Of a stretch of DNA of 64,000 nt, positions 1 to 64,000 are shown in pieces (position 1 is the stretch's first letter; each line of letters opens with the position of its first letter). The stretch comes from Planctomycetes bacterium syqfu (lineage in GTDB: Bacteria; Planctomycetota; Phycisphaerae; Phycisphaerales; Phycisphaeraceae), in the NCBI GenBank assembly GCA_020974905.1, contig CP087563.1, forward strand, positions 3,100,001-3,164,000, written 5' to 3'. A program made the position numbers and the translations under genes. The notes under the pieces were generated by a model, which ran no database searches, was not told the DNA's origin, and saw only the letters and a program-made list of their open reading frames with translations.

Positions 1-200
1 TCATCATATATATCGTTATAAAACGAAAATCCAAGATGTGCTTGCTTAAGATTGTTCATACAAAGTACTTTGCGAGCAGATGCACGTGCCTTTCCAAGCG
101 CGGGCAGTAATATCGCAATTAACAATGAAATGATTGAAATAACCACCAGCAATTCAATCAATGTAAACCCTCGACTTGTTTTATATTTGTCGTTATGCAT
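1..200 (-). CDS. Prepilin-type N-terminal domain protein (partial)
   Basis: Only the first 66 codons are present; the rest lies beyond the window start. After a short basic leader comes [11 protein letters not shown], the class III signal/prepilin cleavage site, with Glu at position 5 of the mature protein. It is followed by a hydrophobic helix ending in LLPALGKAR and then CMNNLKQ. This is the general-secretion pseudopilin N-terminus found in very many planctomycete and lentisphaerian proteins. The start is the ATG whose complement is at 198-200, with GGAGG about 5 bases upstream. The exact role cannot be told from this end. The protein is probably membrane-anchored and exported. Confidence 0.85.
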
Positions 201-226
201 ACCAACCTCCATTTAATGAACTTGCA

Positions 227-1186
227 TTAAACCTCAACACTTCGCGTATTGGCTTCGTCACAGTCTTGAATTTCAAGTCTTTCCTCCGTCTTATATTTTG
301 CCTCAAACCGAACCAACCAAGGCCAGTTCGGATCATCCTGTGTTGCGATCCCCCACCCGAGTCGCATCGTGGCATCGTTGAAATAGTGATCCGTTCGATA
401 GGGGCCTGGTGCTTTAGGTGGTTTAATCTTTCCAACAACCTGAAAATGTATGCCATCTGAACTGTGTTGAATGGTATTGCCAGACAAACCGACATCGCAT
501 TGCAGGGAGGCAACACCATCAATCACCGGCCAAACACAGACTTCGTGACCACCATCCACAATCGCTTGATCCTGCACACGAACATATGGCCCCTTGGGAC
601 TCTGAGCAATCGCCAGTCCCATTTTGGTTTGAGCAGGTGTTCGGCCAACTTGTCGTCCCTTGTAATACATCCATATCTGCTCATTACGAATAATAAAGCA
701 AGTGTCATCCACACGAAGGCTGTCAAATAATGCTGGATTGGTAGACGGCTTGAAAACAGGCTTGGTACGAACACGTTTCCAAGGTCCATCAGGCGTATCA
801 GCTACCGCCAAACCAATCGCTGTGGGTGAAACGCCTGGATGTCCTGGCGAACCATCATAAAAAGGTTCAGCCACACCGGTATAGCTCAGATAATACCGGC
901 CGTCCCACATAAAAATTGATGGCGTTAACACAGCATGCTCATCAAACGCGCCCTGTCCTCCCCGAGCCAGCGCCTGCGATATCTCGGTCCAGTGATAGCC
1001 ATCAGTTGATGTCGCATACCAGATGGTTGCGGAATAGCCGTGAAAATGCACTGTCGTCCGCGAGTACCATACGTAGTACAGACCGCCAACATAAATCACG
1101 GGGCTGGGGTCTCGTCGCGTGATTCCCTCAGTGGATCCACCGAGGATATCTTGATAATCAAAATCAGCAATCTGGCGTTGAGCCAT
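227..1186 (-). CDS. Five-bladed beta-propeller glycosidase, GH117/GH43-like
   Basis: A 319-residue protein with the RDP motif (Asp26) followed by YYVWYSR, typical of the first blade of GH43/GH117 propellers. A central Asp pair lies near residues 160-161, and a GGHEVCVWP stretch places His214/Glu215 where GH117 enzymes have their acid residues. GH117 enzymes remove 3,6-anhydro-L-galactose from agar oligosaccharides; GH43 relatives act on arabinosides or xylosides. The substrate here is therefore inferred. No signal peptide is visible, so it is probably cytoplasmic. AGGA sits 7 bases before the ATG. The divergent AraC gene 73 bases away probably regulates it. Confidence 0.65.
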   Translation of the reverse strand: MAQRQIADFDYQDILGGSTEGITRRDPSPVIYVGGLYYVWYSRTTVHFHGYSATIWYATSTDGYHWTEISQALARGGQGAFDEHAVLTPSIFMWDGRYYLSYTGVAEPFYDGSPGHPGVSPTAIGLAVADTPDGPWKRVRTKPVFKPSTNPALFDSLRVDDTCFIIRNEQIWMYYKGRQVGRTPAQTKMGLAIAQSPKGPYVRVQDQAIVDGGHEVCVWPVIDGVASLQCDVGLSGNTIQHSSDGIHFQVVGKIKPPKAPGPYRTDHYFNDATMRLGWGIATQDDPNWPWLVRFEAKYKTEERLEIQDCDEANTRSVEV

Positions 1187-1259
1187 GTTCTATCCTTGAA
1201 AAAAACATCTCAATTTGATATTCATTAACAAGATATTAGGCGCCAAATTATCAAAATAA
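1187..1259. promoter_or_regulatory. Divergent promoter region, glycosidase/AraC
   Basis: A 73-base AT-rich gap between two divergent start codons. Both promoters and any AraC-binding half-sites must lie here or overlap the gene ends. I could not pick a convincing -35/-10 pair. Confidence 0.4.
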
Positions 1260-2138
1260 ATGGCAAAAACAATGAATGTCATATCCAAAAATCGGATTCA
1301 CTCCCCTGAACATCGCATTTGGTTCCTGTCGATGGATGGGCTTGTCGGCCATGCTTTAAAAGCTGTGGAACTGGTCAGAATGGGGATTGTCGATACCACG
1401 AGGCCTTACCAGACCAGACGCTGCCATGAACCGGGCTATCATCTGCTGTTCTATATCGTTGAAGGGCAGTATGAAATCTGGTGTCAAAACAAACATGTTC
1501 AGGCTGATCCCAACACGCTGTTATTGGTCCCCATGCATCAAATCCGACAAATCCGCCTGATCAGCCAGAAAGGAACGCACGTGTTTGTTCATCCCCGTCC
1601 CACGCGCACCTGGCAGGCGACATTTGAGAGTGGATTTGCAGTCCTCCAAAGACAAGACACCCAGAACATTGCACGCCATCTGCGCGAACTTCTAGCAGCG
1701 AGACTTAGCACACAGCCCGATGCAGCCGAATTAATTCAACTCTATGCTCAATTGTTACGTGTCTATCTGTTACGCGAACGTCAATGCATCCTTTCGCCAA
1801 CCGATCACGTCCTGACACGGCGGCTCGACGCACTTTGGCAACAGGTTAATGACGAAATCGATGGCAAGTGGACGATTGCCAGAATGGCGAGATATGTCGG
1901 CGTTTCCCAAGCTCATTTTCAGGATATCTGCAAACGCCTGATGCACACCAGCCCCGGGCAATACCTGGCAGGACTCCGAATGGAAAAAGCCCAATCACTC
2001 CTATCGGAAACTGACGCAACCATCGCATCTGTCGCCCAAGCGGTGGGATATTCCAGTGAATATTCATTTTCCAGGTTATTTCTTAAACACACTGGCATTC
2101 GCCCAGGTGCATATCAAAAACAGCTTTCCACTGCCTGA
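1260..2138 (+). CDS. AraC-family transcriptional regulator
   Basis: A 292-residue protein. The N-terminal half has a cupin-like effector domain (a stretch near residue 66 reading HLLFYIVEGQYEIW, then a proline- and leucine-rich sheet). The last ~100 residues hold the two helix-turn-helix units of AraC/XylS regulators: MARYVGVSQAHFQDICKR, then the second unit around VAQAVGYSSEYSFSRLF and a GIRPGAYQK tail. It is divergent from the glycosidase at 227-1186, so a sugar-responsive regulator of that gene is the natural inference. No clear ribosome site precedes the ATG; the in-frame ATG at 1272 is an alternative start. Confidence 0.85.
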   Translation: MAKTMNVISKNRIHSPEHRIWFLSMDGLVGHALKAVELVRMGIVDTTRPYQTRRCHEPGYHLLFYIVEGQYEIWCQNKHVQADPNTLLLVPMHQIRQIRLISQKGTHVFVHPRPTRTWQATFESGFAVLQRQDTQNIARHLRELLAARLSTQPDAAELIQLYAQLLRVYLLRERQCILSPTDHVLTRRLDALWQQVNDEIDGKWTIARMARYVGVSQAHFQDICKRLMHTSPGQYLAGLRMEKAQSLLSETDATIASVAQAVGYSSEYSFSRLFLKHTGIRPGAYQKQLSTA

Positions 2139-2374
2139 AAATCACTTTGTAGTCAAATGAGATTTGACTTAACTCATGCTTCACAATCCCAGCAGAACGG
2201 GCGAATAAAGGTGTTGACCAGTGCCGAATTCGGTGCCAGGAAAACCGCCCCGGGGCCCATAAATGGTGCCAAACGTCAGTCCGGGATAGGCGATTGCTGG
2301 CAATTGCTGACAAAAGAACTGCACCTCGGAAACCAATACAAATCGCCCTAACTCTTGACCTGTGCGCAAAATAA

Positions 2375-2405
2375 ACAACGGCTGACATTTGCTGTCAGCC
2401 GTTGT
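2375..2405 (-). terminator. Terminator hairpin after tRNA remnant (left copy)
   Basis: A perfect 13-bp stem (2375-2387 with 2393-2405) and a 5-base loop, followed on the minus strand by TTTATTTT. It lies just downstream of the tRNA 3' end, as expected for the terminator of a tRNA gene. The copy at 52807-52837 has the same stem. Confidence 0.75.
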
Positions 2406-2410
2406 CAAAG

Positions 2411-2455
2411 AGCGGGTGAACGGACTCGAACCGTCGACAATCACGTTGGCAACGG
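2411..2455 (-). tRNA. 3' fragment of a tRNA-Gly(GCC)-like gene (left)
   Basis: On the minus strand there is an anticodon-loop-like TTGCCAA, a T arm (GACGG-TTCGAGT-CCGTT) and the acceptor 3' strand CACCCGC plus discriminator T, with no encoded CCA. The 5' acceptor strand GCGGGTG and the D arm are absent upstream, so this is a remnant, not a working gene. Such 3' tRNA pieces are left or carried by integrases that use tRNA genes as attachment sites. Assignment to Gly rests only on the GCC in the loop. Confidence 0.7.
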
Positions 2456-2865
2456 GGTGTTTATGGTTGCAAGTAGCGAATTATTAAACGGTTATACGGC
2501 GAACAGAAAACGGTGCCGGATTCGGTGACATGGGGGACAAACTGCGTAAATCACAGTCCTAAAAGGTGTTGTGGATATTGTCTCGCAGTACCAATCTTGC
2601 CAGATTTGGCCCCTTGGCCACGACGTTGGGCCTTGTGGCGTTGGGGCGAGTTGGGTGGCCATGGTTACCATTTTTTCAACCGGACGCCCGTATGGCCACA
2701 CCCCCGTTACAACTCACTTCACCGCCCAAACTACGCCCAACTCGCTAACCATCAATTTTTCTAAATCCCTCTCCATCACACGACCCAACCTGTCGTGGGT
2801 TAGGTTTATCCTTCGAGCCAGAGCATTCGCGTTTAACTTCAGCCCAATCGCCATGGAGTACGATC

Positions 2866-4104
2866 ATGGAATCTCAATCTGACCTGTTCAAATCCATGGA
2901 GCAAGAGAAGCTGGAGCGTGATCAGTCATGGCTTCAGAACATCATCAGCACCGTGCCAGCTGATCGATTCCAGGCTGTAAAGGCCATCACTGCTCTATAT
3001 CGAGACAACAGTCTCAGGACGCCACAGTTCATCTGGTTTGACAATCCTCTGACCATGGCTGTGTACGCAACCATCATGATGCTGGTGGAATTGCCAAGTG
3101 ACAACCAGTTCAACACGATGATGCCATGGGAATGGGACACGGAATACACCGTCGCCATGCAAATACACAATGAGGATGTCCGACGTTTTCATGTTGACAA
3201 CATCCCGTACTCGTGGCTCAAACTACCCGAATGGCTGAAACTGGAATCAACCGTAGACCAGATGCTCTACTCAACTTTTTGGGATACATATCAGAAAAAT
3301 AGACTGTTGCTCAATAGGTACATTGAAGATTTCTTCCTGATTAAACATATGTATCAACTGCTGTATCGTCGCTTCGGACGGAAGGAGTGTCACAGTGATG
3401 AGGAACTGTTGAACCAAAGCCAGCTGTATTTCAATCACATCCTACCAACAATGAAATTTCAAAACATATTTGATGGCATGCCCGCATGGATGAACTTCTG
3501 TTCGATGAACGAGGCATGGTATGAATATTTTCTGTATCAAAGGATGACAGACAGCAGCCATGTCATTGACAATGCCGCAGCTTGGCTCAGCATTGCACAG
3601 AACTGCTTCTGCTGGCTTCCCTTCACGACAACCTGCCTGCTGTGTGAACGTCCTTCCAGCATACATCTGTCCGACGCCCCACTGATTCAGAAACAACTGC
3701 ACTGCGACACCGGTCCTGCGATCGAATTCCGAGACGGCACAACCTTCTGGGCCCTGGACGGCATCGTGGTCAACGAACAGATCATCCTACATCCGCAGAC
3801 CCAATCCATCGAGCAAATCAGGCACGAAACCAACGAGGAAGTCCGTCGTCTGCGCATTGAACGTTATGGGTGGATGAACTATATGAGTCAAAGCCACGCC
3901 AATGTCGTCGAACATAGTTCCAATGCCATTACTCAAACCCATGAATCTCTGATACAACTCACGGACATGCGCGTACTTGTCTGCGCCTGTCCTTCAACCG
4001 CCCGTGTTTATGCAATGCAGGTCCCTGAACGCTGCACCACAGTCAAACAAGCCCAGCACTTTCTGAGTAACGGATTAAGTCCACGCATCATAGGAGCATC
4101 ATGA
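2866..4104 (+). CDS. DUF6745 domain protein
   Basis: A 412-residue protein. The segment around residues 280-330 reads LHCDTGPAIEFRDG...WALDGIVV, then an HETNEEVRRLRIERYGW stretch. This matches my recollection of the DUF6745 family, which is frequent in planctomycetes and actinobacteria and usually paired with the kind of small protein that follows here. No enzymatic motif or membrane segment is visible, and the function is unknown. GGAG lies about 8 bases before the ATG. It overlaps the next gene by 4 bases (ATGA), so the two are translationally coupled. It sits just inside the left attachment-like repeat and is probably cargo. Confidence 0.7.
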   Translation: MESQSDLFKSMEQEKLERDQSWLQNIISTVPADRFQAVKAITALYRDNSLRTPQFIWFDNPLTMAVYATIMMLVELPSDNQFNTMMPWEWDTEYTVAMQIHNEDVRRFHVDNIPYSWLKLPEWLKLESTVDQMLYSTFWDTYQKNRLLLNRYIEDFFLIKHMYQLLYRRFGRKECHSDEELLNQSQLYFNHILPTMKFQNIFDGMPAWMNFCSMNEAWYEYFLYQRMTDSSHVIDNAAAWLSIAQNCFCWLPFTTTCLLCERPSSIHLSDAPLIQKQLHCDTGPAIEFRDGTTFWALDGIVVNEQIILHPQTQSIEQIRHETNEEVRRLRIERYGWMNYMSQSHANVVEHSSNAITQTHESLIQLTDMRVLVCACPSTARVYAMQVPERCTTVKQAQHFLSNGLSPRIIGAS

Positions 4105-4541
4105 TGACTATCACATCCACCGAATCGGTCAGACGCATTCAGGCCCATGCCGAATCCATCAAATGTGACAAACCTCAAACATTTCCCGAAGCAGCCAGCA
4201 TCGGTGATGTTTTTCGACAAGGTGATATCTACGTTCAACTGACAGACAAAATCCCTGAATTGGCACGGATCATCGCCCCGCAAACTCCACAACTTGTTCC
4301 CGACAGCAGCAAAGGAAGCCGTCACATACTCGACTCGCTTTCTGGTGTGACGCTTTATAAAAAAAACAGTGGCAACGCCATTACCGGCCCGATTATTCAC
4401 CTCACCGAGCAACGCACCATCATCCATCCCGAACACGGCGATGTCATCCTCCCTCCGGGCATCTATGCCATCACCTACCAACGCTCCTACGACCCGTTGA
4501 GATATCCAGACCCCTCGACCTACATACGTACTTTGGATTAA
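4101..4541 (+). CDS. Small partner of the DUF6745 protein
   Basis: A 146-residue protein. It reads QGDIYVQLTDKIP near residue 40, then a GSRHILDS segment, then IIHPEHGDVILPPGIYAI near the C-terminus. I recall similar small proteins next to DUF6745 genes, with the same gain-then-HEEHG-LPPG pattern, but know of no demonstrated function. The start overlaps the upstream stop by 4 bases and has its own TAGGAG. It lacks a signal peptide and appears soluble and beta-rich. Confidence 0.65.
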   Translation: MMTITSTESVRRIQAHAESIKCDKPQTFPEAASIGDVFRQGDIYVQLTDKIPELARIIAPQTPQLVPDSSKGSRHILDSLSGVTLYKKNSGNAITGPIIHLTEQRTIIHPEHGDVILPPGIYAITYQRSYDPLRYPDPSTYIRTLD

Positions 4542-4946
4542 GTGGCTTGAAAAAGAAACGATTGAGGCTGCCATTCTAGTCACTACGAACAAAATGTCGT
4601 AGTCATGGCTAGTGGATCAGTCATCCAGCATAATTGTGTCGCCACTCAATGCGTGCGTACTTTCACGCTGCGGAGATGTCATACGCCAGCCGTTACGGCA
4701 CGCCGCCAAAGTATGCCATCGCCCAAACGCGCCCATCGAAGAACGACGTAAGATCAGCATGTTCATACCCACCAAACAAACACCTGCTTATCGAACCCCA
4801 ATGGTGTATCAAAAGCCTTGTCAATGCATGATTTTCATAGGCGACACTTGCGGGATTCGACCTGAAGAAAATTCTGATGACCAAAGCTGGCTTTTGAAGG
4901 AACATCGCTTTCACATTCTCTCCAGTACGGATTCCAACAATTTTGT
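4542..4946. other. Intergenic, no supported gene
   Basis: Open frames here have no ribosome site and no recognisable protein character. The only structure seen is a small hairpin, ACTACGA (4582-4588) with TCGTAGT (4597-4603). Confidence 0.5.
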
Positions 4947-6899
4947 TTACGCCTGTAGGTTTTCAGAAGTATCAACAAGTGTCCTCAGCATGTAATCAAA
5001 TATCTTCTTCCCCCGATCATGAATCAAACCTTCCCATTTCCCCGGGTCACGCCACTGTTCCGGATTCGTATCATGCTCCTTGTAAGAGCCACCACTACAG
5101 TATCTTTCATACTTCTTATCTGCCGGGTGTTTTTTACCTAAGGATGAATTTTCACCTGGTGTAATTAAAAGAAGATTGCCAATTCCATTAATGCAACCTT
5201 CGATTTCCTTACGAAAGGAATCCCAATTAACACCGGACATTTCCTTCCAATGTTCTGCGTCTTCCTTTATCCAATACCAATCCTGAGGCAAGATATGTTC
5301 AACCGAAATAGTACCCTTCATCACATCGCGGATATTCGCACCTTCGTGTATTTCATATTTATAAATGGCGTAGATCATTTTATGTTTCCACCAGTTGAAT
5401 GCGTTATTCAAAATAATGTCTTCATTTTCCACCAACCATTTTTTCACTATGGATTGAAGGCCTTTTGTATGATCGGTCCGGAAACCATCTGTCAGATACT
5501 TTTGAATCTCGCATAAAACACTCGCCTCATCAATTCCTATGGAAGCAAATAATTTAGGGAAATTATCCCTGCCACCTTTAAGATTATAGTATTCGACATG
5601 AAAGTCTCGGGTAAACAATAGTTTTTCCCACAACCTAAGTGTTTCGTTTCCAATGAGGCCATTGCACTCACCCATTGCTGTTTCCAAACGACGACAAATA
5701 ATCAGGAAAAACTGACAGCTCAAATCCCTTTCCAAAATCAAAACATCTCCCACCAATCTGTCCGCCTTGTCCCATATAGGCAAATCTTGGTCAACAATCC
5801 GAACGGACTTTTTGAACTCTTTTGCCAGATTCAGTGCATACTTCACACCATCCGCTTTCGCTTTGGCTTTCTTAGGATTTTTTTCGTAGCCGTCCTCGAA
5901 GCTCAGCATCATATCTACATACTCAATCAATGATTCAGCACTTGCGTTCGCTGCGGGGTAATGAAAGTCTTTTTCAGTATTTTTGGTGCCGTCATCCACG
6001 ACCCTCAGATGCAGGCGAAGAAGTTGGTCCATCGTCATCTCACCACGAAAACTACTCGCAGCCAACAGCTCTTCCATTCCATAGATTTGTCCAAATTCAT
6101 CCTGAATTTTCTTGACATAATTTTCAGATTCCACGCCGCCATGATCGTAAACAAATTTCATCAACATCGCTTTAAGGATATCCAGTGTAGTCAACGGCAC
6201 ACCACGTGTGTTGTGCATTTCAAAGATATTGACTGCCACCGATTTGTTCCGGGTCAGGTGATGGGAACAGTGTGCTTTCATAACTGCTGTGATGTAATTC
6301 CCTATCTTGTCCCGATCCAGTTTTTCATTTTGGAATGCTTGATAAAAACGCAACAAGGCAAACGCCATTCTCTTCAGTGAGCGAGTAGATTTTTCAGTTA
6401 ACGGAAGGGTTTTAAGACTATTGATGATTTGTTCATCTGACGGTGGCTTTCGATCCTTTAAATGCTCATATGCATGAAAGAATGAGTCTAGGTGGCTGAT
6501 TACAGCATTCAATAACTTACTGTCGTAGCTCACCGTTGAAAAATTATCGATCATTTTGTAGGCGTAGTCATGGTCGCCTGTGGGTAATAAATATCGGCAC
6601 ACCATCAAAAACAAAACATACGTTGTGATCCGCTGCTGGCCATCCACAATTTCCCATGCAACTCCGTTATGTTCCACAATAAAGTGGCCAAAATAATACC
6701 CCTTGTTAGAGTCTTGGTATTCGTCGAGGTCTTGAATGAACATGTCGATCTGTTTTTTCTCCCAAGAATAAGCACGCTGGTAATCTGGTACTTTAAGTGG
6801 AACCGCATCGCAACCACAGAAAAAGATCGATTCAAAAGTTGAAGGCTCATCTTGTTCAACAGAACTAGACAGATTTTGTTCTCCAGATAACTCGGTCAT
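4947..6899 (-). CDS. DUF262/DUF1524 (GmrSD-like) protein
   Basis: A 650-residue protein. Near the N-terminus it has VPDYQRAYSW and then WEIVDGQQRITT, the DUF262 signature: DGQQR resembles the ParB/Srx-fold nucleotide-binding motif. Near residues 540-560 it has TISVEHILPQ, and later GIGNLLLI...N..LGKK, the His-Asn-His-like DUF1524 nuclease. This is the single-chain arrangement of GmrS and GmrD, whose E. coli member is a type IV restriction enzyme that cuts glucosylated hydroxymethylcytosine DNA using NTP. Anti-phage restriction is the likely role; the modification recognised is unknown. It appears to be a single-gene unit. Confidence 0.85.
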   Translation of the reverse strand: MTELSGEQNLSSSVEQDEPSTFESIFFCGCDAVPLKVPDYQRAYSWEKKQIDMFIQDLDEYQDSNKGYYFGHFIVEHNGVAWEIVDGQQRITTYVLFLMVCRYLLPTGDHDYAYKMIDNFSTVSYDSKLLNAVISHLDSFFHAYEHLKDRKPPSDEQIINSLKTLPLTEKSTRSLKRMAFALLRFYQAFQNEKLDRDKIGNYITAVMKAHCSHHLTRNKSVAVNIFEMHNTRGVPLTTLDILKAMLMKFVYDHGGVESENYVKKIQDEFGQIYGMEELLAASSFRGEMTMDQLLRLHLRVVDDGTKNTEKDFHYPAANASAESLIEYVDMMLSFEDGYEKNPKKAKAKADGVKYALNLAKEFKKSVRIVDQDLPIWDKADRLVGDVLILERDLSCQFFLIICRRLETAMGECNGLIGNETLRLWEKLLFTRDFHVEYYNLKGGRDNFPKLFASIGIDEASVLCEIQKYLTDGFRTDHTKGLQSIVKKWLVENEDIILNNAFNWWKHKMIYAIYKYEIHEGANIRDVMKGTISVEHILPQDWYWIKEDAEHWKEMSGVNWDSFRKEIEGCINGIGNLLLITPGENSSLGKKHPADKKYERYCSGGSYKEHDTNPEQWRDPGKWEGLIHDRGKKIFDYMLRTLVDTSENLQA

Positions 6900-7417
6900 A
6901 TTTACTTTGTCCTTTCGTTGACGATTTATTGCATTGACACATACTAAATAATAAGCAATCTTTGTGCGACGCTGCGCAAGAAAATTCTTTCAGAATGTAT
7001 AGCACTGATTACGGTTTATTCGGGGAAATAGAATGCAGCTCCGAAGCAATACCTGCCAAGGATACCGCCAGTATAATCACCCAAAAACTGTAATGCCAGT
7101 TAGGCCACTTTACAACCGTAAATCGTGACATGTGAGTTGTCGACATCTGTATGGATCTATGATTTAAGAGACATATGGCAAAATGATTGCCACCTATCGA
7201 ATAATCAGCGATACGGCTACTCGTATCAGGATATGATTGGGCGTCAAAAATATTACGGAGTTCCTTTGACGGATATTGTACCAAACCATTTTTTTCACCA
7301 TGAAACATATGCCTGTTATTCATCAAATCCATCATTAAATTCTACTTTCATATTTCCTCATGATGTCGTTCAATATGGCGTCAACGGCCAGAAAATGTTG
7401 TCACCAGTTGGATTCTA
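6900..7417. other. Intergenic region, one doubtful small gene
   Basis: About 520 bases between two minus-strand genes. It probably includes the promoter of the DUF262/DUF1524 gene near 6900-6960 (AT-rich). The only protein-like frame is described separately at 7009-7335. Confidence 0.4.
7009..7335 (-). CDS. Possible small protein with C-terminal membrane segment
   Basis: A 108-codon frame. Residues near 80-100 read WHYSFWVIILAVSLAGIA, a plausible single transmembrane helix near the C-terminus, and the N-terminal part is polar. There is no clear ribosome site before the ATG pair, and I recognise no family. It could be a gene or a chance frame. Confidence 0.28.
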   Translation of the reverse strand: MMDLMNNRHMFHGEKNGLVQYPSKELRNIFDAQSYPDTSSRIADYSIGGNHFAICLLNHRSIQMSTTHMSRFTVVKWPNWHYSFWVIILAVSLAGIASELHSISPNKP

Positions 7418-8404
7418 TTACTTTTTTGAATAATGGCTCAGTGCCTGCTTAAGATCTACGCACACCTCATTCGCCAGTGCTTGAGGGCTAATCACAAGAG
7501 CGTGTGGGCCGAACCCCAGAAGCCAGCGTTTAAACTCAATGGTGTCTTCCAACTCAAATGTTGCAGCAACTTTTTTGCCAGTGTCAGTGGTAATTTTTTG
7601 ACTCGAGTGCCACTGTATTTCGCGGACATTGGTCGCGGCCCAATCTGTAAACTCAACGCGTATTTTACAGGGTTTCTGAGTCTTGATGATGCCGAATGCG
7701 CCCTGAAGATGACCGGTGAGTGAAAAATCAGCAGGTTTTTCAAAGCTTTTCTCCAATCGCGCCAGGCTCTTGATCCTGGAGACCTTGAGCGTACGTACTT
7801 CCTCATGGCATGCCAAATAGCCGATGCAGTACAGTGATGCGTGCAGTAGTACCATACCATAGGGGTGAAGTTCACTGATGACTTCGCAGCCCTTACTCCC
7901 AGACCGATAGCTCACCTTCACGCACTTCTGATTCATGATCGCTTCATTGAGAACGCGGATTTCCTTGTCCTGACCGGAATAGTCGTGATTGCCAAAATTC
8001 TTGATGAAAAATGAGCAGTCCAGGCCCTCGAAGTATGTCAGTGCCTGGACTGGCAGGATGGCTCGAATCTTCTGGATTGCCGTATGCAAGCCATCGCCAA
8101 ATTGCGTGCCTGCCAACGGCAATAGAATCTGCTGCGATAGAAACAGGCTCAGCATTTCGGTCATCGACAGTTGAAGTTGTTCCGATTCAATGACGTTTTG
8201 CGCCAATTTCCAGTATCGTTTGCCGCGATCACGTTGCTCATAGCTGATTGGGAAGATGTCCTGAAGGAAGCCCAAGTCTCGCTGTACGGTCCTTTTGTTG
8301 CATTCCAGACGCGTGCAAAGTTCTTCCGTGCTTACACCGAAACGATGAGCTTGAAGTGCTTTGATCAGTTCCCACTGGCGCAACAGATTGTCGCCTCTTG
8401 CCAT
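7418..8404 (-). CDS. WYL-domain transcriptional regulator
   Basis: A 328-residue protein. The N-terminal HTH (residues ~8-60) contains GVSTEELCTRLECNKRTVQRDL, a DeoR/HTH_11 type. A central WYL domain follows, with VKVSYRSGSK, LHPYGMVLLHASLYCIGY and VRTLKVSRI, and then the C-terminal WCX-type extension. WYL domains are thought to sense nucleic acids or nucleotides and often control defence loci. The frame is open 34 codons further upstream, but the ATG at 8404 has AGAGGA 8 bases before it and begins the conserved HTH. An inverted repeat at 8481-8527 in the divergent promoter is a good operator candidate. Confidence 0.88.
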   Translation of the reverse strand: MARGDNLLRQWELIKALQAHRFGVSTEELCTRLECNKRTVQRDLGFLQDIFPISYEQRDRGKRYWKLAQNVIESEQLQLSMTEMLSLFLSQQILLPLAGTQFGDGLHTAIQKIRAILPVQALTYFEGLDCSFFIKNFGNHDYSGQDKEIRVLNEAIMNQKCVKVSYRSGSKGCEVISELHPYGMVLLHASLYCIGYLACHEEVRTLKVSRIKSLARLEKSFEKPADFSLTGHLQGAFGIIKTQKPCKIRVEFTDWAATNVREIQWHSSQKITTDTGKKVAATFELEDTIEFKRWLLGFGPHALVISPQALANEVCVDLKQALSHYSKK

Positions 8405-8480
8405 GTTGAGTCCTCTTTTCAGCAATCGCCCCGGGTAACAACTTATCGTAATTAGCATAGACAGGACCCGTGACAGATGA

Positions 8481-8527
8481 GGTCGCACCTTGGGGCATTG
8501 TCTCAAATTTTACAATTTGGTGCGACC
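8481..8527. promoter_or_regulatory. Inverted repeat, candidate WYL operator
   Basis: GGTCGCACC (8481-8489) and its exact reverse complement GGTGCGACC (8519-8527) flank 29 bases in the gap between the WYL gene and the divergent exonuclease genes. Spacing near three helical turns would suit two dimers or a looped complex. Binding is inferred. Confidence 0.5.
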
Positions 8528-8586
8528 AGTCCAGTCATGGGTTCCTTTTATGCTCATATCAACAATCAAACGTAAAAGGAATACCT

Positions 8587-8703
8587 ATGAACACGATCCG
8601 GAACCATTTATATCAACAAAAGACAATGAACCAACCTCGCAACGATCCGCCGCTACACTACAATGGTGATAACAGCCGTATAAACAGGATAGCCATCGCA
8701 TGA
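8587..8703 (+). CDS. Small leader protein before the exonuclease
   Basis: A 38-codon frame beginning MNTIRNHLYQQ, with AAAAGGAA before the ATG. Its stop overlaps the start of the exonuclease gene by four bases (ATGA), the usual sign of coupled translation. No family is recognised. It may be a real microprotein or only a coupling leader. Confidence 0.4.
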   Translation: MNTIRNHLYQQKTMNQPRNDPPLHYNGDNSRINRIAIA

Positions 8704-9296
8704 AATTCGCTGCGATTGATTTCGAGACCGCCAATACTCACGACGAAAGCATTTGCGCCGCCGCTGTAGTAACCTTTGAAAATGATCAACTCCAAGAGTC
8801 GTTGTACTGGCTTGTTCGCCCACCCAAGGGCCATGGCTTTTTTCGGCCGGACTTCACCAATGTTCATGGCCTGACCCATCTGGACATTCGCAGTTCACCG
8901 GATTTCTCCATAATCGCCTCCGACTTCTTCAACTGTCTCGAAACTGCCGAATTGGTAATTGCTCACAACGCACAGTTTGACATACGGAAATTGCGTAGTA
9001 CGTCGAAGCATTTTGGCATCCAGTGCCCACCATTCACATACCTTTGCACTTACCGCCTCGCACGAAGAGTCTGGCCGACTTTGAAAAATCACCAACTCTC
9101 GACTGTTGCCACCCATATCGGTCATGACTTCGACCACCATCATGCTCAATCAGATGCAGAAGCAGCGGGACAGGCTTTGTTGGCCATGATGAAGCATCTG
9201 CATGTTAAGACGCCAGTAGAGTTAGCGCAGAGGGCCAATGTCAAGGTAATGAGCTTTGCCCAGGAAAAACAGCCTGTTCCACAACCGCAGACATAA
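8700..9296 (+). CDS. DnaQ-like 3'-5' exonuclease (DEDDh)
   Basis: A 198-residue protein with all three exonuclease motifs: ExoI AAIDFETA (Asp7, Glu9), ExoII AHNAQFD (near residue 90) and ExoIII HHAQSDAEAAG (His and Asp near residues 145-150). This is the DEDDh proofreading-type fold of the DNA polymerase III epsilon subunit and related stand-alone exonucleases. The short length and lack of a polymerase-binding tail suggest a stand-alone enzyme acting in repair or defence. It is divergent from the WYL regulator, whose candidate operator lies upstream, so control by WYL is plausible. Confidence 0.88.
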   Translation: MKFAAIDFETANTHDESICAAAVVTFENDQLQESLYWLVRPPKGHGFFRPDFTNVHGLTHLDIRSSPDFSIIASDFFNCLETAELVIAHNAQFDIRKLRSTSKHFGIQCPPFTYLCTYRLARRVWPTLKNHQLSTVATHIGHDFDHHHAQSDAEAAGQALLAMMKHLHVKTPVELAQRANVKVMSFAQEKQPVPQPQT

Positions 9297-9336
9297 TCCA
9301 ATCTTCCTAAAACAATTGGATCGCCCCCTATTTTTT
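9296..9336 (+). terminator. Weak terminator after the exonuclease gene
   Basis: ATCCAAT (9296-9302) and ATTGGAT (9315-9321) can form a 7-bp stem; a run of six T follows at 9331-9336, ten bases later. It begins at the last base of the exonuclease stop codon and lies between convergent genes. Confidence 0.35.
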
Positions 9337-9490
9337 CATCTTTCAACCACTGAGCAGAAAGTCCAAGAATGGCCATTATGTTCATTTGTAATGCTGCAAA
9401 ACCAAATCTAACCAAAACAATTGCAGTAGATGGTCTCAGAGCAATCAACCTGTAGCAGTATCGAAAATGCAACGGCCATGTGGTTAATTT

Positions 9491-10372
9491 TCAAACCTTC
9501 ACAGTGCCTGATTTAATTATTGTGTCTAATTCAAAGTGATCTGCAGCAGAATTTCCAGATATGCCAAAATTCATCGGTCTTTTACCAATACTATCTATGC
9601 CGTTTCCCAGTACGAAAATATTGTCATCTACCCGTATGTTTCGATCATGCATATCCGAAGGACTGACCTGTACCATTTGCAATTCGGGATATTCTGTTTT
9701 TGCATATTGTGCAATAGATATCAGCTTACCAACACTGTTTTTGGTTGTTATTAATATAATTTCTGAATCTTTATTTACGTGTCGTAAAAACAGATCAAAA
9801 AAGTCCTCGTTCAAATATCTATCAAAATAATGAAGCCTTTTACGTGTTGTTGCAATTACATTGCGCAATTTCATGTATGTTGTAAATGGTGTATTGGTTT
9901 CCAGTATTTCTGCTCCCCATTCTATCGGAATAGTCTCCAAAAGTTCAAATAATTGTTTTTTTCGTTTATCAAACAATTCCACATGAATGTCCCGGCCCAT
10001 TTTCGTGTTTATTTTTTCAGTGTGATTTACTAGTTTTATCATTTCCCCTACAACAAATATTGGAATTTTATTTATTTCTTGCGCTTCTCTCCTGTAAAAT
10101 AAATCCTGAGAGAATTTGGCATATTTAACTACATTGTCTTGCCATGCGCGAATCCCTGGCTCTACCAAGACAATTGCACATCGTAATTCAGACGCACTGA
10201 TTTCACCTTTCTTTTGAAGCAATTCTTCTATAGGCTTAACCAGTAGTCCATACTCATATATAATTTCGTATCTTTGTTGCAACTTGTCGTTGTGCATGAT
10301 ATACCCCATTCTGGCAATCAATAACATTTGTCCTTCACGTCCATCTGGCAATGCATTTATGTTTCGTTGCAT
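9491..10372 (-). CDS. PLD-like protein of the defence operon
   Basis: A 293-residue protein. The C-terminal half resembles the second half of a phospholipase-D-like fold: a YFDRYLNEDF segment near residue 180, a strand SEIILITT, then DMHDRNIRVDDNIFVLGNGIDSIGK near residue 245. The His-x-Arg and G-N-G-x-D pattern is that of degenerate PLD (HKD) nucleases. Nuclease activity is not proven, because the lysine of H-x-K is replaced by Arg. It starts with AAAGGAAA before the ATG, 14 bases after the broken ATPase gene, and is last in the minus-strand operon. It is probably the effector partner of that ATPase. Confidence 0.55.
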   Translation of the reverse strand: MQRNINALPDGREGQMLLIARMGYIMHNDKLQQRYEIIYEYGLLVKPIEELLQKKGEISASELRCAIVLVEPGIRAWQDNVVKYAKFSQDLFYRREAQEINKIPIFVVGEMIKLVNHTEKINTKMGRDIHVELFDKRKKQLFELLETIPIEWGAEILETNTPFTTYMKLRNVIATTRKRLHYFDRYLNEDFFDLFLRHVNKDSEIILITTKNSVGKLISIAQYAKTEYPELQMVQVSPSDMHDRNIRVDDNIFVLGNGIDSIGKRPMNFGISGNSAADHFELDTIIKSGTVKV

Positions 10373-10386
10373 TTTCCTTTGTGAAC

Positions 10387-11858
10387 TTAAGGCTGTTTTG
10401 GTTTTGAAAGGGTCTCTTTCAATTTTTTTATTGCCTGAATGGCAGAAGCCAATTCTGTTCGTATCTCATGTTTTTCGGTGTTGTAGTGACTAAAAGTGTT
10501 GAGAACAAGGTCACGGTATTGCTCGACTTCGGAAATCAGTTGACCATTAGAATTTTCTAGATCAGGCTTTATTGCGTTCCAGAAATCCTCTGAAGTGTAT
10601 TTCTTTTGCTTTGCATGAAATCTGACTAATTTGCATTGCTTGTCGCAGTAGTTCCGGATGATCTTTTCAAAGGCGGATCGGGTATAGACAGCTGCGGCTT
10701 TATAGTCGGATGATTGTAGATGCGATTCGGCTTTATCCAGCAAATCATGATCATCGATGATATAGGGTATTTCGTAGCCCTTATTGGTTAGCTGGGCATA
10801 AAACTCCATCGTCTTCCATCCGGACTTATGATCCAAGTAAGTTTTTGCGTATTCAAACCACGGCTTGTCGTAGGTGGTAATGAATATCTGGTAATCGCCG
10901 AAATGCTCGTCGAGGATTTTCAACAGTGGGAGACGGTTTGCAATATCGAGGCCAATGAAGATGTCGTCCAAAAAGAGAATCTTGTGATCGATGCCCTGTG
11001 GGTGCCGTTTGATCATACCGAGATAGATGGAAATGGCTATTGCAGAAAGGCGTGCTTCGTTCAGAAATAGATGTGGGTCCTGGATTTTTTTACCTGCGTA
11101 ATCTACAGAAATATCCACCCGGGCATTCTCAAGACCGAGATAATCCTCTGTTGGACGAATCTGAGGGAAGGTCAGCCGGATATCAAGGTTATGCTCAAAG
11201 GTATCTAGAATCGGCTTGGCGTGCCTAAGTATATATTCGAGGCTTGTAGGCTTAAATATTTCACCGAAGGCTTTGTTGAAGGTTTTCAAGGCGGCATTGA
11301 CTGCCGAACGTTTCCGGTTGATGGGATAGGCGCGTCCGGTAGTTTTGGAAATTTCCTCATTCAGTTCCGTCCAAAGTTCGCCCAGTTCCTTCCCTCCAGT
11401 CAAGGAATATTTGAAATGGCGAAGAACTCCGTTCACCAACATATCAATAAGATTGATGCTGTCGCCTCTTTTTAGATGGTGAATATTCAGCATGTGCCTG
11501 TAGGTTAGAAAGCTTTTAAGTTTGCATCCCGGATCAGTGTGTCGGAATCTTCACCGTGATAATGGCCGGATGCGGCAGCATGATATTCTTTCTGAATACC
11601 AGTTTTTTCACTATTGGGCTTCAACGTAACCTTTATTTTTCCAGATCCCTGGTCGGATTCTTCAATGAAAATATTTTCCAGCGCCGTAAAATTGATCTCC
11701 TCTGCCGACGATTGGAAGAAATCCTTTAACGCATAATAGAGCGAGCTCTTGCCGCTACCATTTTCACCGTAAATGAATACATTTTTGCCTCCGAACTTTA
11801 GCTTATGCGTGCCGAAGAATGCTTTGTAATTGGTGATTTCGACGGACTGAATCTTCAT
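10387..11858 (-). pseudogene. SMC-like AAA/ABC ATPase, split by a one-base frameshift
   Basis: The N-terminal part (11505-11858) holds MKIQSVEITNYKAF and Walker A YGENGSGKSS, then runs into a stop after DANLKAF. The rest (10387-11493) holds an LNEARLSAIAISIYLG signature and Walker B ILFLDDIFIGLD. Reading one base back at the AAAA run near 11516 gives LKSFLTYRHMLNIHH without interruption. Adding one base to the whole interval gives exactly 491 codons. It is an RecF/SMC-like defence ATPase, and the C-terminal ~120 residues may carry a helical effector domain. The break may be a real deletion, a sequencing error or, less likely, programmed frameshifting. Confidence 0.8.
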
Positions 11859-11950
11859 TTTTCATTCTTTCCTTGTCTCTTGAATAATTCAATCTGCTTC
11901 AGTTCATGCTCTACCTTGGCAAGATGACTTTTCCGCTTCAATCCGCTCAT
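11855..11950 (-). CDS. Possible 31-residue coupled protein
   Basis: A short frame beginning MSGLKRKSHLAKVEHE, rich in Lys and Glu with a heptad-like pattern, suggesting a helix. Its TGA overlaps the ATG of the ATPase gene (ATGA), as expected of a coupled operon gene. No strong ribosome site precedes it. It fills the otherwise odd 217-base gap between the methyltransferase and the ATPase. An upstream frame (12023 downward) may be part of a longer degraded version. Confidence 0.35.
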   Translation of the reverse strand: MSGLKRKSHLAKVEHELKQIELFKRQGKNEK

Positions 11951-12075
11951 TGGCTGTTGCCGTATTTTTATATTCCACATGTACCTTAGTTTTGGCTGCT
12001 TCGCGTGGAGATACAACCATCATAAACGAGCAGGTCGCATTCCAATTCGTTTTTATTCGTGTACTCTCGTTGTTC

Positions 12076-15000
12076 TTACTTTTTCAGGGCATCGCGGATA
12101 ATGCGAACCTCTTCGACACTGTCGAGGGTTTCAAGGTGGTTGCGAACGGGATGATTCGGATCGTAGAGCCGCTCGAATTCCCGCTGGATCACTGCCAGCT
12201 TTTCCTCCTCGCTCATAGCATTCGTTAACGGCGTCAGTTCTCCCAGATGAGGTAGAATCTCCTTGCCCGCCGCCTTGATCTCTTTAGGAAAGTAGAGTTC
12301 GTAAACCACACCATTAACCAACTCTCTAAAGTACATACAAACAAGCTTGGAGCAACTGTCATTCTTATGCAGAAAAATCAAATAATCGGACAGCTTTTTA
12401 CAATCGTTAGATTCCTCCCAAGAATCTTCATTCGGCAACGGCAAATAGTTCAACATATGCTTTGTAAAGTTAATTCCCTGATTATAGCTCGAACCTCGAT
12501 ACTTTTCTTTTATATAAAAGAATGGAAGTTCGGCATTAACAACCAAATGTAAAAAATACAACCTTTGAAGTTTGGGAGAGGTTACAACCAACGTTGATTT
12601 CCCGGGTATTATTTGACCACTTTCATCAATGCTAGCATCTAACAGAGTGAGGCCCTTGACTATTAGTTTAGGAACAAGAGATCTTTTGCTATATGCTCCA
12701 GAAAACATGATCAGGAATTCATCACGTTCCACATAGGGAGATATATATTTATCCTTGAGGTACGTCATCGGAGAACTTCCCCAACGGTTCGAATACTTCC
12801 CAGTTATTCCAGTGTTCACAACTTTTAATTGTGAACTTGTTAAATGGAAATCTGCACCGCCATCTTTGAGGATTTTCTTCAATTCATAAGCATTAGATGT
12901 TGCACATGCATTTTCACATTCTGCAATATCCATGAGCTTTCTTTCTATTTTATCAAGCCTAGAAATAAAACTTATATGTTCACTAAAAAGATAGTCAAAT
13001 GCATATGGATCAGACAAGGCTGCTGGACTTACTTCACCAATTTTATCAACTTGGCCATTATGAATTCGCCCGGTTGAGAATGAATTCGTATAACCATTTT
13101 TAATTGCAGTAATTACAGCATCAACCTTGGCCGTCTCAAATACTTCACGACCTGCCTCGACAAGGAGTATGAGTTTATCATGTACGTGCTGTCTTAATGC
13201 TGCTCCAAAGGGCTTTGAGAGCCACTTATCAGGTGTTATGAATATCATGCAAGCTTCGGGACGAACCAGAGATAAAGACTGCTCGAAAAACGCAATGTAT
13301 ATATCCCAATTCCCACGCGTTAATTGAAATTTATTCTTGAGCTCTTCTCGCATTTTATTCATATTCATCCGTGCCATACTTTCAGAATCTATATATGGCG
13401 GATTACCGATAACGATATCAAATCCACTTTTCTGCTTGAACACCTCAGGAAAGTTGAGCTTCCAAAGAAACCAAGGCTTTTCTCCAGTAGTTTTGTAATT
13501 GGCAAGTTTGGCAAGAGCATCGATCTTTTTCTGTTCGACCAGTGTCGCTTCAATTAACTCCCATTCAATTCGGGTGATTTCACCGCGTAGGTCCCGTTTT
13601 TCTTTCGGTGATGAGACATTAAAATATCGCTGATGTAGCTCTTCAAGCTGTTTGGCTTTCCTGCAAGCTTCATTTCTCAGGTCAAAGAGACCGTCAGCTT
13701 GGGCAGCCTTTTCGGTCGACAGTTTTTTCTCCTGCCGCACAATCTTTTTGAGCGCCTTGTCAATTTCGTTCAACTCAGCATCATACTGTGCGTCCAGCTC
13801 TTTGTTTCCAGCGTTGCGTGCAGTACGGAAGTTGGTCCAGGCAACAGCCTGTTTCTGTTTCAAGTCAGCTTTTTCGCGTGCCAGCGAATCATCTTCATCC
13901 TCAATAAACGCATCATCAAACAACTTCACACCCTCATATTCCTCAATCAAAGAGTTGCCCTGCATGATTTTGTAGTCGAGGTTGGGTAGCGCATCAATAG
14001 AACTGTAGTCGTCCTCATCTACCACCAGCGACAGCCAGAGGCGCAAGCGGGCGATATCGATGGCGGAGGGGTCAATGTCCACTCCATAGATACTGTGACC
14101 AATGGTGTGTTTTTTCAGATCATAGGGACGCAATCGTTTAGCTTCAGGCAGGTACGGGGCGAGCGCCTGGCGGGCATGCAGAATCTCATGCAGCATACCG
14201 ACTGGGAAGGCTCCGGAACCGATGGCTGGGTCGCATATTTTAATATTGGCAAGCTTATCATCAATCAGCTCCGCATGGGTGCGAATTCTTTTCGGCAGCT
14301 TTAAGGCGTTGTCGTCGGTCTCTTTGCCATTTTCCAGAATGCGTTGGTCGTTTTCGATGGCAAAGATGCCTTTTCGCACCAGTGTTTCGATATACGTTTT
14401 CGGAATCGCTGTCACTGTATTATCACCGACTTCACCGTTGAGATAATGAATCAGCGATTCTTGACACATGTAGTGAACAATTTCACGCGGAGTGTAGAAG
14501 GCCCCTTTGGATTTACGTTCAGTAATGTCGAGCATGTTCTCGAAGACCTTACCCAGCATTTCGGGATCGACCGCCACCTCTTTTTCGAGTGGTTCGTCTT
14601 CCTTGATGGTGAAATTATAGCGGTCGAAGACATCCAGAATACCGGTACCTTTGTCACCCGCCTTAGTCTTTTCCTCGTTGGAAAAGATGGTGTTAGGGAT
14701 TTCCACCCGGATTTTCTGCCAGTCATAGTCTGCTTCAAACAGACCACCATTCAGGAACGGTATTTTGCAGTCAAATTTTTTATAGTAACTCGGGTCAAAC
14801 TGATCCTTACGGTCATTAGCCAAGGCTTCATAGAAAAGGTATTGCAGCTTTTCAACATAGTAATTTTGATCGGCTTGATCCGCATCCGCAAAAAGCTTCT
14901 GTAGAAAACGGCGCTCACCTTTCCCCCAATCATCACCGTCCTTGACACCTAACCATCCTTTTTTCTGGAGGAAGTATAGAAAGACAATTTGTCCAAGCAG

Positions 15001-15720
15001 TTTTTTGGCAAACTTGGCGACAATTTGTTCTCGCTTATCTACGTCAGTTTGCTGCTGAAAATAAGCCTGTTTCTGCAGTACTTCGGAGAGGCGGACGAAA
15101 AGATTTTTGTATTGCTCAAAAAATTCTTTGGTAACTTTTTCGACGGAAAAAGCTTTTTCAATATCCTCCACTGTCGGATTGGCATAATCCATCGCGAGCA
15201 GGTCAACCAGCTGTGCCTGGGCTGTGTGGCTGTTTTCGTGTTCACCGACCAGAAAGGAATAGCGTTTGGCAGGAGTGAGTTCTTTTCCGAGTTTCACCTT
15301 GCCACGCTTTTCATCCAGCTTGGCAGTGTGCTCAATCTTTACATAAGAGAATCGCCAGTCTGCGCCGTTATCTTCTTTGGCGTAGAAGGCAATCAAAGCA
15401 TGGTCCTTGTTGCCGAATTTTAGCATGCGGCTTACGGCAAAGCTGCGTAGTGCGGTGCGGGCGCGATCAAGCTTGGAGAGCGATTTAACTTCGACCACAT
15501 AGAGATCCATCTCGATTTCTTCAGAATCGATGTATTCTCCGACGCGCCAGTATTGGTTGATGTGTTGCTTGAAAGCGTCCGGTACCGTATTGCCACTGTA
15601 ATGATTATCCCGCGATTCCACATCATTTAGTAGATTGCGCAAAAAATGAGTATAGTTTTCGCGGTCGAATATGCTCTGGAAAAGTGTGCTGATCTGTTCA
15701 GCAGCCTGTTTTTTATTCAT
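12076..15720 (-). CDS. Eco57I-type DNA adenine methyltransferase (possible restriction-modification)
   Basis: A 1214-residue protein. Methylase motif I is DPAIGSGAF (497-505); AFYTPREIV precedes it near 407-415; motif IV is IGNPPYI (771-777), the N6-adenine signature. A highly charged coiled-coil insert covers about 610-740, and the C-terminal ~400 residues resemble a target-recognition region. Near the N-terminus, MDLYVVEVKS has an E-x-K (77-79) that could belong to a PD-(D/E)XK nuclease. A type IIG-like or BREX-PglX-like enzyme is possible. The adjacent helicase suggests a translocating restriction complex split over two chains, as in type ISP or type I systems. The gene looks intact. Confidence 0.85.
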   Translation of the reverse strand: MNKKQAAEQISTLFQSIFDRENYTHFLRNLLNDVESRDNHYSGNTVPDAFKQHINQYWRVGEYIDSEEIEMDLYVVEVKSLSKLDRARTALRSFAVSRMLKFGNKDHALIAFYAKEDNGADWRFSYVKIEHTAKLDEKRGKVKLGKELTPAKRYSFLVGEHENSHTAQAQLVDLLAMDYANPTVEDIEKAFSVEKVTKEFFEQYKNLFVRLSEVLQKQAYFQQQTDVDKREQIVAKFAKKLLGQIVFLYFLQKKGWLGVKDGDDWGKGERRFLQKLFADADQADQNYYVEKLQYLFYEALANDRKDQFDPSYYKKFDCKIPFLNGGLFEADYDWQKIRVEIPNTIFSNEEKTKAGDKGTGILDVFDRYNFTIKEDEPLEKEVAVDPEMLGKVFENMLDITERKSKGAFYTPREIVHYMCQESLIHYLNGEVGDNTVTAIPKTYIETLVRKGIFAIENDQRILENGKETDDNALKLPKRIRTHAELIDDKLANIKICDPAIGSGAFPVGMLHEILHARQALAPYLPEAKRLRPYDLKKHTIGHSIYGVDIDPSAIDIARLRLWLSLVVDEDDYSSIDALPNLDYKIMQGNSLIEEYEGVKLFDDAFIEDEDDSLAREKADLKQKQAVAWTNFRTARNAGNKELDAQYDAELNEIDKALKKIVRQEKKLSTEKAAQADGLFDLRNEACRKAKQLEELHQRYFNVSSPKEKRDLRGEITRIEWELIEATLVEQKKIDALAKLANYKTTGEKPWFLWKLNFPEVFKQKSGFDIVIGNPPYIDSESMARMNMNKMREELKNKFQLTRGNWDIYIAFFEQSLSLVRPEACMIFITPDKWLSKPFGAALRQHVHDKLILLVEAGREVFETAKVDAVITAIKNGYTNSFSTGRIHNGQVDKIGEVSPAALSDPYAFDYLFSEHISFISRLDKIERKLMDIAECENACATSNAYELKKILKDGGADFHLTSSQLKVVNTGITGKYSNRWGSSPMTYLKDKYISPYVERDEFLIMFSGAYSKRSLVPKLIVKGLTLLDASIDESGQIIPGKSTLVVTSPKLQRLYFLHLVVNAELPFFYIKEKYRGSSYNQGINFTKHMLNYLPLPNEDSWEESNDCKKLSDYLIFLHKNDSCSKLVCMYFRELVNGVVYELYFPKEIKAAGKEILPHLGELTPLTNAMSEEEKLAVIQREFERLYDPNHPVRNHLETLDSVEEVRIIRDALKK

Positions 15721-15740
15721 AACTCAAATTCCATTTTTGT

Positions 15741-15818
15741 AACCACAGTTAGACGCCGATGGACACGGATGTTCTTGTATTTGCATAGGCATTCACTAAT
15801 CCGTGTTCATCTGTGGTT
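15741..15818. repeat. AACCACAG-bounded palindromic element (copy 1)
   Basis: It begins AACCACAG and ends CTGTGGTT. The inner arms, GACACGGAT and ATCCGTGTTC, also pair, giving one long imperfect hairpin. It overlaps the stop codon of the helicase gene, so the last residues ENHR come from the repeat. A second element with the same ends lies at 26699-26787. Similar ACCACAG intergenic palindromes are common in environmental bacterial genomes. Confidence 0.6.
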
Positions 15819-18800
15819 CTCTCGGTGATATACCGAAAGAATGATTTCCCGCTTATTGATCCGTTTATTTCGCCCTGGTTCCTGTTTCTCAATCACCCGA
15901 ATGTGTTTATGCAAGATGGCAAGCATTTCTAATGGATCGACAGTTTTCTCAAATTCCTTTTTCAGCGACTGAGCCACCTTTTTGGCTATGGAACCCTGCT
16001 TGATCATGTAGCGAACACCGGTAAGGAATTCTTCATCAAGGTCGGTAAACTTTTTGCAATTTTTGAAGGCTGGATCTTTGAGGCGTGTTTCCACATACTT
16101 TATATTGGAGCGTCCGCCTTTCGCCTGCAGGATTGGGACGTCGCTCTGCATCGTATCCTGTTCGAATCGCTGTTTGTTGATTTCGAGCAGATGGTAATAG
16201 TTTTCCGGAATAGCTGTGCGTTTTGTATCCGGTTCGCATTCGGCTAGCGATGCAGCCTCGAAGAAAGTAACTTCAGATGCCTTCCCATTCTGGTTCAGGT
16301 AGAACTTTTTCAGTTTGCCAATTCGGAAAAAAGTTAGCAGTTGCTCCTGTTCAAGGCCATCGGGAGTGGAACCGCTACGGGTTTTTTTCGGAAGGCGTTT
16401 GATCTTTTCGAAGAGATCGGGATCTTCATCACGCAACTTGCGCATCATGTCCAGATATTTAAGCTCGGAGTCGCCTTCGCCGTCTTCACCAGTGTAGGTA
16501 CTTTTGCGGTTGAGGGTATCGAACAGCTCCTGGCTGCCGATCTCTTCACCGTCGGAGAGATATTTGGCATCTTCACCAAGGATATGATGGAACATCTGGA
16601 TTTTATTGAGAATGTTGAGCTCCAAGCCAAGGTGTTCATCGGCCTGGGTGGTCGGGAAAAAGTTGAATATGTGAATATCACTAAACGCTGATCCCAGTCG
16701 GTTAACACGTCCGGCACGCTGCAAGACACGGGTTGGGTTCCATGGGAGGTCATAGTTAACCAATGTGTTACTGCGATGTAGATTTATCCCCTCCGCCAGA
16801 ATGTCGGTGGTGATCAGAATGCGGATTTCATCTTCTTGTTCTTTTTCGTTCGGATCGTAATTGGCGCGAATCATTTCTCGGGCAATAGAACTATTGTGAA
16901 GTTGTGGGGTTACTCCAAAGCGTCCGCCCTGGCTACTGAAGAAGAGCACCTTGCCTGCCCATTCTTTATTCAGCCGTATAAAAAGATAATCGCCGGTCTC
17001 CTTGGATTCGGTAAATACAACCAGTTTGTTTTTGCTTAGGATGGAATCCTTGTGCAGAAGTGAAACAAAACGATCCAGTTTTGGGTCTTCGGTGACGGGA
17101 TCCCACAACTGTTTGAGTTCTCTCAGCAATTCCAGATCATGTGCCAGATCATCACGGAACTTATTGTTAAAATCATCCTGTTTGTACTTATGCGCTTTTT
17201 CCTCTTCGACCAGTTGTTCTAGCTTTTCAAAGTCATCGTTATCAAGCAGGTCATATACATCGACACTATTGCTGATATAGACTATTCCTTTGTCCAACAT
17301 TTCAATAAAGCGCTCGGATGACTGAATGAAACGGTCCAATGTCTGGCGGAATGCAAAGAAGCTGCTTTCCAGACGTTTGATCAGGACGCCTTTCATAAAG
17401 GCTCCGATGTTGCGCTGCTGCTGACGTTCAAACTCGGTCAATTGCTTTTCGCCCACGTAATAGAGCAGTGGTGTGTAGCGCGCATAACGGAAATCCAGCA
17501 AAAGTTCGATGCTCTGATTAAATACCTGTTCAATAGCTCCATCAAAACAGTAAGTGATACGCTCGGGATCCTGAATTTCCGGGAAGACAAGCCCCTGGCT
17601 TTCTGTATCCTTCTTGAAGTAAGTCAAAACATCGGTTCGAGTACGGCGAACCATGACATGCTTGAGGACACGTTCTCTGATTTCTTTGGAAACTTCTTTG
17701 AGAGCCATCCGGTATTCGGGATCGGACTTATCCAGGTCTTTGTAGCGGCCTCGCAGCCCTTTGAAGAATTCTTCGAGGTTTGGAATGCCCGGAATGGTTG
17801 AGTTGCGAGACGCCTGAAACAGCTTCAACTGGGAAAATACATCATCGATCGTGTTGTTGATCGGTGTTGCCGTTAACAGAATCACTTTCTTACCTCGGCA
17901 TATATCAAGCAGGTCGGCATAAGCCTGGGTGTTCTCGTTACGAAAACGGTGGGCCTCATCGACAACAACATAATCGAAGCGATCGATTCCAAACTTAACT
18001 ATGTGATTGAGTTTGCCGAGCGATTCCACCTTGGCGGCAACCTTGAAGTTGTGAAGGCTGGATTCCCAATAATGCTTCAGGACGGGCGGGCAAATGACGA
18101 GAATGCGCCCATGAACCTGCTGGAGAAGCTGGGCTGCAATAAATGTTTTCCCGAGCCCTACGACATCGGCCAGAAATACGCCGTTGTACTCTTCCAGTTT
18201 CTTAAGAGCCTGAATAACAGCCTGCTTCTGATATTGAAGATCCATAAATCCATCAGGCAAAAAACTGATGATAGAGTCCTGAAGGTTAATATCCTCCTGC
18301 ATGTATTCATAAACGAGTTTCAGATAGAGTTCATAGGGTGTAATTTGATCATTGAGCCAGGTATTGTTCTGAACAGCATCTACAAAATCCTGCGACACAT
18401 CGACCGATTGTGCCCAAAGTTCTTCAAACTGATTTTGAGCAAACTCAACATTGTGACGTTGGCGTAGCTCTACATTGAATTCTCGATTGGCAACCAAGCC
18501 GGAGTGAGAAAAATTACTAGAGCCAGTAACAACAAAACCATAATCGCGGTCATCGGGTGCAAATCGTCCTATATAAACCTTGGCGTGAATATTTTTGGTT
18601 GGAAACGCTCGGATCTCCAGTTTTCTACCGTTGCCCCCGCTTTGTCGGTCTGTTTCTGCATGATTACACTCGGTTTGGAGGAATTCAATAAAAGCCTTCA
18701 GACCGAGCTCAAGCTTGCTGTCTGTCTCTGAAGACTCCTCCACCTCTTGAACCAGATGCTCTTGGAATGTTCTCTTGGCATGACTATGTGATTCAAAGTC

Positions 18801-19043
18801 GAATACCGTCTGATTCTGAAACGAATCAATGATTTGGTAAGACTCATTGTCAATTCCAAGGCCTATCAAAATACGTGTTTTTTCGATGGGCGCAATCGAC
18901 TCATGAAGCTGATAAAATCCACTGGCCCGAAAGTAACCCACCAAAACATCGAAGAGACGGGTGTCCTTGAGAGTAGCTTTGAAACGATCAAGCAACGTCG
19001 AGCCAGGCTCATTTGTGAAAAATGTTAAATCAGAGTGGCTCAT
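15807..19043 (-). CDS. PLD-SNF2 helicase of the defence operon
   Basis: A 1078-residue protein. The N-terminal PLD domain has NIHAKVYIG (His153-x-Lys155) followed by GSSNFSHSGL near 174, a complete HKD-type nuclease motif. The SNF2/superfamily 2 core has Walker A ADVVGLGKT (292-300), VVDEAH (360-365), LTATPINN, and the helicase C domain with DILAEGINLHR and QRAGRVNRLGS. This fusion suits a DNA-translocating nuclease. It overlaps the HTH gene upstream by 4 bases (ATGA). Its C-terminus and stop lie inside a palindromic repeat. With the methyltransferase it recalls DISARM class 1 (DrmD/DrmMI) or type ISP enzymes, but drmA and drmB are absent. Confidence 0.87.
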   Translation of the reverse strand: MSHSDLTFFTNEPGSTLLDRFKATLKDTRLFDVLVGYFRASGFYQLHESIAPIEKTRILIGLGIDNESYQIIDSFQNQTVFDFESHSHAKRTFQEHLVQEVEESSETDSKLELGLKAFIEFLQTECNHAETDRQSGGNGRKLEIRAFPTKNIHAKVYIGRFAPDDRDYGFVVTGSSNFSHSGLVANREFNVELRQRHNVEFAQNQFEELWAQSVDVSQDFVDAVQNNTWLNDQITPYELYLKLVYEYMQEDINLQDSIISFLPDGFMDLQYQKQAVIQALKKLEEYNGVFLADVVGLGKTFIAAQLLQQVHGRILVICPPVLKHYWESSLHNFKVAAKVESLGKLNHIVKFGIDRFDYVVVDEAHRFRNENTQAYADLLDICRGKKVILLTATPINNTIDDVFSQLKLFQASRNSTIPGIPNLEEFFKGLRGRYKDLDKSDPEYRMALKEVSKEIRERVLKHVMVRRTRTDVLTYFKKDTESQGLVFPEIQDPERITYCFDGAIEQVFNQSIELLLDFRYARYTPLLYYVGEKQLTEFERQQQRNIGAFMKGVLIKRLESSFFAFRQTLDRFIQSSERFIEMLDKGIVYISNSVDVYDLLDNDDFEKLEQLVEEEKAHKYKQDDFNNKFRDDLAHDLELLRELKQLWDPVTEDPKLDRFVSLLHKDSILSKNKLVVFTESKETGDYLFIRLNKEWAGKVLFFSSQGGRFGVTPQLHNSSIAREMIRANYDPNEKEQEDEIRILITTDILAEGINLHRSNTLVNYDLPWNPTRVLQRAGRVNRLGSAFSDIHIFNFFPTTQADEHLGLELNILNKIQMFHHILGEDAKYLSDGEEIGSQELFDTLNRKSTYTGEDGEGDSELKYLDMMRKLRDEDPDLFEKIKRLPKKTRSGSTPDGLEQEQLLTFFRIGKLKKFYLNQNGKASEVTFFEAASLAECEPDTKRTAIPENYYHLLEINKQRFEQDTMQSDVPILQAKGGRSNIKYVETRLKDPAFKNCKKFTDLDEEFLTGVRYMIKQGSIAKKVAQSLKKEFEKTVDPLEMLAILHKHIRVIEKQEPGRNKRINKREIILSVYHRENHR

Positions 19044-19240
19044 GCGTCTTCCCTTGGGGTGCTTGCGGCATCACCCGATTTTATCCATCGGTCAATTTCT
19101 TTGCGGTCGAAGCGCCACTGGTTCCCAATCTTATTGCCCGGCACCTTTCCTTGCTGTGCCATCGTATATAGTTTGGTTCGCCCCATTTTGAGGTATTCCG
19201 CCAATTCATCAATTGTCAGCCATTTATCGTTTGCACTCAT
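19040..19240 (-). CDS. Excisionase-like HTH protein, first gene of the defence operon
   Basis: A 66-residue protein: WLTIDELAEYLKMGRTKLYTMAQQGKVPG, then NQWRFDRKEIDRWI. This is the MerR-like helix_turn_helix_17 fold of excisionases and AlpA-like proteins. AAGAGG lies upstream of the ATG. Its coupling to the helicase by a 4-base overlap argues for a regulator or DNA-targeting subunit of the defence operon rather than the phage excisionase, which is at 21010-21246. Confidence 0.85.
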   Translation of the reverse strand: MSANDKWLTIDELAEYLKMGRTKLYTMAQQGKVPGNKIGNQWRFDRKEIDRWIKSGDAASTPREDA

Positions 19241-19369
19241 TCTCTAAACCTCTTGCAGATGATTTGGTTTTAATTGGCACAAAATGATAAAATATGATAA
19301 CCAATTCCCGGTAATTTTGTAATCCCAATAATCGATTTTGGTAAATTCCATGCTTCCACTATCGCGCAT
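19241..19369 (-). promoter_or_regulatory. Promoter region of the defence operon
   Basis: An AT-rich 129-base gap between the operon's first gene and the integrase terminator. On the minus strand it contains TTATCAT twice, three bases apart, and a TTGGTT upstream of them. The promoter is inferred from position; no consensus pair is clear. Confidence 0.4.
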
Positions 19370-19409
19370 AAAAAAAAGGCCCGGCCTTTCCGAAGAAAAG
19401 TGCCGAGCC
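19370..19409 (-). terminator. Rho-independent terminator of the integrase gene
   Basis: On the minus strand GGCTCGGC pairs with GCCGGGCC (8 pairs, one G-T), followed by eight T. It separates phage transcription from the defence operon. Confidence 0.85.
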
Positions 19410-19476
19410 ATTCCGGGGGCTGTGTTATGACATCCAATGTATCCGTCCTACCTGACCATGTAAAGCCCCCAATCCC

Positions 19477-20883
19477 TCATCCCTTGAGAGCCCAATCCGG
19501 CAGCGCATTGACCGCCCCGTTGACGTCCAGCAAGGCAGGATCGGTGTAGAAGTTTGTGGTGAGTTCGATCCGGCTGTGCCGCATGGCGGCTTGGGCGACG
19601 CGCGGATGGACACCGGCGACGGCCAGGTGGGTGCCGAAGGTGGTGCGGAGGGCATGGATGTCGACGACACGACCACGCGCGTCATTCTTTGCAATCCCCG
19701 CTGCCTGACAGTCGGCGTCGAAGACACGAATGCCGGGCGGGTTATCGAATAGTATTGCCTTGTAGCTTTGTTTGCTGCGATGTTCCAAGTGTTGCCTGAT
19801 TTTCTCAACCACGTCGGCCCGGAGCGGTAGGCGACTCTCTTTACCGCTCTTGGACTGGCTAGCAAAGAGTTCAAAGTACGGTGCGGGTTTGGCATCCAGG
19901 AACAGTTGGCCAAGCGTCAGGCTGCGGAGTTCTTTGTGGCGCAGACCTGTGGAGACGGCCATCAGGTAGAACAAGGCTCGTTCCTGGCCCAAGCGTTCGA
20001 GCTTCTTGAGGTGCGGTTTCTTGAGCTTGGTTAAGCCACGTTCGTAACAGGCGTCCAGATTCTGCTGCGTGATGGTTTCGTAATGCCAGGTTTGTCTGCC
20101 TTTGCGCTTGGACTTGGGAATCTCCACTTTGCCCCTCCCCCACTCCGCAATGGGACGCAGCGTCGTTGCGCGGAGCAGGTTGCCCACTTCCTCAATCGTC
20201 AGGGCTCTACGGATGTGACGTCGGTCACTGGCGCGATCGGCTTTCTGCACCATCGTCAGCGGGTTGGCGACGATGCGTTGTTCTCTGACGAGCCAGTTGC
20301 AGAACGCGTGCATGGAGATCACGTATTCGTTGCGAGTGGCAGCGGCCATGTCATTGTCTTCGGCCTTGCTTAACCAACGGTTCATGGCATCACTGGTGAT
20401 GTCGGCGAGTTTTTTGATCTTCAAATCTTCAACCAAACGGTTGAGTCGACACTTCACGTTCTTGCGATAGTTCTCAGAGACTTTGCGCCCACGTACGCGC
20501 TTGATCTTGAGGTATTCCAGATATTTTTCAATGTGATCGGTAATGGCAGCCTTGCTGTGTTCTGCGACTTCGATTTCCTGCGGCGTAATGAAACCGGCAC
20601 GAATCTTTTCCTGTTCGGCCAGAACGTCGGAGAGCACGCGCTGGGCGGCCTGCTCATCGCGGCAGCCGGTGGAGATACGTTTATCGTTACCGGCATGATC
20701 GGTGTAGCGAGCATACCAGACTTCCGAGACGTACATCATGCGTTTGCCGTCTTCAGCCAGCGGTGCGGTTTTGAGTCTATCGTGTTTCGTGCGCCATTGG
20801 ACGACGGGCTTGCCGCGTCGGGTCACGATTTCCGCTCCGTCGGGCATCGGGATCGGGTAGGTTTTCTTGTACAGGTTGGCCAT
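19477..20883 (-). CDS. int: Tyrosine recombinase (phage integrase)
   Basis: A 468-residue protein. The N-terminal SAM-like core-binding domain spans about 110-215. The catalytic domain has Arg315 (TGLRHKELRSL), a Lys near 345-348 (SKSGKESRLPL), H410-x-x-R413 (HALRTTFGTHL), His436 and the nucleophile Tyr446 (NFYTD). All catalytic residues are present, so it should be active. It integrates and, with an excisionase, excises the element, probably at a tRNA gene. An excisionase-like gene lies 126 bases upstream and a strong terminator follows. Its position, 17 kb from the left attachment-like repeat, is unusual. Confidence 0.93.
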   Translation of the reverse strand: MANLYKKTYPIPMPDGAEIVTRRGKPVVQWRTKHDRLKTAPLAEDGKRMMYVSEVWYARYTDHAGNDKRISTGCRDEQAAQRVLSDVLAEQEKIRAGFITPQEIEVAEHSKAAITDHIEKYLEYLKIKRVRGRKVSENYRKNVKCRLNRLVEDLKIKKLADITSDAMNRWLSKAEDNDMAAATRNEYVISMHAFCNWLVREQRIVANPLTMVQKADRASDRRHIRRALTIEEVGNLLRATTLRPIAEWGRGKVEIPKSKRKGRQTWHYETITQQNLDACYERGLTKLKKPHLKKLERLGQERALFYLMAVSTGLRHKELRSLTLGQLFLDAKPAPYFELFASQSKSGKESRLPLRADVVEKIRQHLEHRSKQSYKAILFDNPPGIRVFDADCQAAGIAKNDARGRVVDIHALRTTFGTHLAVAGVHPRVAQAAMRHSRIELTTNFYTDPALLDVNGAVNALPDWALKG

Positions 20884-21009
20884 GGTTTTTTACGCAAGCC
20901 TTTCATGTTGGTGTCGCGTTGTTGTGACACCATTCATCCTCAAATCCGCTTAAACATCAAGGCATCATCCGCGATGATTTGACTTATTTTTCAGGGTATT
21001 CCGGGGGTT

Positions 21010-21246
21010 TTACTTCCGGGTGCGTACAGGCGGGCAACCGGCATTGATCCACTTTTCGATGACGGTGCGATTCCAACGAACCAGCATACCCAGACGCACG
21101 GGCGCGGGCATACGCTTGGTATCACACAAGCGATACACATGACGCGAACTGCAATTGAGCAAACTGGCAACTTGATTAACGGTGAGCAGCACGGAGGACG
21201 GCTTGGTATCAGCGGATGAATCAATAACGGTGGTTTGGGTGATCAT
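21010..21246 (-). CDS. Excisionase/AlpA-like DNA-binding protein
   Basis: A 78-residue protein: LLTVNQVASLLNCSSRHVYRLCD, then a wing-like RLGMLVRWNRTVIEKWI. This is a MerR-like HTH_17 protein. Its position just upstream of the integrase on the same strand fits a recombination directionality factor. GAAGGA precedes the ATG by 6 bases. A role in excision is inferred from position. Confidence 0.8.
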   Translation of the reverse strand: MITQTTVIDSSADTKPSSVLLTVNQVASLLNCSSRHVYRLCDTKRMPAPVRLGMLVRWNRTVIEKWINAGCPPVRTRK

Positions 21247-21279
21247 AGAGTTCCTTCTATATAGATACGGGTGACAGAT

Positions 21280-21636
21280 TCACAGGGATTGAAGCAACCA
21301 TCGCCACCAAACTCGCGGCAGGCCTGTCCAACCGGCGCGGTTCATTGAGGCCATTCGGGATTTGCAACTGGTGCAGGGACGCACAAAGCCAAACGTGGCA
21401 ACCTGGATGAACATGGATAACCATGTGCCGGGCGGCAGGATGCGACTGGGCTTTGGTGCGGGAACCTCAGTCCATTTGCCAACCGGGCACTTGGCAGCAG
21501 GCAAACTTGTACGGGATTTGAGATCGCTGCCATCGATATCGCAGTTGCATTTGCGATCCGGGTGGGACAGGCAGGCGACGGCGTGTTCGCATTGTCGGCA
21601 GATGGATCGGCGTGTGGTGATGAAGTCGGTGGGCAT
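21280..21636 (-). CDS. Small Cys-rich phage protein
   Basis: A 118-residue protein. It has C-x2-C and further Cys/His pairs at residues ~14-40 (ICRQCEHAV, KCNCDIDG), and near the C-terminus a PCTSCKSRMASMNRAGWTGLP segment, which I have seen at the end of planctomycete phage tail modules. It probably binds zinc. AAGGAG lies 5 bases before the ATG. The frame of the preceding gene runs on across most of this gene, but that extension has no protein character, so this one is preferred. Confidence 0.7.
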   Translation of the reverse strand: MPTDFITTRRSICRQCEHAVACLSHPDRKCNCDIDGSDLKSRTSLPAAKCPVGKWTEVPAPKPSRILPPGTWLSMFIQVATFGFVRPCTSCKSRMASMNRAGWTGLPRVWWRWLLQSL

Positions 21637-22442
21637 GATAACTCCTTGAATGATGAGTAAAAGGTAGGCTTAAATTCCGGGGGTTCCGGGGTGCAACTGC
21701 CGTCGTCATTGGAGTCACCGACGATGCAGTTGCCTTGTTCGTCCATACAACTCGTTTCGTCGAGGACTTCGATTTGCAGTTGGACGCGAGCAGGATTGTC
21801 GTAGACGTTCCAGACGTTGGTGCAGATGCTGTGATTGTGTAATTCGTCGCTGAGGATGGATGCGCTGCGGCAGGTGCCGGTGGCTGAAGGAATACAAGCG
21901 GCGAAGATGCGTCCGCAAATGTCATCGGAATCTTCGTTTGCATAACCATCAACCGTGACATACCAGCGCATCGTGCCATCGCCATCGCAACCGGCAATTA
22001 CCATGGCATCCACGTAACTGCTACATGTTGCCCCCGGAAGTTCGATGCCGTATCCCTGCCAACGTGGGCCACTGATGGTGTTGCTTTCGCAGTTGGGTTG
22101 CGGGTGACCACCGATCATCCCCGAGTGCCCGCAGCCAGGACAATATGGTGGATTCCATGCACCACAGTTAAATGGAATCTCGATGGTGTTGCCCATGAAG
22201 GCAGGATCGGTACAGCAGCAACGATCCTGTTCGTTGCCGTAGTCGATTAACTGCCAGGTGATGCGGATGCGGGATTGATTGGTGAAGCAACATGGCCCAC
22301 AGGCACACGCGTTGGCCAAGACCGGTTCCTGACCGCAGCATTTGCCACAGATCATAAACTCACCCCCGGAAGTTAAACCAAACCCACCTTCTCCTTCATT
22401 CCGGGGGCGCGGGTCGATGTCGAATTCACCGTTACTCCCCAT
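21342..22442 (-). CDS. Cys-rich phage structural protein, C-terminus uncertain
   Basis: The frame starts at an ATG overlapping the previous gene's 3' end by 11 bases. Residues ~25-90 are very Cys-rich (GKCCGQ, ACACGPCC, RCCCTDP, YCPGCGH), followed by Gly/Asp-rich sequence with a VTVDGYANEDSDD stretch. It is probably an extracellular tail or receptor-contact protein, by position at the end of the tail genes. The last ~100 codons overlap the Cys-rich gene at 21280-21636 in another frame and read like a shadow. The true end is probably near 21670, where a doubled CCCCGGAA motif lies. Confidence 0.6.
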   Translation of the reverse strand: MGSNGEFDIDPRPRNEGEGGFGLTSGGEFMICGKCCGQEPVLANACACGPCCFTNQSRIRITWQLIDYGNEQDRCCCTDPAFMGNTIEIPFNCGAWNPPYCPGCGHSGMIGGHPQPNCESNTISGPRWQGYGIELPGATCSSYVDAMVIAGCDGDGTMRWYVTVDGYANEDSDDICGRIFAACIPSATGTCRSASILSDELHNHSICTNVWNVYDNPARVQLQIEVLDETSCMDEQGNCIVGDSNDDGSCTPEPPEFKPTFYSSFKELSCPPTSSPHADPSADNANTPSPACPTRIANATAISMAAISNPVQVCLLPSARLANGLRFPHQSPVASCRPAHGYPCSSRLPRLALCVPAPVANPEWPQ

Positions 22443-23334
22443 CGTCACATACCTCCACAGCCAAGGTTTCGTTGGCGTCATACAAGATGAATTCACGTGT
22501 CCCGTCATAGGGATTGGTGATGTAGTAACCGGTGCCGATGATGCCGTCACCCGTTGCTGGTGCGGTGACGAGTTTGCCTGCTGCGGGCCGTTGTTTGAGT
22601 GGCGTCATTTCCTGGCCGAGAACCGTGCCATCTTCTTCTTCGTCGTAGGCATCGATGGTTTTGACGAAGTAGGTGCGGTCGCATTGTGTAGTTGCATCGC
22701 CATCGGTACTACCACCGTCCTGCCAGACTTTGCAAGGAATCAATGTCGTTGTGTCGACCAGGCTGGGCACACCGAGTTTGACGATGGCCCAACACGGTTC
22801 ACCGATGGGAACATCGGGTTGACTCCAAAGAATCTGCGTGCTGCCGGTTGCAGACGATGCCATGATCGCCGGGAAGCCCACCGGTGCTTTGGCAAATTGG
22901 TGGGTTTCATCGGTGATGATGATGCGAACCTGACAAACGCCCTGGATCATCGCACGGCCCACCTGCCCCGCACGAATGGGTTCGAGCAGAATGGCATGTT
23001 TGTCCATCGCCACATGCGTATCAAGCTCAGGGAACACACCACTGAAAACGATCTGGTCAACAAAACTGCCTTCCAGATCCATGATCGTCTGCGGCTCATG
23101 CACGGAGTCTTCAATGCCAAGGATGAAGTACCGCCAACAATCCATAGGCGAATCGTTCTTAACCCAAATCACACCCCCCGGAAGTTGAGAGGATGATCGC
23201 TGGGATTGTTGAGCGAGTTTTTGGCGTGGCTTGATGCGCTGCTGAAAATCCGTCGCCGCATCGATGAACGCGTTGTAGGTGTTGGCCGGGATCACCAAGG
23301 GATCGCCGGTGCTGACTTTTTTCATGGTGCTCAT
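22432..23334 (-). CDS. Phage tail-module protein
   Basis: About 300 residues from the ATG at 23334: MSTMKKVSTGDPLVIPAN, then AFIDAATDFQQR. This N-terminus matches what I recall of planctomycete prophage proteins. The remainder is beta-rich and ends in an NPYDGTREFILYDANE segment. No catalytic motif is seen. The frame extends further upstream, but the upstream gene ends at 23384 and the conserved start is here. It contains CTTCCGGGGG sites in coding sequence. Probably a tail tip or baseplate component. Confidence 0.6.
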   Translation of the reverse strand: MSTMKKVSTGDPLVIPANTYNAFIDAATDFQQRIKPRQKLAQQSQRSSSQLPGGVIWVKNDSPMDCWRYFILGIEDSVHEPQTIMDLEGSFVDQIVFSGVFPELDTHVAMDKHAILLEPIRAGQVGRAMIQGVCQVRIIITDETHQFAKAPVGFPAIMASSATGSTQILWSQPDVPIGEPCWAIVKLGVPSLVDTTTLIPCKVWQDGGSTDGDATTQCDRTYFVKTIDAYDEEEDGTVLGQEMTPLKQRPAAGKLVTAPATGDGIIGTGYYITNPYDGTREFILYDANETLAVEVCDDGE

Positions 23335-23383
23335 GTTTAAGGTTCCGAGGGGCTGACTTCCGGGGGCTACTTCCGGGGGGGGG

Positions 23384-24253
23384 TTAGGTTCCGATGTCCA
23401 GTGAACTGAAGTCGGCAGATTCATAAACTTGTTCGACGTAGGCAGCGACCGGGCGTTTGACCATGGCCATCGCATTCATGTCTTCGACGTCGGCATAACG
23501 AACCCACAGGTATTCCCAACCCTTTTTGGCAATGCCGCTGATACTGCCGATGGTGATGCCAGTCTTATTGGGCGACGCAGCGAACCTATAAGTAATTTCC
23601 CAGTCACCGCCCCCGGAAGTTCCGTCCGTAAATTCAGTGCCGTGCAAGGTGCCGGATGCACCAAGGAACAGACATTCACCCGCAGCCAACCCCCGGAAGG
23701 TTGCGTTATTCACCTTGCCGGTGAGTTGAAACAACGTGCCTTTGTATTCGGGCGTTACCTGCTCAACTGTGAGGTAGTGCGTCTCGCTGAAGTTGTAAAT
23801 CGGCACCGTGATGTCCACGCCCTGGACTTCGGCATTGCCATTGGTGTTGGACACGCCGATCGCACCATGGAAGTCAGGCGCAGAGGGAATCGATGAATCG
23901 GCATACGAACCCACGGTGTCCAACGATTGGGTGATGTGTTGCGTGCCACCCATTGTGTCAAAGCTGTAGGTGTACTCATTGCTACCCGGCTCAGGCCCCC
24001 CGGAAGTTCCGCCCCCGGACGAAGTGGTTTCAGCATAACGGACACTGGCATCCCAATACTCTTCACTGATCGGTTCGATCTGCACGGACTGCATAGGCAA
24101 GCCGTCATAGGTTTCAGGAGCAAAACTCTCGACAGCAGATTTGATCGCCAGATCATCGTCGCTGCCACTGGCAATGTACGTCAGCGTCACCTGGGCATTG
24201 TCACCTGTGGTGCTCTGACGACTGTCATATTTTTCCTCAACGGTGATAGGCAT
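23384..24253 (-). CDS. Phage tail-module protein
   Basis: 289 residues from the ATG at 24253: MPITVEEKYDSRQSTTGDNAQ, which begins the recognisable part. It then has DDDLAIKSAVESFAPETYDGLP and, near the C-terminus, FAASPNKTGITIGSISGIAKKGWEYLWVRY. A Gly/Ser-rich linker near residue 90 (SSGGGTSGGPEPG) is encoded partly by two CTTCCGGGGG-like motifs. It lies immediately after the tape measure gene, so it is probably a distal tail or tip protein. Confidence 0.65.
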   Translation of the reverse strand: MPITVEEKYDSRQSTTGDNAQVTLTYIASGSDDDLAIKSAVESFAPETYDGLPMQSVQIEPISEEYWDASVRYAETTSSGGGTSGGPEPGSNEYTYSFDTMGGTQHITQSLDTVGSYADSSIPSAPDFHGAIGVSNTNGNAEVQGVDITVPIYNFSETHYLTVEQVTPEYKGTLFQLTGKVNNATFRGLAAGECLFLGASGTLHGTEFTDGTSGGGDWEITYRFAASPNKTGITIGSISGIAKKGWEYLWVRYADVEDMNAMAMVKRPVAAYVEQVYESADFSSLDIGT

Positions 24254-24290
24254 GATGTGGTTCCAATATCCGGGGGTTCCGGGGGCGGGG

Positions 24291-26666
24291 TTAGCTGAAG
24301 GAGAGTGACGATGAACCACCGCCACTGTTCTGCACTTCGTTGAACAATTTTTTAACGTAACGGGCAGTGTCTTCACTGGCAGCTGCGGTGCGTTGGGCAA
24401 TGGACTGATTCGTCATGAGTCCCTGCAAGGCAGCAGAATTGAACGTGCCACGCGATTGTTGATTGGGACTCAGCGTGCCGATCTGCCCACCGAGTTCAGC
24501 GAGTTTTTTCTTGAGGGTGTCGATCAGGTTCTCAGGTGTTGCGGGTTGATCACCGGATTGATTCCCTTCCGGGGGTTTGTTCTTGGTAGCTTGTTGGAGT
24601 AACTGCTGGTATTCAGCACGCGTCTTTTCCAGATCGTCCAACGCTGTGGCCATCTGTTTTTCGTACTGGGTTTGGCGACTCTTGTTGCCAACAGTTTGTT
24701 CCTGATCGATGAGATTCTGCTGGGTTTGGCGTTCTTGATCGATGCGTGCCAGGTCTGAATCATATTGTTGCTTGTTCTCAGCCAATGCCGCATCACGTTT
24801 CCTGGTGATATTGGCTTTATCCGCGTTGGCATTGGTGCGGGCGATGTTGATCGCCATATCGACGTTGTAGTCCTTGTCGAACAAGCCAATGAGATGATGC
24901 ATCCCTTCTTCAACTTTAAGTTGGGCTGATCGAAAGGTGGACTGCAATCCGGCTGTCATGGTTGTCCAAGCATCGGAGAGGAACGATGTGGTTTGCACCC
25001 ACAAGATGCGCAGACCATGCCAGGCATCGATGAGGACTTTTGTAACCTTATAGAAGGCTTGGCTGGCGACATTGACGATGGTGTACTTGAAGCTGTACCA
25101 CAACGATTCGACTTGATAGATGCCGCGTTGCCATTCAACCTTCATCGCTTGCCAGAGGATTTTCGCAGCCATGCTTAAATCGCCAGATGCCAACGCATCG
25201 CGGATTCCCTGCCAAGCTACAAGGGCACGATCTTTGAGTTCGCCGAACCGATCACTGAGCCAGTTAAGCGTCTTGGATGCAATGTCCGTCATGCTCAAAA
25301 TGGCAATACCGATACCCGCCGCCGCGACGATCACCAAGCCCATGGGTGAGATCAATGCACCAAGCACCGTGAGTAATGTGCCGATGACACCGACGCTGCC
25401 GGTGATAATGCCCGACAAACCGCCGAAGATGAACGCCACCGCTTGTGCGGCGACACCGGTGGTCATCAGGATCATGCCCACGGCAGCAATACCAGCAATC
25501 ACCAGAGCAGCGGATCGCACCAAGGACTGGTTCTTGGATAACAGGTCAATCACGATACCCGCATACTTGGACACAATGGCCGCCGCCTTGGCGACGGGTT
25601 CGCTCAAGGCTTCGCCCATGATGCCCAAGACGATGATGCCCGCCTGCTTGATGCGATTAAAGGCATGGGTGAGCGTCTTGCTGAGTTTGGCAAAAGCCTT
25701 GTCGGCCAGGCCCGCGCGACTCTGCATCGCATCCAAGTCAGATTCAAAACCCTTGAGATTGTTCAGCGCAGGAACGATACCACGCAGAGCAGCGGAATCA
25801 GGGAACAGCTTGGCCAACACATCAGGCGGCAGCTTGGCGAGTTTTTCCATGACACCATGTAAGCCTTCGGTCTTGAGCGTCGTGGTGTTCATCTCAAAGC
25901 CAAGCTCGTGTGCCAACTTGGTGGCTTCGGCACTGGGCTTGAGGAAACTCCGCAAAATACCGTTGACCGAGTCAATGGCCGTGGTGGTGCGCAGGCCGTT
26001 GCGGGTTAACGTAGCGATCATCGCACCCAATTCGTCCAACGGCAAGCCTGCACTGGCAGCGGTGGATGCAACCATACCGATCTGCGGGGCCAGTGCCGCA
26101 AACGTCGTTTTGCCGCGTTGGACAATGCCAAACAACCAATCGGAGACATCCCCGGCTTGCTCCGCAGCCAGGCCATAACTGTTAAGCACCGTGGTGATGG
26201 CATCGGCAGCCGTGCGGGTATCGGTGAGTCCGGCCTTGGCAGACTTGGCGGCAACACCCAACACATCCAATGCCTTGGCCGGGGCAATCGAAGCTGACAG
26301 AATGTCATACAAACCGCCGGACAATGCCTCAGTCGATTCACCAAAACTCACCGCCATCTTGCGGATGCCCTTGGTGAAACCGTCCATGTATTTTTCAGCA
26401 TCAGAATCCGAGAGCATGGTGGCGACGGTGGCCATCTGCTGCTGAAAATCCGCATAGATTTTCAGGCCAGAAAGCAGAGGCACCGCCGCCACGGCAGACA
26501 CAGCGGTCAGTCGCTTGCCGATCTCGCCCACAGACTTACCAAAGGCTTTGACGCGCTTCTGAGCCTTGTCGAGTCCACGCACCAACTTGCTGTCCTGCGT
26601 GGTCAGCTCGATGTACGCAGCCCCGGCACGTATGTTCCGACTGTTGGCAATACCTGGCGACATCAA
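24291..26666 (-). CDS. Phage tail tape measure protein
   Basis: A 791-residue protein. The N-terminal 350 residues resemble the TP901-type tape measure domain: GAAYIELTTQDSKLVRGL, long Ala-rich helices, and KLFPDSAALRGIVPALNN. Hydrophobic helices (AALVIAGIAAVGMILMTTGVAA and neighbours) occupy ~395-470. Residues ~630-700 form a charged coiled coil. In siphoviruses this protein sets tail length and leaves with the DNA. It follows the small tail-chaperone genes, as usual. It contains one CTTCCGGGGG motif near its 3' end. Confidence 0.9.
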   Translation of the reverse strand: MMSPGIANSRNIRAGAAYIELTTQDSKLVRGLDKAQKRVKAFGKSVGEIGKRLTAVSAVAAVPLLSGLKIYADFQQQMATVATMLSDSDAEKYMDGFTKGIRKMAVSFGESTEALSGGLYDILSASIAPAKALDVLGVAAKSAKAGLTDTRTAADAITTVLNSYGLAAEQAGDVSDWLFGIVQRGKTTFAALAPQIGMVASTAASAGLPLDELGAMIATLTRNGLRTTTAIDSVNGILRSFLKPSAEATKLAHELGFEMNTTTLKTEGLHGVMEKLAKLPPDVLAKLFPDSAALRGIVPALNNLKGFESDLDAMQSRAGLADKAFAKLSKTLTHAFNRIKQAGIIVLGIMGEALSEPVAKAAAIVSKYAGIVIDLLSKNQSLVRSAALVIAGIAAVGMILMTTGVAAQAVAFIFGGLSGIITGSVGVIGTLLTVLGALISPMGLVIVAAAGIGIAILSMTDIASKTLNWLSDRFGELKDRALVAWQGIRDALASGDLSMAAKILWQAMKVEWQRGIYQVESLWYSFKYTIVNVASQAFYKVTKVLIDAWHGLRILWVQTTSFLSDAWTTMTAGLQSTFRSAQLKVEEGMHHLIGLFDKDYNVDMAINIARTNANADKANITRKRDAALAENKQQYDSDLARIDQERQTQQNLIDQEQTVGNKSRQTQYEKQMATALDDLEKTRAEYQQLLQQATKNKPPEGNQSGDQPATPENLIDTLKKKLAELGGQIGTLSPNQQSRGTFNSAALQGLMTNQSIAQRTAAASEDTARYVKKLFNEVQNSGGGSSSLSFS

Positions 26667-26698
26667 AAAACCCCTTGAAAAACAGGCTTAAAACGATG

Positions 26699-26787
26699 AA
26701 CCACAGAGTCACAGAGGCACAGAGAAATGCATCACAAAAATTTGCTCATGCCTTTCTCCGGCTCTGTGACTCGGTGCCTCTGTGGTT
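26699..26787. repeat. AACCACAG-bounded palindromic element (copy 2)
   Basis: Begins AACCACAGAGTCACAGAG and ends with its imperfect complement CTCTGTGGTT, forming one long hairpin between the lipoprotein-like gene and the tape measure gene. It shares ends with the element at 15741-15818 but differs inside. It could act as a transcript-processing or termination structure. Confidence 0.6.
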
Positions 26788-26797
26788 AAAAAATGTC

Positions 26798-27262
26798 TCA
26801 GGTAGCAGCCCCCGGAAGTGTGGTTGTGGTCTTGCGGCCTTCGTCCAGGCCCTTGTTGAAGGAGGCTTCTTTTTCCTTACGGAGTTTGCCAGAGCCGAGG
26901 AACAGGCCGAGAAGTCCGGATGCGGCAGGCAGCAGCGGGCCGAGCATGGGGACACCTGCAACGGTGGGGCCGATTTCATCGAGTGCCGACAGCGAGAGTT
27001 GGTTGACCATGTTGCGGATTTCATTAGCGTGTTCGATGTTGGACTTCCACTGACTGCCCGCGGTCTGCATATGCTGATACCAGAGTTGGTATTCACTTTC
27101 CGCTTCATTGAGCGTGATGGTGCTGGCCAAACCCGTCTGCTGCTGAATCGTGTTAGGTGTCTTGACGTGAATCATGTCGCCCATGTCGCAGCCCGCAAAA
27201 CTCAGCAGGCCGAGAACGACAAACGTGAGGATGAACAGGAAGATCAGGTGATTGGTTTTCAT
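26798..27262 (-). CDS. Phage lipoprotein-like protein
   Basis: A 154-residue protein. A basic start, then a hydrophobic stretch FLFILTFVVLGLLSFAGC whose final Cys (residue 25) fits a lipobox loosely. The middle is helical, and a second hydrophobic run, GPLLPAASGLLGLFLG, lies near residues 108-125. It may be an outer-membrane lipoprotein acting in superinfection exclusion or lysis; this is inferred from the signal only. The upstream gene overlaps its start by 4 bases. A CTTCCGGGGG site lies in the last codons. Confidence 0.6.
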   Translation of the reverse strand: MKTNHLIFLFILTFVVLGLLSFAGCDMGDMIHVKTPNTIQQQTGLASTITLNEAESEYQLWYQHMQTAGSQWKSNIEHANEIRNMVNQLSLSALDEIGPTVAGVPMLGPLLPAASGLLGLFLGSGKLRKEKEASFNKGLDEGRKTTTTLPGAAT

Positions 27263-27546
27263 AACGTGGTTTTCCTTGATGGAATGAAAGTTTTTTTGAG
27301 TAAGGCCATGGCATCGTCGGTATCCAATGGGATCACCGACGATGTCTGGCTTTGGACAAACGGATCAAAGTCCGCTGCCTTGAACGTGTGGGAACGATTG
27401 AACGTGAGTAAGTTGGCAAGCAAGGCCATCAGGTTGGATGTGTGTTGCCAATTCTGTTTCTGACGAGACTGGGCCATCTCGTAGAGTTCACGCAGTGTGA
27501 ACGGATCGGGATGAATGCCCAGAATGCCAGCCAGTTGCCAGATCAT
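27259..27546 (-). CDS. Tail assembly chaperone-like protein
   Basis: A 95-residue protein: DPFTLRELYEMAQSRQ, then W-x-HTSNLMALLANLL and DFDPF. This is the pattern of the small proteins between major tail and tape measure genes (gpT-like tail assembly chaperones). It overlaps both neighbours by 4 bases. A short gpG/gpGT-type pair with the preceding gene is likely. Confidence 0.65.
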   Translation of the reverse strand: MIWQLAGILGIHPDPFTLRELYEMAQSRQKQNWQHTSNLMALLANLLTFNRSHTFKAADFDPFVQSQTSSVIPLDTDDAMALLKKTFIPSRKTTL

Positions 27547-27995
27547 GTCTTGGCAGGTTGCAGCAGGTGTTCGAGTTGCTGCTGGAGTTCCGGACTGTCC
27601 AACTGTGCACTGGCGATTTCCAGGGCTTTTTCCTCGACCTGGCGAAGCTTGCTTAGTGCCTTCTTGAGCACTTGCCGCTTCGCTGCGGGGAAAAAATCCG
27701 CCAACTCCTGGAGCAATGCCGTGGTGGCATGATCGATGACGTCACCAGCAAGTGCCTGGCCAAACTGTTCATCGGTGACGTTGGCACTCTCAGCCTGATC
27801 CTTGCAGATGGCATACAACACATCGCATAGCAGGATCGGATCGGTGGAGAGTTTTTCCAGCAGGTGGGACTTGCTGTCCAACACATCCAACAGGTTAACG
27901 CCGACGAGTGCCTGCACACGTTTGATGGTGGCAACGGTGATCTGCACCGTCCAGACATTGTTGCCATTACTTCCGGGGGTTGAAAATGACTGCAT
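27543..27995 (-). CDS. Tail assembly chaperone-like protein (first of pair)
   Basis: A 150-residue acidic, helical protein with VQITVATIKRVQALVGVNLLDV and long amphipathic helices to the end. It lies between the major tail protein and the second chaperone-like gene, the usual place for gpG. The stop overlaps the next start by 4 bases. A CTTCCGGGGG motif lies within its first codons. Function is inferred from position. Confidence 0.55.
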   Translation of the reverse strand: MQSFSTPGSNGNNVWTVQITVATIKRVQALVGVNLLDVLDSKSHLLEKLSTDPILLCDVLYAICKDQAESANVTDEQFGQALAGDVIDHATTALLQELADFFPAAKRQVLKKALSKLRQVEEKALEIASAQLDSPELQQQLEHLLQPAKT

Positions 27996-28423
27996 TAGCT
28001 GCCACCTCCATCCACCCAGGTCGGCGCGCGGGTGCTGTAAGTGGGTTTGACGGTGACATTCACTGTGATGGCTTCTTCCAAAGGTTCGTTACGCGTGAAA
28101 TTCGTCACAGCAAAATCCGCGTCAAGACCACTGCCGCCTTCGCCATCGAGGATGGCCAGTGCAATGGGCGTGTTGTTGAAATACGCATCCTTGATGGCCG
28201 TAAAGCCTGCGTCTTCGGTGTCCCATACGGTTTCAAATTCAACGCTGCCATTTTTCAATGTGGCGATGGTTGCACGCCAACCCTGGTTCCCGCGCGTCGT
28301 AACATCGGATTCCCCGGTTTCCAGGTTAAGTGTGACATCCTTTGTGTTTGTCAGTTCGGTTGTTGCAGTTGCTCCAGCCGCGCCGTAGTACAGCTTGGCC
28401 TGCATCCCTAAACGGATGGACAT
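27995..28423 (-). CDS. Major tail (tube) protein
   Basis: A 142-residue protein beginning MSIRLGMQAKLYYG, with an ELTNTKDVTLNLETGESDVTTR segment and regular alternating strands, then VTVKPTY near the end. This is the pattern of lambda/HK97-type tail tube subunits. Position before the chaperone pair and tape measure supports it. One base is shared with the next gene. Confidence 0.75.
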   Translation of the reverse strand: MSIRLGMQAKLYYGAAGATATTELTNTKDVTLNLETGESDVTTRGNQGWRATIATLKNGSVEFETVWDTEDAGFTAIKDAYFNNTPIALAILDGEGGSGLDADFAVTNFTRNEPLEEAITVNVTVKPTYSTRAPTWVDGGGS

Positions 28424-28458
28424 AGTTTTCTCCTATTTTGAAGGGTTATTTGTGTGGT

Positions 28459-28863
28459 TTATCGAATCGAGCCTGCCCAAAATCGGGGCAGACGCGGTAA
28501 GTTTTTTTGTAACGATGGCCCCATGAATGGTCTTTTTCTATAGTTGCCACCTCGAAAGCGACCGCCGAATTCATGGGCCATGGCCGACGGGCCAACGTGG
28601 GCGAAACCGGGGCCGATCAATACACGGTCGCTGCCTTCGCGGGCATACACAATGGAACGCCGCAGTTGGCCATGTCGTGTACGCGGTGGCGAACCAGGTG
28701 GTGCGTAGCGTTTGCTCCGTCGAATACTTCGTCGTGCGGTCAACCGAATCGCTGCACCGGCATGGCCCAGACTCTGAAAACTCGCCTGGTTCATTTTTTG
28801 CCGAACCAACTTTTTGTTGAGCCCCCCGGAAGGACCCGGAGGTTTGAAATGCACACGCAGCAT
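28459..28863 (-). CDS. HK97 gp10-like tail completion/connector protein
   Basis: A 134-residue basic protein with helices followed by YAPPGSPPRTRHGQLRRSI and later SAMAHEFGGRFRGGNYRKRPFMGPSL. The last pattern (HEFGG...RPFM-P) is diagnostic of the HK97 gp10 family, which completes the head-tail joint or the tail's upper end. GAGG lies 5 bases before the ATG. One CTTCCGGGGG motif encodes PPGP near the start. Confidence 0.8.
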   Translation of the reverse strand: MLRVHFKPPGPSGGLNKKLVRQKMNQASFQSLGHAGAAIRLTARRSIRRSKRYAPPGSPPRTRHGQLRRSIVYAREGSDRVLIGPGFAHVGPSAMAHEFGGRFRGGNYRKRPFMGPSLQKNLPRLPRFWAGSIR

Positions 28864-28870
28864 TTTGACC

Positions 28871-29302
28871 TCACTTCGTGATGCGATACGTCAACGTCAG
28901 TACAGATATGAACACCCGTTGATTGGCCAGATGATCTGGATCATAGATGGGCACATTCTCCACCTTAATCCAGATCGCATACGGCATATCAGTCAAAGGC
29001 TGGCGTTGCAGATAGTCGGCGATCTGCTGCACCAACGCACTCAGGCCATGTACAGCAGTGTCGATTTGATCCTGCGGCACGGTGAGTTTTTGCTGCACGC
29101 CGATGTCCACCTGACAGTCGTACTGACTGAGTTTTCGGGTGATACTTTGAACCTGTACGCCACGTGGAACAATGCTAATCGTCAGTTCCCTTAGTTGCGA
29201 CAGATCGTGAATCGGTAACACCTGTCGTTTGGCATTGGTGACGATACCGGATTGGTTCACCTGACTGGTTACTGCATCCGCCAGATCAATGGTCATTTGC
29301 AT
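28871..29302 (-). CDS. Tail terminator-like protein
   Basis: A 143-residue protein with strands and two helices, and a middle segment LVQQIADYLQRQP. Size and place, between the gp10-like gene and the connector gene, match the tail terminator of siphoviruses. There is no strong sequence signature, so the call rests on order and length. Confidence 0.5.
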   Translation of the reverse strand: MQMTIDLADAVTSQVNQSGIVTNAKRQVLPIHDLSQLRELTISIVPRGVQVQSITRKLSQYDCQVDIGVQQKLTVPQDQIDTAVHGLSALVQQIADYLQRQPLTDMPYAIWIKVENVPIYDPDHLANQRVFISVLTLTYRITK

Positions 29303-29315
29303 ATTTACCCCCGAA

Positions 29316-29546
29316 TCAACCCCGGAAAATACTAAAAAGAATATTCACCAGACTCGTCACCCCAGCACCCGCGATCAGCCACATCCAACGAGCGTGGCGA
29401 ATCGCATTTTGCTCAAGCCGGTCCAAACGGATGTTGATGCCCGGTTCACCATTGCCACGAATGACGTGATCGAGCCGGTCGAGTTTGTTATGCAGTTCGT
29501 CAAACTGCGTGCAATTGCCAATGTCCTGCGAATTACACTGATTCAT
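29316..29546 (-). CDS. Small membrane protein with coiled coil (XhlA/holin-like)
   Basis: 76 residues from the ATG at 29546, chosen because its ATGA overlaps the upstream stop. A heptad-rich part (LHNKLDRLDHV, INIRLDRLEQ) is followed by one membrane helix, WMWLIAGAGVTSLVNILF, and a short basic tail. This arrangement resembles haemolysin XhlA-like or holin-accessory proteins. A role in lysis is a guess, and no endolysin was recognised. Confidence 0.5.
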   Translation of the reverse strand: MNQCNSQDIGNCTQFDELHNKLDRLDHVIRGNGEPGINIRLDRLEQNAIRHARWMWLIAGAGVTSLVNILFSIFRG

Positions 29547-29908
29547 GTACTTATGTCTCCCAGCAAACGTGTGTGAATGCGTAATGTTGTGTGGTACGGA
29601 TCGCAGAAGCGGTAGCAACCATCGTCACCGAAGTTGGTGATCTCGTATTGCTTGCCATTTAGCGTCAGGACATCACCGGGCGTGGGCTCAAATTCTGCCG
29701 GGAAGTCATCCGCGTTGACTAAAAAATCCCACATACTCGACTCAATGGTCACACCACCGACTGTGGATTTTTCATACTTGCTGATACCCGGCGAAGCATG
29801 GACGGTGTACGAGGAGCCACCTTGTTGATAGGCGACTTCCTGCGTACACCATCCTGCCCTCACCCTGGCGAGCCACTGCATGCCCTCTTTCATGTAGTCT
29901 CTAGCCAT
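29543..29908 (-). CDS. Head-tail connector (stopper-like) protein
   Basis: A 121-residue protein beginning MARDYMKEGMQWLARVRAGW, with a beta-rich core TPGDVLTLNGKQYEITNFGDD. The size and fold pattern suggest the head-tail stopper that follows the capsid genes. Coupled to the small membrane protein by a 4-base overlap. The call is by position and pattern. Confidence 0.55.
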   Translation of the reverse strand: MARDYMKEGMQWLARVRAGWCTQEVAYQQGGSSYTVHASPGISKYEKSTVGGVTIESSMWDFLVNADDFPAEFEPTPGDVLTLNGKQYEITNFGDDGCYRFCDPYHTTLRIHTRLLGDIST

Positions 29909-29923
29909 GCATCCCCCGGAAGG

Positions 29924-30256
29924 TTAAGAGGAGAGTTTGACGCGGACAGTGGCATCGTTGTCACCGGCATCAGCCACGGCTTTACCCATGTACTTGCCTT
30001 CGATTTCTGTGGGCGTTGCGTATTTGTTGGCTGAGTCCCAGTAGAGCTTGGTGCCCGTGGTGATGGCCATGCCTGGGCCACCGATCTTGGGTACATCGTA
30101 AATGCCAGTGACACTCAAGCTGCCCAACGTGTTGGCAGCGATGTCGAGCTTGGCGATACCCACCAGGTCTTCCTGGACAACCACGTCGCCTGCCGAGACA
30201 TCGGCGGCTGGGGTGTAGTCGATACTGTCACCTTTGTGAACGAATGTTGCGATCAT
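29924..30256 (-). CDS. DUF2190 capsid-associated protein
   Basis: A 110-residue protein: ATFVHKGDSIDYTPAADVSAGDVVV, then LVGIAKLDIAANTLGSLSVTGIYDVPK, then TGTKLYWD and a Lys/Ala-rich end. This is the DUF2190 pattern of small phage proteins encoded beside major capsid genes, thought to decorate or stabilise the head. AGGAG precedes the ATG. A CTTCCGGGGG site lies at 29913-29922, just after the stop. Confidence 0.8.
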   Translation of the reverse strand: MIATFVHKGDSIDYTPAADVSAGDVVVQEDLVGIAKLDIAANTLGSLSVTGIYDVPKIGGPGMAITTGTKLYWDSANKYATPTEIEGKYMGKAVADAGDNDATVRVKLSS

Positions 30257-30369
30257 GTAAAAAATGCTCCTGTGAGAAGAAAAAGATTAAAAACGAGTTG
30301 TTTTCAAGGGAAAAACAATGAATACTTTTTAAGAAGAACTTCCGGGGGTTCCGGAGGTTTCGGGATGGG

Positions 30370-32427
30370 TTAGGCTTCCCCCTTGAGTTTCAGTGCGCCA
30401 CGGTGGTCCTGTTCACGGACACCGAAGTCGATAAAACCGCGGAAAAGAATGCCCAGCGAGTTGAAATCTGCGTCGGTTTTTTCAACCGTAGGACGATCCA
30501 CGCCGTTGAGGAAAGCCACTTCAATCGAGGGCAGACGATTGGGATCGGCCAACAAATACCATGCCTTGCTGCTGGCACCGGTGAAACTTGAGTTGGCCAG
30601 ATAGACACTAGAGACCACATCGAACTTGCCCACATGCGGATTGGTCGTCGGCTTGGGTTTGTTGGTCGTGGTGGTTTCGTTGAGCTGGATGCTCTTCATG
30701 AGCATCTCGGCAGCAACCTTCAATGCCGTGGGTACGAGCAGGATGTTGGCAGGCATGCCAAGAGGTTTACCGTTGGGCTTGGTCTGCTCACTGAATTTCA
30801 CTTCAGCATTGGTCAGGCCATCGACGGACAAAGCGGTGTCAGCACCTTCGAGGTAATTGCCGTGATCAGCATGGAAAAAGGCGTTGCCATCGGATTGCGT
30901 GGGGTTGCGAAGCCACAAGCCCCAGACAGCATCGGCAATGGCTTCGGCTGCGCCCATGCCGATCTGGCGTGGAATGTCGGTGAAGGCACCCATGTCATCG
31001 TTGATGATCATTTGGCGAGTCAGGGCAAACATGATGCCGTGGGTATCCGCACGCTGGCCGAACTTCTGTTCGTCGAGCTTGCCGTGCTTGAGTTCACCGT
31101 CCGCACCCACCTGTTCGAACTTGAAGGAGCCGGTCATCCGGTAACGACTGTGTTCCTTGAAGTCATTGACGCTGGCGACCTTGGCAATACGACGCCAGGC
31201 ATCTTCGACGTAGTTGTAACCTTCGAGCAACATCTTGTTGGCGATGTTGCTTAAAACCCCCGGAAGTGTGGCCGAGCTGAATGCGGCTTGAAGCCAGCCG
31301 CTGGCATCGCGACGGAAACGCGGCAGTTGCTGACCCGATGCCATCTCGCAGAATTCCTGCACACCGATACCACGGAGTTTGTCGGCGGCTTCCAAAACCG
31401 GTTCGGCATACATCGCTTCCATGCGTGTGTTGGGCAAACCACTTGCCATCAATGCTGCCGCCTCGAACACCTGCGGATTACCCGCATGCTGATTGGCCTG
31501 AGTATGCATGGCGACAGGAAGTTGCGGACGCGATGCACGGAGGACGTGCAGCTCAGTCTTGGTCACATCCCAACCTTCCTCGATGGCCTGTGCTTCGACG
31601 GCCGGAAGTTTGCCATCACAAATCGAGCGGATGGCCTGGATGCGACGGGTTTCTTCTGCCATCTGACGACGCATCTGCATCATCGGGGCTTCCGGGGCCG
31701 GGGCATCCGAAACTTCCGGGGGCTGCGTTGCACGTGCGGCGAGGGTGGCAGGACTCGCGGGCGACGGATTGCTTTCCGGGGTCGGCTTCGGGTTTTCGGT
31801 GGTCGAAGGTGTGGCCGGTTTGGGATCGACGGTGGTGGTTTGATTTCCGGGGGTTGCGGTTTCATGCATATGGGGTTGCTCCTTACTGTTGGCTGCGATG
31901 CGGGCAGACGTAGACGAGTCTGCCCCGTTATCGACGAATGAAATTTCCTTGAGGGTTGCTTTGCGGACGACGTGGATCGGTCCGTCGAACGTTCGGCCAT
32001 TGACGGTGATGTTCTGGCCGTTGGGAATGAACTGGGCATCAATGACGGCTGCACCGATGCTGGCCTGCCAGGGAAAGCCGTTCTGGCCACTGCGGATCAC
32101 GTCACGCGCCCAACTGGTATCGCGACTGACCAAGCCCTCGGCAATGAGGCTGCCGTTTTCCACCACGACGCGCTGCGTGTGGCCGACGCCTTGACGAGAA
32201 CTGTGATCCAGACGAACCGGAATGTCCTGGCGGTCGATGCCTAAACCTTCAAGGTCCACCACGACGGGGTGCGGGAATCCTTCGATTCGCATCAGGCCGC
32301 CGGTATAGGCGACCATGCGGAACTGTGGGACAGTTTTCTCTTTGTCACCGGTGGCTTCGATGATCAATGGGCAGGTGAACGACAGTTGGTCAGGCAGTTG
32401 TTGGGTTGGCGGCAGTGTCATCGTCAT
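30370..32427 (-). CDS. Prohead protease-major capsid protein fusion
   Basis: A 685-residue protein. Residues ~30-185 resemble a phage prohead protease (RLDHSSRQGVGHTQRV, then IHVVRKATLKEISFVDNGAD). A low-complexity Pro/Thr/Ser linker covers ~190-245. The C-terminal ~400 residues are a Mu gpT-like major capsid protein (MILNDD-type segment MFALTRQMIINDDMGAF, then FFHADHGN and a VKFSEQ segment). Such fusions are known in several temperate phages; the protease would cut itself away in the prohead. It overlaps the portal gene's end by 38 bases and has its own AGGAG. Several CTTCCGGGGG motifs lie in the linker. Confidence 0.85.
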   Translation of the reverse strand: MTMTLPPTQQLPDQLSFTCPLIIEATGDKEKTVPQFRMVAYTGGLMRIEGFPHPVVVDLEGLGIDRQDIPVRLDHSSRQGVGHTQRVVVENGSLIAEGLVSRDTSWARDVIRSGQNGFPWQASIGAAVIDAQFIPNGQNITVNGRTFDGPIHVVRKATLKEISFVDNGADSSTSARIAANSKEQPHMHETATPGNQTTTVDPKPATPSTTENPKPTPESNPSPASPATLAARATQPPEVSDAPAPEAPMMQMRRQMAEETRRIQAIRSICDGKLPAVEAQAIEEGWDVTKTELHVLRASRPQLPVAMHTQANQHAGNPQVFEAAALMASGLPNTRMEAMYAEPVLEAADKLRGIGVQEFCEMASGQQLPRFRRDASGWLQAAFSSATLPGVLSNIANKMLLEGYNYVEDAWRRIAKVASVNDFKEHSRYRMTGSFKFEQVGADGELKHGKLDEQKFGQRADTHGIMFALTRQMIINDDMGAFTDIPRQIGMGAAEAIADAVWGLWLRNPTQSDGNAFFHADHGNYLEGADTALSVDGLTNAEVKFSEQTKPNGKPLGMPANILLVPTALKVAAEMLMKSIQLNETTTTNKPKPTTNPHVGKFDVVSSVYLANSSFTGASSKAWYLLADPNRLPSIEVAFLNGVDRPTVEKTDADFNSLGILFRGFIDFGVREQDHRGALKLKGEA

Positions 32428-33919
32428 GTACGTTGGTCTCCTGAGAATTTGAAGATGAAGAAGAAGGTTGAACAGGCTGACTCTCCGAAACGGTCAGCCC
32501 CAGTGTTTGCATGAGTTTGGTTTCCTTGGCACGCTGGTGAAGCTCGGTTTCCCAATCTTTACCTTGGCGGGCATATTCAGCAGCCAATGTGGTGGTGTGA
32601 CTACCTAAGCGTTTGGCTTGGGCATTGGCTTCCTTGGCTGGATCCACATGCTCAGTGCCATCAAAAAACCACCCCCGGAAGTTAAGCAGGCCAGCAGGAC
32701 GAACAGTGCGGAGCATTGAGAACTCCGGTGTCAGCATGGCCTCGCGTATCCAGGCATTGAAGATTTGATCCAGCACGATTTCAGCCAGATTCGCCTGCTC
32801 CACACGGATGGACTTGTAATACGTCTGATGGTCAAGCCGCCCAGAGGCGTAGTTGTAGCCCGAAGAGTTGCAGGCTGCGATGTTGTATGGGAGGTTCAAA
32901 CAGCGTGCGATCTCGTTGAGAATCTCGCGTTTGAATTCAGCGTATGTGGTCGCCGGTTGCTGTGAATCAATCTGCCCGAGTCGCCAACCATCAGGCAGCA
33001 CCGTGGCCATGCGCTTCTCAAGATTGACGATGTCCATCGGATCAAGCGGCTGGGCTTCACCATTGGCAGGCGAATCGGTGTACAGCACCGCAGCAAAGTC
33101 GGCTGCGGTTTCCGCTGCGGCGATCACGGCCAAAGTGTAGCGACGAAGTTGGGCAAACAGCGGCAACGCCGGAGTAATCTCAGGTATGCCACGATGTTGT
33201 TCGGGGCGATCCGCACGATACCAGTGGATCACCGAACTGGCAGGCACTTCGTCATATTGCGACATCCACGTGCTGTAGTTGCCCAACCTGCCAGGATGCT
33301 GACGCAGGATCGAATAGAACTGTGGGTTGCCAAACGAGTCGAGGATTACACCGTCGACATCATTGCGTGTCGGCAACATCACCGACGATGGCGACGCGAT
33401 ACGATCTGCTTCGATAAGTTGAAGATCAAGAGCAACCGGCGAATCGACGTTGGGATTGAAGTTCAAAACACCGAACGCTTCGCCGTCTGTGCTCTTGGCC
33501 ATGCGCATGGTACGCAACTTGGATGCCAGGCTGACCGCTTTGCTCCACTGGGCAAACGCATCTTCAATCTGGCGGTTGAGATTGTCGTGTTTGGTGAGTA
33601 ACTGTAAGCGAGGGCCGGTGCCGATGCAATCATTAGCCAGCGTCAGGACGATGCCCTTGGCATAACTGTTGTTGGCTACCTCGTACCGGGCACGCTCCCG
33701 CAGCTTCTTGCGGATGTCAGCCGACGCAGCACAGTCTGCCGACATCGCATCGGCCATCGCCCAGTGCCGGGCATTCTCTGCCGTGGTCTGCGCCGCGTCG
33801 TAACGCGCCCGCACCACGTTGGCCACCGGCATACTGCGTTGCACCTGCTGCTTGGGTTTGGATTGTTTCCGGGAAAACTTCCGGGACTTCCGGAGCTTCC
33901 GGGGGTTGAGGAATTGCAT
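32390..33919 (-). CDS. Lambda-type phage portal protein
   Basis: A 509-residue protein with the lambda gpB pattern: ARYDAAQTTAENARHWAMADA, a LRERARYEVANNSYAKGIVLTLANDCIG-like block (near 70-100), GEAFGVLNFN, and the IHWYRADRPEQHRGIPEITP motif near 225. It forms the 12-subunit DNA entry ring of the head. Start and upstream stop share one base (TAATG), with GGAGG upstream. The first 25 residues are very basic and encoded by a cluster of TTCCGG motifs. Confidence 0.92.
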   Translation of the reverse strand: MQFLNPRKLRKSRKFSRKQSKPKQQVQRSMPVANVVRARYDAAQTTAENARHWAMADAMSADCAASADIRKKLRERARYEVANNSYAKGIVLTLANDCIGTGPRLQLLTKHDNLNRQIEDAFAQWSKAVSLASKLRTMRMAKSTDGEAFGVLNFNPNVDSPVALDLQLIEADRIASPSSVMLPTRNDVDGVILDSFGNPQFYSILRQHPGRLGNYSTWMSQYDEVPASSVIHWYRADRPEQHRGIPEITPALPLFAQLRRYTLAVIAAAETAADFAAVLYTDSPANGEAQPLDPMDIVNLEKRMATVLPDGWRLGQIDSQQPATTYAEFKREILNEIARCLNLPYNIAACNSSGYNYASGRLDHQTYYKSIRVEQANLAEIVLDQIFNAWIREAMLTPEFSMLRTVRPAGLLNFRGWFFDGTEHVDPAKEANAQAKRLGSHTTTLAAEYARQGKDWETELHQRAKETKLMQTLGLTVSESQPVQPSSSSSNSQETNVHDDDTAANPTTA

Positions 33920-34113
33920 TAAACCGTGCCTCCGGGATTGATCTTGAAAATCTTGATACCTAAGCCCTTGGACTGGGCAGCCTTCTTTGATGCCAGGTAA
34001 CGATCCACAGCGATCTGGTCCTTCAGTGAATGCTGCTTAACGTGCTGGCCGTCGACCGACACTTCAGCCGGTGCAGCAGCGTTTTCTTCGATGTTGTTAT
34101 TGGTTTCAGTCAT
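33919..34113 (-). CDS. Small protein in the gpW position
   Basis: 64 residues from the ATG at 34113; an in-frame GTG at 34134 would add 7. The N-terminal part is acidic and disordered, and the C-terminal part reads LKDQIAVDRYLASKKAAQSKG. In lambda-like phages the short gene between terminase and portal is gpW, the head-joining protein, so that is the likely role. A 40-base element duplicated near the sigma gene lies just upstream (34131-34170). Confidence 0.55.
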   Translation of the reverse strand: MTETNNNIEENAAAPAEVSVDGQHVKQHSLKDQIAVDRYLASKKAAQSKGLGIKIFKINPGGTV

Positions 34114-34130
34114 TGGTGTTTCTTTCTCCG

Positions 34131-34170
34131 TCACCCTCTATATCTGCAGTTGGGCTCAAAATGTTGCGCT
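34131..34170 (-). promoter_or_regulatory. 40-bp duplicated leader element, copy A
   Basis: Matches 49491-49530 at 33 of 40 positions in the same orientation. Each copy ends about 20-25 bases before a downstream gene's start. It may be a phage promoter or a translational leader. The GTG alternative start of the gpW-position gene lies inside it. Confidence 0.5.
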
Positions 34171-34185
34171 GAAACTGAAGTTTTT

Positions 34186-36474
34186 TTACCGACGGCCTTG
34201 TTGCAGCTCAGACAGCTTCAACCGTTTGACAGGCGTTCTGTTTGAACCGGCAATCCCAGTGAGACTCGCCCCTTGAATACTCGCTGCCACAGCACAGCCC
34301 ACCAGGCAATCCAGCCAATGATTGTCGGGACGGGTAGCGCGGAGTTTCCACTCATCGACGATCCGATCGCGGGCCGTAGTCTTCACACGGAACTCCGCAG
34401 TAAGATGGTCAGCAAGCAGGCGGTGCTGAACTGAGTCGCGGCCAAAAAGGCTCAAGCAACCGGGATCACCCATCACTACACCCAACCGTGCGTGAATAAA
34501 ACTTTTCCAGTAATTGGTGTCCACCAGAACATGTCGAACCTGCCGACGTCCAGTGGTATTGGGAATCCGCCAGTGATGCCCAACCCGGTCACCACGTTTG
34601 CGTTTGTATTCACTGAAGGGAATACCCGAAGCACCCACATAACGACCATGGCTGGGCAATAAGACTGACGCATAATCGCTCTGCCGACAGAACTGGTAAA
34701 CCACATCGGTGGACTGTCCCCAGTTGGCGTCAATCATGCAGCGATCAATTCGCATATCAGCACCATCTTCACGACGGTACACCATGGATAATCGCTCGGA
34801 TGTCAATTGCTCCAGGCCGTGATAAATCTGACCTTCCAAGCCTGCACCGGGTTTGATGCGTTTAAGTGTGGATCGAATGTCGTTGAGTGTGAAGTAGGAT
34901 CGTTTCTGATCGGGCCACGTGCCATAGTCCAGCACATAGCCAGTAAAATCCTCCTCGAACCCGCAAAGCATCCAGTAGAGAGCTTTCTGCTGAACGTCAA
35001 TGAACATCGTCAGGTGATTACAACCAATGGGGATGGCTGCGCGTGCATAGCCGTTGGTCTTGGCAGCAATCTCATCGGCAGTCAGCATCTCTTCACCGAT
35101 GGCTTCGACAATCGGTTCGTTCTGATATTCCGCAAAGAATGCAGATTCATCACGCAGTCGCAGATTCATCGCATGCTGCAAAGCCGACAGTTCGTCTTCG
35201 TTGTAACGCTGTGGCCATGCGACAATACTGCCGGTGTCCATAGCCTGCCTGTGATCACGGTAAAATTCGGTCGCTTGTGAACCATCACCATCATTACGTA
35301 AACTGTCGGCGCGTATTTCCGCATACTTCGCCCATAACTTCTCCGCATTGGAGTTTGGGAATGAGTACACCATCTTCGTCCGCTCGCCTTGCCACTCAGG
35401 ATGTTTGTCCCGATCAAGAATGTTGTCGGCCATATCACCAGGCCGGATCACCGTACAGGCCATGAGCCCAGCGATCTTTTTACCCGGGCCAGCCATGCCC
35501 AATACATCACCAGCCAGGATCGCTTCACGTCGTTGACTCTGCGACGGTGACCATGCCGACTCGGTGGTTTGCGGGTCATCGACCAGAACGAGTTGCGGGC
35601 GCACGACCTGCCCATCGGCGCGGGCATAGTTCTGGCCGCGAATATCGCTGCCCTTCATACCACTGCTGGATATGACGATGCCCGACGATAGACTGCCTTC
35701 GATCACCGGCAATACCACACGATCCGATGACCAATCAATACGCGTGGGTTCACCTTTATACTTCTGCCCCTTCTGACGATTGGTAATCCGCTCCAAGCAC
35801 CGAATGGGATACGTGACCTCGGGAAAATCTTCATGCAACAGTGGATTCGTCTCCAACCAGATCTTGATATTTTCCAGCAGGTCACGGGCGCGTTCAGCAC
35901 TGGCAGCAACCAGACAGATAAATGGTGACGCTCCGATTAACGCTGCCCACAACACCGCTGTCTGGCAACAAACTGTCTTTCCACTTCCGCGCGGCATCGC
36001 CATGGCAAACAGGCCACCGGTACGGACAGCCTTCTCGATCTTCTCAATCACGCGAAGGTGATCGTCTGACCACTGTAAATAGAACACTTCAGCAAAATAT
36101 GTCTCGCAAAACCCCCGGAAGGATGCGATTGCTTGAGCTTTTCGATCTGGATTTACGACTGCTGGAATTTCACCGATGTCTTGGGCTGATCGTACGGCTT
36201 CTGCTGCACGTTCAGCTTTGCGGGCTTTCTGCTCTTCATAACTCAATGGACCCGACTTGGGCTTGACATATTCCAACGTCAGCCATGCGGCGTAGCGGAA
36301 CAGATCAACCGTCTGCGGGTTTGATGGATCACTGATGCTGTAGCCCGCGCGATTGCGGTGCCGACGCAGTTGGAATTCCGTCAATGGCTCAGCATTTGGA
36401 ATGTCGATGGCATTGACGATCCGCAACAAATCCGCAGGTCGAAGCTGGCGTGGGTTGAAGGATTTTTTACTCAT
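34186..36474 (-). CDS. Terminase large subunit
   Basis: A 762-residue protein from the ATG at 36474, which has GGAGG upstream and overlaps the preceding stop by 8 bases. Walker A is MPRGSGKT near residue 170, with the Walker B-like LVLVDDP near 300. A C-terminal RNase H-like nuclease is indicated by FIDVQQKALYW, MIDANWGQST and NHWLDC. It packages and cuts phage DNA. The long N-terminal ~130 residues may contact the small subunit. One CTTCCGGGGG site falls in codons near the N-terminal third. Confidence 0.93.
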   Translation of the reverse strand: MSKKSFNPRQLRPADLLRIVNAIDIPNAEPLTEFQLRRHRNRAGYSISDPSNPQTVDLFRYAAWLTLEYVKPKSGPLSYEEQKARKAERAAEAVRSAQDIGEIPAVVNPDRKAQAIASFRGFCETYFAEVFYLQWSDDHLRVIEKIEKAVRTGGLFAMAMPRGSGKTVCCQTAVLWAALIGASPFICLVAASAERARDLLENIKIWLETNPLLHEDFPEVTYPIRCLERITNRQKGQKYKGEPTRIDWSSDRVVLPVIEGSLSSGIVISSSGMKGSDIRGQNYARADGQVVRPQLVLVDDPQTTESAWSPSQSQRREAILAGDVLGMAGPGKKIAGLMACTVIRPGDMADNILDRDKHPEWQGERTKMVYSFPNSNAEKLWAKYAEIRADSLRNDGDGSQATEFYRDHRQAMDTGSIVAWPQRYNEDELSALQHAMNLRLRDESAFFAEYQNEPIVEAIGEEMLTADEIAAKTNGYARAAIPIGCNHLTMFIDVQQKALYWMLCGFEEDFTGYVLDYGTWPDQKRSYFTLNDIRSTLKRIKPGAGLEGQIYHGLEQLTSERLSMVYRREDGADMRIDRCMIDANWGQSTDVVYQFCRQSDYASVLLPSHGRYVGASGIPFSEYKRKRGDRVGHHWRIPNTTGRRQVRHVLVDTNYWKSFIHARLGVVMGDPGCLSLFGRDSVQHRLLADHLTAEFRVKTTARDRIVDEWKLRATRPDNHWLDCLVGCAVAASIQGASLTGIAGSNRTPVKRLKLSELQQGRR

Positions 36475-36652
36475 CGTCGGCCTCCATCTCCGGTCGGGCC
36501 AGGAATGCCACGTAATCAATCAGGCTGAATGTGCCATCGGCGCGGAGCAGTTGGCCATCATCAACGACCTGTTGAATCTGCTCTTCATCGATCCGGCGGT
36601 TGAACGCTTTGGACAGAATCTGAGCCGTCAGCGGCACGGTCATTGCCGTCAT
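36467..36652 (-). CDS. Possible terminase small subunit/HTH protein
   Basis: 61 residues from the ATG at 36652. VPLTAQILSKAFNRRIDEEQIQQVVDDG and FSLIDYVAFLA suggest a short helix-turn-helix followed by a helix. It overlaps the large terminase start by 8 bases and is the first gene of the minus-strand structural operon. It is too short for a typical small terminase, so the role is by position. Confidence 0.5.
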   Translation of the reverse strand: MTAMTVPLTAQILSKAFNRRIDEEQIQQVVDDGQLLRADGTFSLIDYVAFLARPEMEADDE

Positions 36653-36789
36653 TCTCAATGATTTTGGACTATCTATAGCTTGTGTCATCAATTTTCAAAA
36701 ACACCTTAAAAACAAGGGTAAAAGTCGCATTATTCGCTTGTAATCCGTCTCGAATGATGGCTTCATGTGTCTATAGAAAGGACATCAAC

Positions 36790-36984
36790 ATGAAATCCCA
36801 AACCACCAAACGTAACCAGGAATACAAAGACGCGATGGTCAACAAAATCGCTCAACGCATTCTGCGTATCTACACGTTGGAAACGCGCAAGAACGATTCC
36901 TTAGATTTTCACGACATGTCTGTCTGGAACATCAAAGAGGCGCTGGAAGCCGCCTTTGAGGCGGGACGCAAGATCAATCATTAA
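36790..36984 (+). CDS. DUF6900-like small phage protein
   Basis: A 64-residue protein ending YTLETRKNDSLDFHDMSVWNIKEALEA-AFEAG, the pattern I associate with DUF6900 proteins of phages and plasmids. GAAAGGA precedes the ATG. It is the first of four plus-strand genes set between the two minus-strand operons. Function unknown. Confidence 0.65.
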   Translation: MKSQTTKRNQEYKDAMVNKIAQRILRIYTLETRKNDSLDFHDMSVWNIKEALEAAFEAGRKINH

Positions 36985-37008
36985 CCCTCGCATAGGAGAA
37001 ATACATAC

Positions 37009-37269
37009 ATGCGAATCACACGGATCGAATTTGCCGGGCGAACAGGCATCTTCGCCATCATCAAACGACCCCACGAAGCCAAGCAGATCGAGGTTGAAAT
37101 CCTGCAACCCAACAAAGAAGGCACCCATTGGGTGAAAGCCGATGACGAAGACGAACTCTTTGCCATGGCCGTCTTCCTGCAGGAACTGCTCGATGGCTAC
37201 CAAGGCACGATGCAGGAGGCTGCCTGCTATTACAACCCACTGCTGTGTATGAGCGACATCGGAATCTGA
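37009..37269 (+). CDS. Small phage protein, unknown
   Basis: An 86-residue acidic protein: MRITRIEFAGRTGIFAIIKRP, then HWVKADDEDELFAMAVFLQELLDGYQG. An alpha/beta pattern without cysteine motifs or membrane segments. TAGGAG lies before the ATG. It is the second gene of the plus-strand cluster. Confidence 0.6.
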   Translation: MRITRIEFAGRTGIFAIIKRPHEAKQIEVEILQPNKEGTHWVKADDEDELFAMAVFLQELLDGYQGTMQEAACYYNPLLCMSDIGI

Positions 37270-37281
37270 GGAGACACCACA

Positions 37282-37524
37282 ATGACCACGAAAAAACAAA
37301 CTGCCCAAGACGCCTACGCCCAACACCGAAAAGACATCACTAGCCTCATGCTCTGGCTTGAACTCGAACTGGAAAAACACCGAGTCAACGCCAAAGACCA
37401 GCCAGGAAACTTCGGGATGGCAGGCGATCTTGAGTGCCTCAAAAGACAACTGATAGAGGCACTGGCCTCGCTCTCCCACAGCAAACAACACGAAATCGAA
37501 GACCTGCTCAGCGAAAGTCGCTGA
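37282..37524 (+). CDS. Small helical phage protein, unknown
   Basis: An 80-residue protein, almost wholly helical: DITSLMLWLELELEKHRVNAK, NFGMAGDLECLKRQLIEALA. TGAGGAG precedes the start, 12 bases after the previous gene. I have a general recollection of similar proteins in planctomycete prophages, without a function. Confidence 0.6.
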   Translation: MTTKKQTAQDAYAQHRKDITSLMLWLELELEKHRVNAKDQPGNFGMAGDLECLKRQLIEALASLSHSKQHEIEDLLSESR

Positions 37525-37563
37525 GCATTTTTGTTTACCCATTACCACAAGGACAAAATCATC

Positions 37564-38061
37564 ATGAAACAAGAAGACATTCAACTCGGCGTTACTTATC
37601 TGGTCGGACTCGCAGGCAACCTCGTCCCGGTACTGATCACCGAGAATCACCCATCGGGCAAAGGCTGGATTGGACAGACGGTGAAAACTGGCAAGCAGAT
37701 CACAATCAAATCTGCCCAACGGATTCATCGAAAGGCCAGCGACGATAAGCAAATCAACGACGTCGCCAAGCAGGACAATCGCAAACCCATGACCACGACG
37801 ACTGGCAACCAGGACACTGACAAACCCATGAGCCTGATCAACGCGGCAGCCCATATCCTGGCTCAAGACAAACAAACTCCCATGCGATGCAAAGACATCG
37901 TCGAACAGGCTATCGAGCAGAAACTCTGGCAACCCGGTAAAGGACTGACACCTGCTTCCACCCTTTACGCAGCAATCGGACGCGAGATCAAAACCAAGGG
38001 CGAAAACAGCCGGTTCGTCAAAGCAGAGCGTGGCATGTTCACTGTAGCCACCAAGGATTAA
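37564..38061 (+). CDS. HARE-HTH domain protein
   Basis: A 165-residue protein. The N-terminal ~60 residues are a small beta domain (DIQLGVTYLVGLAGNLVPV). The C-terminal ~75 residues (SLINAAAHILAQDKQTPMRCKDIVE..., ending RFVKAERGMFTVA) form a HARE-HTH winged helix, related to the RNA polymerase delta subunit and restriction-linked regulators. It is last in the plus-strand cluster and converges on the methyltransferase gene. Probably a transcription or DNA-recognition factor of the phage. Confidence 0.75.
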   Translation: MKQEDIQLGVTYLVGLAGNLVPVLITENHPSGKGWIGQTVKTGKQITIKSAQRIHRKASDDKQINDVAKQDNRKPMTTTTGNQDTDKPMSLINAAAHILAQDKQTPMRCKDIVEQAIEQKLWQPGKGLTPASTLYAAIGREIKTKGENSRFVKAERGMFTVATKD

Positions 38062-38069
38062 AACATCAC

Positions 38070-39464
38070 TCATGCCATCACCTTCCCCTTCACCCCGGCG
38101 TTCGTCGGGGTTTTATCAGTGCCTGCGATGCGTTGAGCTTCCTTGCCAGTAAATTCCTCCCATCGTTTGACGATCACGTCGCAATAGAGCGTGTCAAGTT
38201 CCATCAGGTAGGCATGTCGATCGGTCTGCTCGCAGCCCATGAGTGTTGAACCGCTACCACCGAAGAGGTCAAGAACGTTCTCACCGGGCTTGGATGAATA
38301 CTGAATGCAGCGAACAGCCAACTCGACAGGTTTCTCCGTCAGATGCACCATGGCTTGTGGATTGACCTTCTTCACATGCCAAAGATCAGTGGCATTGTTT
38401 GGCCCATAGAAATGGTGACCTGCCCCTTCCTTCCAGCCATAGAAGCAAATTTCAAATGCTCCCATAAAATCCTTGCGGGTAAGAACAGGATGCTGCTTAT
38501 CCCAGATCACACCTTGTGAAAAGTAGAGTCCCGCAGCTTTGATCGGTGCAGGATAGTTGCCGAGATTGGCATAACCGCCCCATATGTAGAACGACGCCCC
38601 GGGCTTCATGACACGTGACGCATTGGCAAACCAGGCCAGCAGCATGTTGTCAAAATCCTCGTCACTGACAAAGTCGTTGGCCAAGGGGCGATCCTTGGCC
38701 CGCATTTTTTGCTTGGCTTTTTTGCCGTCGGTCGCACCACGTGCTTTGTCAAAACTCTGGTGATGAAGTTGGGCTTTCTTATCTCCAAATGAGCTTAAAC
38801 CCGCTGCTATAGCGGTGTTACTGCGAGGCTCAACTTTCACATTGTACGGCGGATCGCTTGAAAATAGATCAATAGTTGCACCATCCAACAGGCGATCCAA
38901 GTCGTCAGGAGAACTGCTGTCACCGCACATCAGTCGATGGTTACCAAGAATCCAGATATCACCAGGCTGAGTGGTTGCGGCATCGGGTGGTTCGGGAATC
39001 GAATCAGGATCAGTTAAACCTTCCGTCACACCCTGAGCCTGGCTCATCAACTGTCCCAACTCCTCCTCATCGAAGGCCAAAATGTCCATGTCGAATCCAC
39101 CTTCACGCAGATCGTTGAGTTCAATAGGCAGGATCGACATGTCCCATTCGGCGATTTCCCCAGTGCGGTTGTCGGCAAGACGATAGGCACGCACCTGATC
39201 CGGTGTCAGGTCAGTGGCCACATGCACGGGCACTTTGGCCAAGCCAAGTTTTGTTGCAGCTTTCCAGCGCGTGTGGCCTGCGATGATCACACCGTCTTCG
39301 TCCACGACAATAGGCTGTCGAAAGCCGAACTCCGACAGTGACGCGGCCACGGCATCCACGGCCTTGTCATTCAAACGCGGGTTACGTTCGTATGGCTTGA
39401 CGTCTTCAATCTTGCGAAGCTCGACTTTGAAATTTGAAGTAACGATGTCTTGGGTTGCGGTCAT
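38070..39464 (-). CDS. ParB-domain DNA methyltransferase
   Basis: A 464-residue protein. Residues ~12-115 are a ParB/sulfiredoxin-like domain (ERNPRLNDKAVDAVAASL, GHTRWKAAT). The rest is a beta-class amino-methyltransferase: SSDPPYNV near 210 (motif IV) comes before motif I, VLDLFGGSGSTL, near 400. The target base (N6-adenine or N4-cytosine) and sequence cannot be read. Such fusions are common in phages and may guard against restriction or act in phage DNA regulation. Confidence 0.9.
   Translation of the reverse strand: MTATQDIVTSNFKVELRKIEDVKPYERNPRLNDKAVDAVAASLSEFGFRQPIVVDEDGVIIAGHTRWKAATKLGLAKVPVHVATDLTPDQVRAYRLADNRTGEIAEWDMSILPIELNDLREGGFDMDILAFDEEELGQLMSQAQGVTEGLTDPDSIPEPPDAATTQPGDIWILGNHRLMCGDSSSPDDLDRLLDGATIDLFSSDPPYNVKVEPRSNTAIAAGLSSFGDKKAQLHHQSFDKARGATDGKKAKQKMRAKDRPLANDFVSDEDFDNMLLAWFANASRVMKPGASFYIWGGYANLGNYPAPIKAAGLYFSQGVIWDKQHPVLTRKDFMGAFEICFYGWKEGAGHHFYGPNNATDLWHVKKVNPQAMVHLTEKPVELAVRCIQYSSKPGENVLDLFGGSGSTLMGCEQTDRHAYLMELDTLYCDVIVKRWEEFTGKEAQRIAGTDKTPTNAGVKGKVMA
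38092..38114 (+). terminator. Terminator of the plus-strand cluster
   Basis: ACCCCG and CGGGGT pair across an 8-base loop, followed by TTTT. It lies inside the 3' end of the opposing methyltransferase gene, 30 bases after the HARE-HTH stop. Confidence 0.55.
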
Positions 39465-39712
39465 ACTTTTCCTTTGAAAATGATGAGTTGATTACTAAAT
39501 GTTTTGCGGCGCGTTTTTCGGCAAGTCTGTCTAACTGGACGGCTCGTTCCACCGCCATCGAAAAGGCTGATTCCCGCCAAGTACCTAATCAGATCGGCCT
39601 TGATCGGCCCCTGTGGCCAACCTAGCCTTGGCGGCACCATGCGGCTGCGTCCTTGGCCCGGATGCCACTGACGCCAACGTGTGGCGATGTGTGGCAAGGC
39701 GTTGGGTGGTGA

Positions 39713-39976
39713 TTACGAAGCTGCTTTACGGAGACATGTGTTACAGACTTTGCGATCCGGACACTGTTTGAAATCGCCGCACCAATCGTCAGATAAAACA
39801 GTGGGCCAATAGGTGTCGTTAAAACGAATGCCATTCTTCATCGGTTCCCCAGCCACTGGTGCATGGCGACGGCATTCACCGGGAAACGACTCACCTCGAT
39901 CCTCAGATTGCAGTTCGTTGTAGAGCATGTCTTCCGGCACGAAATACACACAATCAAAACAACACGGTTGACTCAT
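39713..39976 (-). CDS. Small Cys-rich phage protein
   Basis: 87 residues from the ATG at 39976. Cysteines occur in the pairs CCFDCVYF, ECRRHAP, DWCGDFKQCP and CNTCLRK, a likely zinc ribbon or iron-sulphur pattern. No family name is recognised. The frame is open upstream but overlaps the next gene there, and the conserved part begins here. Confidence 0.6.
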   Translation of the reverse strand: MSQPCCFDCVYFVPEDMLYNELQSEDRGESFPGECRRHAPVAGEPMKNGIRFNDTYWPTVLSDDWCGDFKQCPDRKVCNTCLRKAAS

Positions 39977-40040
39977 CAATTGATCCTTTACATAGAGACA
40001 TTGGTTAACGATTCGATTCAGACTCTGATCAGGCACCTGA

Positions 40041-40373
40041 CTACCTTGCCGACTCAAAGACCGTCGGGCCGGGCCTGCTGTTAACGTCGACGTACTGCGA
40101 GCCATCAGATGTCAGCTTGTATTGACGAAAACATTGGGTGACGTCATTGATCTTTGAAGCCATGTGCGGATATTCCTGAACAAGCCAGAAAGCCGGTGTG
40201 TAGAGGTGGCCTTCGTTTATCAAAAAACGTTTACCGACACGGAGCAAGCACCACACCATGGCCACTTCATCACCGAAGTCTCCGGCGGGCAGATACACCT
40301 CACCGTCGTCATCAACAAACACGGTGTTGCGCCATGGCTTGGTCGCTAATTTCTTGGAGACAATTTGGAGCAT
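40041..40373 (-). CDS. Phage protein of unknown function
   Basis: A 110-residue protein: a VFVDDDGEVYLPAGDFGDEVAMVWCLLRVGKRFLI stretch (near 18-55), HLYTPAFWLVQEYPHMA, then a short C-terminal part. A compact alpha/beta sequence with normal composition; I recall similar proteins in planctomycete phages. No motif suggests an activity. Confidence 0.6.
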   Translation of the reverse strand: MLQIVSKKLATKPWRNTVFVDDDGEVYLPAGDFGDEVAMVWCLLRVGKRFLINEGHLYTPAFWLVQEYPHMASKINDVTQCFRQYKLTSDGSQYVDVNSRPGPTVFESAR

Positions 40374-40384
40374 GGTTTTTCCTT

Positions 40385-40687
40385 TCAGATGGTCGATTGG
40401 TCAATGGGCCGTTGTGTTTTTTCTGTTGACGTTTTTTGCTTGCCCCCTTGCCTTACGGGGTATGGGGGCGGTTTCAAAACGCCCCATACCCCCGTAAGGG
40501 GGTAGAAGTGTGAGAGTTCCGCCCCATAATGCCGGTCCCAAATTTTTGTAAGTTGTTTATTATCAATACTTGTAAATTCAAGAATGACCGGAACCAGGTC
40601 ACTTTTGTCCGCGCGCCGGAAAAAGCGCCGGAAAAAATGAAGGTGTCGTTTGTAAATGTGATATTTTTCATGACTTAAAACTTTCAA
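40385..40687 (-). CDS. Doubtful small protein
   Basis: A 100-codon frame. Residues 1-65 have reasonable composition (HFFRRFFRRADKSDLVPVIL, then KIWDRHYGAELSHFYPL), but the C-terminal third runs through the strong hairpin and is Pro/Gly/Gln-rich. There is no clear ribosome site. It may be a real short gene ending earlier or a chance frame. Confidence 0.25.
   Translation of the reverse strand: MKVLSHEKYHIYKRHLHFFRRFFRRADKSDLVPVILEFTSIDNKQLTKIWDRHYGAELSHFYPLTGVWGVLKPPPYPVRQGGKQKTSTEKTQRPIDQSTI
40451..40499. repeat. Long GC-rich inverted repeat
   Basis: Left arm 40451-40470 and right arm 40480-40499 pair over about 19-20 bp with one bulge on each side and a 9-base loop. It is not followed by a T run on either strand, so it is not an obvious terminator. 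Position next to the primase-helicase gene would suit a replication origin or a transcript-stabilising structure. Confidence 0.65.
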
Positions 40688-40718
40688 AACCGGAACTGGA
40701 ACCGGAACTGGCCAAAAT

Positions 40719-40738
40719 CGGCACTTTTCGCAGTGCCG
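40719..40738 (-). terminator. Hairpin after the primase-helicase gene
   Basis: CGGCACT and AGTGCCG form a 7-bp stem 12 bases after the stop codon, followed on the minus strand by ATTTT. A weak rho-independent terminator. Confidence 0.4.
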
Positions 40739-40749
40739 GTCGTAAGTCC

Positions 40750-42942
40750 TTATTTTTCGTTGCGGATTTGACGCAGATATCGCTCTGAAACACCCGCCTT
40801 TTCGGCGATTTCCAGCAAAGGTGCGTCGGGGTTGTGGGCCATGACCGCAGCAACTAACAGGGCCTTATCACCGCTGTGATCGCCTCGACACTTGATGTAT
40901 TTGTACGGCGCACCGACACGGATTCTGGCTGCCAGCTTGCGGTCCAGTGCCAGATCGAGCATCTCGTCGGCCTTGCGTTCGGACAGCTTCAATTGCTGGG
41001 CTGCTTCATAATGGATGGACTGCTTGGTGCATGGATCGTTGATGCCAATGCATTGATCAACAAATTGCTCAAGAGTGATCTCGCTGAGCTTAGGTTGTGT
41101 TTGTGACTTGGGTTTGGCAGAGCCAAGCAGAGCGGACGTATCCACTTCCTCGGTGGGTACGAACAGTGGCCATTCGAGACGCAGCGCTTTGGGCGGCATG
41201 GCTGGCCAACTGCGTACCGCGGCCTCCAGCACGACAATGTCATCTTCTTCATGCGGACGAATCACCAGGTGCGTATCGGCTGCGCGCGATTGGCTACCCG
41301 CACCGGCACCGACGTCAGTGACGGCTTTGCCGGATTGATTGCCCTTGCTTGTGTGATGGATCATCGCAAAGGCGCATTGGAGCTTGGCTGCATAATGATC
41401 AATGCGGTTGTACAGACTAGCGATTGCTCCGTTATCGTTTTCATCTGTGTCTTGGGGCAAGGCGCGATAGAACGCATCAATGATGATGAGTTTGTATTGG
41501 CCAGGATCAATCCTGTCGAACATGGAGCCCATCGCCACCAGGTCTTTGAGTTTTCCTCGATGGCAGACGATGTCGATGTTGTCGCTGAACAGGTGGTGTG
41601 GCAGGTTCATGGCCTTGGTGATTTTCAGGTAACGATCCGTGATGGTTGGGACATGCAGTTCGTTGTCGATGTGCAGGACCTGGACCTGCTCGACGTTCAT
41701 GCCAAACCAGTCCATGCCTGTTGCGATTGAGATAGCCAGACCGGAGACGAGTAGGCTCTTGCCCATCTTCGGACTGGCGATGATGTTCATGGTTTCACCC
41801 TCACGGAGCATGCCGTGGACGATGGGTTTATGTAAGCCATCGAAGGTTGTGATTAAATCTTTGAGCCGGACGATGGGTAGCTTGTCATCAGATGACGATT
41901 CGGTTGATTTGCAATTTACGCATTGATTGAGGATGCCGGTAAGGTCGACATCGTTGTTCGATGCTAAATCGTCACTGCCATAGCCCATCTCACCCAGCGC
42001 CCTGGCCGCAGCGGCAAAATCACCACCATGCTCAAGAAGCGTGTAGACATGGAATGGTGAATAATATTTCTGAGCTTCAAACGGATGCGCATTGGTAGAA
42101 AAGACGGAAAACACGCCGTTTTTAAGTGTCGCCGAATGGTTGACAGATTTACCTGGCCGACGCCAACGCTCGTTTTCACCGGGTTGATCCAACACCCAAT
42201 CGTGCTTCAGCAACCATTCACGCACATCACCACGCTTGTTGAAATCATCACCCGGTCTATCGGTTCTCCATGTCGTATTGTGCGAATGGTTCGACGCACA
42301 TTGGCCACTGTGCGAAGACAATTCGCACATGTCTGAATTGTGGGCTGATGTGCAACTGATATTTGCACCTGTGGTAGCTGCTTCGGACACATACTCGTTG
42401 AGCTGCCAAGCTGCTTCCAGCAGTACGTCACGCTCAGACTCCGTGAGAATAGGCAGGTCGGCGATATCACCTTGCGTAAGTTCATAGGCATGCGTTGGGG
42501 CACACAGGAACAGGCCACCTTCACCGCGCGTTTCGATCAAGGTTTGAACCGTATCGTCGGTCTTACGCTGGGCCAGTTTGAGATTACCACTGATCAGTAC
42601 ATCACATTGATAGATCACATGGCTGCCCCCGGAAGGTGTCGATTCGATCACCAAGCGTTCTCGTAGATCGTCTGGGATCGCTTTCAACCATGCAGGCAAC
42701 AACTCGCCGCCGCCATCGAAATCGATGATCTCCAGGTTGCCCGATACCTTGCCGCAGATGATGCACAGTCCATCGTTCCACGACCAGGAAGACAATTCAG
42801 CGAGCGAAGGGATGCGTTGCTGGAACTGCTTCCACTTGCCGATGGCTGGACGTTTTTCCGCACGGATTGCAGGCAAAACACACAGTCCTGCTTCCAGGTA
42901 TTCTTGAGCCACCTTGTTTAATTGTCCATCAGTCAGTTGCAC
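40750..42942 (-). CDS. Prim-Pol/RepA-like primase-helicase
   Basis: A 730-residue protein with a GTG start (AGGA 6 bases upstream), overlapping the previous stop. Residues ~10-185 form a bifunctional primase-polymerase domain: AEKRPAIGKWKQFQ, LEIIDFDG (the metal-binding D-x-D) and STPSGGSHVIY. Residues ~380-590 form a RepA-like AAA_25 ATPase: Walker A ASPKMGKSLLVSGLA, LHIDNE, and LIIIDAFYR with a following HHTSKG. It ends in a small HTH. It would prime and unwind DNA for phage replication. One CTTCCGGGGG site lies in the Prim-Pol part, the only one outside 19.4-36.1 kb. Confidence 0.9.
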   Translation of the reverse strand: MQLTDGQLNKVAQEYLEAGLCVLPAIRAEKRPAIGKWKQFQQRIPSLAELSSWSWNDGLCIICGKVSGNLEIIDFDGGGELLPAWLKAIPDDLRERLVIESTPSGGSHVIYQCDVLISGNLKLAQRKTDDTVQTLIETRGEGGLFLCAPTHAYELTQGDIADLPILTESERDVLLEAAWQLNEYVSEAATTGANISCTSAHNSDMCELSSHSGQCASNHSHNTTWRTDRPGDDFNKRGDVREWLLKHDWVLDQPGENERWRRPGKSVNHSATLKNGVFSVFSTNAHPFEAQKYYSPFHVYTLLEHGGDFAAAARALGEMGYGSDDLASNNDVDLTGILNQCVNCKSTESSSDDKLPIVRLKDLITTFDGLHKPIVHGMLREGETMNIIASPKMGKSLLVSGLAISIATGMDWFGMNVEQVQVLHIDNELHVPTITDRYLKITKAMNLPHHLFSDNIDIVCHRGKLKDLVAMGSMFDRIDPGQYKLIIIDAFYRALPQDTDENDNGAIASLYNRIDHYAAKLQCAFAMIHHTSKGNQSGKAVTDVGAGAGSQSRAADTHLVIRPHEEDDIVVLEAAVRSWPAMPPKALRLEWPLFVPTEEVDTSALLGSAKPKSQTQPKLSEITLEQFVDQCIGINDPCTKQSIHYEAAQQLKLSERKADEMLDLALDRKLAARIRVGAPYKYIKCRGDHSGDKALLVAAVMAHNPDAPLLEIAEKAGVSERYLRQIRNEK

Positions 42943-43367
42943 GGTAATTCCTGTTTACGAAGCCGGGCTGGATTCATTAAGGCCCAATCTTTCCAGCCAA
43001 TGATCTGTTTTCGCAAAATCTCAAGGTCGGCTGGTTCAGGTGGTGATATCTTTCCGTTCCAGACGAAGCGTAGACTTTCAACCGTCATCAACTCCGCATT
43101 GCCTTCAATGATCAACACACTGGCTGGCCCCAATCTGGTCATCTGCTCAAACAAAATCTCCTGACCTTTGCAGATGCCTTGGTGTTCCTTCCATTCAAGG
43201 AACAGCAGGTTGCCGCAGATTTCCGTGACGGCGTCGATATCACTGAAAGCAATCTTCCCCGGCAGACAGTCGGCAAACATTTCGATCTTGGGACGCTTTT
43301 TGTGATTGAAACATCCTTGCCGATCACAATTCCAGAGCATCGGATTGAACCCGTTACCTGGCGACAT
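42933..43367 (-). CDS. PD-(D/E)XK-like phage nuclease
   Basis: 144 residues from the ATG at 43367, overlapping the previous gene by 14 bases. AFSDIDAVTEI supplies the Asp, LLFLEWKEHQG the E-x-K, followed by GQEILFEQMTRL. This D...E-x-K order with a following Gln helix is typical of small VRR-NUC/Holliday-resolvase-like nucleases. An early Cys pair (WNCDRQGC) is also present. Role in recombination or replication is inferred from context. Confidence 0.6.
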   Translation of the reverse strand: MSPGNGFNPMLWNCDRQGCFNHKKRPKIEMFADCLPGKIAFSDIDAVTEICGNLLFLEWKEHQGICKGQEILFEQMTRLGPASVLIIEGNAELMTVESLRFVWNGKISPPEPADLEILRKQIIGWKDWALMNPARLRKQELPCN

Positions 43368-44508
43368 GACACATGCTCCCCATATCCTTGAATGCATACG
43401 TGAACTTGCTCACGTGGTTACCCAGATACATCACCGCCTGTCCCTGCAATGGCATGGAGGTTTTATCCGGATGCCAGAATCGCACGCGTCCAGCGGGAAA
43501 ACACACTGCCGAGGCGACTGACAATAGTGCCTGAAACCAACGGGTTTCAGTCGCGTTGTTCACCAGAACAACGGCCTGTGTGACGTTTTGATCCTTGAAC
43601 TCTTGAACAAGTTTTTCACAGAACTGCTGGATCAACGGTTGAGCATACGGCGGGTTCATGAACACCCGGCCACGCCAGTCTTGTTGTAGGCCATCGTCTT
43701 CTGCCGTGTAGATGTGCGTTGCACCGACGACCTTGTTCGCCGCCTGGCTGGACGCCGGGTCAAGATCAATGCCACCCATGACGTCCGTCGCGCGTTCGAT
43801 GTACTGCGCAGGGGTGTACCATTCGTTATCACCAGAGTTGTTGATGACATGGGGCTTGGTTACGGACTCGCGTGCCTGCTGGATTTGCGTGGGCGTCGGA
43901 TTCTCAGGCAGGGAACGTGCAGCCTGCACCACTTCGTGCCGGATGGGTTTGATTTGGCCACTGGCGATTTCACGTTGCATGTCGAGTTTGTCGACTGCAT
44001 CAGCAAATTGACCATCACGTTCAATCGTGCTGTGGCTTACACCATGTTCTTTTCCAATACGAAATGCAGTTTTCAACCGGTCCTCACTGTGAGGACCGGT
44101 TGCTTTAGGCGTGCCAACCCCGCCATCGTTTGGAGCCCGTTTCATACGGTTATATCGCCGTCCCCGCAACAGACTCATCTGTTCAAGCGATAGATTCCGT
44201 CGTCCCAACTGATGGGTATCGATCCAATCGGCTGCAGCCGCACGATCAGGTAAGCTGACAGTATGCAATTCATAATCAATGCCATATCGATCACAGATGG
44301 CTTTGCGATTGTGGCCATCCAGCAGAATGCATTGCTCAGCCCATACGATCAGTGGATCGATGCAGCCGTCGCGCAACAGGTTCTCTTCCAAACCAGTGAG
44401 TTCTTCCTCTGTTAATGGAGGAATCAGACTTTGGAATTCATCGTCGATGACGACACTCAAGGACGCATCGATGATTGCTGGATTGTCTTCAACAGAGGTT
44501 GTTGTCAT
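43354..44508 (-). CDS. ParB-domain Dam-type phage methyltransferase
   Basis: A 384-residue protein. The N-terminal ParB-like part (LLDGHNRKAICDRYGI near 60-80) is followed by a linker. Residues ~225-370 are a phage Dam-family N6-adenine methyltransferase: NEWYTPAQYIE, GGIDLDPASS (motif I-like) and VFMNPPYAQPL (motif IV). It is the second ParB-methyltransferase fusion of this phage, from a different methylase family than 38070-39464. Two independent methylases suggest evasion of host restriction. Confidence 0.88.
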   Translation of the reverse strand: MTTTSVEDNPAIIDASLSVVIDDEFQSLIPPLTEEELTGLEENLLRDGCIDPLIVWAEQCILLDGHNRKAICDRYGIDYELHTVSLPDRAAAADWIDTHQLGRRNLSLEQMSLLRGRRYNRMKRAPNDGGVGTPKATGPHSEDRLKTAFRIGKEHGVSHSTIERDGQFADAVDKLDMQREIASGQIKPIRHEVVQAARSLPENPTPTQIQQARESVTKPHVINNSGDNEWYTPAQYIERATDVMGGIDLDPASSQAANKVVGATHIYTAEDDGLQQDWRGRVFMNPPYAQPLIQQFCEKLVQEFKDQNVTQAVVLVNNATETRWFQALLSVASAVCFPAGRVRFWHPDKTSMPLQGQAVMYLGNHVSKFTYAFKDMGSMCHVAR

Positions 44509-44519
44509 TGTCTAAACTT

Positions 44520-46265
44520 TCAAAAAGGAATGTCATCGTCATCGGGCCATTGAGTCCACGGTTGATCCGGTGATACTTGGTTGGCCACAGGTTCACGTTC
44601 GTCACTGCCATCGATTCGTGGTGGGATTGACCCCAATTCGTAATTGGTAATGCGGTCGAATTTTTCACCGGTGACGGATCGCACGGTGATGGATAGGGGA
44701 TGAGCTAAAGCACCGTTTTCAGCCAGTTCAACGGCTTGCTCCACCGTGTCGGGCATCGGTTCACTGGATCGAGCCTGCCACCATGTTTGGGCTTTTTGCC
44801 AGGCATAGCTGCCTTGAGGATGCGCAACACAAACCCATTCACTGTGGAATTCGTTGAACCCGCAGCGGTAATCGACACGCAAGGTTTTGGGATGTTCAGG
44901 TGGTGCGCCGCGTTTGGTGTGGATGCTGTAATAAACTGAACTGACGTCGTAATCGGTTTCAGTCACTTCACCGGATAACACACCAGCAGTCGAAGCACTA
45001 CCGTCATGTTTATCCCGCTCAGGTGGCGGGAACTCATGACCGCAATCTGGACATACGCTGTAGGACGCATGGATCAATGCCTGGCAATTGGGACATTCCT
45101 TGGCCGGAGCTTCGCCGTCATGACCATCCGCTTTGTCCTTGATCTGTAAAGCATCGACCGGACCATGACGCAGGATGTTGCCACCAAAGTCCAACACCAG
45201 GCAGTTGGATTTGTTTGGGTGCAACCTGAATCCGCGACCTAACATTTGGTAATAAAGTCCCGGGGAATTGGTCGGACGCAGCAGAGCGACACAATCGATG
45301 TTGGGTGCATCAAAGCCCGTGGTCAGCACATTGACGTTGACCAGGTATTTGAGTTCACCATCCTTGAACCTGCGGAGAATGTCATCACGGAAGATGCCGG
45401 AACTCTCACCGCAGACAAACCCACACTCGTGGCCCATGTCAGCCAGAACGCGCTGCACGTGTTGGGCATGCTGCACACTGGCTGCAAAGATCAAAACTGA
45501 ATTGCGGTCGCGTGTCTGCTCAACGATCTCCCGACAGGCCGAGTGAACCAAGGCATCGTCATCCATCAAGGCTTCGACTTCACCAGCGATGAATTCACCA
45601 GCACGGATGTGCAGACCCGATGTATCGGCTTTGCGTCGGCCAGCCTTGGTCTTGAGTGGGCACAGGTAACCTTGGGCAATGAGCTCACGCACACCCACTT
45701 CGTAGCAGACGTGATTGAGCAGGTGGTCTGGCCCACAGATCGTGCCGCTGGTCATGCGGTAGGGAGTGGCAGTCAACCCGATCAACCGGACATTGGGATT
45801 GATCGCCTTGACATCCTGTAAGAACTGCTGATACATGCCCTCACCATTGGGCGGGAGCATATGAGCTTCATCAACCAGGATCAGATCAAACGAATCCAAT
45901 TCTGCCGCGCGTCGATAGACACTTTGAATTCCAGCCACGATGATCGCATGATCGGTATCACGACTGTTCAAACCCGCCGAGTAGCACCCGATCTGGTGCC
46001 ACAGATCGGGTGCCATGATGTGCAATTTATCGATGGCTTGCTCCAACAACTCTTTGACATGTGCGAGGATCAGAACACGGCCATCCCACTGTGTAACAGC
46101 ATCACGACAGATGGTTGCCATCACAGGGGTCTTCCCCGAAGCTGTTGGCAGCACGAGACAAGGATTATCATCGCGCGTTCGCAGATGCTCATACACAGCG
46201 TCCACCGCCTCGGCCTGATACGGGCGCAGCGTGATGGTGTTTGATTGTTCAGTCACCAATGTCAT
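44520..46265 (-). CDS. DEAD/DEAH-box (SSL2-type) helicase
   Basis: 581 residues from the ATG at 46265, which overlaps the RusA gene's end and has a GGA upstream. LRPYQAEAVDAVY, Walker A PTASGKT near residue 47, LVDEAH near 135, LTATPYR, and the helicase C motifs TTGFDAPNIDCV and YYQMLGRGFR are present. A zinc ribbon (CPNCQALIH...CPDCG) lies near 415. It is a superfamily 2 helicase for phage replication or recombination. Confidence 0.92.
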   Translation of the reverse strand: MTLVTEQSNTITLRPYQAEAVDAVYEHLRTRDDNPCLVLPTASGKTPVMATICRDAVTQWDGRVLILAHVKELLEQAIDKLHIMAPDLWHQIGCYSAGLNSRDTDHAIIVAGIQSVYRRAAELDSFDLILVDEAHMLPPNGEGMYQQFLQDVKAINPNVRLIGLTATPYRMTSGTICGPDHLLNHVCYEVGVRELIAQGYLCPLKTKAGRRKADTSGLHIRAGEFIAGEVEALMDDDALVHSACREIVEQTRDRNSVLIFAASVQHAQHVQRVLADMGHECGFVCGESSGIFRDDILRRFKDGELKYLVNVNVLTTGFDAPNIDCVALLRPTNSPGLYYQMLGRGFRLHPNKSNCLVLDFGGNILRHGPVDALQIKDKADGHDGEAPAKECPNCQALIHASYSVCPDCGHEFPPPERDKHDGSASTAGVLSGEVTETDYDVSSVYYSIHTKRGAPPEHPKTLRVDYRCGFNEFHSEWVCVAHPQGSYAWQKAQTWWQARSSEPMPDTVEQAVELAENGALAHPLSITVRSVTGEKFDRITNYELGSIPPRIDGSDEREPVANQVSPDQPWTQWPDDDDIPF

Positions 46266-46665
46266 TTGCTTGAGATTCCTTGGGTAATGGACGTTTACAA
46301 AGTGGGCACACATGCAATGGCATGTCACTGATTTCAATTGCAAGATGGCCATACGGTTTGTCAGGCTGGCGTCGTCGCGTGATCAGCAAATCGATCTGAC
46401 TGTCATCCAGATACACACCAGCATGCTGCATGGCATCGAGCACCGGCTTCTGAATGTTGTCAAGATCACGTCGGCGTCGATCAGGTGGGAAGGCATCCAT
46501 AGCCAAAGCAATCCGACCATCGTTGGGTGGTTCCTGGCCGTTACCCGATGTCAGGAGGGCGCAGACGTTGTGTCGATACGCCCGGCCCTCTCGACTGATC
46601 AAGGTGCGACCACGCACGTTTCGCCAGTAGTGATTAACTGACGGTGGATAAGGAAGCATCATCAT
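46249..46665 (-). CDS. rusA: RusA-like Holliday junction resolvase
   Basis: 138 residues from the ATG at 46665 (ATGA overlap with the upstream stop). LPYPPSVNHYWR, FPPDRRRRDLDNIQKPVLDAM and AGVYLDDSQID give the RusA signature, including the acidic metal ligands. A C-terminal HVCPLCKRPLP half-ribbon is unusual for the family. It resolves recombination junctions before packaging. Confidence 0.9.
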   Translation of the reverse strand: MMMLPYPPSVNHYWRNVRGRTLISREGRAYRHNVCALLTSGNGQEPPNDGRIALAMDAFPPDRRRRDLDNIQKPVLDAMQHAGVYLDDSQIDLLITRRRQPDKPYGHLAIEISDMPLHVCPLCKRPLPKESQANDIGD

Positions 46666-47147
46666 CCAACACCCCCGCATCGTTTCCAGGGCGGTGTACT
46701 GCCCGATGCCTGTTGTGATTGAGTTGATGTGGTGTCGCTGGTATTGCCAGCCGGTTTGGGTGCAAAACCCTTGATCTCGTTGGTCAGTTCATCGTTGTCT
46801 GCACGCTTTTTGAGCTTGACGTTGATGATCAGCGGCAAATTGTGCAGGTCGACGCTGTCCTTGGGCTGCATGACATTGACAGCGCGACAAATGGCCGACA
46901 GATCGCCACGAGCAATTTTGACTGCGGTGGCGTTGGGATTGTCAAGATTCAAACGCGCCCAGAGCTGCCGCCCCTTGTAGTCGCCATCCAGAATACTGAA
47001 AGTCAATTCCAGATAGCTGCCACCGCCGGATTTAGTGGGTTTGGTTCCCGATGCGGTGATGGCTGCCAGATACTTACCGGCCGGGATCGGCTCAAATGAA
47101 CTATTGGGTTCGACATCGTTTGCGTTAAAGCCATTGAGATTGGCCAT
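46662..47147 (-). CDS. DUF669 phage ssDNA-associated protein
   Basis: A 161-residue protein: FEPIPAGKYLAAITAS, YLELTFSILDGDYKGRQLWARLNL, then RAVNV. This is the DUF669 pattern, an OB-like fold found with phage recombinases, probably binding single-stranded DNA. A Ser/Thr/Gln-rich tail follows. GAAGGA precedes the ATG. It is encoded between the RecA-like ATPase and RusA. Confidence 0.85.
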   Translation of the reverse strand: MANLNGFNANDVEPNSSFEPIPAGKYLAAITASGTKPTKSGGGSYLELTFSILDGDYKGRQLWARLNLDNPNATAVKIARGDLSAICRAVNVMQPKDSVDLHNLPLIINVKLKKRADNDELTNEIKGFAPKPAGNTSDTTSTQSQQASGSTPPWKRCGGVG

Positions 47148-47205
47148 AGGGATATTCCTTCATCAATTAAGAAATGGTTGTTGACAAAATGCTGAATTTC
47201 AGGGG

Positions 47206-48009
47206 TTAATGCTTGAGTTTGAGGTTTGCCGTTTGATTGGACGCGGGTGTGTCAGTGTGCATCATGGCTTCCATGAGAGCATGCCAGGACAACGGCAATT
47301 CCGCTGGCAGACCAAATCGATTCTTTGCCACGCATGCAGGACTACCGACACAGCGGAGAATGCGTTCACCACCGTCTTTGCCAAGCCCTGAAGCAAGTGT
47401 GCGTGTGCGGTTAAAACCAGTGTCTTCCGTGCGGGTGATGACCTTGCGTGTGGCAAACAACACCGCATCGGCCCACTCGGTGATCACCGCATTGGCATGC
47501 TTATGCAGGCGTGGGGAAAACCTGTCATACGCACCGACTTCCGGATCAGAGAAGGTTTCCACCTTGGCATGTGCCAAGCAGATCACACACATCTTGCGAT
47601 CTCTCCGCAGGACATCCAGACCGGAAAGAATGGTCCGCCAATGCGTCAGAGCATGTGTGTAGCCACGAGCGTAACCACCATCGACTTTTTCAATACTACT
47701 GACGCCATAGTCTTTGCAGAGTTGATCCCATATCAGACGTTCCAGCCAATCCAGTGAATCAATGACCACAGACTGGTAATCATGCTCATCGTTGATCAAG
47801 GCATCAATGGCTTTGATCACATCATCGAGCTTGGTAGCCAAGGGGAAGCTGGCACAATCGATCTGGTCCAGACCTTCTTCCGTGGGAATGAAGATTGCAC
47901 CGGGTGCTTGTGATGCGGTGGTGGACTTGCCGATCCCTTCGATGCCGTAGATCACCATGCGAGGTGGCTGTTGCTTGGGACCTTGATGAATCTGATCAAT
48001 TAATGACAT
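47206..48009 (-). CDS. RecA-like phage ATPase (AAA_24/Sak4-like)
   Basis: A 267-residue protein. Walker A is YGIEGIGKST near residues 22-31; FIPTEEGLDQI and the Walker B YQSVVIDSLDWL near 80-92 follow. This is the short RecA-fold ATPase (AAA_24, including Sak4 single-strand annealing recombinases) common beside DUF669 and exonuclease genes. It overlaps the upstream HTH gene by 10 bases with GGAG before the ATG. Confidence 0.87.
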   Translation of the reverse strand: MSLIDQIHQGPKQQPPRMVIYGIEGIGKSTTASQAPGAIFIPTEEGLDQIDCASFPLATKLDDVIKAIDALINDEHDYQSVVIDSLDWLERLIWDQLCKDYGVSSIEKVDGGYARGYTHALTHWRTILSGLDVLRRDRKMCVICLAHAKVETFSDPEVGAYDRFSPRLHKHANAVITEWADAVLFATRKVITRTEDTGFNRTRTLASGLGKDGGERILRCVGSPACVAKNRFGLPAELPLSWHALMEAMMHTDTPASNQTANLKLKH

Positions 48010-48308
48010 TCATATTCTCCTGTATTTGAAGTGGTTTGGTTGCTGGGAAGCCAGGTCATGGCACGGCGACCGGTGATTTGGCAGTGTCGAGATTGGCCAT
48101 TGATAACCTGGCCGGATTGGCGAAGCTCGGGCAGTCGCTTGTGTGCTTTGATGTCGATCAGGTCTTCGATCTCCCGCGCCGTCAGGCCCGGCATTTCGGT
48201 CACTGCTTCTAGGCAACGTTTGCGTTGCATTTGCGCGACACCGCTGGATTCGATCTGGCTGCCGGCCAGTGCGGATGTCAGCGGATCGTCCGTTCGATGG
48301 TTTTGCAT
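48000..48308 (-). CDS. Small winged-helix phage protein
   Basis: 102 residues from the ATG at 48308 (GAGGA upstream). CLEAVTEMPGLTAREIEDLIDI, then KAHKRLPELRQSGQV and a following short sheet, form a winged helix-turn-helix. It probably binds DNA as a regulator in the recombination operon. The frame stays open upstream, but that stretch overlaps the tRNA-like element. Confidence 0.65.
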   Translation of the reverse strand: MQNHRTDDPLTSALAGSQIESSGVAQMQRKRCLEAVTEMPGLTAREIEDLIDIKAHKRLPELRQSGQVINGQSRHCQITGRRAMTWLPSNQTTSNTGEYECH

Positions 48309-48353
48309 CGGGAGTGTCCTCGTGGGTTGATGTGGGGTTGTGTTGGTTACCAA

Positions 48354-48461
48354 TGCGACGGCCGGGGATCGAACCCGGGTTGGATTTGAAAACACAGCAA
48401 TCCAACATGAACACGGAACTAAAATCGTGATTCACACTCTCCCGTTGAGAGTTACCGTCGC
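48354..48461 (-). tRNA. tRNA-like element with abnormal anticodon arm
   Basis: 108 bases on the minus strand. The acceptor GCGACGG/CCGTCGC is a perfect 7 bp with discriminator A. The T arm CCGGG-TTCGATC-CCCGG is perfect. The D arm ACTC/GAGT has a GGG loop. A long variable arm of 8 bp (GTTGGATT/AATCCAAC) resembles class II tRNAs. The anticodon arm is too long: TGAA-(T)-CACG pairs with CGTG-TTCA around a 10-base loop ATTTTAGTTC, so no ordinary 7-base anticodon loop exists. No CCA is encoded. It may be a tRNA decoy, a degraded Leu/Ser-type tRNA, or another structured RNA. Confidence 0.6.
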
Positions 48462-48568
48462 ATGTGCCCGGCATCACACCGGGCATAAGGTCATCCGTGG
48501 ATCGGCACCCGTTTGACCAGACGGGGTGAAAGGTATAGCTGCCATATCGCGCTCTCACGGCTTACGCG

Positions 48569-48636
48569 CCGGGCAGATTCCGGGGTTCGGAAGTCTGAGC
48601 GGTGAAGAACAAAGCCCGCTACGTCAATCTGCCCGG
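48569..48636. ncRNA. Predicted three-way-junction element
   Basis: An outer perfect inverted repeat CCGGGCAGATT/AATCTGCCCGG (11 bp) encloses two hairpins: TTCCG/CGGAA (48578-48592) and AGCGG/CCGCT (48598-48620). If the first hairpin forms, the outer stem keeps 9 bp. No T-loop is seen, so it is not a tRNA. It could be an RNA or a DNA site; the strand is undetermined. Confidence 0.4.
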
Positions 48637-48650
48637 ATTCATGTACAACA

Positions 48651-49466
48651 TCAGGAGCCCTCGAGCATGCGAATGTCTTCATAGCCGGTGGGCCAGTGAT
48701 CGGTTTGTTGGCAAGCCATAAGCCGTTCGATGGCGACTTGATTGCTAACCTGGCCTATTGCCAGAGAGACGGGCGCTAAACGCCAGACACCACAACGAAA
48801 TGGCTCTCTTTTTTCAATGGCCACGATGTGAACCGGAACCTGAATACCAATGACTTTGGCAAGAACGCCCTGGTAAAAAGCCAGTTGATTCACATAGCGA
48901 TACCGCTTGGCATCGGCTTCAAACCAAGTCAGATCGTCACAGGTTTTCAGGTCAACAATCCCGCGATGCGGATGCAGCCAGTCAATACGAATTTGGCATG
49001 GCAAACCACAGTAGTCGGTTCGCACAACACCTTCGGCACGACCATAGAGCAGCAGGTCCACAGCCTCGTCATTCATCGAAATCCCGCTGGCCATCTTTTC
49101 AATGAGATCAGCCTGATCGAGCGACAGAACCGGTTTACCTTTTGCGTCTGCCCACTCACGAAACGCCTTGGTGTTCGAGCCAAAGGGTCGACCTGTGGAT
49201 GGATTGATCGGGCCACCTAAGGCAAACTCTGATTCATACACATCGCGACCTTCAAGAATCCGGCAGTGGGCTGCACGGCCAACTAGATAGGCACTCGAAT
49301 CTTGATCTGCCATCAGGCCTGTGCGTTTCTTGTGATACAACCACGGACACTTCATAAAATCCAAAAGCTGATGGCTGCTGAGAAACTCTCTGGCCTTGCC
49401 GTGATATTCAGCGGCAGGTTCGGTTTCAAGAACATTCAGGTCGATGTGGAGAGCATTGTCATTCAT
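48651..49466 (-). CDS. RecE-like PD-(D/E)XK exonuclease (DUF3799)
   Basis: A 271-residue protein: SSHQLLDFMKCPWLYHKKRTG, GRAAHCRILEG (nuclease motif helix with His), RIDWLHPHRGIVDLKTCDD (Asp and D-x-K near 165-180), and YVNQLAFYQGV (Gln helix). This is the RecE/Cas4-like DUF3799 nuclease of phage recombination modules. It would resect ends for the RecA-like ATPase and DUF669 partner. The start overlaps the sigma gene's stop by 4 bases. Confidence 0.88.
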   Translation of the reverse strand: MNDNALHIDLNVLETEPAAEYHGKAREFLSSHQLLDFMKCPWLYHKKRTGLMADQDSSAYLVGRAAHCRILEGRDVYESEFALGGPINPSTGRPFGSNTKAFREWADAKGKPVLSLDQADLIEKMASGISMNDEAVDLLLYGRAEGVVRTDYCGLPCQIRIDWLHPHRGIVDLKTCDDLTWFEADAKRYRYVNQLAFYQGVLAKVIGIQVPVHIVAIEKREPFRCGVWRLAPVSLAIGQVSNQVAIERLMACQQTDHWPTGYEDIRMLEGS

Positions 49467-50104
49467 TGGGTCACCTCTTTGTTTCCGGGTTCACTCTCTA
49501 CATCTGCAGTTGAGGCAAAAGTGTTGCGCTCAACATTCCAATTTTCCATGCCAGCCTTGACGAACTGCTCTCGGATGCGACCGATGATGCGACTCATGGA
49601 ACAACGATGAACCCCAATGTGCTTAGCCACTTCACTGGGGGTGTAGACCATCAACAACCGCGCAATGCGCTGGTCGCGCTTGGACAGACGCGTAATCGCT
49701 GACTGCATATCAAGACGCAGTGTGCTCAGGTCCTGCTCGCTGAATTGGCCTTGCCTTGGATCATTGCCTGCGGGTTGAAACTCAGATGCCACTTGGTCAA
49801 AACTCAATGGGGTGTCGGACGCATGGCGCAACTGCGTACAACGTTGCCGCATGACGTAGAGGACATAGCGATCCAGCACGCGATTGATGAACGTCTCACG
49901 TTTGGCCAGGGACGGGTTGAACCGTCTGAACGCTGTGAGCAGTTCAATCACCATGTCGTTGCGCACGTCTTCCTGGTCCTCGTCGGACAGGTCGAACTGG
50001 AACCGCAACTGGTGAACACGAAAGTCAATTCGTGCCATCGCATAGTCGTCGATTGGTTGGGTTGTGGGGTTGGAAGAAGGGGTAAGGTTGGTGGGTAATG
50101 CCAT
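49463..50104 (-). CDS. Phage RNA polymerase sigma factor
   Basis: 213 residues from the ATG at 50104 (GGGAG 9 bases upstream). Region 2-like: DLSDEDQEDVRNDMVIELLTAF, then FINRVLDRYVLYVMRQR. Region 4-like: ITRLSKRDQRIARLLMVYTPSEVAKHIGVHRCSMSRIIG. It is a sigma-70-family factor of ECF-like size, probably directing phage late or middle transcription. The last ~20 codons include copy B of the 40-bp element also found before the capsid-region genes, a possible target promoter. Confidence 0.8.
   Translation of the reverse strand: MALPTNLTPSSNPTTQPIDDYAMARIDFRVHQLRFQFDLSDEDQEDVRNDMVIELLTAFRRFNPSLAKRETFINRVLDRYVLYVMRQRCTQLRHASDTPLSFDQVASEFQPAGNDPRQGQFSEQDLSTLRLDMQSAITRLSKRDQRIARLLMVYTPSEVAKHIGVHRCSMSRIIGRIREQFVKAGMENWNVERNTFASTADVESEPGNKEVTQ
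49491..49530 (-). promoter_or_regulatory. 40-bp duplicated leader element, copy B
   Basis: Matches 34131-34170 at 33 of 40 positions. Here it lies inside the 3' end of the sigma gene and about 25 bases before the start of the RecE-like gene. Confidence 0.5.
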
Positions 50105-50170
50105 CTGCAAAACTCCCGTACAAGGGTCAGTCATCGCGACCCACGACGGGCCGCACTGACCTCCGGGCGT

Positions 50171-50202
50171 TTTGCAGATAACGGCGCAAAAAAATCTGCA
50201 AA
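50171..50202. promoter_or_regulatory. Inverted repeat upstream of the sigma gene
   Basis: TTTGCAGAT (50171-50179) and ATCTGCAAA (50194-50202) form a perfect 9-bp palindrome with a 14-base spacer, 67 bases before the sigma start. It is an operator candidate. Confidence 0.4.
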
Positions 50203-50244
50203 AAATGCAAATGTTTATTCAGATGTCATTTGCGCGCATAAAAA

Positions 50245-50285
50245 AGCTTTTGCACTTGCGCATTCTGGGCGTAACTGCAAAAGCT
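50245..50285 (-). terminator. Terminator after the unknown gene pair
   Basis: On the minus strand AGCTTTTGCA and TGCAAAAGCT (10 bp, 21-base loop) are followed by a run of T. It ends transcription from the 50308-52453 pair. Confidence 0.6.
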
Positions 50286-50307
50286 CGTTGAATTGGGCAC
50301 GCGATGG

Positions 50308-51279
50308 CTACTTGCCGAAGCGTAAAATCTCCTCAGGATCGTTGGCGATTTCGTAGAGTATCTTGAGTTGCGGATCAGCTCTAAAGCACCGGGTGATGTT
50401 GTGCGGCTCAAGACCAGCAAGATTTGCCAACTCTGTTTTGGTCAAGAATTTCACCAGTGTTGCACCCTTGCCAGCATCAAGGTTGGCCATGACACCATCC
50501 CGGGCCGAAGGGATATGCTCAACGAGAGCGTTCTTGACCTTTTCGGCCTTGGCCATCAATTCCGCACGCTTGGCCAAGGGTTTTTTCTGTCTGTAATTGC
50601 CAGGAAGCGTCATCTTGATCATCTGTGCAAACGCCTGCATGTATTCTTCCCATGCAGGCGTTTCCATAAAACCATCTGACCTAGGTTCAATCACTTCATC
50701 AAGTGACACCATCAGCATTTTCTGCTTGCGTGCCAAATCGCAAATAGCATCAGTCCAATGCAAACGACTGGGCGTAAGAAGCAAAGCTCCACCTCGTGTA
50801 AAACTCGATTGTAGTTTCAGCAATTGCTCACGCAGCATTTTTGACTGCATGCAGAGCAACAGGTAGACCGGAAAACTCGCAGATTTCCGGGGTTCCCAAT
50901 TCCCGATTTGAAGCATACGCCCATTTTGATCGATTGGTGTCTTGGCGATATTCACGCTATCCAAGGTGACACACAACATGGATCGCAATGAAGCAAGATT
51001 GAGTTGATACAACCCAATATCTTCATCGGTTAGTTCCAAACGGTTTTCGTAATCCGTGTCGTCCACAGCAACAATCGCACCGTTTGCATGTCGGACGATT
51101 TTCAGTGGCTGACCAGCAGGATGTGGATTGGGATAGGTGCTGGCACTTCGCTCATGGAGTAACAGCAACCGACGCACCGAGTCCATCCTATCGTCTGAGA
51201 CGCGCTGCCATTCGCTGATGACTGCCGTGCGATCAGGGCGCGTCTCAAGCAACTTCCAGAACAGGGCTAACTGTGGCAT
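50308..51279 (-). CDS. Unknown protein, second of a coupled pair
   Basis: 323 residues from the ATG at 51279, which has GAGGAG 4 bases upstream. I do not recognise a family. It is mostly helical: RMDSVRRLLLLHERSAS, a central LYQLNLASLRSMLCV, and a C-terminal FLTKTELANLAGLEPHNITRCF that looks like a helix-turn-helix, suggesting DNA binding. It overlaps the preceding gene by 35 bases, so the two are produced together. The pair lies at the far right end of the phage module and could be regulatory or accessory. Confidence 0.6.
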   Translation of the reverse strand: MPQLALFWKLLETRPDRTAVISEWQRVSDDRMDSVRRLLLLHERSASTYPNPHPAGQPLKIVRHANGAIVAVDDTDYENRLELTDEDIGLYQLNLASLRSMLCVTLDSVNIAKTPIDQNGRMLQIGNWEPRKSASFPVYLLLCMQSKMLREQLLKLQSSFTRGGALLLTPSRLHWTDAICDLARKQKMLMVSLDEVIEPRSDGFMETPAWEEYMQAFAQMIKMTLPGNYRQKKPLAKRAELMAKAEKVKNALVEHIPSARDGVMANLDAGKGATLVKFLTKTELANLAGLEPHNITRCFRADPQLKILYEIANDPEEILRFGK

Positions 51280-52453
51280 CTGACTCCTCGGCACTGCGAA
51301 TCACGAACCCGCGTTTGGTCAACCATTCGTTGATCATCCAGTTGTCGTTTTCCCGATCAAACGAGGCGATGTTTGGTGGCGTGATCGTAATTGAACGCTC
51401 TCGACCACCATCAAACGCAACACGAAACTTGGCTTTGATCAGGCTGGTGGATTCCTGTTCATCCTGCAATACACGATGATGATCAATAAGAGATTGAAAG
51501 ACATCATCTGCACGTCGGATTTCAATATCCTTCTGAGCGCTTTGGTGCTGAATGTGCAGTTCATACAGCGTGATCTTACTAATGCCACCGACATCGGAAC
51601 ACACCAGCGACGAACGCCCATCGGTAATCAACGGAGTAAGGGAGTACTTCGACGTGTAAGGGTCGAACGCAAAGAAAAACTCATCACCAAATAAGTGCTT
51701 GCCGAACAGTTTGCAATAGGTCTTGCGTTCACCTTTGGTCTCCGTGAAGATCGCCAGCTCACCTGTGTGTGGGTAATAAATCAGAACGTCGAATTTTTCA
51801 GGCCGATAGAAAACGCTACCTGATTCGCCGTTGCTTTCCACAGTGCCTTCGCGTTTGATCTGCTGACCATGCCGAACCAGGAACCAAAATCCATCAGCCT
51901 GAGAGAATGGGAATACACGCGAGCCACGACCTTTTTTCTTGAAATCAAACCACTCGTTGAGTTCATTTTCCAGGCCGGACAGAACATCTGCTGTTGGGAA
52001 TTGCAGGTCAGGACGCTGACTGGTCACTGCATAAAACGATTGAAAGGTTTTAGGTTTGACACGGTATTGTTCCGCATGAACACGTTCAAGAATATCTGGA
52101 TCATAAAGCCAGATACGCAAGGTCAAGTCTTCAGGTGACAGTTCGTCATGTCCCAATTCAATCCCTGCATCATCAGCTTCCTGCAGAATGCGGTCATAGC
52201 AATTGGCATCCGCCAATCCATCAACGAAATACAGGGCATCAAGCAACCGATCAGGCGTGTCCACGCCCGGCTTCATCAGGATATCAGCCAATGCAGCATG
52301 ATCCAGTTGTTTTGGATCATCAGGCCATGGCATCCCGCGCTGATCGGACAGGAATGCTCGATACGGAGCAAGAAATTCTAGGAGAAGTTGATTGTCAATG
52401 CGTTTGAGCAGAGCGACATTTGAAAAACGCTTAAGTCGCAACGTTTGGGCCAC
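51245..52453 (-). CDS. Unknown protein, first of a coupled pair
   Basis: 402 residues, GTG start with AAAGGAG 6 bases upstream. No family recognised. The N-terminal third is helical (LLEFLAPYRAFLSDQ, LLDALYFVDGLADANCYDRIL). The middle has the strand-rich segments FWFLVRHGQQIKREG and FDVLIYYPHTGELAIFTETKGERK, where D...E-T-K could be a PD-(D/E)XK-like core. The end reads WLTKRGFVIR. A nuclease-like role is only a suggestion. Last gene before the right attachment-like repeat. Confidence 0.6.
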   Translation of the reverse strand: MAQTLRLKRFSNVALLKRIDNQLLLEFLAPYRAFLSDQRGMPWPDDPKQLDHAALADILMKPGVDTPDRLLDALYFVDGLADANCYDRILQEADDAGIELGHDELSPEDLTLRIWLYDPDILERVHAEQYRVKPKTFQSFYAVTSQRPDLQFPTADVLSGLENELNEWFDFKKKGRGSRVFPFSQADGFWFLVRHGQQIKREGTVESNGESGSVFYRPEKFDVLIYYPHTGELAIFTETKGERKTYCKLFGKHLFGDEFFFAFDPYTSKYSLTPLITDGRSSLVCSDVGGISKITLYELHIQHQSAQKDIEIRRADDVFQSLIDHHRVLQDEQESTSLIKAKFRVAFDGGRERSITITPPNIASFDRENDNWMINEWLTKRGFVIRSAEESDATVSPVLEVA

Positions 52454-52806
52454 TATGGACTCCTTTCCTCTGGGGCGGGAATGAAGTTAAATTTGATTGT
52501 CCCCGGGCCAATCGGTGGCCCTAGCGGTAACGGTATCCTGCCTGAACAGAATACCGAACATATTACTAACTTACTTGCCGCTACACAACCCCATCTTCAT
52601 GAAAAAATATGATTGGATTGAAATCTTGCATGATGAATATGGCGTAGCCACCAGTGCCAAATACGGTGCCAGAAAAACCACCCAAGTGCCAGAAATGGTG
52701 CCAAACGTCAGTCCGGTATAGGCGATTGCTGTCAAGCACTGACAAACAGACATGGCCCCGAAAACCAACCCCAATCGCCCTAACTCTCGCCCCGTGCGCA
52801 AAATAA

Positions 52807-52837
52807 ACAACGGCTGACATTTCCTGTCAGCCGTTGT
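52807..52837 (-). terminator. Terminator hairpin after tRNA remnant (right copy)
   Basis: The same perfect 13-bp stem as at 2375-2405, with one loop change (C for G), followed on the minus strand by TTTATTTT. Confidence 0.75.
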
Positions 52838-52842
52838 CAAAG

Positions 52843-52887
52843 AGCGGGTGAACGGACTCGAACCGTCGACAATCACGTTGGCAACGG
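52843..52887 (-). tRNA. 3' fragment of a tRNA-Gly(GCC)-like gene (right)
   Basis: Identical to the left remnant at 2411-2455: TTGCCAA, T arm and acceptor 3' strand without the 5' half. Since both ends carry only fragments, the intact tRNA should lie outside this window. Confidence 0.7.
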
Positions 52888-53184
52888 GGTGTTGTGGGTT
52901 GCAAGTGGCGATATATTCAATAGTTATATGGCACGCAAGAAACGGGGCCGGATTCGGTGACATGGGGACGAATTGCGTAAAGCACAGTGGTAAAACAGGT
53001 TGTGAAATTAGGCGTCTGGGGCCACTGAGCCTGGTTTGGCCCCAGGGCCACGACGTTGGACCGTGTGGCGTTTGGGTGCGGTAGATGGCATGTGGGTACC
53101 AATTGCCACTAGACACCCTCGTATGGCCCAATCCCGTAACAATACACTGTACCGCAACACGGTGTGGGCCATATTGATCAATGA

Positions 53185-54060
53185 TTACGTGGCATTGGCA
53201 AGCCGGCCATCGTTGATCGCCTGCCTGATAGCGGCGTCGATTGATCGTGCGAATGGACCAGTTGGACAGCCAATGGCAAGTCCCGATTTAGTAGCCTGTG
53301 CGCTCTGTATTGCAACCAGCCACAAACGCAAACCATTGCCTTGTCGTGTATAACCAAAAATCGGTCCGCCACTCATACCTTTGAGACTCACGACGTCACC
53401 AGCCTCAGATTGTAGTGGTCTGAAAAATATACGGGGATATTGGGTTTGAAGTTCGGAAGGTGGATCAGATACCTGACAATAAGGAACCACCCGGGGTTTC
53501 ACGCGCAGTCCACAGTAATTCCCCTCGCGATCATGTCTCGGATGAATATTCTCACCTGGGAAACCAAAGCAATTAAAACCATCAAACTGCTCAGGTGGCT
53601 CTGCCCAAGTAGCCTCCGACAGGGCAATAATGCCGTTTGCCGACAGCGACTTTCGGTAATACGGTCTCAAGTAAAACCAGCAATAGTCAAACCCAAGCTC
53701 ATCGTCATCAACATGCCACTGCGGGCACGTAGCCAACTCAGGAAAGGCAATTCCGCCTTTTGTAACCGCCCCCTCACTCCACGAATCGACAATTTGTCCC
53801 CTCATATAAATCCGGCCGTTCTGGGCTTGACGTTTTCGAATTGCCTCGATGATATGGCCTGCAGAGACAAGAAACCATAAGCCTTGAACTGACATTATGA
53901 ACGCGGAGAATGCAATACCATCGCTCTGTCGCCTCTCGTTCGCCGCACGGTCTTCCCAAACCACTGCAACACAATGCCTTGCCAATCTACGCAGGAACTG
54001 ATCGTTGTTCATCGGCTGACATCCTTCGCCACCGTCCGAAATTCTGGGATGATTGGTCAC
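53185..54060 (-). CDS. Trypsin-like serine protease
   Basis: A 291-residue protein, GTG start with GGAG 8 bases upstream (ATG at 54012 is an alternative). The triad is visible: His in LVSAGHII near 68, Asp in LGFDYCWFYL near 122, and Ser in GMSGGPIF near 230. There is no signal peptide, so it is probably cytoplasmic, unlike secreted trypsins. Such trypsin-like proteins are frequent in defence islands as effectors or activators. It is divergent from the Druantia-type operon. Confidence 0.8.
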   Translation of the reverse strand: MTNHPRISDGGEGCQPMNNDQFLRRLARHCVAVVWEDRAANERRQSDGIAFSAFIMSVQGLWFLVSAGHIIEAIRKRQAQNGRIYMRGQIVDSWSEGAVTKGGIAFPELATCPQWHVDDDELGFDYCWFYLRPYYRKSLSANGIIALSEATWAEPPEQFDGFNCFGFPGENIHPRHDREGNYCGLRVKPRVVPYCQVSDPPSELQTQYPRIFFRPLQSEAGDVVSLKGMSGGPIFGYTRQGNGLRLWLVAIQSAQATKSGLAIGCPTGPFARSIDAAIRQAINDGRLANAT

Positions 54061-54224
54061 GATGATTGCTCCATTATTTAACTCTTGATTGTCTTATCTT
54101 CAATAGTAATGCGAATTAATTGCGAAACAAAACACAGTAACTACTTCTCCCATAAATCTTGTTCATGATCGTAAAACCGGTTAGCATTGTGAACCGAATT
54201 CTGTCTTCCGAGGATACCCAACTG
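54061..54224. promoter_or_regulatory. Divergent promoter region, protease/Druantia operon
   Basis: AT-rich gap holding both promoters; no clear consensus. GAGGA lies 9 bases before the druA ATG at 54225. Confidence 0.35.
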
Positions 54225-55436
54225 ATGCCGTCTTCAATACCGCTCTTAACGCTTGAATCTCGTATCCGACGGGCATTGCGTCGGCATCTCAAGAACCTTG
54301 GTTTTAAGAAAGCTGGTGACGGCAGTCTGGTACCGCCTTCAAACAGCAAGGACACACTGCGTAGGATGCACCGCGCTCAGCGAGTTGATCGTCTTAAATC
54401 TGAATCACAATTTATTGCCAAACAATGGCCGTTACTGCGGCAGTATTTCGCGTCAGGAACAGATGTTATCGCTTCCGCTATCACACCTGAGTTGGAACTT
54501 ATCGACTCTGGCACATGGCAATCCAATCTTTTCAGGCTCGCGGCACTGACTTGGAGTGTGCCCGTCTCTCAGGGATACGGAAGACGTATGCGGTTTCTGG
54601 TATGGGATCGTTCAAATGACAAACTCATTGGATTGATCGCACTTGGCGATCCAGTATTCAACCTATCGGTGCGGGACAAGTATATCGGCTGGTCTGCTAA
54701 CGACCGTAAGCAGAGGTTAGTCGGCATGCTCGATGCCTTCGTTCTAGGATCACTACCACCTTATAATCGCCTTCTAGGAGGTAAACTCGTAGCTGCCCTG
54801 ATTCGCTCTGTCGAAGTTCGAGACGCCTTTCGTTCCAAGTATCATGGAACCGAGGGGATCATATCTCAGGAGCGCAAACACGCATCATTGGTTGCCGTGA
54901 CAACTACGTCTGCACTTGGTCGATCTTCAGTTTACAACCGCGTAAGACTTGGTGATGTGAAATACTTGCAGCAGTTAGGCTACACGGAAGGATGGGGGCA
55001 TTTTCATGTTCCGGAGGCAATCTTTGCAGACATACGCACCTATTTGCGTCTTAGACGACACGCTTATGAAAAAGGTTTTAAATTTGGAGACGGACCAAAC
55101 TGGCGGCTGCGTGCATTAAGGCATGCAATGAGCCTCATCGGCCTACGGCCAGAATTACTCAGACACGGAGTTAAGCGTGAAGTCTTTATCTCTGAATTGG
55201 CTACCAACGCACGCGCTATCCTAAAAGGAACGCGAAAACGCCCCAAGTATGACGATCTGTTAACAGTAGCTGAAATTTCAGAACTTGCTAAAAAACGATG
55301 GATGATTCCCCGTGCCGAGCGATGTCCCGACTACCAAGCACACACAGTTAAACAGATTGAGGCAATGCTCCGCGCCAATTATGTCTATCGAACCATTGAC
55401 GATGCAGACGGCACCTACAAATTCGGAGTTGCCTAA
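54225..55436 (+). CDS. druA: Druantia protein DruA (DUF4338)
   Basis: 403 residues from the ATG at 54225 (GAGGA upstream; the frame is open 22 codons further). The hallmark block LVWDRSNDKLIGLIALGDPVFNL, RDKYIGW and YNRLLGGKLVAAL lies at ~125-205, followed by VAVTTTSALGRSSVYNR. This matches DUF4338, the DruA subunit of the type I Druantia anti-phage system. Its activity is not established. It is first in an operon with two unrecognised proteins and a DruE-type helicase, supporting the call. Confidence 0.85.
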   Translation: MPSSIPLLTLESRIRRALRRHLKNLGFKKAGDGSLVPPSNSKDTLRRMHRAQRVDRLKSESQFIAKQWPLLRQYFASGTDVIASAITPELELIDSGTWQSNLFRLAALTWSVPVSQGYGRRMRFLVWDRSNDKLIGLIALGDPVFNLSVRDKYIGWSANDRKQRLVGMLDAFVLGSLPPYNRLLGGKLVAALIRSVEVRDAFRSKYHGTEGIISQERKHASLVAVTTTSALGRSSVYNRVRLGDVKYLQQLGYTEGWGHFHVPEAIFADIRTYLRLRRHAYEKGFKFGDGPNWRLRALRHAMSLIGLRPELLRHGVKREVFISELATNARAILKGTRKRPKYDDLLTVAEISELAKKRWMIPRAERCPDYQAHTVKQIEAMLRANYVYRTIDDADGTYKFGVA

Positions 55437-55564
55437 CATACTAAAGACTTTATCGCTTAAGGTAGCAAACATCAAAGAATCAGTAGTAAAAGTAATTTTC
55501 GTTCGTACTGTTGTTATGCTGTGATATTGAAGTAGATACCTGTCATTTCCGTGGAGGCTGACTT

Positions 55565-58456
55565 ATGAGTTGTAGCTTAGATGAATGGCAAAAGCGCCTT
55601 CGTCGGCACTATACTCAACTCCGCGCTGAAAATGAAGGCCGTCCATTATTTGCTTTGGAACATGGCCTTTCTCAATCAGAAATTGAACGCCTGCAAACAT
55701 CTGTTCGAAAGCATATTGCTTTCAAATCTCCCTCCCCAATGCATAACCTTGTATGGGTTGTGTATTCCGCTGAAATCGGCTACGGATATTCCGGAAATGA
55801 ATACTGGCAAACCTTCGAAAACATGACGCCCGGTTGGGCCTTAAGAGGTAATCGTCACTGGCTACGTGAATGCTATGAATGGTTTCATGACAAATTGGGT
55901 GGAATTGCACCAACAGGTTCTTGGGCAAATCATTTTTCTATTATCTGCTGGCCAATCACACACGCGATCCTTCCGCGAGATTTACAGCATCAGTTAGCCC
56001 AAATTCTCTATGAACTGCGGCATTCATTCTCTGCGGATTTATTTGAATCACCCCATATGCTAGGGGAGTTTATTGCAACGCGAAGTTGGAATGCATCTTC
56101 GCGGTTTCAAAATATAACTGAAGAAACCGAACTCGTTGGACAAATTGCTGCCGCGTTGCTTCTACATGATGATTTTGGGACCAATGGATTTATTTGCCCA
56201 GAGACGTTGAATCGAATCAGTGCGGACCTTAATCGTGAACGTATGGCACGTAAGTGGTTACAATCCGCTCGCCATATTGCTCAACAACGCACTACTGTTC
56301 GAGGCCTGACATTTGTCCGAAACGCCAGTTCACTGTCTTCGACATCCAAACCACATGAGGCTCGCGCAGAGATCGCATCGCTTGGCATCGAGCCAAGACT
56401 CTTATTGCGCCCAAGCAACAGTTCAAGTTCGTCATGGGATGTATTCCTCGATATTCCCGACCTCTCACAATTACTGATGCGGTTTCCGCAGTTCCGGGAC
56501 ATTCTGACACAATCACGTTGCGTCATCGCGGGCAGCAACGGTAGACCTCTTGCACGCGGACGGTTCCTATACGGTTCTCAGCGTATCAATCTTGTGCAAT
56601 GGCCACGATATGACGAAGTTCTGCTTCGTTTCGACAAGCGTAATGCTCAGCTTGAAGCCTTATTACGAACTGAATGCCTAATCCAGCCTGGTTCTATGTG
56701 GCTCTTTCGCATCGCATCTGACGGCTTGGCCTACGAAGTACGCAATCTGCGTGTCCGACCAGGCAACCGTTATATCTTGGTACGTCCTAGCAATATCGAC
56801 CATACAGATGTACAACAGTCAGTTCCACTTACGTGCGAGGGAGTAAGCGCCGTATCTCTTGCATTGCCCGAGGCAATTGACTCCTTCACGGAAACAAATA
56901 TACAGCAGTTAGGACTCGAGCAATCAAAAACAATCGAGGTTTGGCCAGTAGGCCTTGCGCCATCGCAGTGGAACGACGACGGCTATGGTGAATGGCTCGC
57001 ATCCGAGCGGCCTTGCTTGGGCATCCGTGCGGATCATTCGGTTTCGACAATCGTTGTATCGATCGATTCGGGGTTAACCTCTGATCTCATACTTGACAAT
57101 TTGGTTGCAGGTGACGTTGCGTTCGTGGAGTTACCCCAACTCCCCGTTGGTCTTCATACGATCCGTTTTGCGTCTCGACGGATGGGCAGCAATGCCGTCG
57201 ATTCACTCGGTGATCTTAAAGTGTTAATGCGCATCCGGGAGAGCCGGCCATGGTCGCAAAGCGATGGCACACAAGGTCCATTACTTGCACGAATCGAGCC
57301 ACCTCGTCCAACATTAGAACAGCTTTGGGAAGGCCGAGCGGAAATCAGTGTACAGGGCCCCCCAGGTCGAAAACTAAGTTGTACCGCTACACTGATTGAA
57401 TCAGGAACTGGGCAAAAGAAGACCAAGACCTTGCCGTCCCTCACGCTACCAGTCAATGTATCTGCCTGGGCTCATTACCTTAACGAGCATCTTCGAAAGA
57501 ATCAAAAAATAGCGGCAGCATACGATGCGGCACGCACATGCGAATTGTGTTTTACAGCCGATGAGTTGGGAGCATTTACACTCCGATGCGAACGAGACTC
57601 GACGCCGCTTCGCTGGATATTGCGTCATCAAGACACAACTTACGAAGTTCAATTTTTGAATGACAGCGGTTTATCAGCACCCGTACAAATCTCTTCTCGT
57701 TGCTTTGAACATCCAGATAGGGAAGAAATCCTTGCGAATAACACAATCTTCCAAGTACCAAAAAACGGCGGCATGTTCATTGCTCGCCAATCCAATCAAA
57801 TAGCCAATATTATTGCCCCACCGATAGTCACGGAACTCCGGAATCTCGGTTGCAATCCGGTCGTTCGCTATCATGAGGAAATCTCTCAATCGTTAACTCA
57901 AGCATGGCAAGATGCAGAACTGTGGAATGCAGCGAAGGTATCTGGAGGTGTATTTAGTCTCACACGTCAACGTGAAGTTTTGGCAACTATTCAGCGATTC
58001 ATTCTAAAAAGTCTGTGTGGTCATGAATGGATCAGAGAGGAAGATGCATACTATGAGGGCACAGCGGAAATTTCTTTCCTTCAACGCGCCGTATGGGAGA
58101 AAAATCACGAATCCGAGATTGCTCAAAGGCTAAAGCAGCAACTTGCGGACATGAACTTAGCGGACATTTCGTCTTGCATTCGAGAAATGGAATGGACGGT
58201 TCGGTTCTTGGAGAATCTCAATTCCAGTTCGCATGATCCACTTGTTGAGTGGTTTGCTGAGTTCGCGTTACGAGTCGCGAGCGATCCCGCCGAAGTCAAG
58301 AGTTGGTCAGATGGCATGCTGCAAGTTGGTATCGATTATCTAATAAGATTTCCTACTTTCTTACGTGCGGCACGTTTCTTGGCTGTCGTCATCGACAAAA
58401 AACTCAAGGCTGATGCCGAATCCTACGAACCTTGCGCGGGTTGGAGGTGGAAATGA
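55565..58456 (+). CDS. Large unrecognised Druantia-operon protein (DruB/DruC position)
   Basis: A 963-residue protein with GTGGAGG before the ATG. I see no named domain. The N-terminal ~220 residues are helical and aromatic-rich (LVWVVYSAEIGYGYSGNEYW). The middle is strand-rich, with repeated Ig-like stretches to ~700. The C-terminal ~250 residues are helical. It sits where type I Druantia has druB and druC and is larger than a single typical subunit, so it could be one divergent protein doing the job of both. It overlaps the next gene by 4 bases. Confidence 0.6.
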   Translation: MSCSLDEWQKRLRRHYTQLRAENEGRPLFALEHGLSQSEIERLQTSVRKHIAFKSPSPMHNLVWVVYSAEIGYGYSGNEYWQTFENMTPGWALRGNRHWLRECYEWFHDKLGGIAPTGSWANHFSIICWPITHAILPRDLQHQLAQILYELRHSFSADLFESPHMLGEFIATRSWNASSRFQNITEETELVGQIAAALLLHDDFGTNGFICPETLNRISADLNRERMARKWLQSARHIAQQRTTVRGLTFVRNASSLSSTSKPHEARAEIASLGIEPRLLLRPSNSSSSSWDVFLDIPDLSQLLMRFPQFRDILTQSRCVIAGSNGRPLARGRFLYGSQRINLVQWPRYDEVLLRFDKRNAQLEALLRTECLIQPGSMWLFRIASDGLAYEVRNLRVRPGNRYILVRPSNIDHTDVQQSVPLTCEGVSAVSLALPEAIDSFTETNIQQLGLEQSKTIEVWPVGLAPSQWNDDGYGEWLASERPCLGIRADHSVSTIVVSIDSGLTSDLILDNLVAGDVAFVELPQLPVGLHTIRFASRRMGSNAVDSLGDLKVLMRIRESRPWSQSDGTQGPLLARIEPPRPTLEQLWEGRAEISVQGPPGRKLSCTATLIESGTGQKKTKTLPSLTLPVNVSAWAHYLNEHLRKNQKIAAAYDAARTCELCFTADELGAFTLRCERDSTPLRWILRHQDTTYEVQFLNDSGLSAPVQISSRCFEHPDREEILANNTIFQVPKNGGMFIARQSNQIANIIAPPIVTELRNLGCNPVVRYHEEISQSLTQAWQDAELWNAAKVSGGVFSLTRQREVLATIQRFILKSLCGHEWIREEDAYYEGTAEISFLQRAVWEKNHESEIAQRLKQQLADMNLADISSCIREMEWTVRFLENLNSSSHDPLVEWFAEFALRVASDPAEVKSWSDGMLQVGIDYLIRFPTFLRAARFLAVVIDKKLKADAESYEPCAGWRWK

Positions 58457-59523
58457 AACGCCTCAATTCTGACCAAGTCCACAAACAGACTATCGTATCA
58501 CTCGGACTCAATCCCGCTAAACATTCTCTCACGTCCATTGAAGCAATCGCCGCTTCCTTGCGACGAGCAGCAGGGTTCTTGTGCCCATGTGTGGAATCAA
58601 CACTTATTCGCAGTGTAATACGACCCATGCGAGGCCTTGTGCCAGACATTCAAACCGTGAAGGCACTTGCGAAGGATACACTCGAGCAAATGATCGCACT
58701 TGGTGATTTTCACGAATATCGTGATTTTACTGATTCTTCTGCTGTTGTCTTGTATGCTGCGCAGTGTTCATTTGTCACTCGAAAGAATGGTTCGGTGGTA
58801 CTTGTCGGTATCAGCGCCGATCAAACATCTGTTCTGCCAACGGATTTGGAGGAACGCATCGAAGCGGTTGGGTGCGTGCGCGTGCTGCGACCACTCCCCG
58901 GCGAAAGCCTTCGTGATGACCTCTATGAAATCGGTCTTATAGAAATTCCGTATAAGCAGTGGGTAAAGATGCCTCGTTTTCAAAACTTTGACCAGCATAT
59001 TAGTGACTACGATCAACGTCTTACATCAAAACCTTCTACTGGTGAAATTCCTGGTCTGCAAATCCTCGACTCAACTTCACACACACGTTTCTATCGAAAG
59101 CGGTGGATAGAACCGAAGGATCAGACTGGAAATTTTATTGCGCGCCGCGATCAAGCATATGGTGCAGCGCTTTGGTGCTATGTGCATTTAGAAAACGGAC
59201 AGCCGCAACATCTTCTCGACTTTCCGTTGCTGCACAGTCGTTGGAGAGGCTGTGACGAAGCATGGCATCTTCAGATGGCTATTGATGCAAGACAAGGGCA
59301 TCCACAGGAATTTAGTCTGCGAGCAGTGGAACCAGGAACACATGACCTTATTGTGTATTCACCGATTCCCATGTGGGCACAACGGCGATGGGACGCTATC
59401 GGCGAATGGATCAAACCAAAGGACGGGCTAACTGCTTTTCGCTTTCCTGATTCCGAGATTGATGAAGAGTCTCGGTTTGCTCGAACAGCAATGTGGCTAG
59501 AACAAGCAAGAGATGGGATGTAG
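58453..59523 (+). CDS. Unrecognised Druantia-operon protein (DruD position)
   Basis: 356 residues from the ATG at 58453, chosen for GGAGG upstream and the ATGA overlap with the previous stop. No domain is recognised. The N-terminal part has a small helical fold (SLTSIEAIAASLRRAAGFLCPC). The C-terminal half is strand-rich (DLIVYSPIPMWAQRRWDAIGE, then FRFPDSEIDEESRFART). By place it corresponds to druD, just before the helicase gene. Confidence 0.6.
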   Translation: MKRLNSDQVHKQTIVSLGLNPAKHSLTSIEAIAASLRRAAGFLCPCVESTLIRSVIRPMRGLVPDIQTVKALAKDTLEQMIALGDFHEYRDFTDSSAVVLYAAQCSFVTRKNGSVVLVGISADQTSVLPTDLEERIEAVGCVRVLRPLPGESLRDDLYEIGLIEIPYKQWVKMPRFQNFDQHISDYDQRLTSKPSTGEIPGLQILDSTSHTRFYRKRWIEPKDQTGNFIARRDQAYGAALWCYVHLENGQPQHLLDFPLLHSRWRGCDEAWHLQMAIDARQGHPQEFSLRAVEPGTHDLIVYSPIPMWAQRRWDAIGEWIKPKDGLTAFRFPDSEIDEESRFARTAMWLEQARDGM

Positions 59524-59542
59524 CTAGAATCGGGAGCAATTT

Positions 59543-62500
59543 ATGGCAATCACAATTGGCGAAACCATTGAAGAACTACACGGTGCACTTCGTGACTACA
59601 TCGAAGCGACGTATCACATCAGCAATCCGGCCCTTGTTGCTCAACGCAGACAGTTGCTTGAACAACTAGGTGTGATACACCAGAAACCTTATCTTGAAAG
59701 CACACCACGCTATAAAACTTCAACTCCGTTTAACACACTTGGGCTTGATCCATCGATAACAGAAGTATTTGCGGACGTGGCGAAACCACAGGGCGATCTC
59801 GGTGTGCTCATCCATGATCCACCGTATCAGCATCAAGCAGATGCAACGAAACTGGCTCTTGTTGAAGGGCGCAGCCTTATGGTCATGACGGGTACGGGTT
59901 CTGGAAAGACCGAGTGTTTCCTTCTTCCCATTCTCGGCAAACTTGCCCAGGAAGCACAACGCAATGGAGCAGAATTCGGCCATAGTCCTGCTGTCCGTGC
60001 AATGGTCCTCTATCCGATGAATGCCCTCGTCAACGACCAGTTGGGACGATTGCGTCTGTTGTTTGGCGATCCTCGCATCGTTTCGCGATTTATGAAATGG
60101 TCTGGCCGCCCTGCACGATTTGCACGTTACACCAGCAGAACCTTATATCCTGGTGTGCGAAATGTAGACAAGGACAAAGAACGCCTCGCACCGATTGGCA
60201 AATACTATGTGGACAATCTAGAACTAGCAGCAGGTCCCGCCAGTCCAGAACAAGCAGAAGCCGCCAAACTTGTTAGTGAACTCAAGAAGCGCGGAAAATG
60301 GCCCATGAAGCCAGATTTGACCGCATGGTACGGAAAAAAAGGTGCCCATTGGCAAGATACGCAGAGCGGTGAATTCAAACGGTGCATTACACTTCCCTAC
60401 GATCCAGAACTTGTCACACGGCATGAAGTGCAAGCGGCTCCGCCTGACGTACTCGTCACCAACTATTCGATGCTCGAATACATGCTCATGCGACCGCTTG
60501 AACGACCAATCTTCGATGCCACTCGAGAGTGGCTTAAATCAAATCCGGATGAAAAATTCCTTCTGGTAATTGATGAAGCCCACTTGTACCGAGGTGCTGG
60601 TGGTGCTGAGGTGGCGTTGCTAATCAGACGCCTGCGCATGCGTCTTGGCATCCCGGCTGATCGACTTCAGGTAATTTGTACCAGCGCCAGTTTCAAAAAC
60701 CGTGATTATGCCATTCAGTTTGGTGCTCAATTAACCGGCAAACAGGTCAGTGACTTCCGCAAAGTAGAGGGCAACCTCAACAAGCGTCCGAATGCTACCC
60801 CTGGTTCCAGCGACGATGCACACATCCTCGCGGAAATCAATCTTCAAGAGTTCTATAATGCAGACTCAGACGAAGCACGATTGCCTTTAGTGCAAAAATT
60901 CTTGTCCTATCGAAACATTACATCAGATGGCGATTTGCAGAATGCTTTGCACAATGCACTCATCACGTTTCCACCCATGGCCCACCTTATCAATGTCACG
61001 ATGACCAAGGCGCAACCATTGGAAAGCTTAAGTTCCATGTTGTTTCCTGACGCTACCAATACTGAAGCTGCCAAAGCGATGACCAACCTCGTCGCACTTG
61101 GAAGCACCGCCCGAAAGTCCGCATTTGAACCAGGCCTGTTGCCGTGTCGAATTCACTCATTTTACAGAGGACTTCCGGGATTGTGGGTTTGCATGGACCC
61201 AGATTGCTCCGCCTTGCCCAAGGAGCAACGTAGCGGCATATGCGGAAAGCTTTTTGGACAACCGGTTGATAGGTGCGAGTGCGGTGCACGAGTACTGGAG
61301 TTGTACACATGCCGTAGTTGTGGGACCGCCTATGCCCGAGCCTACACTAACGATATCAATGCGCCGGATTATTTATGGTCGGAGGCAGGTGGCGCATTTC
61401 GCACCTTTGCTGGTGATTTCGACGCATTATCCCCTATTGATTTGTTGCTGGAAGAACCAAACTACCACGACGGAATTGTGCCTGCTGAATATGACCTCAT
61501 TACCGGCCGTTTAAATCCAAAGTCACTTGGCCCTCGAAATCGCCAGGTATTCATCCGATCGGCACACACTGTTGCATCTTCCTCAGACAATGATTCCCAC
61601 ACGGATTCGGTCGGTGAGTTTCGCCCTTGCGCTGTATGCGGCGGAAGCGCCAGTTTCGGACGATCGTCCGTACAAGATCATATGACTAAGGGCGATCAAC
61701 CTTTCCAAGCATTGATTGCAAAGCAAATCCAAGTGCAACCTCCGAACGCAGTACCCGCAACGAATCTTGCGCCGCTGCGTGGCAGAAAGGTGTTGATTTT
61801 TTCAGATTCCCGTCAGATGGCCGCGCGTCTCGCTCCAAATCTCCAGACTTACTCAACACAAGATGCCATGCGTCCACTTATTGTCGCCGGCTATACCAAA
61901 TTAGCTAAAAATCTGCTTATTGCTTGTTCACTTTCACTTGAAGATATTTATCTCGGCGTCATGATTGCAGCAAAGGAACTTGGTGTTCGCCTTCGGCCCG
62001 AATTAAAAACTGGCGAGTCGTTTCATGATGAAGTTACTGTTGAAGCAGCTGTTCGTAACGGCATCACCTCCGATGAAAAAGCATTGATTCAGTTCTTCAT
62101 GAAATTGAGAAATTCCCGCCCGCCAGAATCTTTACAGCGAGCAATTTCAAAGTCCATCACTGATCGGTACTACGGCCTAGAGTCCCTTGCTCTTGCATCA
62201 TTAGTTGAGCAATCAGCTCATACAAAAACAATCGAAGCGCTGCCAGATATTCCTGGTTACGCGATTTCGGCTCCTGAAAAGCTAGCTCTAGCACGTGCAT
62301 GGTTGCGCTGCTGGACAGGTCCTGGCATTTGGTTTACTCATATGCCGCAGTATTGGTGGCAAATGGAGATACAGCCACATTCAGGTAAATTCAAAGATAT
62401 AGAAGACCGACTAATCCGAGAGAAATCTGCCAAGCGAGTATTCGTCAAAGAATGGCTTCCTAAGTTGCTTAACATTTTTACCGAGCCATTTGGAGCAGGT

Positions 62501-64000
62501 AAATATCGGATGAAAGGACGAGAATTATCTCTTTGGGTTGGTGGAGATTGGTCTTATTGTCAGGCCTGCCGAACTGCACAACGACCGTTCCCTGGACGCT
62601 CTACCTGCATCAACTGCGGCCAAGACAAAGCACAGCCAATCGACCCAGACAATGATTCTGTTTTTGTTGCCCGCAAGGGCTACTACCGTGCGAGCACAAT
62701 CAATGCGTTGCGAGAACCTCCAACTCCGCCGATGGCACTCATCGCAGCAGAGCACACCGCGCAACTAAACACTGCACAGTCACAGGATGTGTTTTCAAAG
62801 GCTGAAGAAAACGAACTCTTGTTTCAGGATGTCGATCTTGGAGAGGACAGTACGGGGCGCGATCGACCAGCGGTCGATGTACTGTCATGTACCACCACAA
62901 TGGAGGTGGGCATTGACATCGGGACGCTTTCCGGTGTGTCTCTGCGCAATATGCCGCCAGCACGCGCCAATTATCAGCAGCGTGCAGGACGCGCAGGACG
63001 CAGGGGGAATGCTGTAGCCACGGTGACTGCATTTGGCAGTGCCGATAGCCACGATGAACATTATTTCTCTCATCCTGACCAAATGATTCGCGGTGATGTG
63101 GACGACCCTACACTAACGCTTGCAAACCGTGAAATCGCTCGCCGTCATGTTACAGCGTATCTGTTGCAACGCTATCATCAGGATAAACTCCCAAACATCC
63201 AGCCTGAGGACCAACCCCATCTCTTCGCCGTTCTCGGAACAGTGTCTGATTTCAAAGACCCCAATTCTGTACTCAATCGCGCAAGTTTTGAATCATGGTT
63301 AACAACAAATGAAGCGGTTCTCAAAAACGAGGTTCTTGGGTGGCTTCCCGATGAAATACCGCAAACAGACCGACACAAGATGGTAAATGCGATTGTGGCA
63401 GAGACACTCCAACCCATTGATGCTGCTATCGAATACGCAGGAAATTCGTCGCCGACTCCTGAGAGTGGAACGGCCGCACCCACTCCGAATGTAGTAGCAG
63501 ATACTGATGTCCCGGAAGTGCCTGACGAGGAAGGCGAAGAACGCCCGGTTCATAATGAAACTAGCGAAAATTTACTCGACCGACTACTCTACAAAGGCGT
63601 GCTTCCCAGATACGCTTTTCCGACCGACGTATCGGCGTTTCATGTTTTTGATCCAGAACACTCGACAAAGTATCGCCCAGCATTCCGATTTAGTCCGTCT
63701 CAAGGATTACCGGCGGCTCTCTCCCAGTACGCTCCCGGTAAGGAAGTATGGATCGGCAACAAGCTATGGACTTCAGGAGCTATTTATTCACCTATTTCAA
63801 GCGATCGTTTCCGTGCATGGGAAAATCGCCGTTACTACTACGAATGCAGTCATTGCCATTACGCGCGCACTGTGCCCATCGCAGAAGGCACACGGCGTGA
63901 AGTGAAAGACTGTGAAGCTTGTGGTCGTGTTGGAACATTCGGCCCTGCCACATACTGGCTACGCCCCCCAGGTTTTGCCCACCCGGTGTTCAAGGAAGAA
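59543..64000 (+). CDS. druE: Druantia helicase DruE (partial, 3' end beyond window)
   Basis: Starts at the ATG at 59543 (GGGAGC upstream) and stays open to the window end: 1486 codons. Walker A MTGTGSGKT is at 115-123, the DEAH box VIDEAHLYRGAG near 344. A Cys-rich zinc site (CECGARVLELYTCRSCG) lies near 580. The helicase C domain has MEVGIDIGTLSGVSLRN and QQRAGRAGRRGN near 1130-1155. A second CxxC pair (HCHYAR...DCEACG) near 1440 begins the DUF1998-type region of DruE. It is the shared core protein of all Druantia types. Roughly the last quarter is expected outside the window. Confidence 0.88.
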   Translation, partial: MAITIGETIEELHGALRDYIEATYHISNPALVAQRRQLLEQLGVIHQKPYLESTPRYKTSTPFNTLGLDPSITEVFADVAKPQGDLGVLIHDPPYQHQADATKLALVEGRSLMVMTGTGSGKTECFLLPILGKLAQEAQRNGAEFGHSPAVRAMVLYPMNALVNDQLGRLRLLFGDPRIVSRFMKWSGRPARFARYTSRTLYPGVRNVDKDKERLAPIGKYYVDNLELAAGPASPEQAEAAKLVSELKKRGKWPMKPDLTAWYGKKGAHWQDTQSGEFKRCITLPYDPELVTRHEVQAAPPDVLVTNYSMLEYMLMRPLERPIFDATREWLKSNPDEKFLLVIDEAHLYRGAGGAEVALLIRRLRMRLGIPADRLQVICTSASFKNRDYAIQFGAQLTGKQVSDFRKVEGNLNKRPNATPGSSDDAHILAEINLQEFYNADSDEARLPLVQKFLSYRNITSDGDLQNALHNALITFPPMAHLINVTMTKAQPLESLSSMLFPDATNTEAAKAMTNLVALGSTARKSAFEPGLLPCRIHSFYRGLPGLWVCMDPDCSALPKEQRSGICGKLFGQPVDRCECGARVLELYTCRSCGTAYARAYTNDINAPDYLWSEAGGAFRTFAGDFDALSPIDLLLEEPNYHDGIVPAEYDLITGRLNPKSLGPRNRQVFIRSAHTVASSSDNDSHTDSVGEFRPCAVCGGSASFGRSSVQDHMTKGDQPFQALIAKQIQVQPPNAVPATNLAPLRGRKVLIFSDSRQMAARLAPNLQTYSTQDAMRPLIVAGYTKLAKNLLIACSLSLEDIYLGVMIAAKELGVRLRPELKTGESFHDEVTVEAAVRNGITSDEKALIQFFMKLRNSRPPESLQRAISKSITDRYYGLESLALASLVEQSAHTKTIEALPDIPGYAISAPEKLALARAWLRCWTGPGIWFTHMPQYWWQMEIQPHSGKFKDIEDRLIREKSAKRVFVKEWLPKLLNIFTEPFGAGKYRMKGRELSLWVGGDWSYCQACRTAQRPFPGRSTCINCGQDKAQPIDPDNDSVFVARKGYYRASTINALREPPTPPMALIAAEHTAQLNTAQSQDVFSKAEENELLFQDVDLGEDSTGRDRPAVDVLSCTTTMEVGIDIGTLSGVSLRNMPPARANYQQRAGRAGRRGNAVATVTAFGSADSHDEHYFSHPDQMIRGDVDDPTLTLANREIARRHVTAYLLQRYHQDKLPNIQPEDQPHLFAVLGTVSDFKDPNSVLNRASFESWLTTNEAVLKNEVLGWLPDEIPQTDRHKMVNAIVAETLQPIDAAIEYAGNSSPTPESGTAAPTPNVVADTDVPEVPDEEGEERPVHNETSENLLDRLLYKGVLPRYAFPTDVSAFHVFDPEHSTKYRPAFRFSPSQGLPAALSQYAPGKEVWIGNKLWTSGAIYSPISSDRFRAWENRRYYYECSHCHYARTVPIAEGTRREVKDCEACGRVGTFGPATYWLRPPGFAHPVFKEE

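Follow-up and report, generated by a model that had tools for sequence, protein, structure and literature searches.

A conserved phage-borne tRNA-like RNA lies in the window (the whole stretch of DNA that was analysed, 64,000 nucleotides), among genes for phage recombination and replication. The preliminary description had proposed a real tRNA-like RNA with a non-canonical anticodon arm, and the fold, the relatives and the synteny all bear this out. In the family to which the RNA belongs, here called family A, the acceptor, D and T arms are kept and, as far as an alignment can tell, a predicted pseudoknotted core stands where an ordinary tRNA has its anticodon and variable arms. A second, shorter family (family B) occurs at the same locus, and both families lie on the same strand, in the gap that separates one and the same RecE-like exonuclease gene from the genes downstream. 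The phage lineage carrying the RNA is probably planctomycete; the three named genome contigs that carry family A are Phycisphaerae or Phycisphaerales MAGs. Our leading reading, which we hold tentatively and at slightly less than even odds, is that the RNA is a non-decoding tRNA mimic in an early recombination operon that would be matured like a tRNA and would thereby cut the operon transcript beside a hairpin.

The co-directional genes around the RNA encode the RecE-like exonuclease, the phrog_1123 protein, a Sak4-like annealing ATPase, an ssDNA-binding protein and a RusA resolvase, together with a helicase, a methyltransferase and a primase/helicase-like protein. The features discussed below are as follows.

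48651..49466, minus strand: RecE/exonuclease VIII-like PDDEXK gene (phrog_412, DUF3799), the upstream neighbour
48490..48650, minus strand: larger structured region between genes, following the exonuclease gene; a similar-looking hairpin occurs in phages without the tRNA-like RNA
48466..48484, minus strand: GC-rich hairpin GCCCGG/CCGGGC, stopping 4 nt short of the RNA's 5' end
48354..48461, minus strand: tRNA-like RNA of family A, 108 nt; G1 is 48461 and the discriminator A73 is 48354
48455..48461, minus strand: acceptor stem, 5' strand GCGACGG, the same in 13/13 family A sequences (the search pattern demanded GCGACGG)
48436..48452, minus strand: D arm, a 6-bp stem ACUCUC/GAGAGU with loop AACGG
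48407..48435, minus strand: over-long arm in the anticodon place, bulged once and closing on a 10-base loop at 48416-48425; this form is confined to the window and a near-copy
48424..48430, minus strand: 5' strand of the central, covarying helix H1 of the family A alignment, which competes with the over-long arm
48392..48398, minus strand: 3' strand of H1, inside the variable-arm loop
48379..48406, minus strand: long variable arm; most relatives have GGGC/GCCC at this place, forming a pseudoknot with H1
48362..48378, minus strand: T arm CCGGG-UUCGAUC-CCCGG, from the fold and the family A alignment
48355..48361, minus strand: acceptor stem, 3' strand CCGUCGC, 100% paired in the family A alignment with one G-U in 13
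48352..48353, minus strand: U74-U75, directly 3' of the discriminator; most of the host tRNAs examined have the same
48000..48308, minus strand: small phage gene (phrog_1123, from a profile scan of 48000-48311), the downstream neighbour
47206..48009, minus strand: Sak4-like ssDNA annealing ATPase gene (phrog_124, AAA_24)

Fold, relatives and class of the window RNA

We computed the fold on 48351-48465, that is, on the window RNA with a few flanking bases. Its minimum free energy was -46.9, against -30.4 +/- 3.3 for 200 dinucleotide shuffles (z = -5.04, with no shuffle as low), and it reproduced everything that had been read from the letters: perfect acceptor and T arms, a long variable arm, an 8-bp bulged arm and a 10-base loop. 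In this predicted fold the acceptor has 7 bp (9 bp counting the flanks), the variable arm 8 bp and the T stem 5 bp with the loop UUCGAUC, and the over-long arm, GUGAA-U-CACG/CGUG-UUCAU, has 8 bp (9 with a terminal G-U) and one bulge, closing on the loop AUUUUAGUUC. The tRNA-end signals A73, U74 and U75, which the preliminary description did not list, are present as well.

Family A comprises 13 distinct sequences including that of the window, from viral contigs found via the exonuclease, the ATPase and a DNA pattern that demanded GCGACGG and permitted only A or T at position 73. All 13 are 108-118 nt long and have the acceptor, the D arm and a canonical T arm. The exact over-long form of the anticodon-like arm is seen in only two, the window and its near-copy, a variant with seven differences; in the other 11 the alignment pairs the bulk of that 5' strand elsewhere, in another helix. 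This helix, H1, pairs UCACGGC with GCCGUGA in seven rows and UCCAGGC with GCCUGGA in three, and it is crossed by a second helix, GGGC/GCCC in ten rows. The window can form five of the seven H1 pairs, the near-copy six and the divergent L034 four. In the window and the near-copy the second helix pairs one base out of register with the relatives, so that it is less secure in those two.

Across the 13 rows, 96.5% of cells were paired and the covariation score was 0.139 against 0.082 in shuffled alignments, with 0/500 shuffles as high for either measure, and slid controls were 35-53% paired. Five pairs had changed on both sides (19/500 shuffles reach five) and further pair types were not above shuffles (267/500); the aligned sequences are kin, so that these counts, like those for family B below, overstate significance and are not probabilities. 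In the D stem, three of the six pairs show compensatory, both-sided change. The preliminary description had looked to an alignment of relatives for compensatory changes, and the helices are indeed kept by them; it had also looked to a covariance search with tRNA models, which returned no match up to E 10 in 48000-49000. The family A core is in addition strongly conserved in primary sequence outside its helices, which suggests that it may be more than free filler. A family A model run against 397 genomes of the class gave five strong matches in four genomes (87.7-128.9 bits), some of them used in building the model, and a next match of only 37.1 bits, most of the remaining matches having the length of ordinary tRNAs; family A is therefore without an independent test set.

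ARAGORN called no tRNA in the window, and Rfam gave nothing at gathering score in the window and nothing up to E 10 in 48000-49000. Among the loci of 15 relatives, Rfam returned a single tRNA match (L294, 27.6 bits, below the cut-off of 29), and we therefore rejected membership of a known RNA family. The 7-bp acceptor, the 5-bp T stem and the 7-nt T loop UUCRANN are those of a canonical elongator tRNA, with the proviso that the search patterns favoured such sequences. What such a tRNA has below them, a 5-bp anticodon stem with a 7-nt loop, U33 and a conserved anticodon, was not found: the window loop has 10 nt, and the 13 family A sequences hold no conserved 7-nt loop. tRNA-Sec and allo-tRNAs have an 8/5, 8/4 or 9/3 acceptor/T branch; as aligned, the branch is 7/5 in 13/13, the window acceptor being extendable to 9 bp and the near-copy having a U-U mismatch there. 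tmRNA carries a tag reading frame and a G3-U70 acceptor pair, its tRNA-like top half being accompanied by a pseudoknot; all 13 family A sequences have G-C at 3-70, no tag frame is present in the window, and ARAGORN and Rfam were negative for tmRNA there. By these tests the window RNA is neither a canonical tRNA nor a tmRNA; it looks like a tRNA-like structure in the wide sense. In neither family did we find pairing lost by uncompensated change, as in a decayed tRNA.

A short open frame ending HVGLPA(V/W)S-stop runs across the pseudoknot in 8/13 family A sequences (for example L237:4751-4865 and L033:3853-3970). It is missing from the other five, the window included, on which ground we rejected a mini-tmRNA, and we regard the frame as a by-product because its V/W alternation tracks the compensatory change in H1.

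Two functional proposals of the preliminary description fared less well. UUA in the loop, from which an ochre suppressor had been suggested, occurs in only 2/13 family A sequences, those of the window and the near-copy, and tRNA models do not recognise the RNA. Also disfavoured is a decoy aimed at defences that cut the anticodon, since the anticodon region is the least conserved part of the RNA. In an annotated phage collection, DNA matches to the window RNA were at chance level only (E 0.2-0.8) and a B-A tandem from L068 had none; the exonuclease matched 341 phage records there, all at less than 60% identity. No description of the tRNA-like element was found in the literature searched, which covered few subscription papers.

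A second family at the same locus and copies in the host genome

Family B has the form GGCAGGG-CCGG...-T arm-ACCUGCC-A, with no ordinary D arm (at most a stem of 2-4 bp). Among 25 distinct RNAs, the loop sequence CAU is present in 14 and absent from 11. We left out of this set four of 29 distinct pattern matches (L330, L338, L339 and L340), which have neither neighbour gene and whose 3' end misfits the acceptor; L330 and L340 contain a CAU. The last acceptor pair (7-66) is impossible in 24/25. In the 11 RNAs without CAU the middle is a paired hairpin of 8-15 bp with a loop of 3-6 nt, which argues that they are not products of decay. In the 14 with CAU the middle has 7-11 bp, and nine fold with a 7-nt loop. 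The CAU subset (14 rows) was 98.4% paired, with six pairs changed on both sides (0/500 shuffles) and further pair types not above shuffles (83/500), counts that are again inflated by kinship; five of the seven pairs of the CAU-bearing arm show both-sided changes. ARAGORN names 12 locus records tRNA-Met(CAU), some from the same contig, including L041, L045, L058 and L066, which are family B RNAs without an ordinary D arm. Since the program gives this label to D-arm-poor RNAs, tRNAs so annotated in phages may be misnamed. RNAs of this kind are in part overlooked by a tRNA finder and in part named tRNA-Met.

Both families keep to one place. In family A, the exonuclease lies 49-231 nt upstream in 12/13 (the record of the 13th, L121, holds only 78 nt upstream), and a relative of the annealing ATPase (28-100% identity) lies 336-372 nt downstream in 13/13. 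The family B DNA pattern, searched like the other DNA patterns on both strands, occurs in 36 viral stretches, of which 30 lie 71-118 nt past the end of an exonuclease match on the same strand; the six without an exonuclease are one cut by a contig end (L329), one with none detectable (L355) and four that seem unrelated. Scanning on one strand, we found a tRNA-like RNA of either family in 38 of 86 distinct regions downstream of the exonuclease, and no true match in 48; the 38 are 39 rule-based matches less a false one in a coding region (L298), and L080 and L109 were apparently missed. In six viral contigs a B and an A RNA are found in tandem.

Three further elements of the locus were observed. 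A hairpin with a recurrent GGGAUGGCGUG ... GACUCCC core lies in the first ~120 nt after the exonuclease stop (L302, L301, L299, L298, L305 and others; about 48560-48650 in the window) and is present even in phages without the tRNA-like RNA. It has no Rfam match and is possibly an antitermination or mRNA 3'-end element. A perfect, GGCC-centred palindrome of 10-16 bases with co-changing arms lies at most 45 nt 3' of the RNA in 19/37 (for example L033, L068, L332 and L337), against one in the control stretch 60-105 nt away; the window, outside the 19/37 count, has TTGGTAACCAA at that place. In L052, a T-arm-like hairpin, GCCGGUUCGAUUCCGGC, lies inside the upstream hairpin, about 50 nt past the exonuclease match and ahead of the family B RNA.

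The host genome (7.38 Mb) contains a second copy of the window RNA, differing at 7/108 positions and also sitting behind an exonuclease copy; a third copy, in a genome of the same genus, is identical to the second. Among the three named Phycisphaerae/Phycisphaerales MAG contigs, L254 holds a copy identical to the second. The first 62 nt of the two host copies are identical, and all seven differences fall in the last 46 nt, six of them in the last 45; they include A73 to U and one acceptor pair changed from G-C to G-U. Around the two copies, the exonuclease gene differs at 87/816 positions, the upstream intergenic sequence at 15/162 and the next gene at 43/314, so that the last 45 nt of the RNA have diverged about as much as the neighbouring genes. 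Six copies of the phage exonuclease in the host genome indicate that it probably holds several related prophages; four of the six are followed by other intergenic sequence, without the tRNA-like RNA. We also considered an attachment-site copy of a host tRNA and rejected it, since at E <= 0.001 the host genome matches the RNA only at itself and at the second copy.

A putative processing mark and its alternatives

To describe the ends we took 38 RNAs of both families and 30 distinct host tRNAs of 49 above cut-off. A73 is present in 36/38 of the tRNA-like RNAs, U75 in 38/38 and UU at 74-75 in 34/38; none of the 30 host tRNAs encodes CCA, 22 have UU at 74-75 and 29 have U75. The RNAs therefore share the CCA-less 3' end of host tRNAs, with U within 2 nt of the discriminator and no encoded CCA. 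In B. subtilis, RNase Z cleavage rises about 200-fold with a U in that position (PMC10100781). On the 5' side, N-1 departs from the host pattern: it is a pyrimidine in 37/38 tRNA-like RNAs against 16/30 host tRNAs. A GC-rich stem of at least 7 bp ends at most 8 nt upstream in 27/35 contexts, whereas at eight control offsets such a stem was found in 4-16 of 35-38; in the B-A tandems this stem is part of the family B RNA that comes first. When folded, the 110 nt that precede the window RNA were no stabler than shuffles (z = -0.6; other contexts, +0.9 to -6.6).

The top half of a tRNA is where RNase P, RNase Z and the CCA enzyme make contact or take their measure (PMC4810234), and RNase P has non-tRNA substrates in bacteria, including phage RNAs (PMC4919922). 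The RNA has substrate features for RNase P and RNase Z in its fold and end signals. The analysis establishes its structure and conservation, its position and strand, the host-like end signals and the want of a normal anticodon arm in many members; transcription, cleavage, CCA addition and any effect on mRNA are inferred. Host tRNA-end enzymes would treat the transcript as a pre-tRNA because of its kept acceptor/T-arm half: RNase P would cut at G1, RNase Z would cut after A73 with the help of U74-U75, and the product may then receive a tail from the CCA enzyme. The two cuts would part the exonuclease message, leaving it a 3' end made of the GC-rich hairpin and a few nucleotides, from the downstream messages, and the element would set the stability and dosage of the two transcript parts, as in tRNA punctuation and much as mascRNA does for MALAT1 in forming its 3' end. 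The lower half, unread as an anticodon, could then evolve freely, into a pseudoknotted core in family A and into a longer hairpin in family B.

We temper this reading of a processing mark on two counts: the host copies show no conservation of the 3' half, and at N-1 the RNAs depart from host tRNAs. The operon can also do without the element, given the 48/86 regions downstream of exonucleases and the four of six host exonuclease copies that lack it. If the processing-mark reading is true, phages punctuate or stabilise an early operon by tRNA mimicry, a device familiar mainly from the lncRNAs of animals and from organelles. Families A and B make up a natural series, with the tRNA top half kept and the decoding half rebuilt, which lets the question of which half matters be tested directly.

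Of the alternatives, the one that survives best, although we think it unlikely, is a cis-acting regulatory or protein-binding pseudoknotted core on a tRNA scaffold, serving as a riboswitch, in antitermination or in translational control of the downstream gene. The conservation of the family A core outside its helices, the crossing helices themselves and the fixed place upstream of the next genes would all be expected of such a core, but it leaves unexplained A73 and U74-U75, as well as family B, which has the same place and top half with another core.

Almost as well placed is a decoy acting in trans, a matured, small, CCA-tailed tRNA mimic that would occupy host enzymes acting on the top half, for example tail-cutting defence nucleases, its unreadable lower half avoiding translation; we give this a small chance. 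It would account for a constant top half joined to a variable and often non-decoding lower half. Cas12a3, moreover, cuts tRNA CCA tails, contacts the acceptor stem and T arm, and still cleaves in vitro as tRNA loops are removed stepwise (PMC12851939). Against it, the RNA is bound to one operon slot (30/36 pattern stretches), for which a trans-acting RNA would have no need. The general form of this idea, that the phage RNA family borrows host tRNA maturation to make CCA-tailed, anticodon-free mimics as trans decoys for immune or stress enzymes attacking the top half, we hold to be doubtful.

We think it improbable that these are working but unusual phage tRNAs, with the CAU-bearing members of family B decoding AUG or AUA and family A decoding through a reshaped loop, an ochre suppressor among them. 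The CAU loop sequence in 14/25 family B RNAs, the 12 tRNA-Met(CAU) calls of ARAGORN and the sub-threshold Rfam match of L294, which lies at the same place, would fit such a role, whereas the lack of an ordinary D arm in family B, the 11/25 without a CAU loop, the lack of a 7-base loop or conserved anticodon in family A and the failure of the window RNA with ARAGORN and Rfam would not.

Finally, a decaying, functionless tRNA gene is very improbable: the lack of a CAU loop in 11/25 family B RNAs would agree with it, as would the fall of all seven host-copy differences in the last 46 nt, which have diverged as much as the neighbouring genes, but both families show compensatory changes, the non-CAU middles are well paired, and 62 nt are identical between the host copies despite ~10% local divergence. 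Relatives with a normal 7-base loop, which had been named beforehand as a sign of simple decay, are absent from family A, whose helices are compensated, and do occur in family B, among the CAU-bearing RNAs.

Comparison with known tRNA-like RNAs

The tRNA-like structure of TYMV has a pseudoknot in its acceptor arm and stands at the genome 3' end. Plant-virus structures of this type resemble the phage RNA in mimicking the tRNA elbow and in having their pseudoknotting elsewhere (PMC4810234); the phage RNA, unlike TYMV, has a canonical acceptor, and its crossing helices take the place of the anticodon and variable arms. tmRNA is alike in joining a tRNA-like top half to a pseudoknot, but the phage RNA is only 108-118 nt long, has a D stem and a G-C pair at 3-70, shows no tag frame in the window and is negative with ARAGORN and Rfam.

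The mascRNA and menRNA of MALAT1 and MEN-beta, the first of which forms the MALAT1 3' end, are likewise tRNA-like elements 3' of a structured RNA, with a tRNA-like top half and proposed cuts by RNase P and RNase Z (PMC4919922). They belong to eukaryotic lncRNAs, whereas the phage RNA lies inside an operon, its processing is predicted, and no homology between them is known. D-armless mitochondrial tRNAs share with family B the lack of an ordinary D arm (PMC7609411); those RNAs work as tRNAs, and that review mentions neither 'phage' nor 'Planctomyc'. The B. cereus pseudo-tRNA tRNAOther is also a bacterial tRNA-like RNA that is non-functional in translation (PMC3399842), but it flanks a chromosomal island, and we liken the two by its description only. 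Phage tRNAs with altered anticodon loops are, like the RNAs described here, tRNA-shaped phage RNAs with a changed anticodon region (PMC10264068); the altered-loop tRNAs have been proposed to work as tRNAs while evading anticodon nucleases, whereas in many members of families A and B the loop has been lost or rebuilt.
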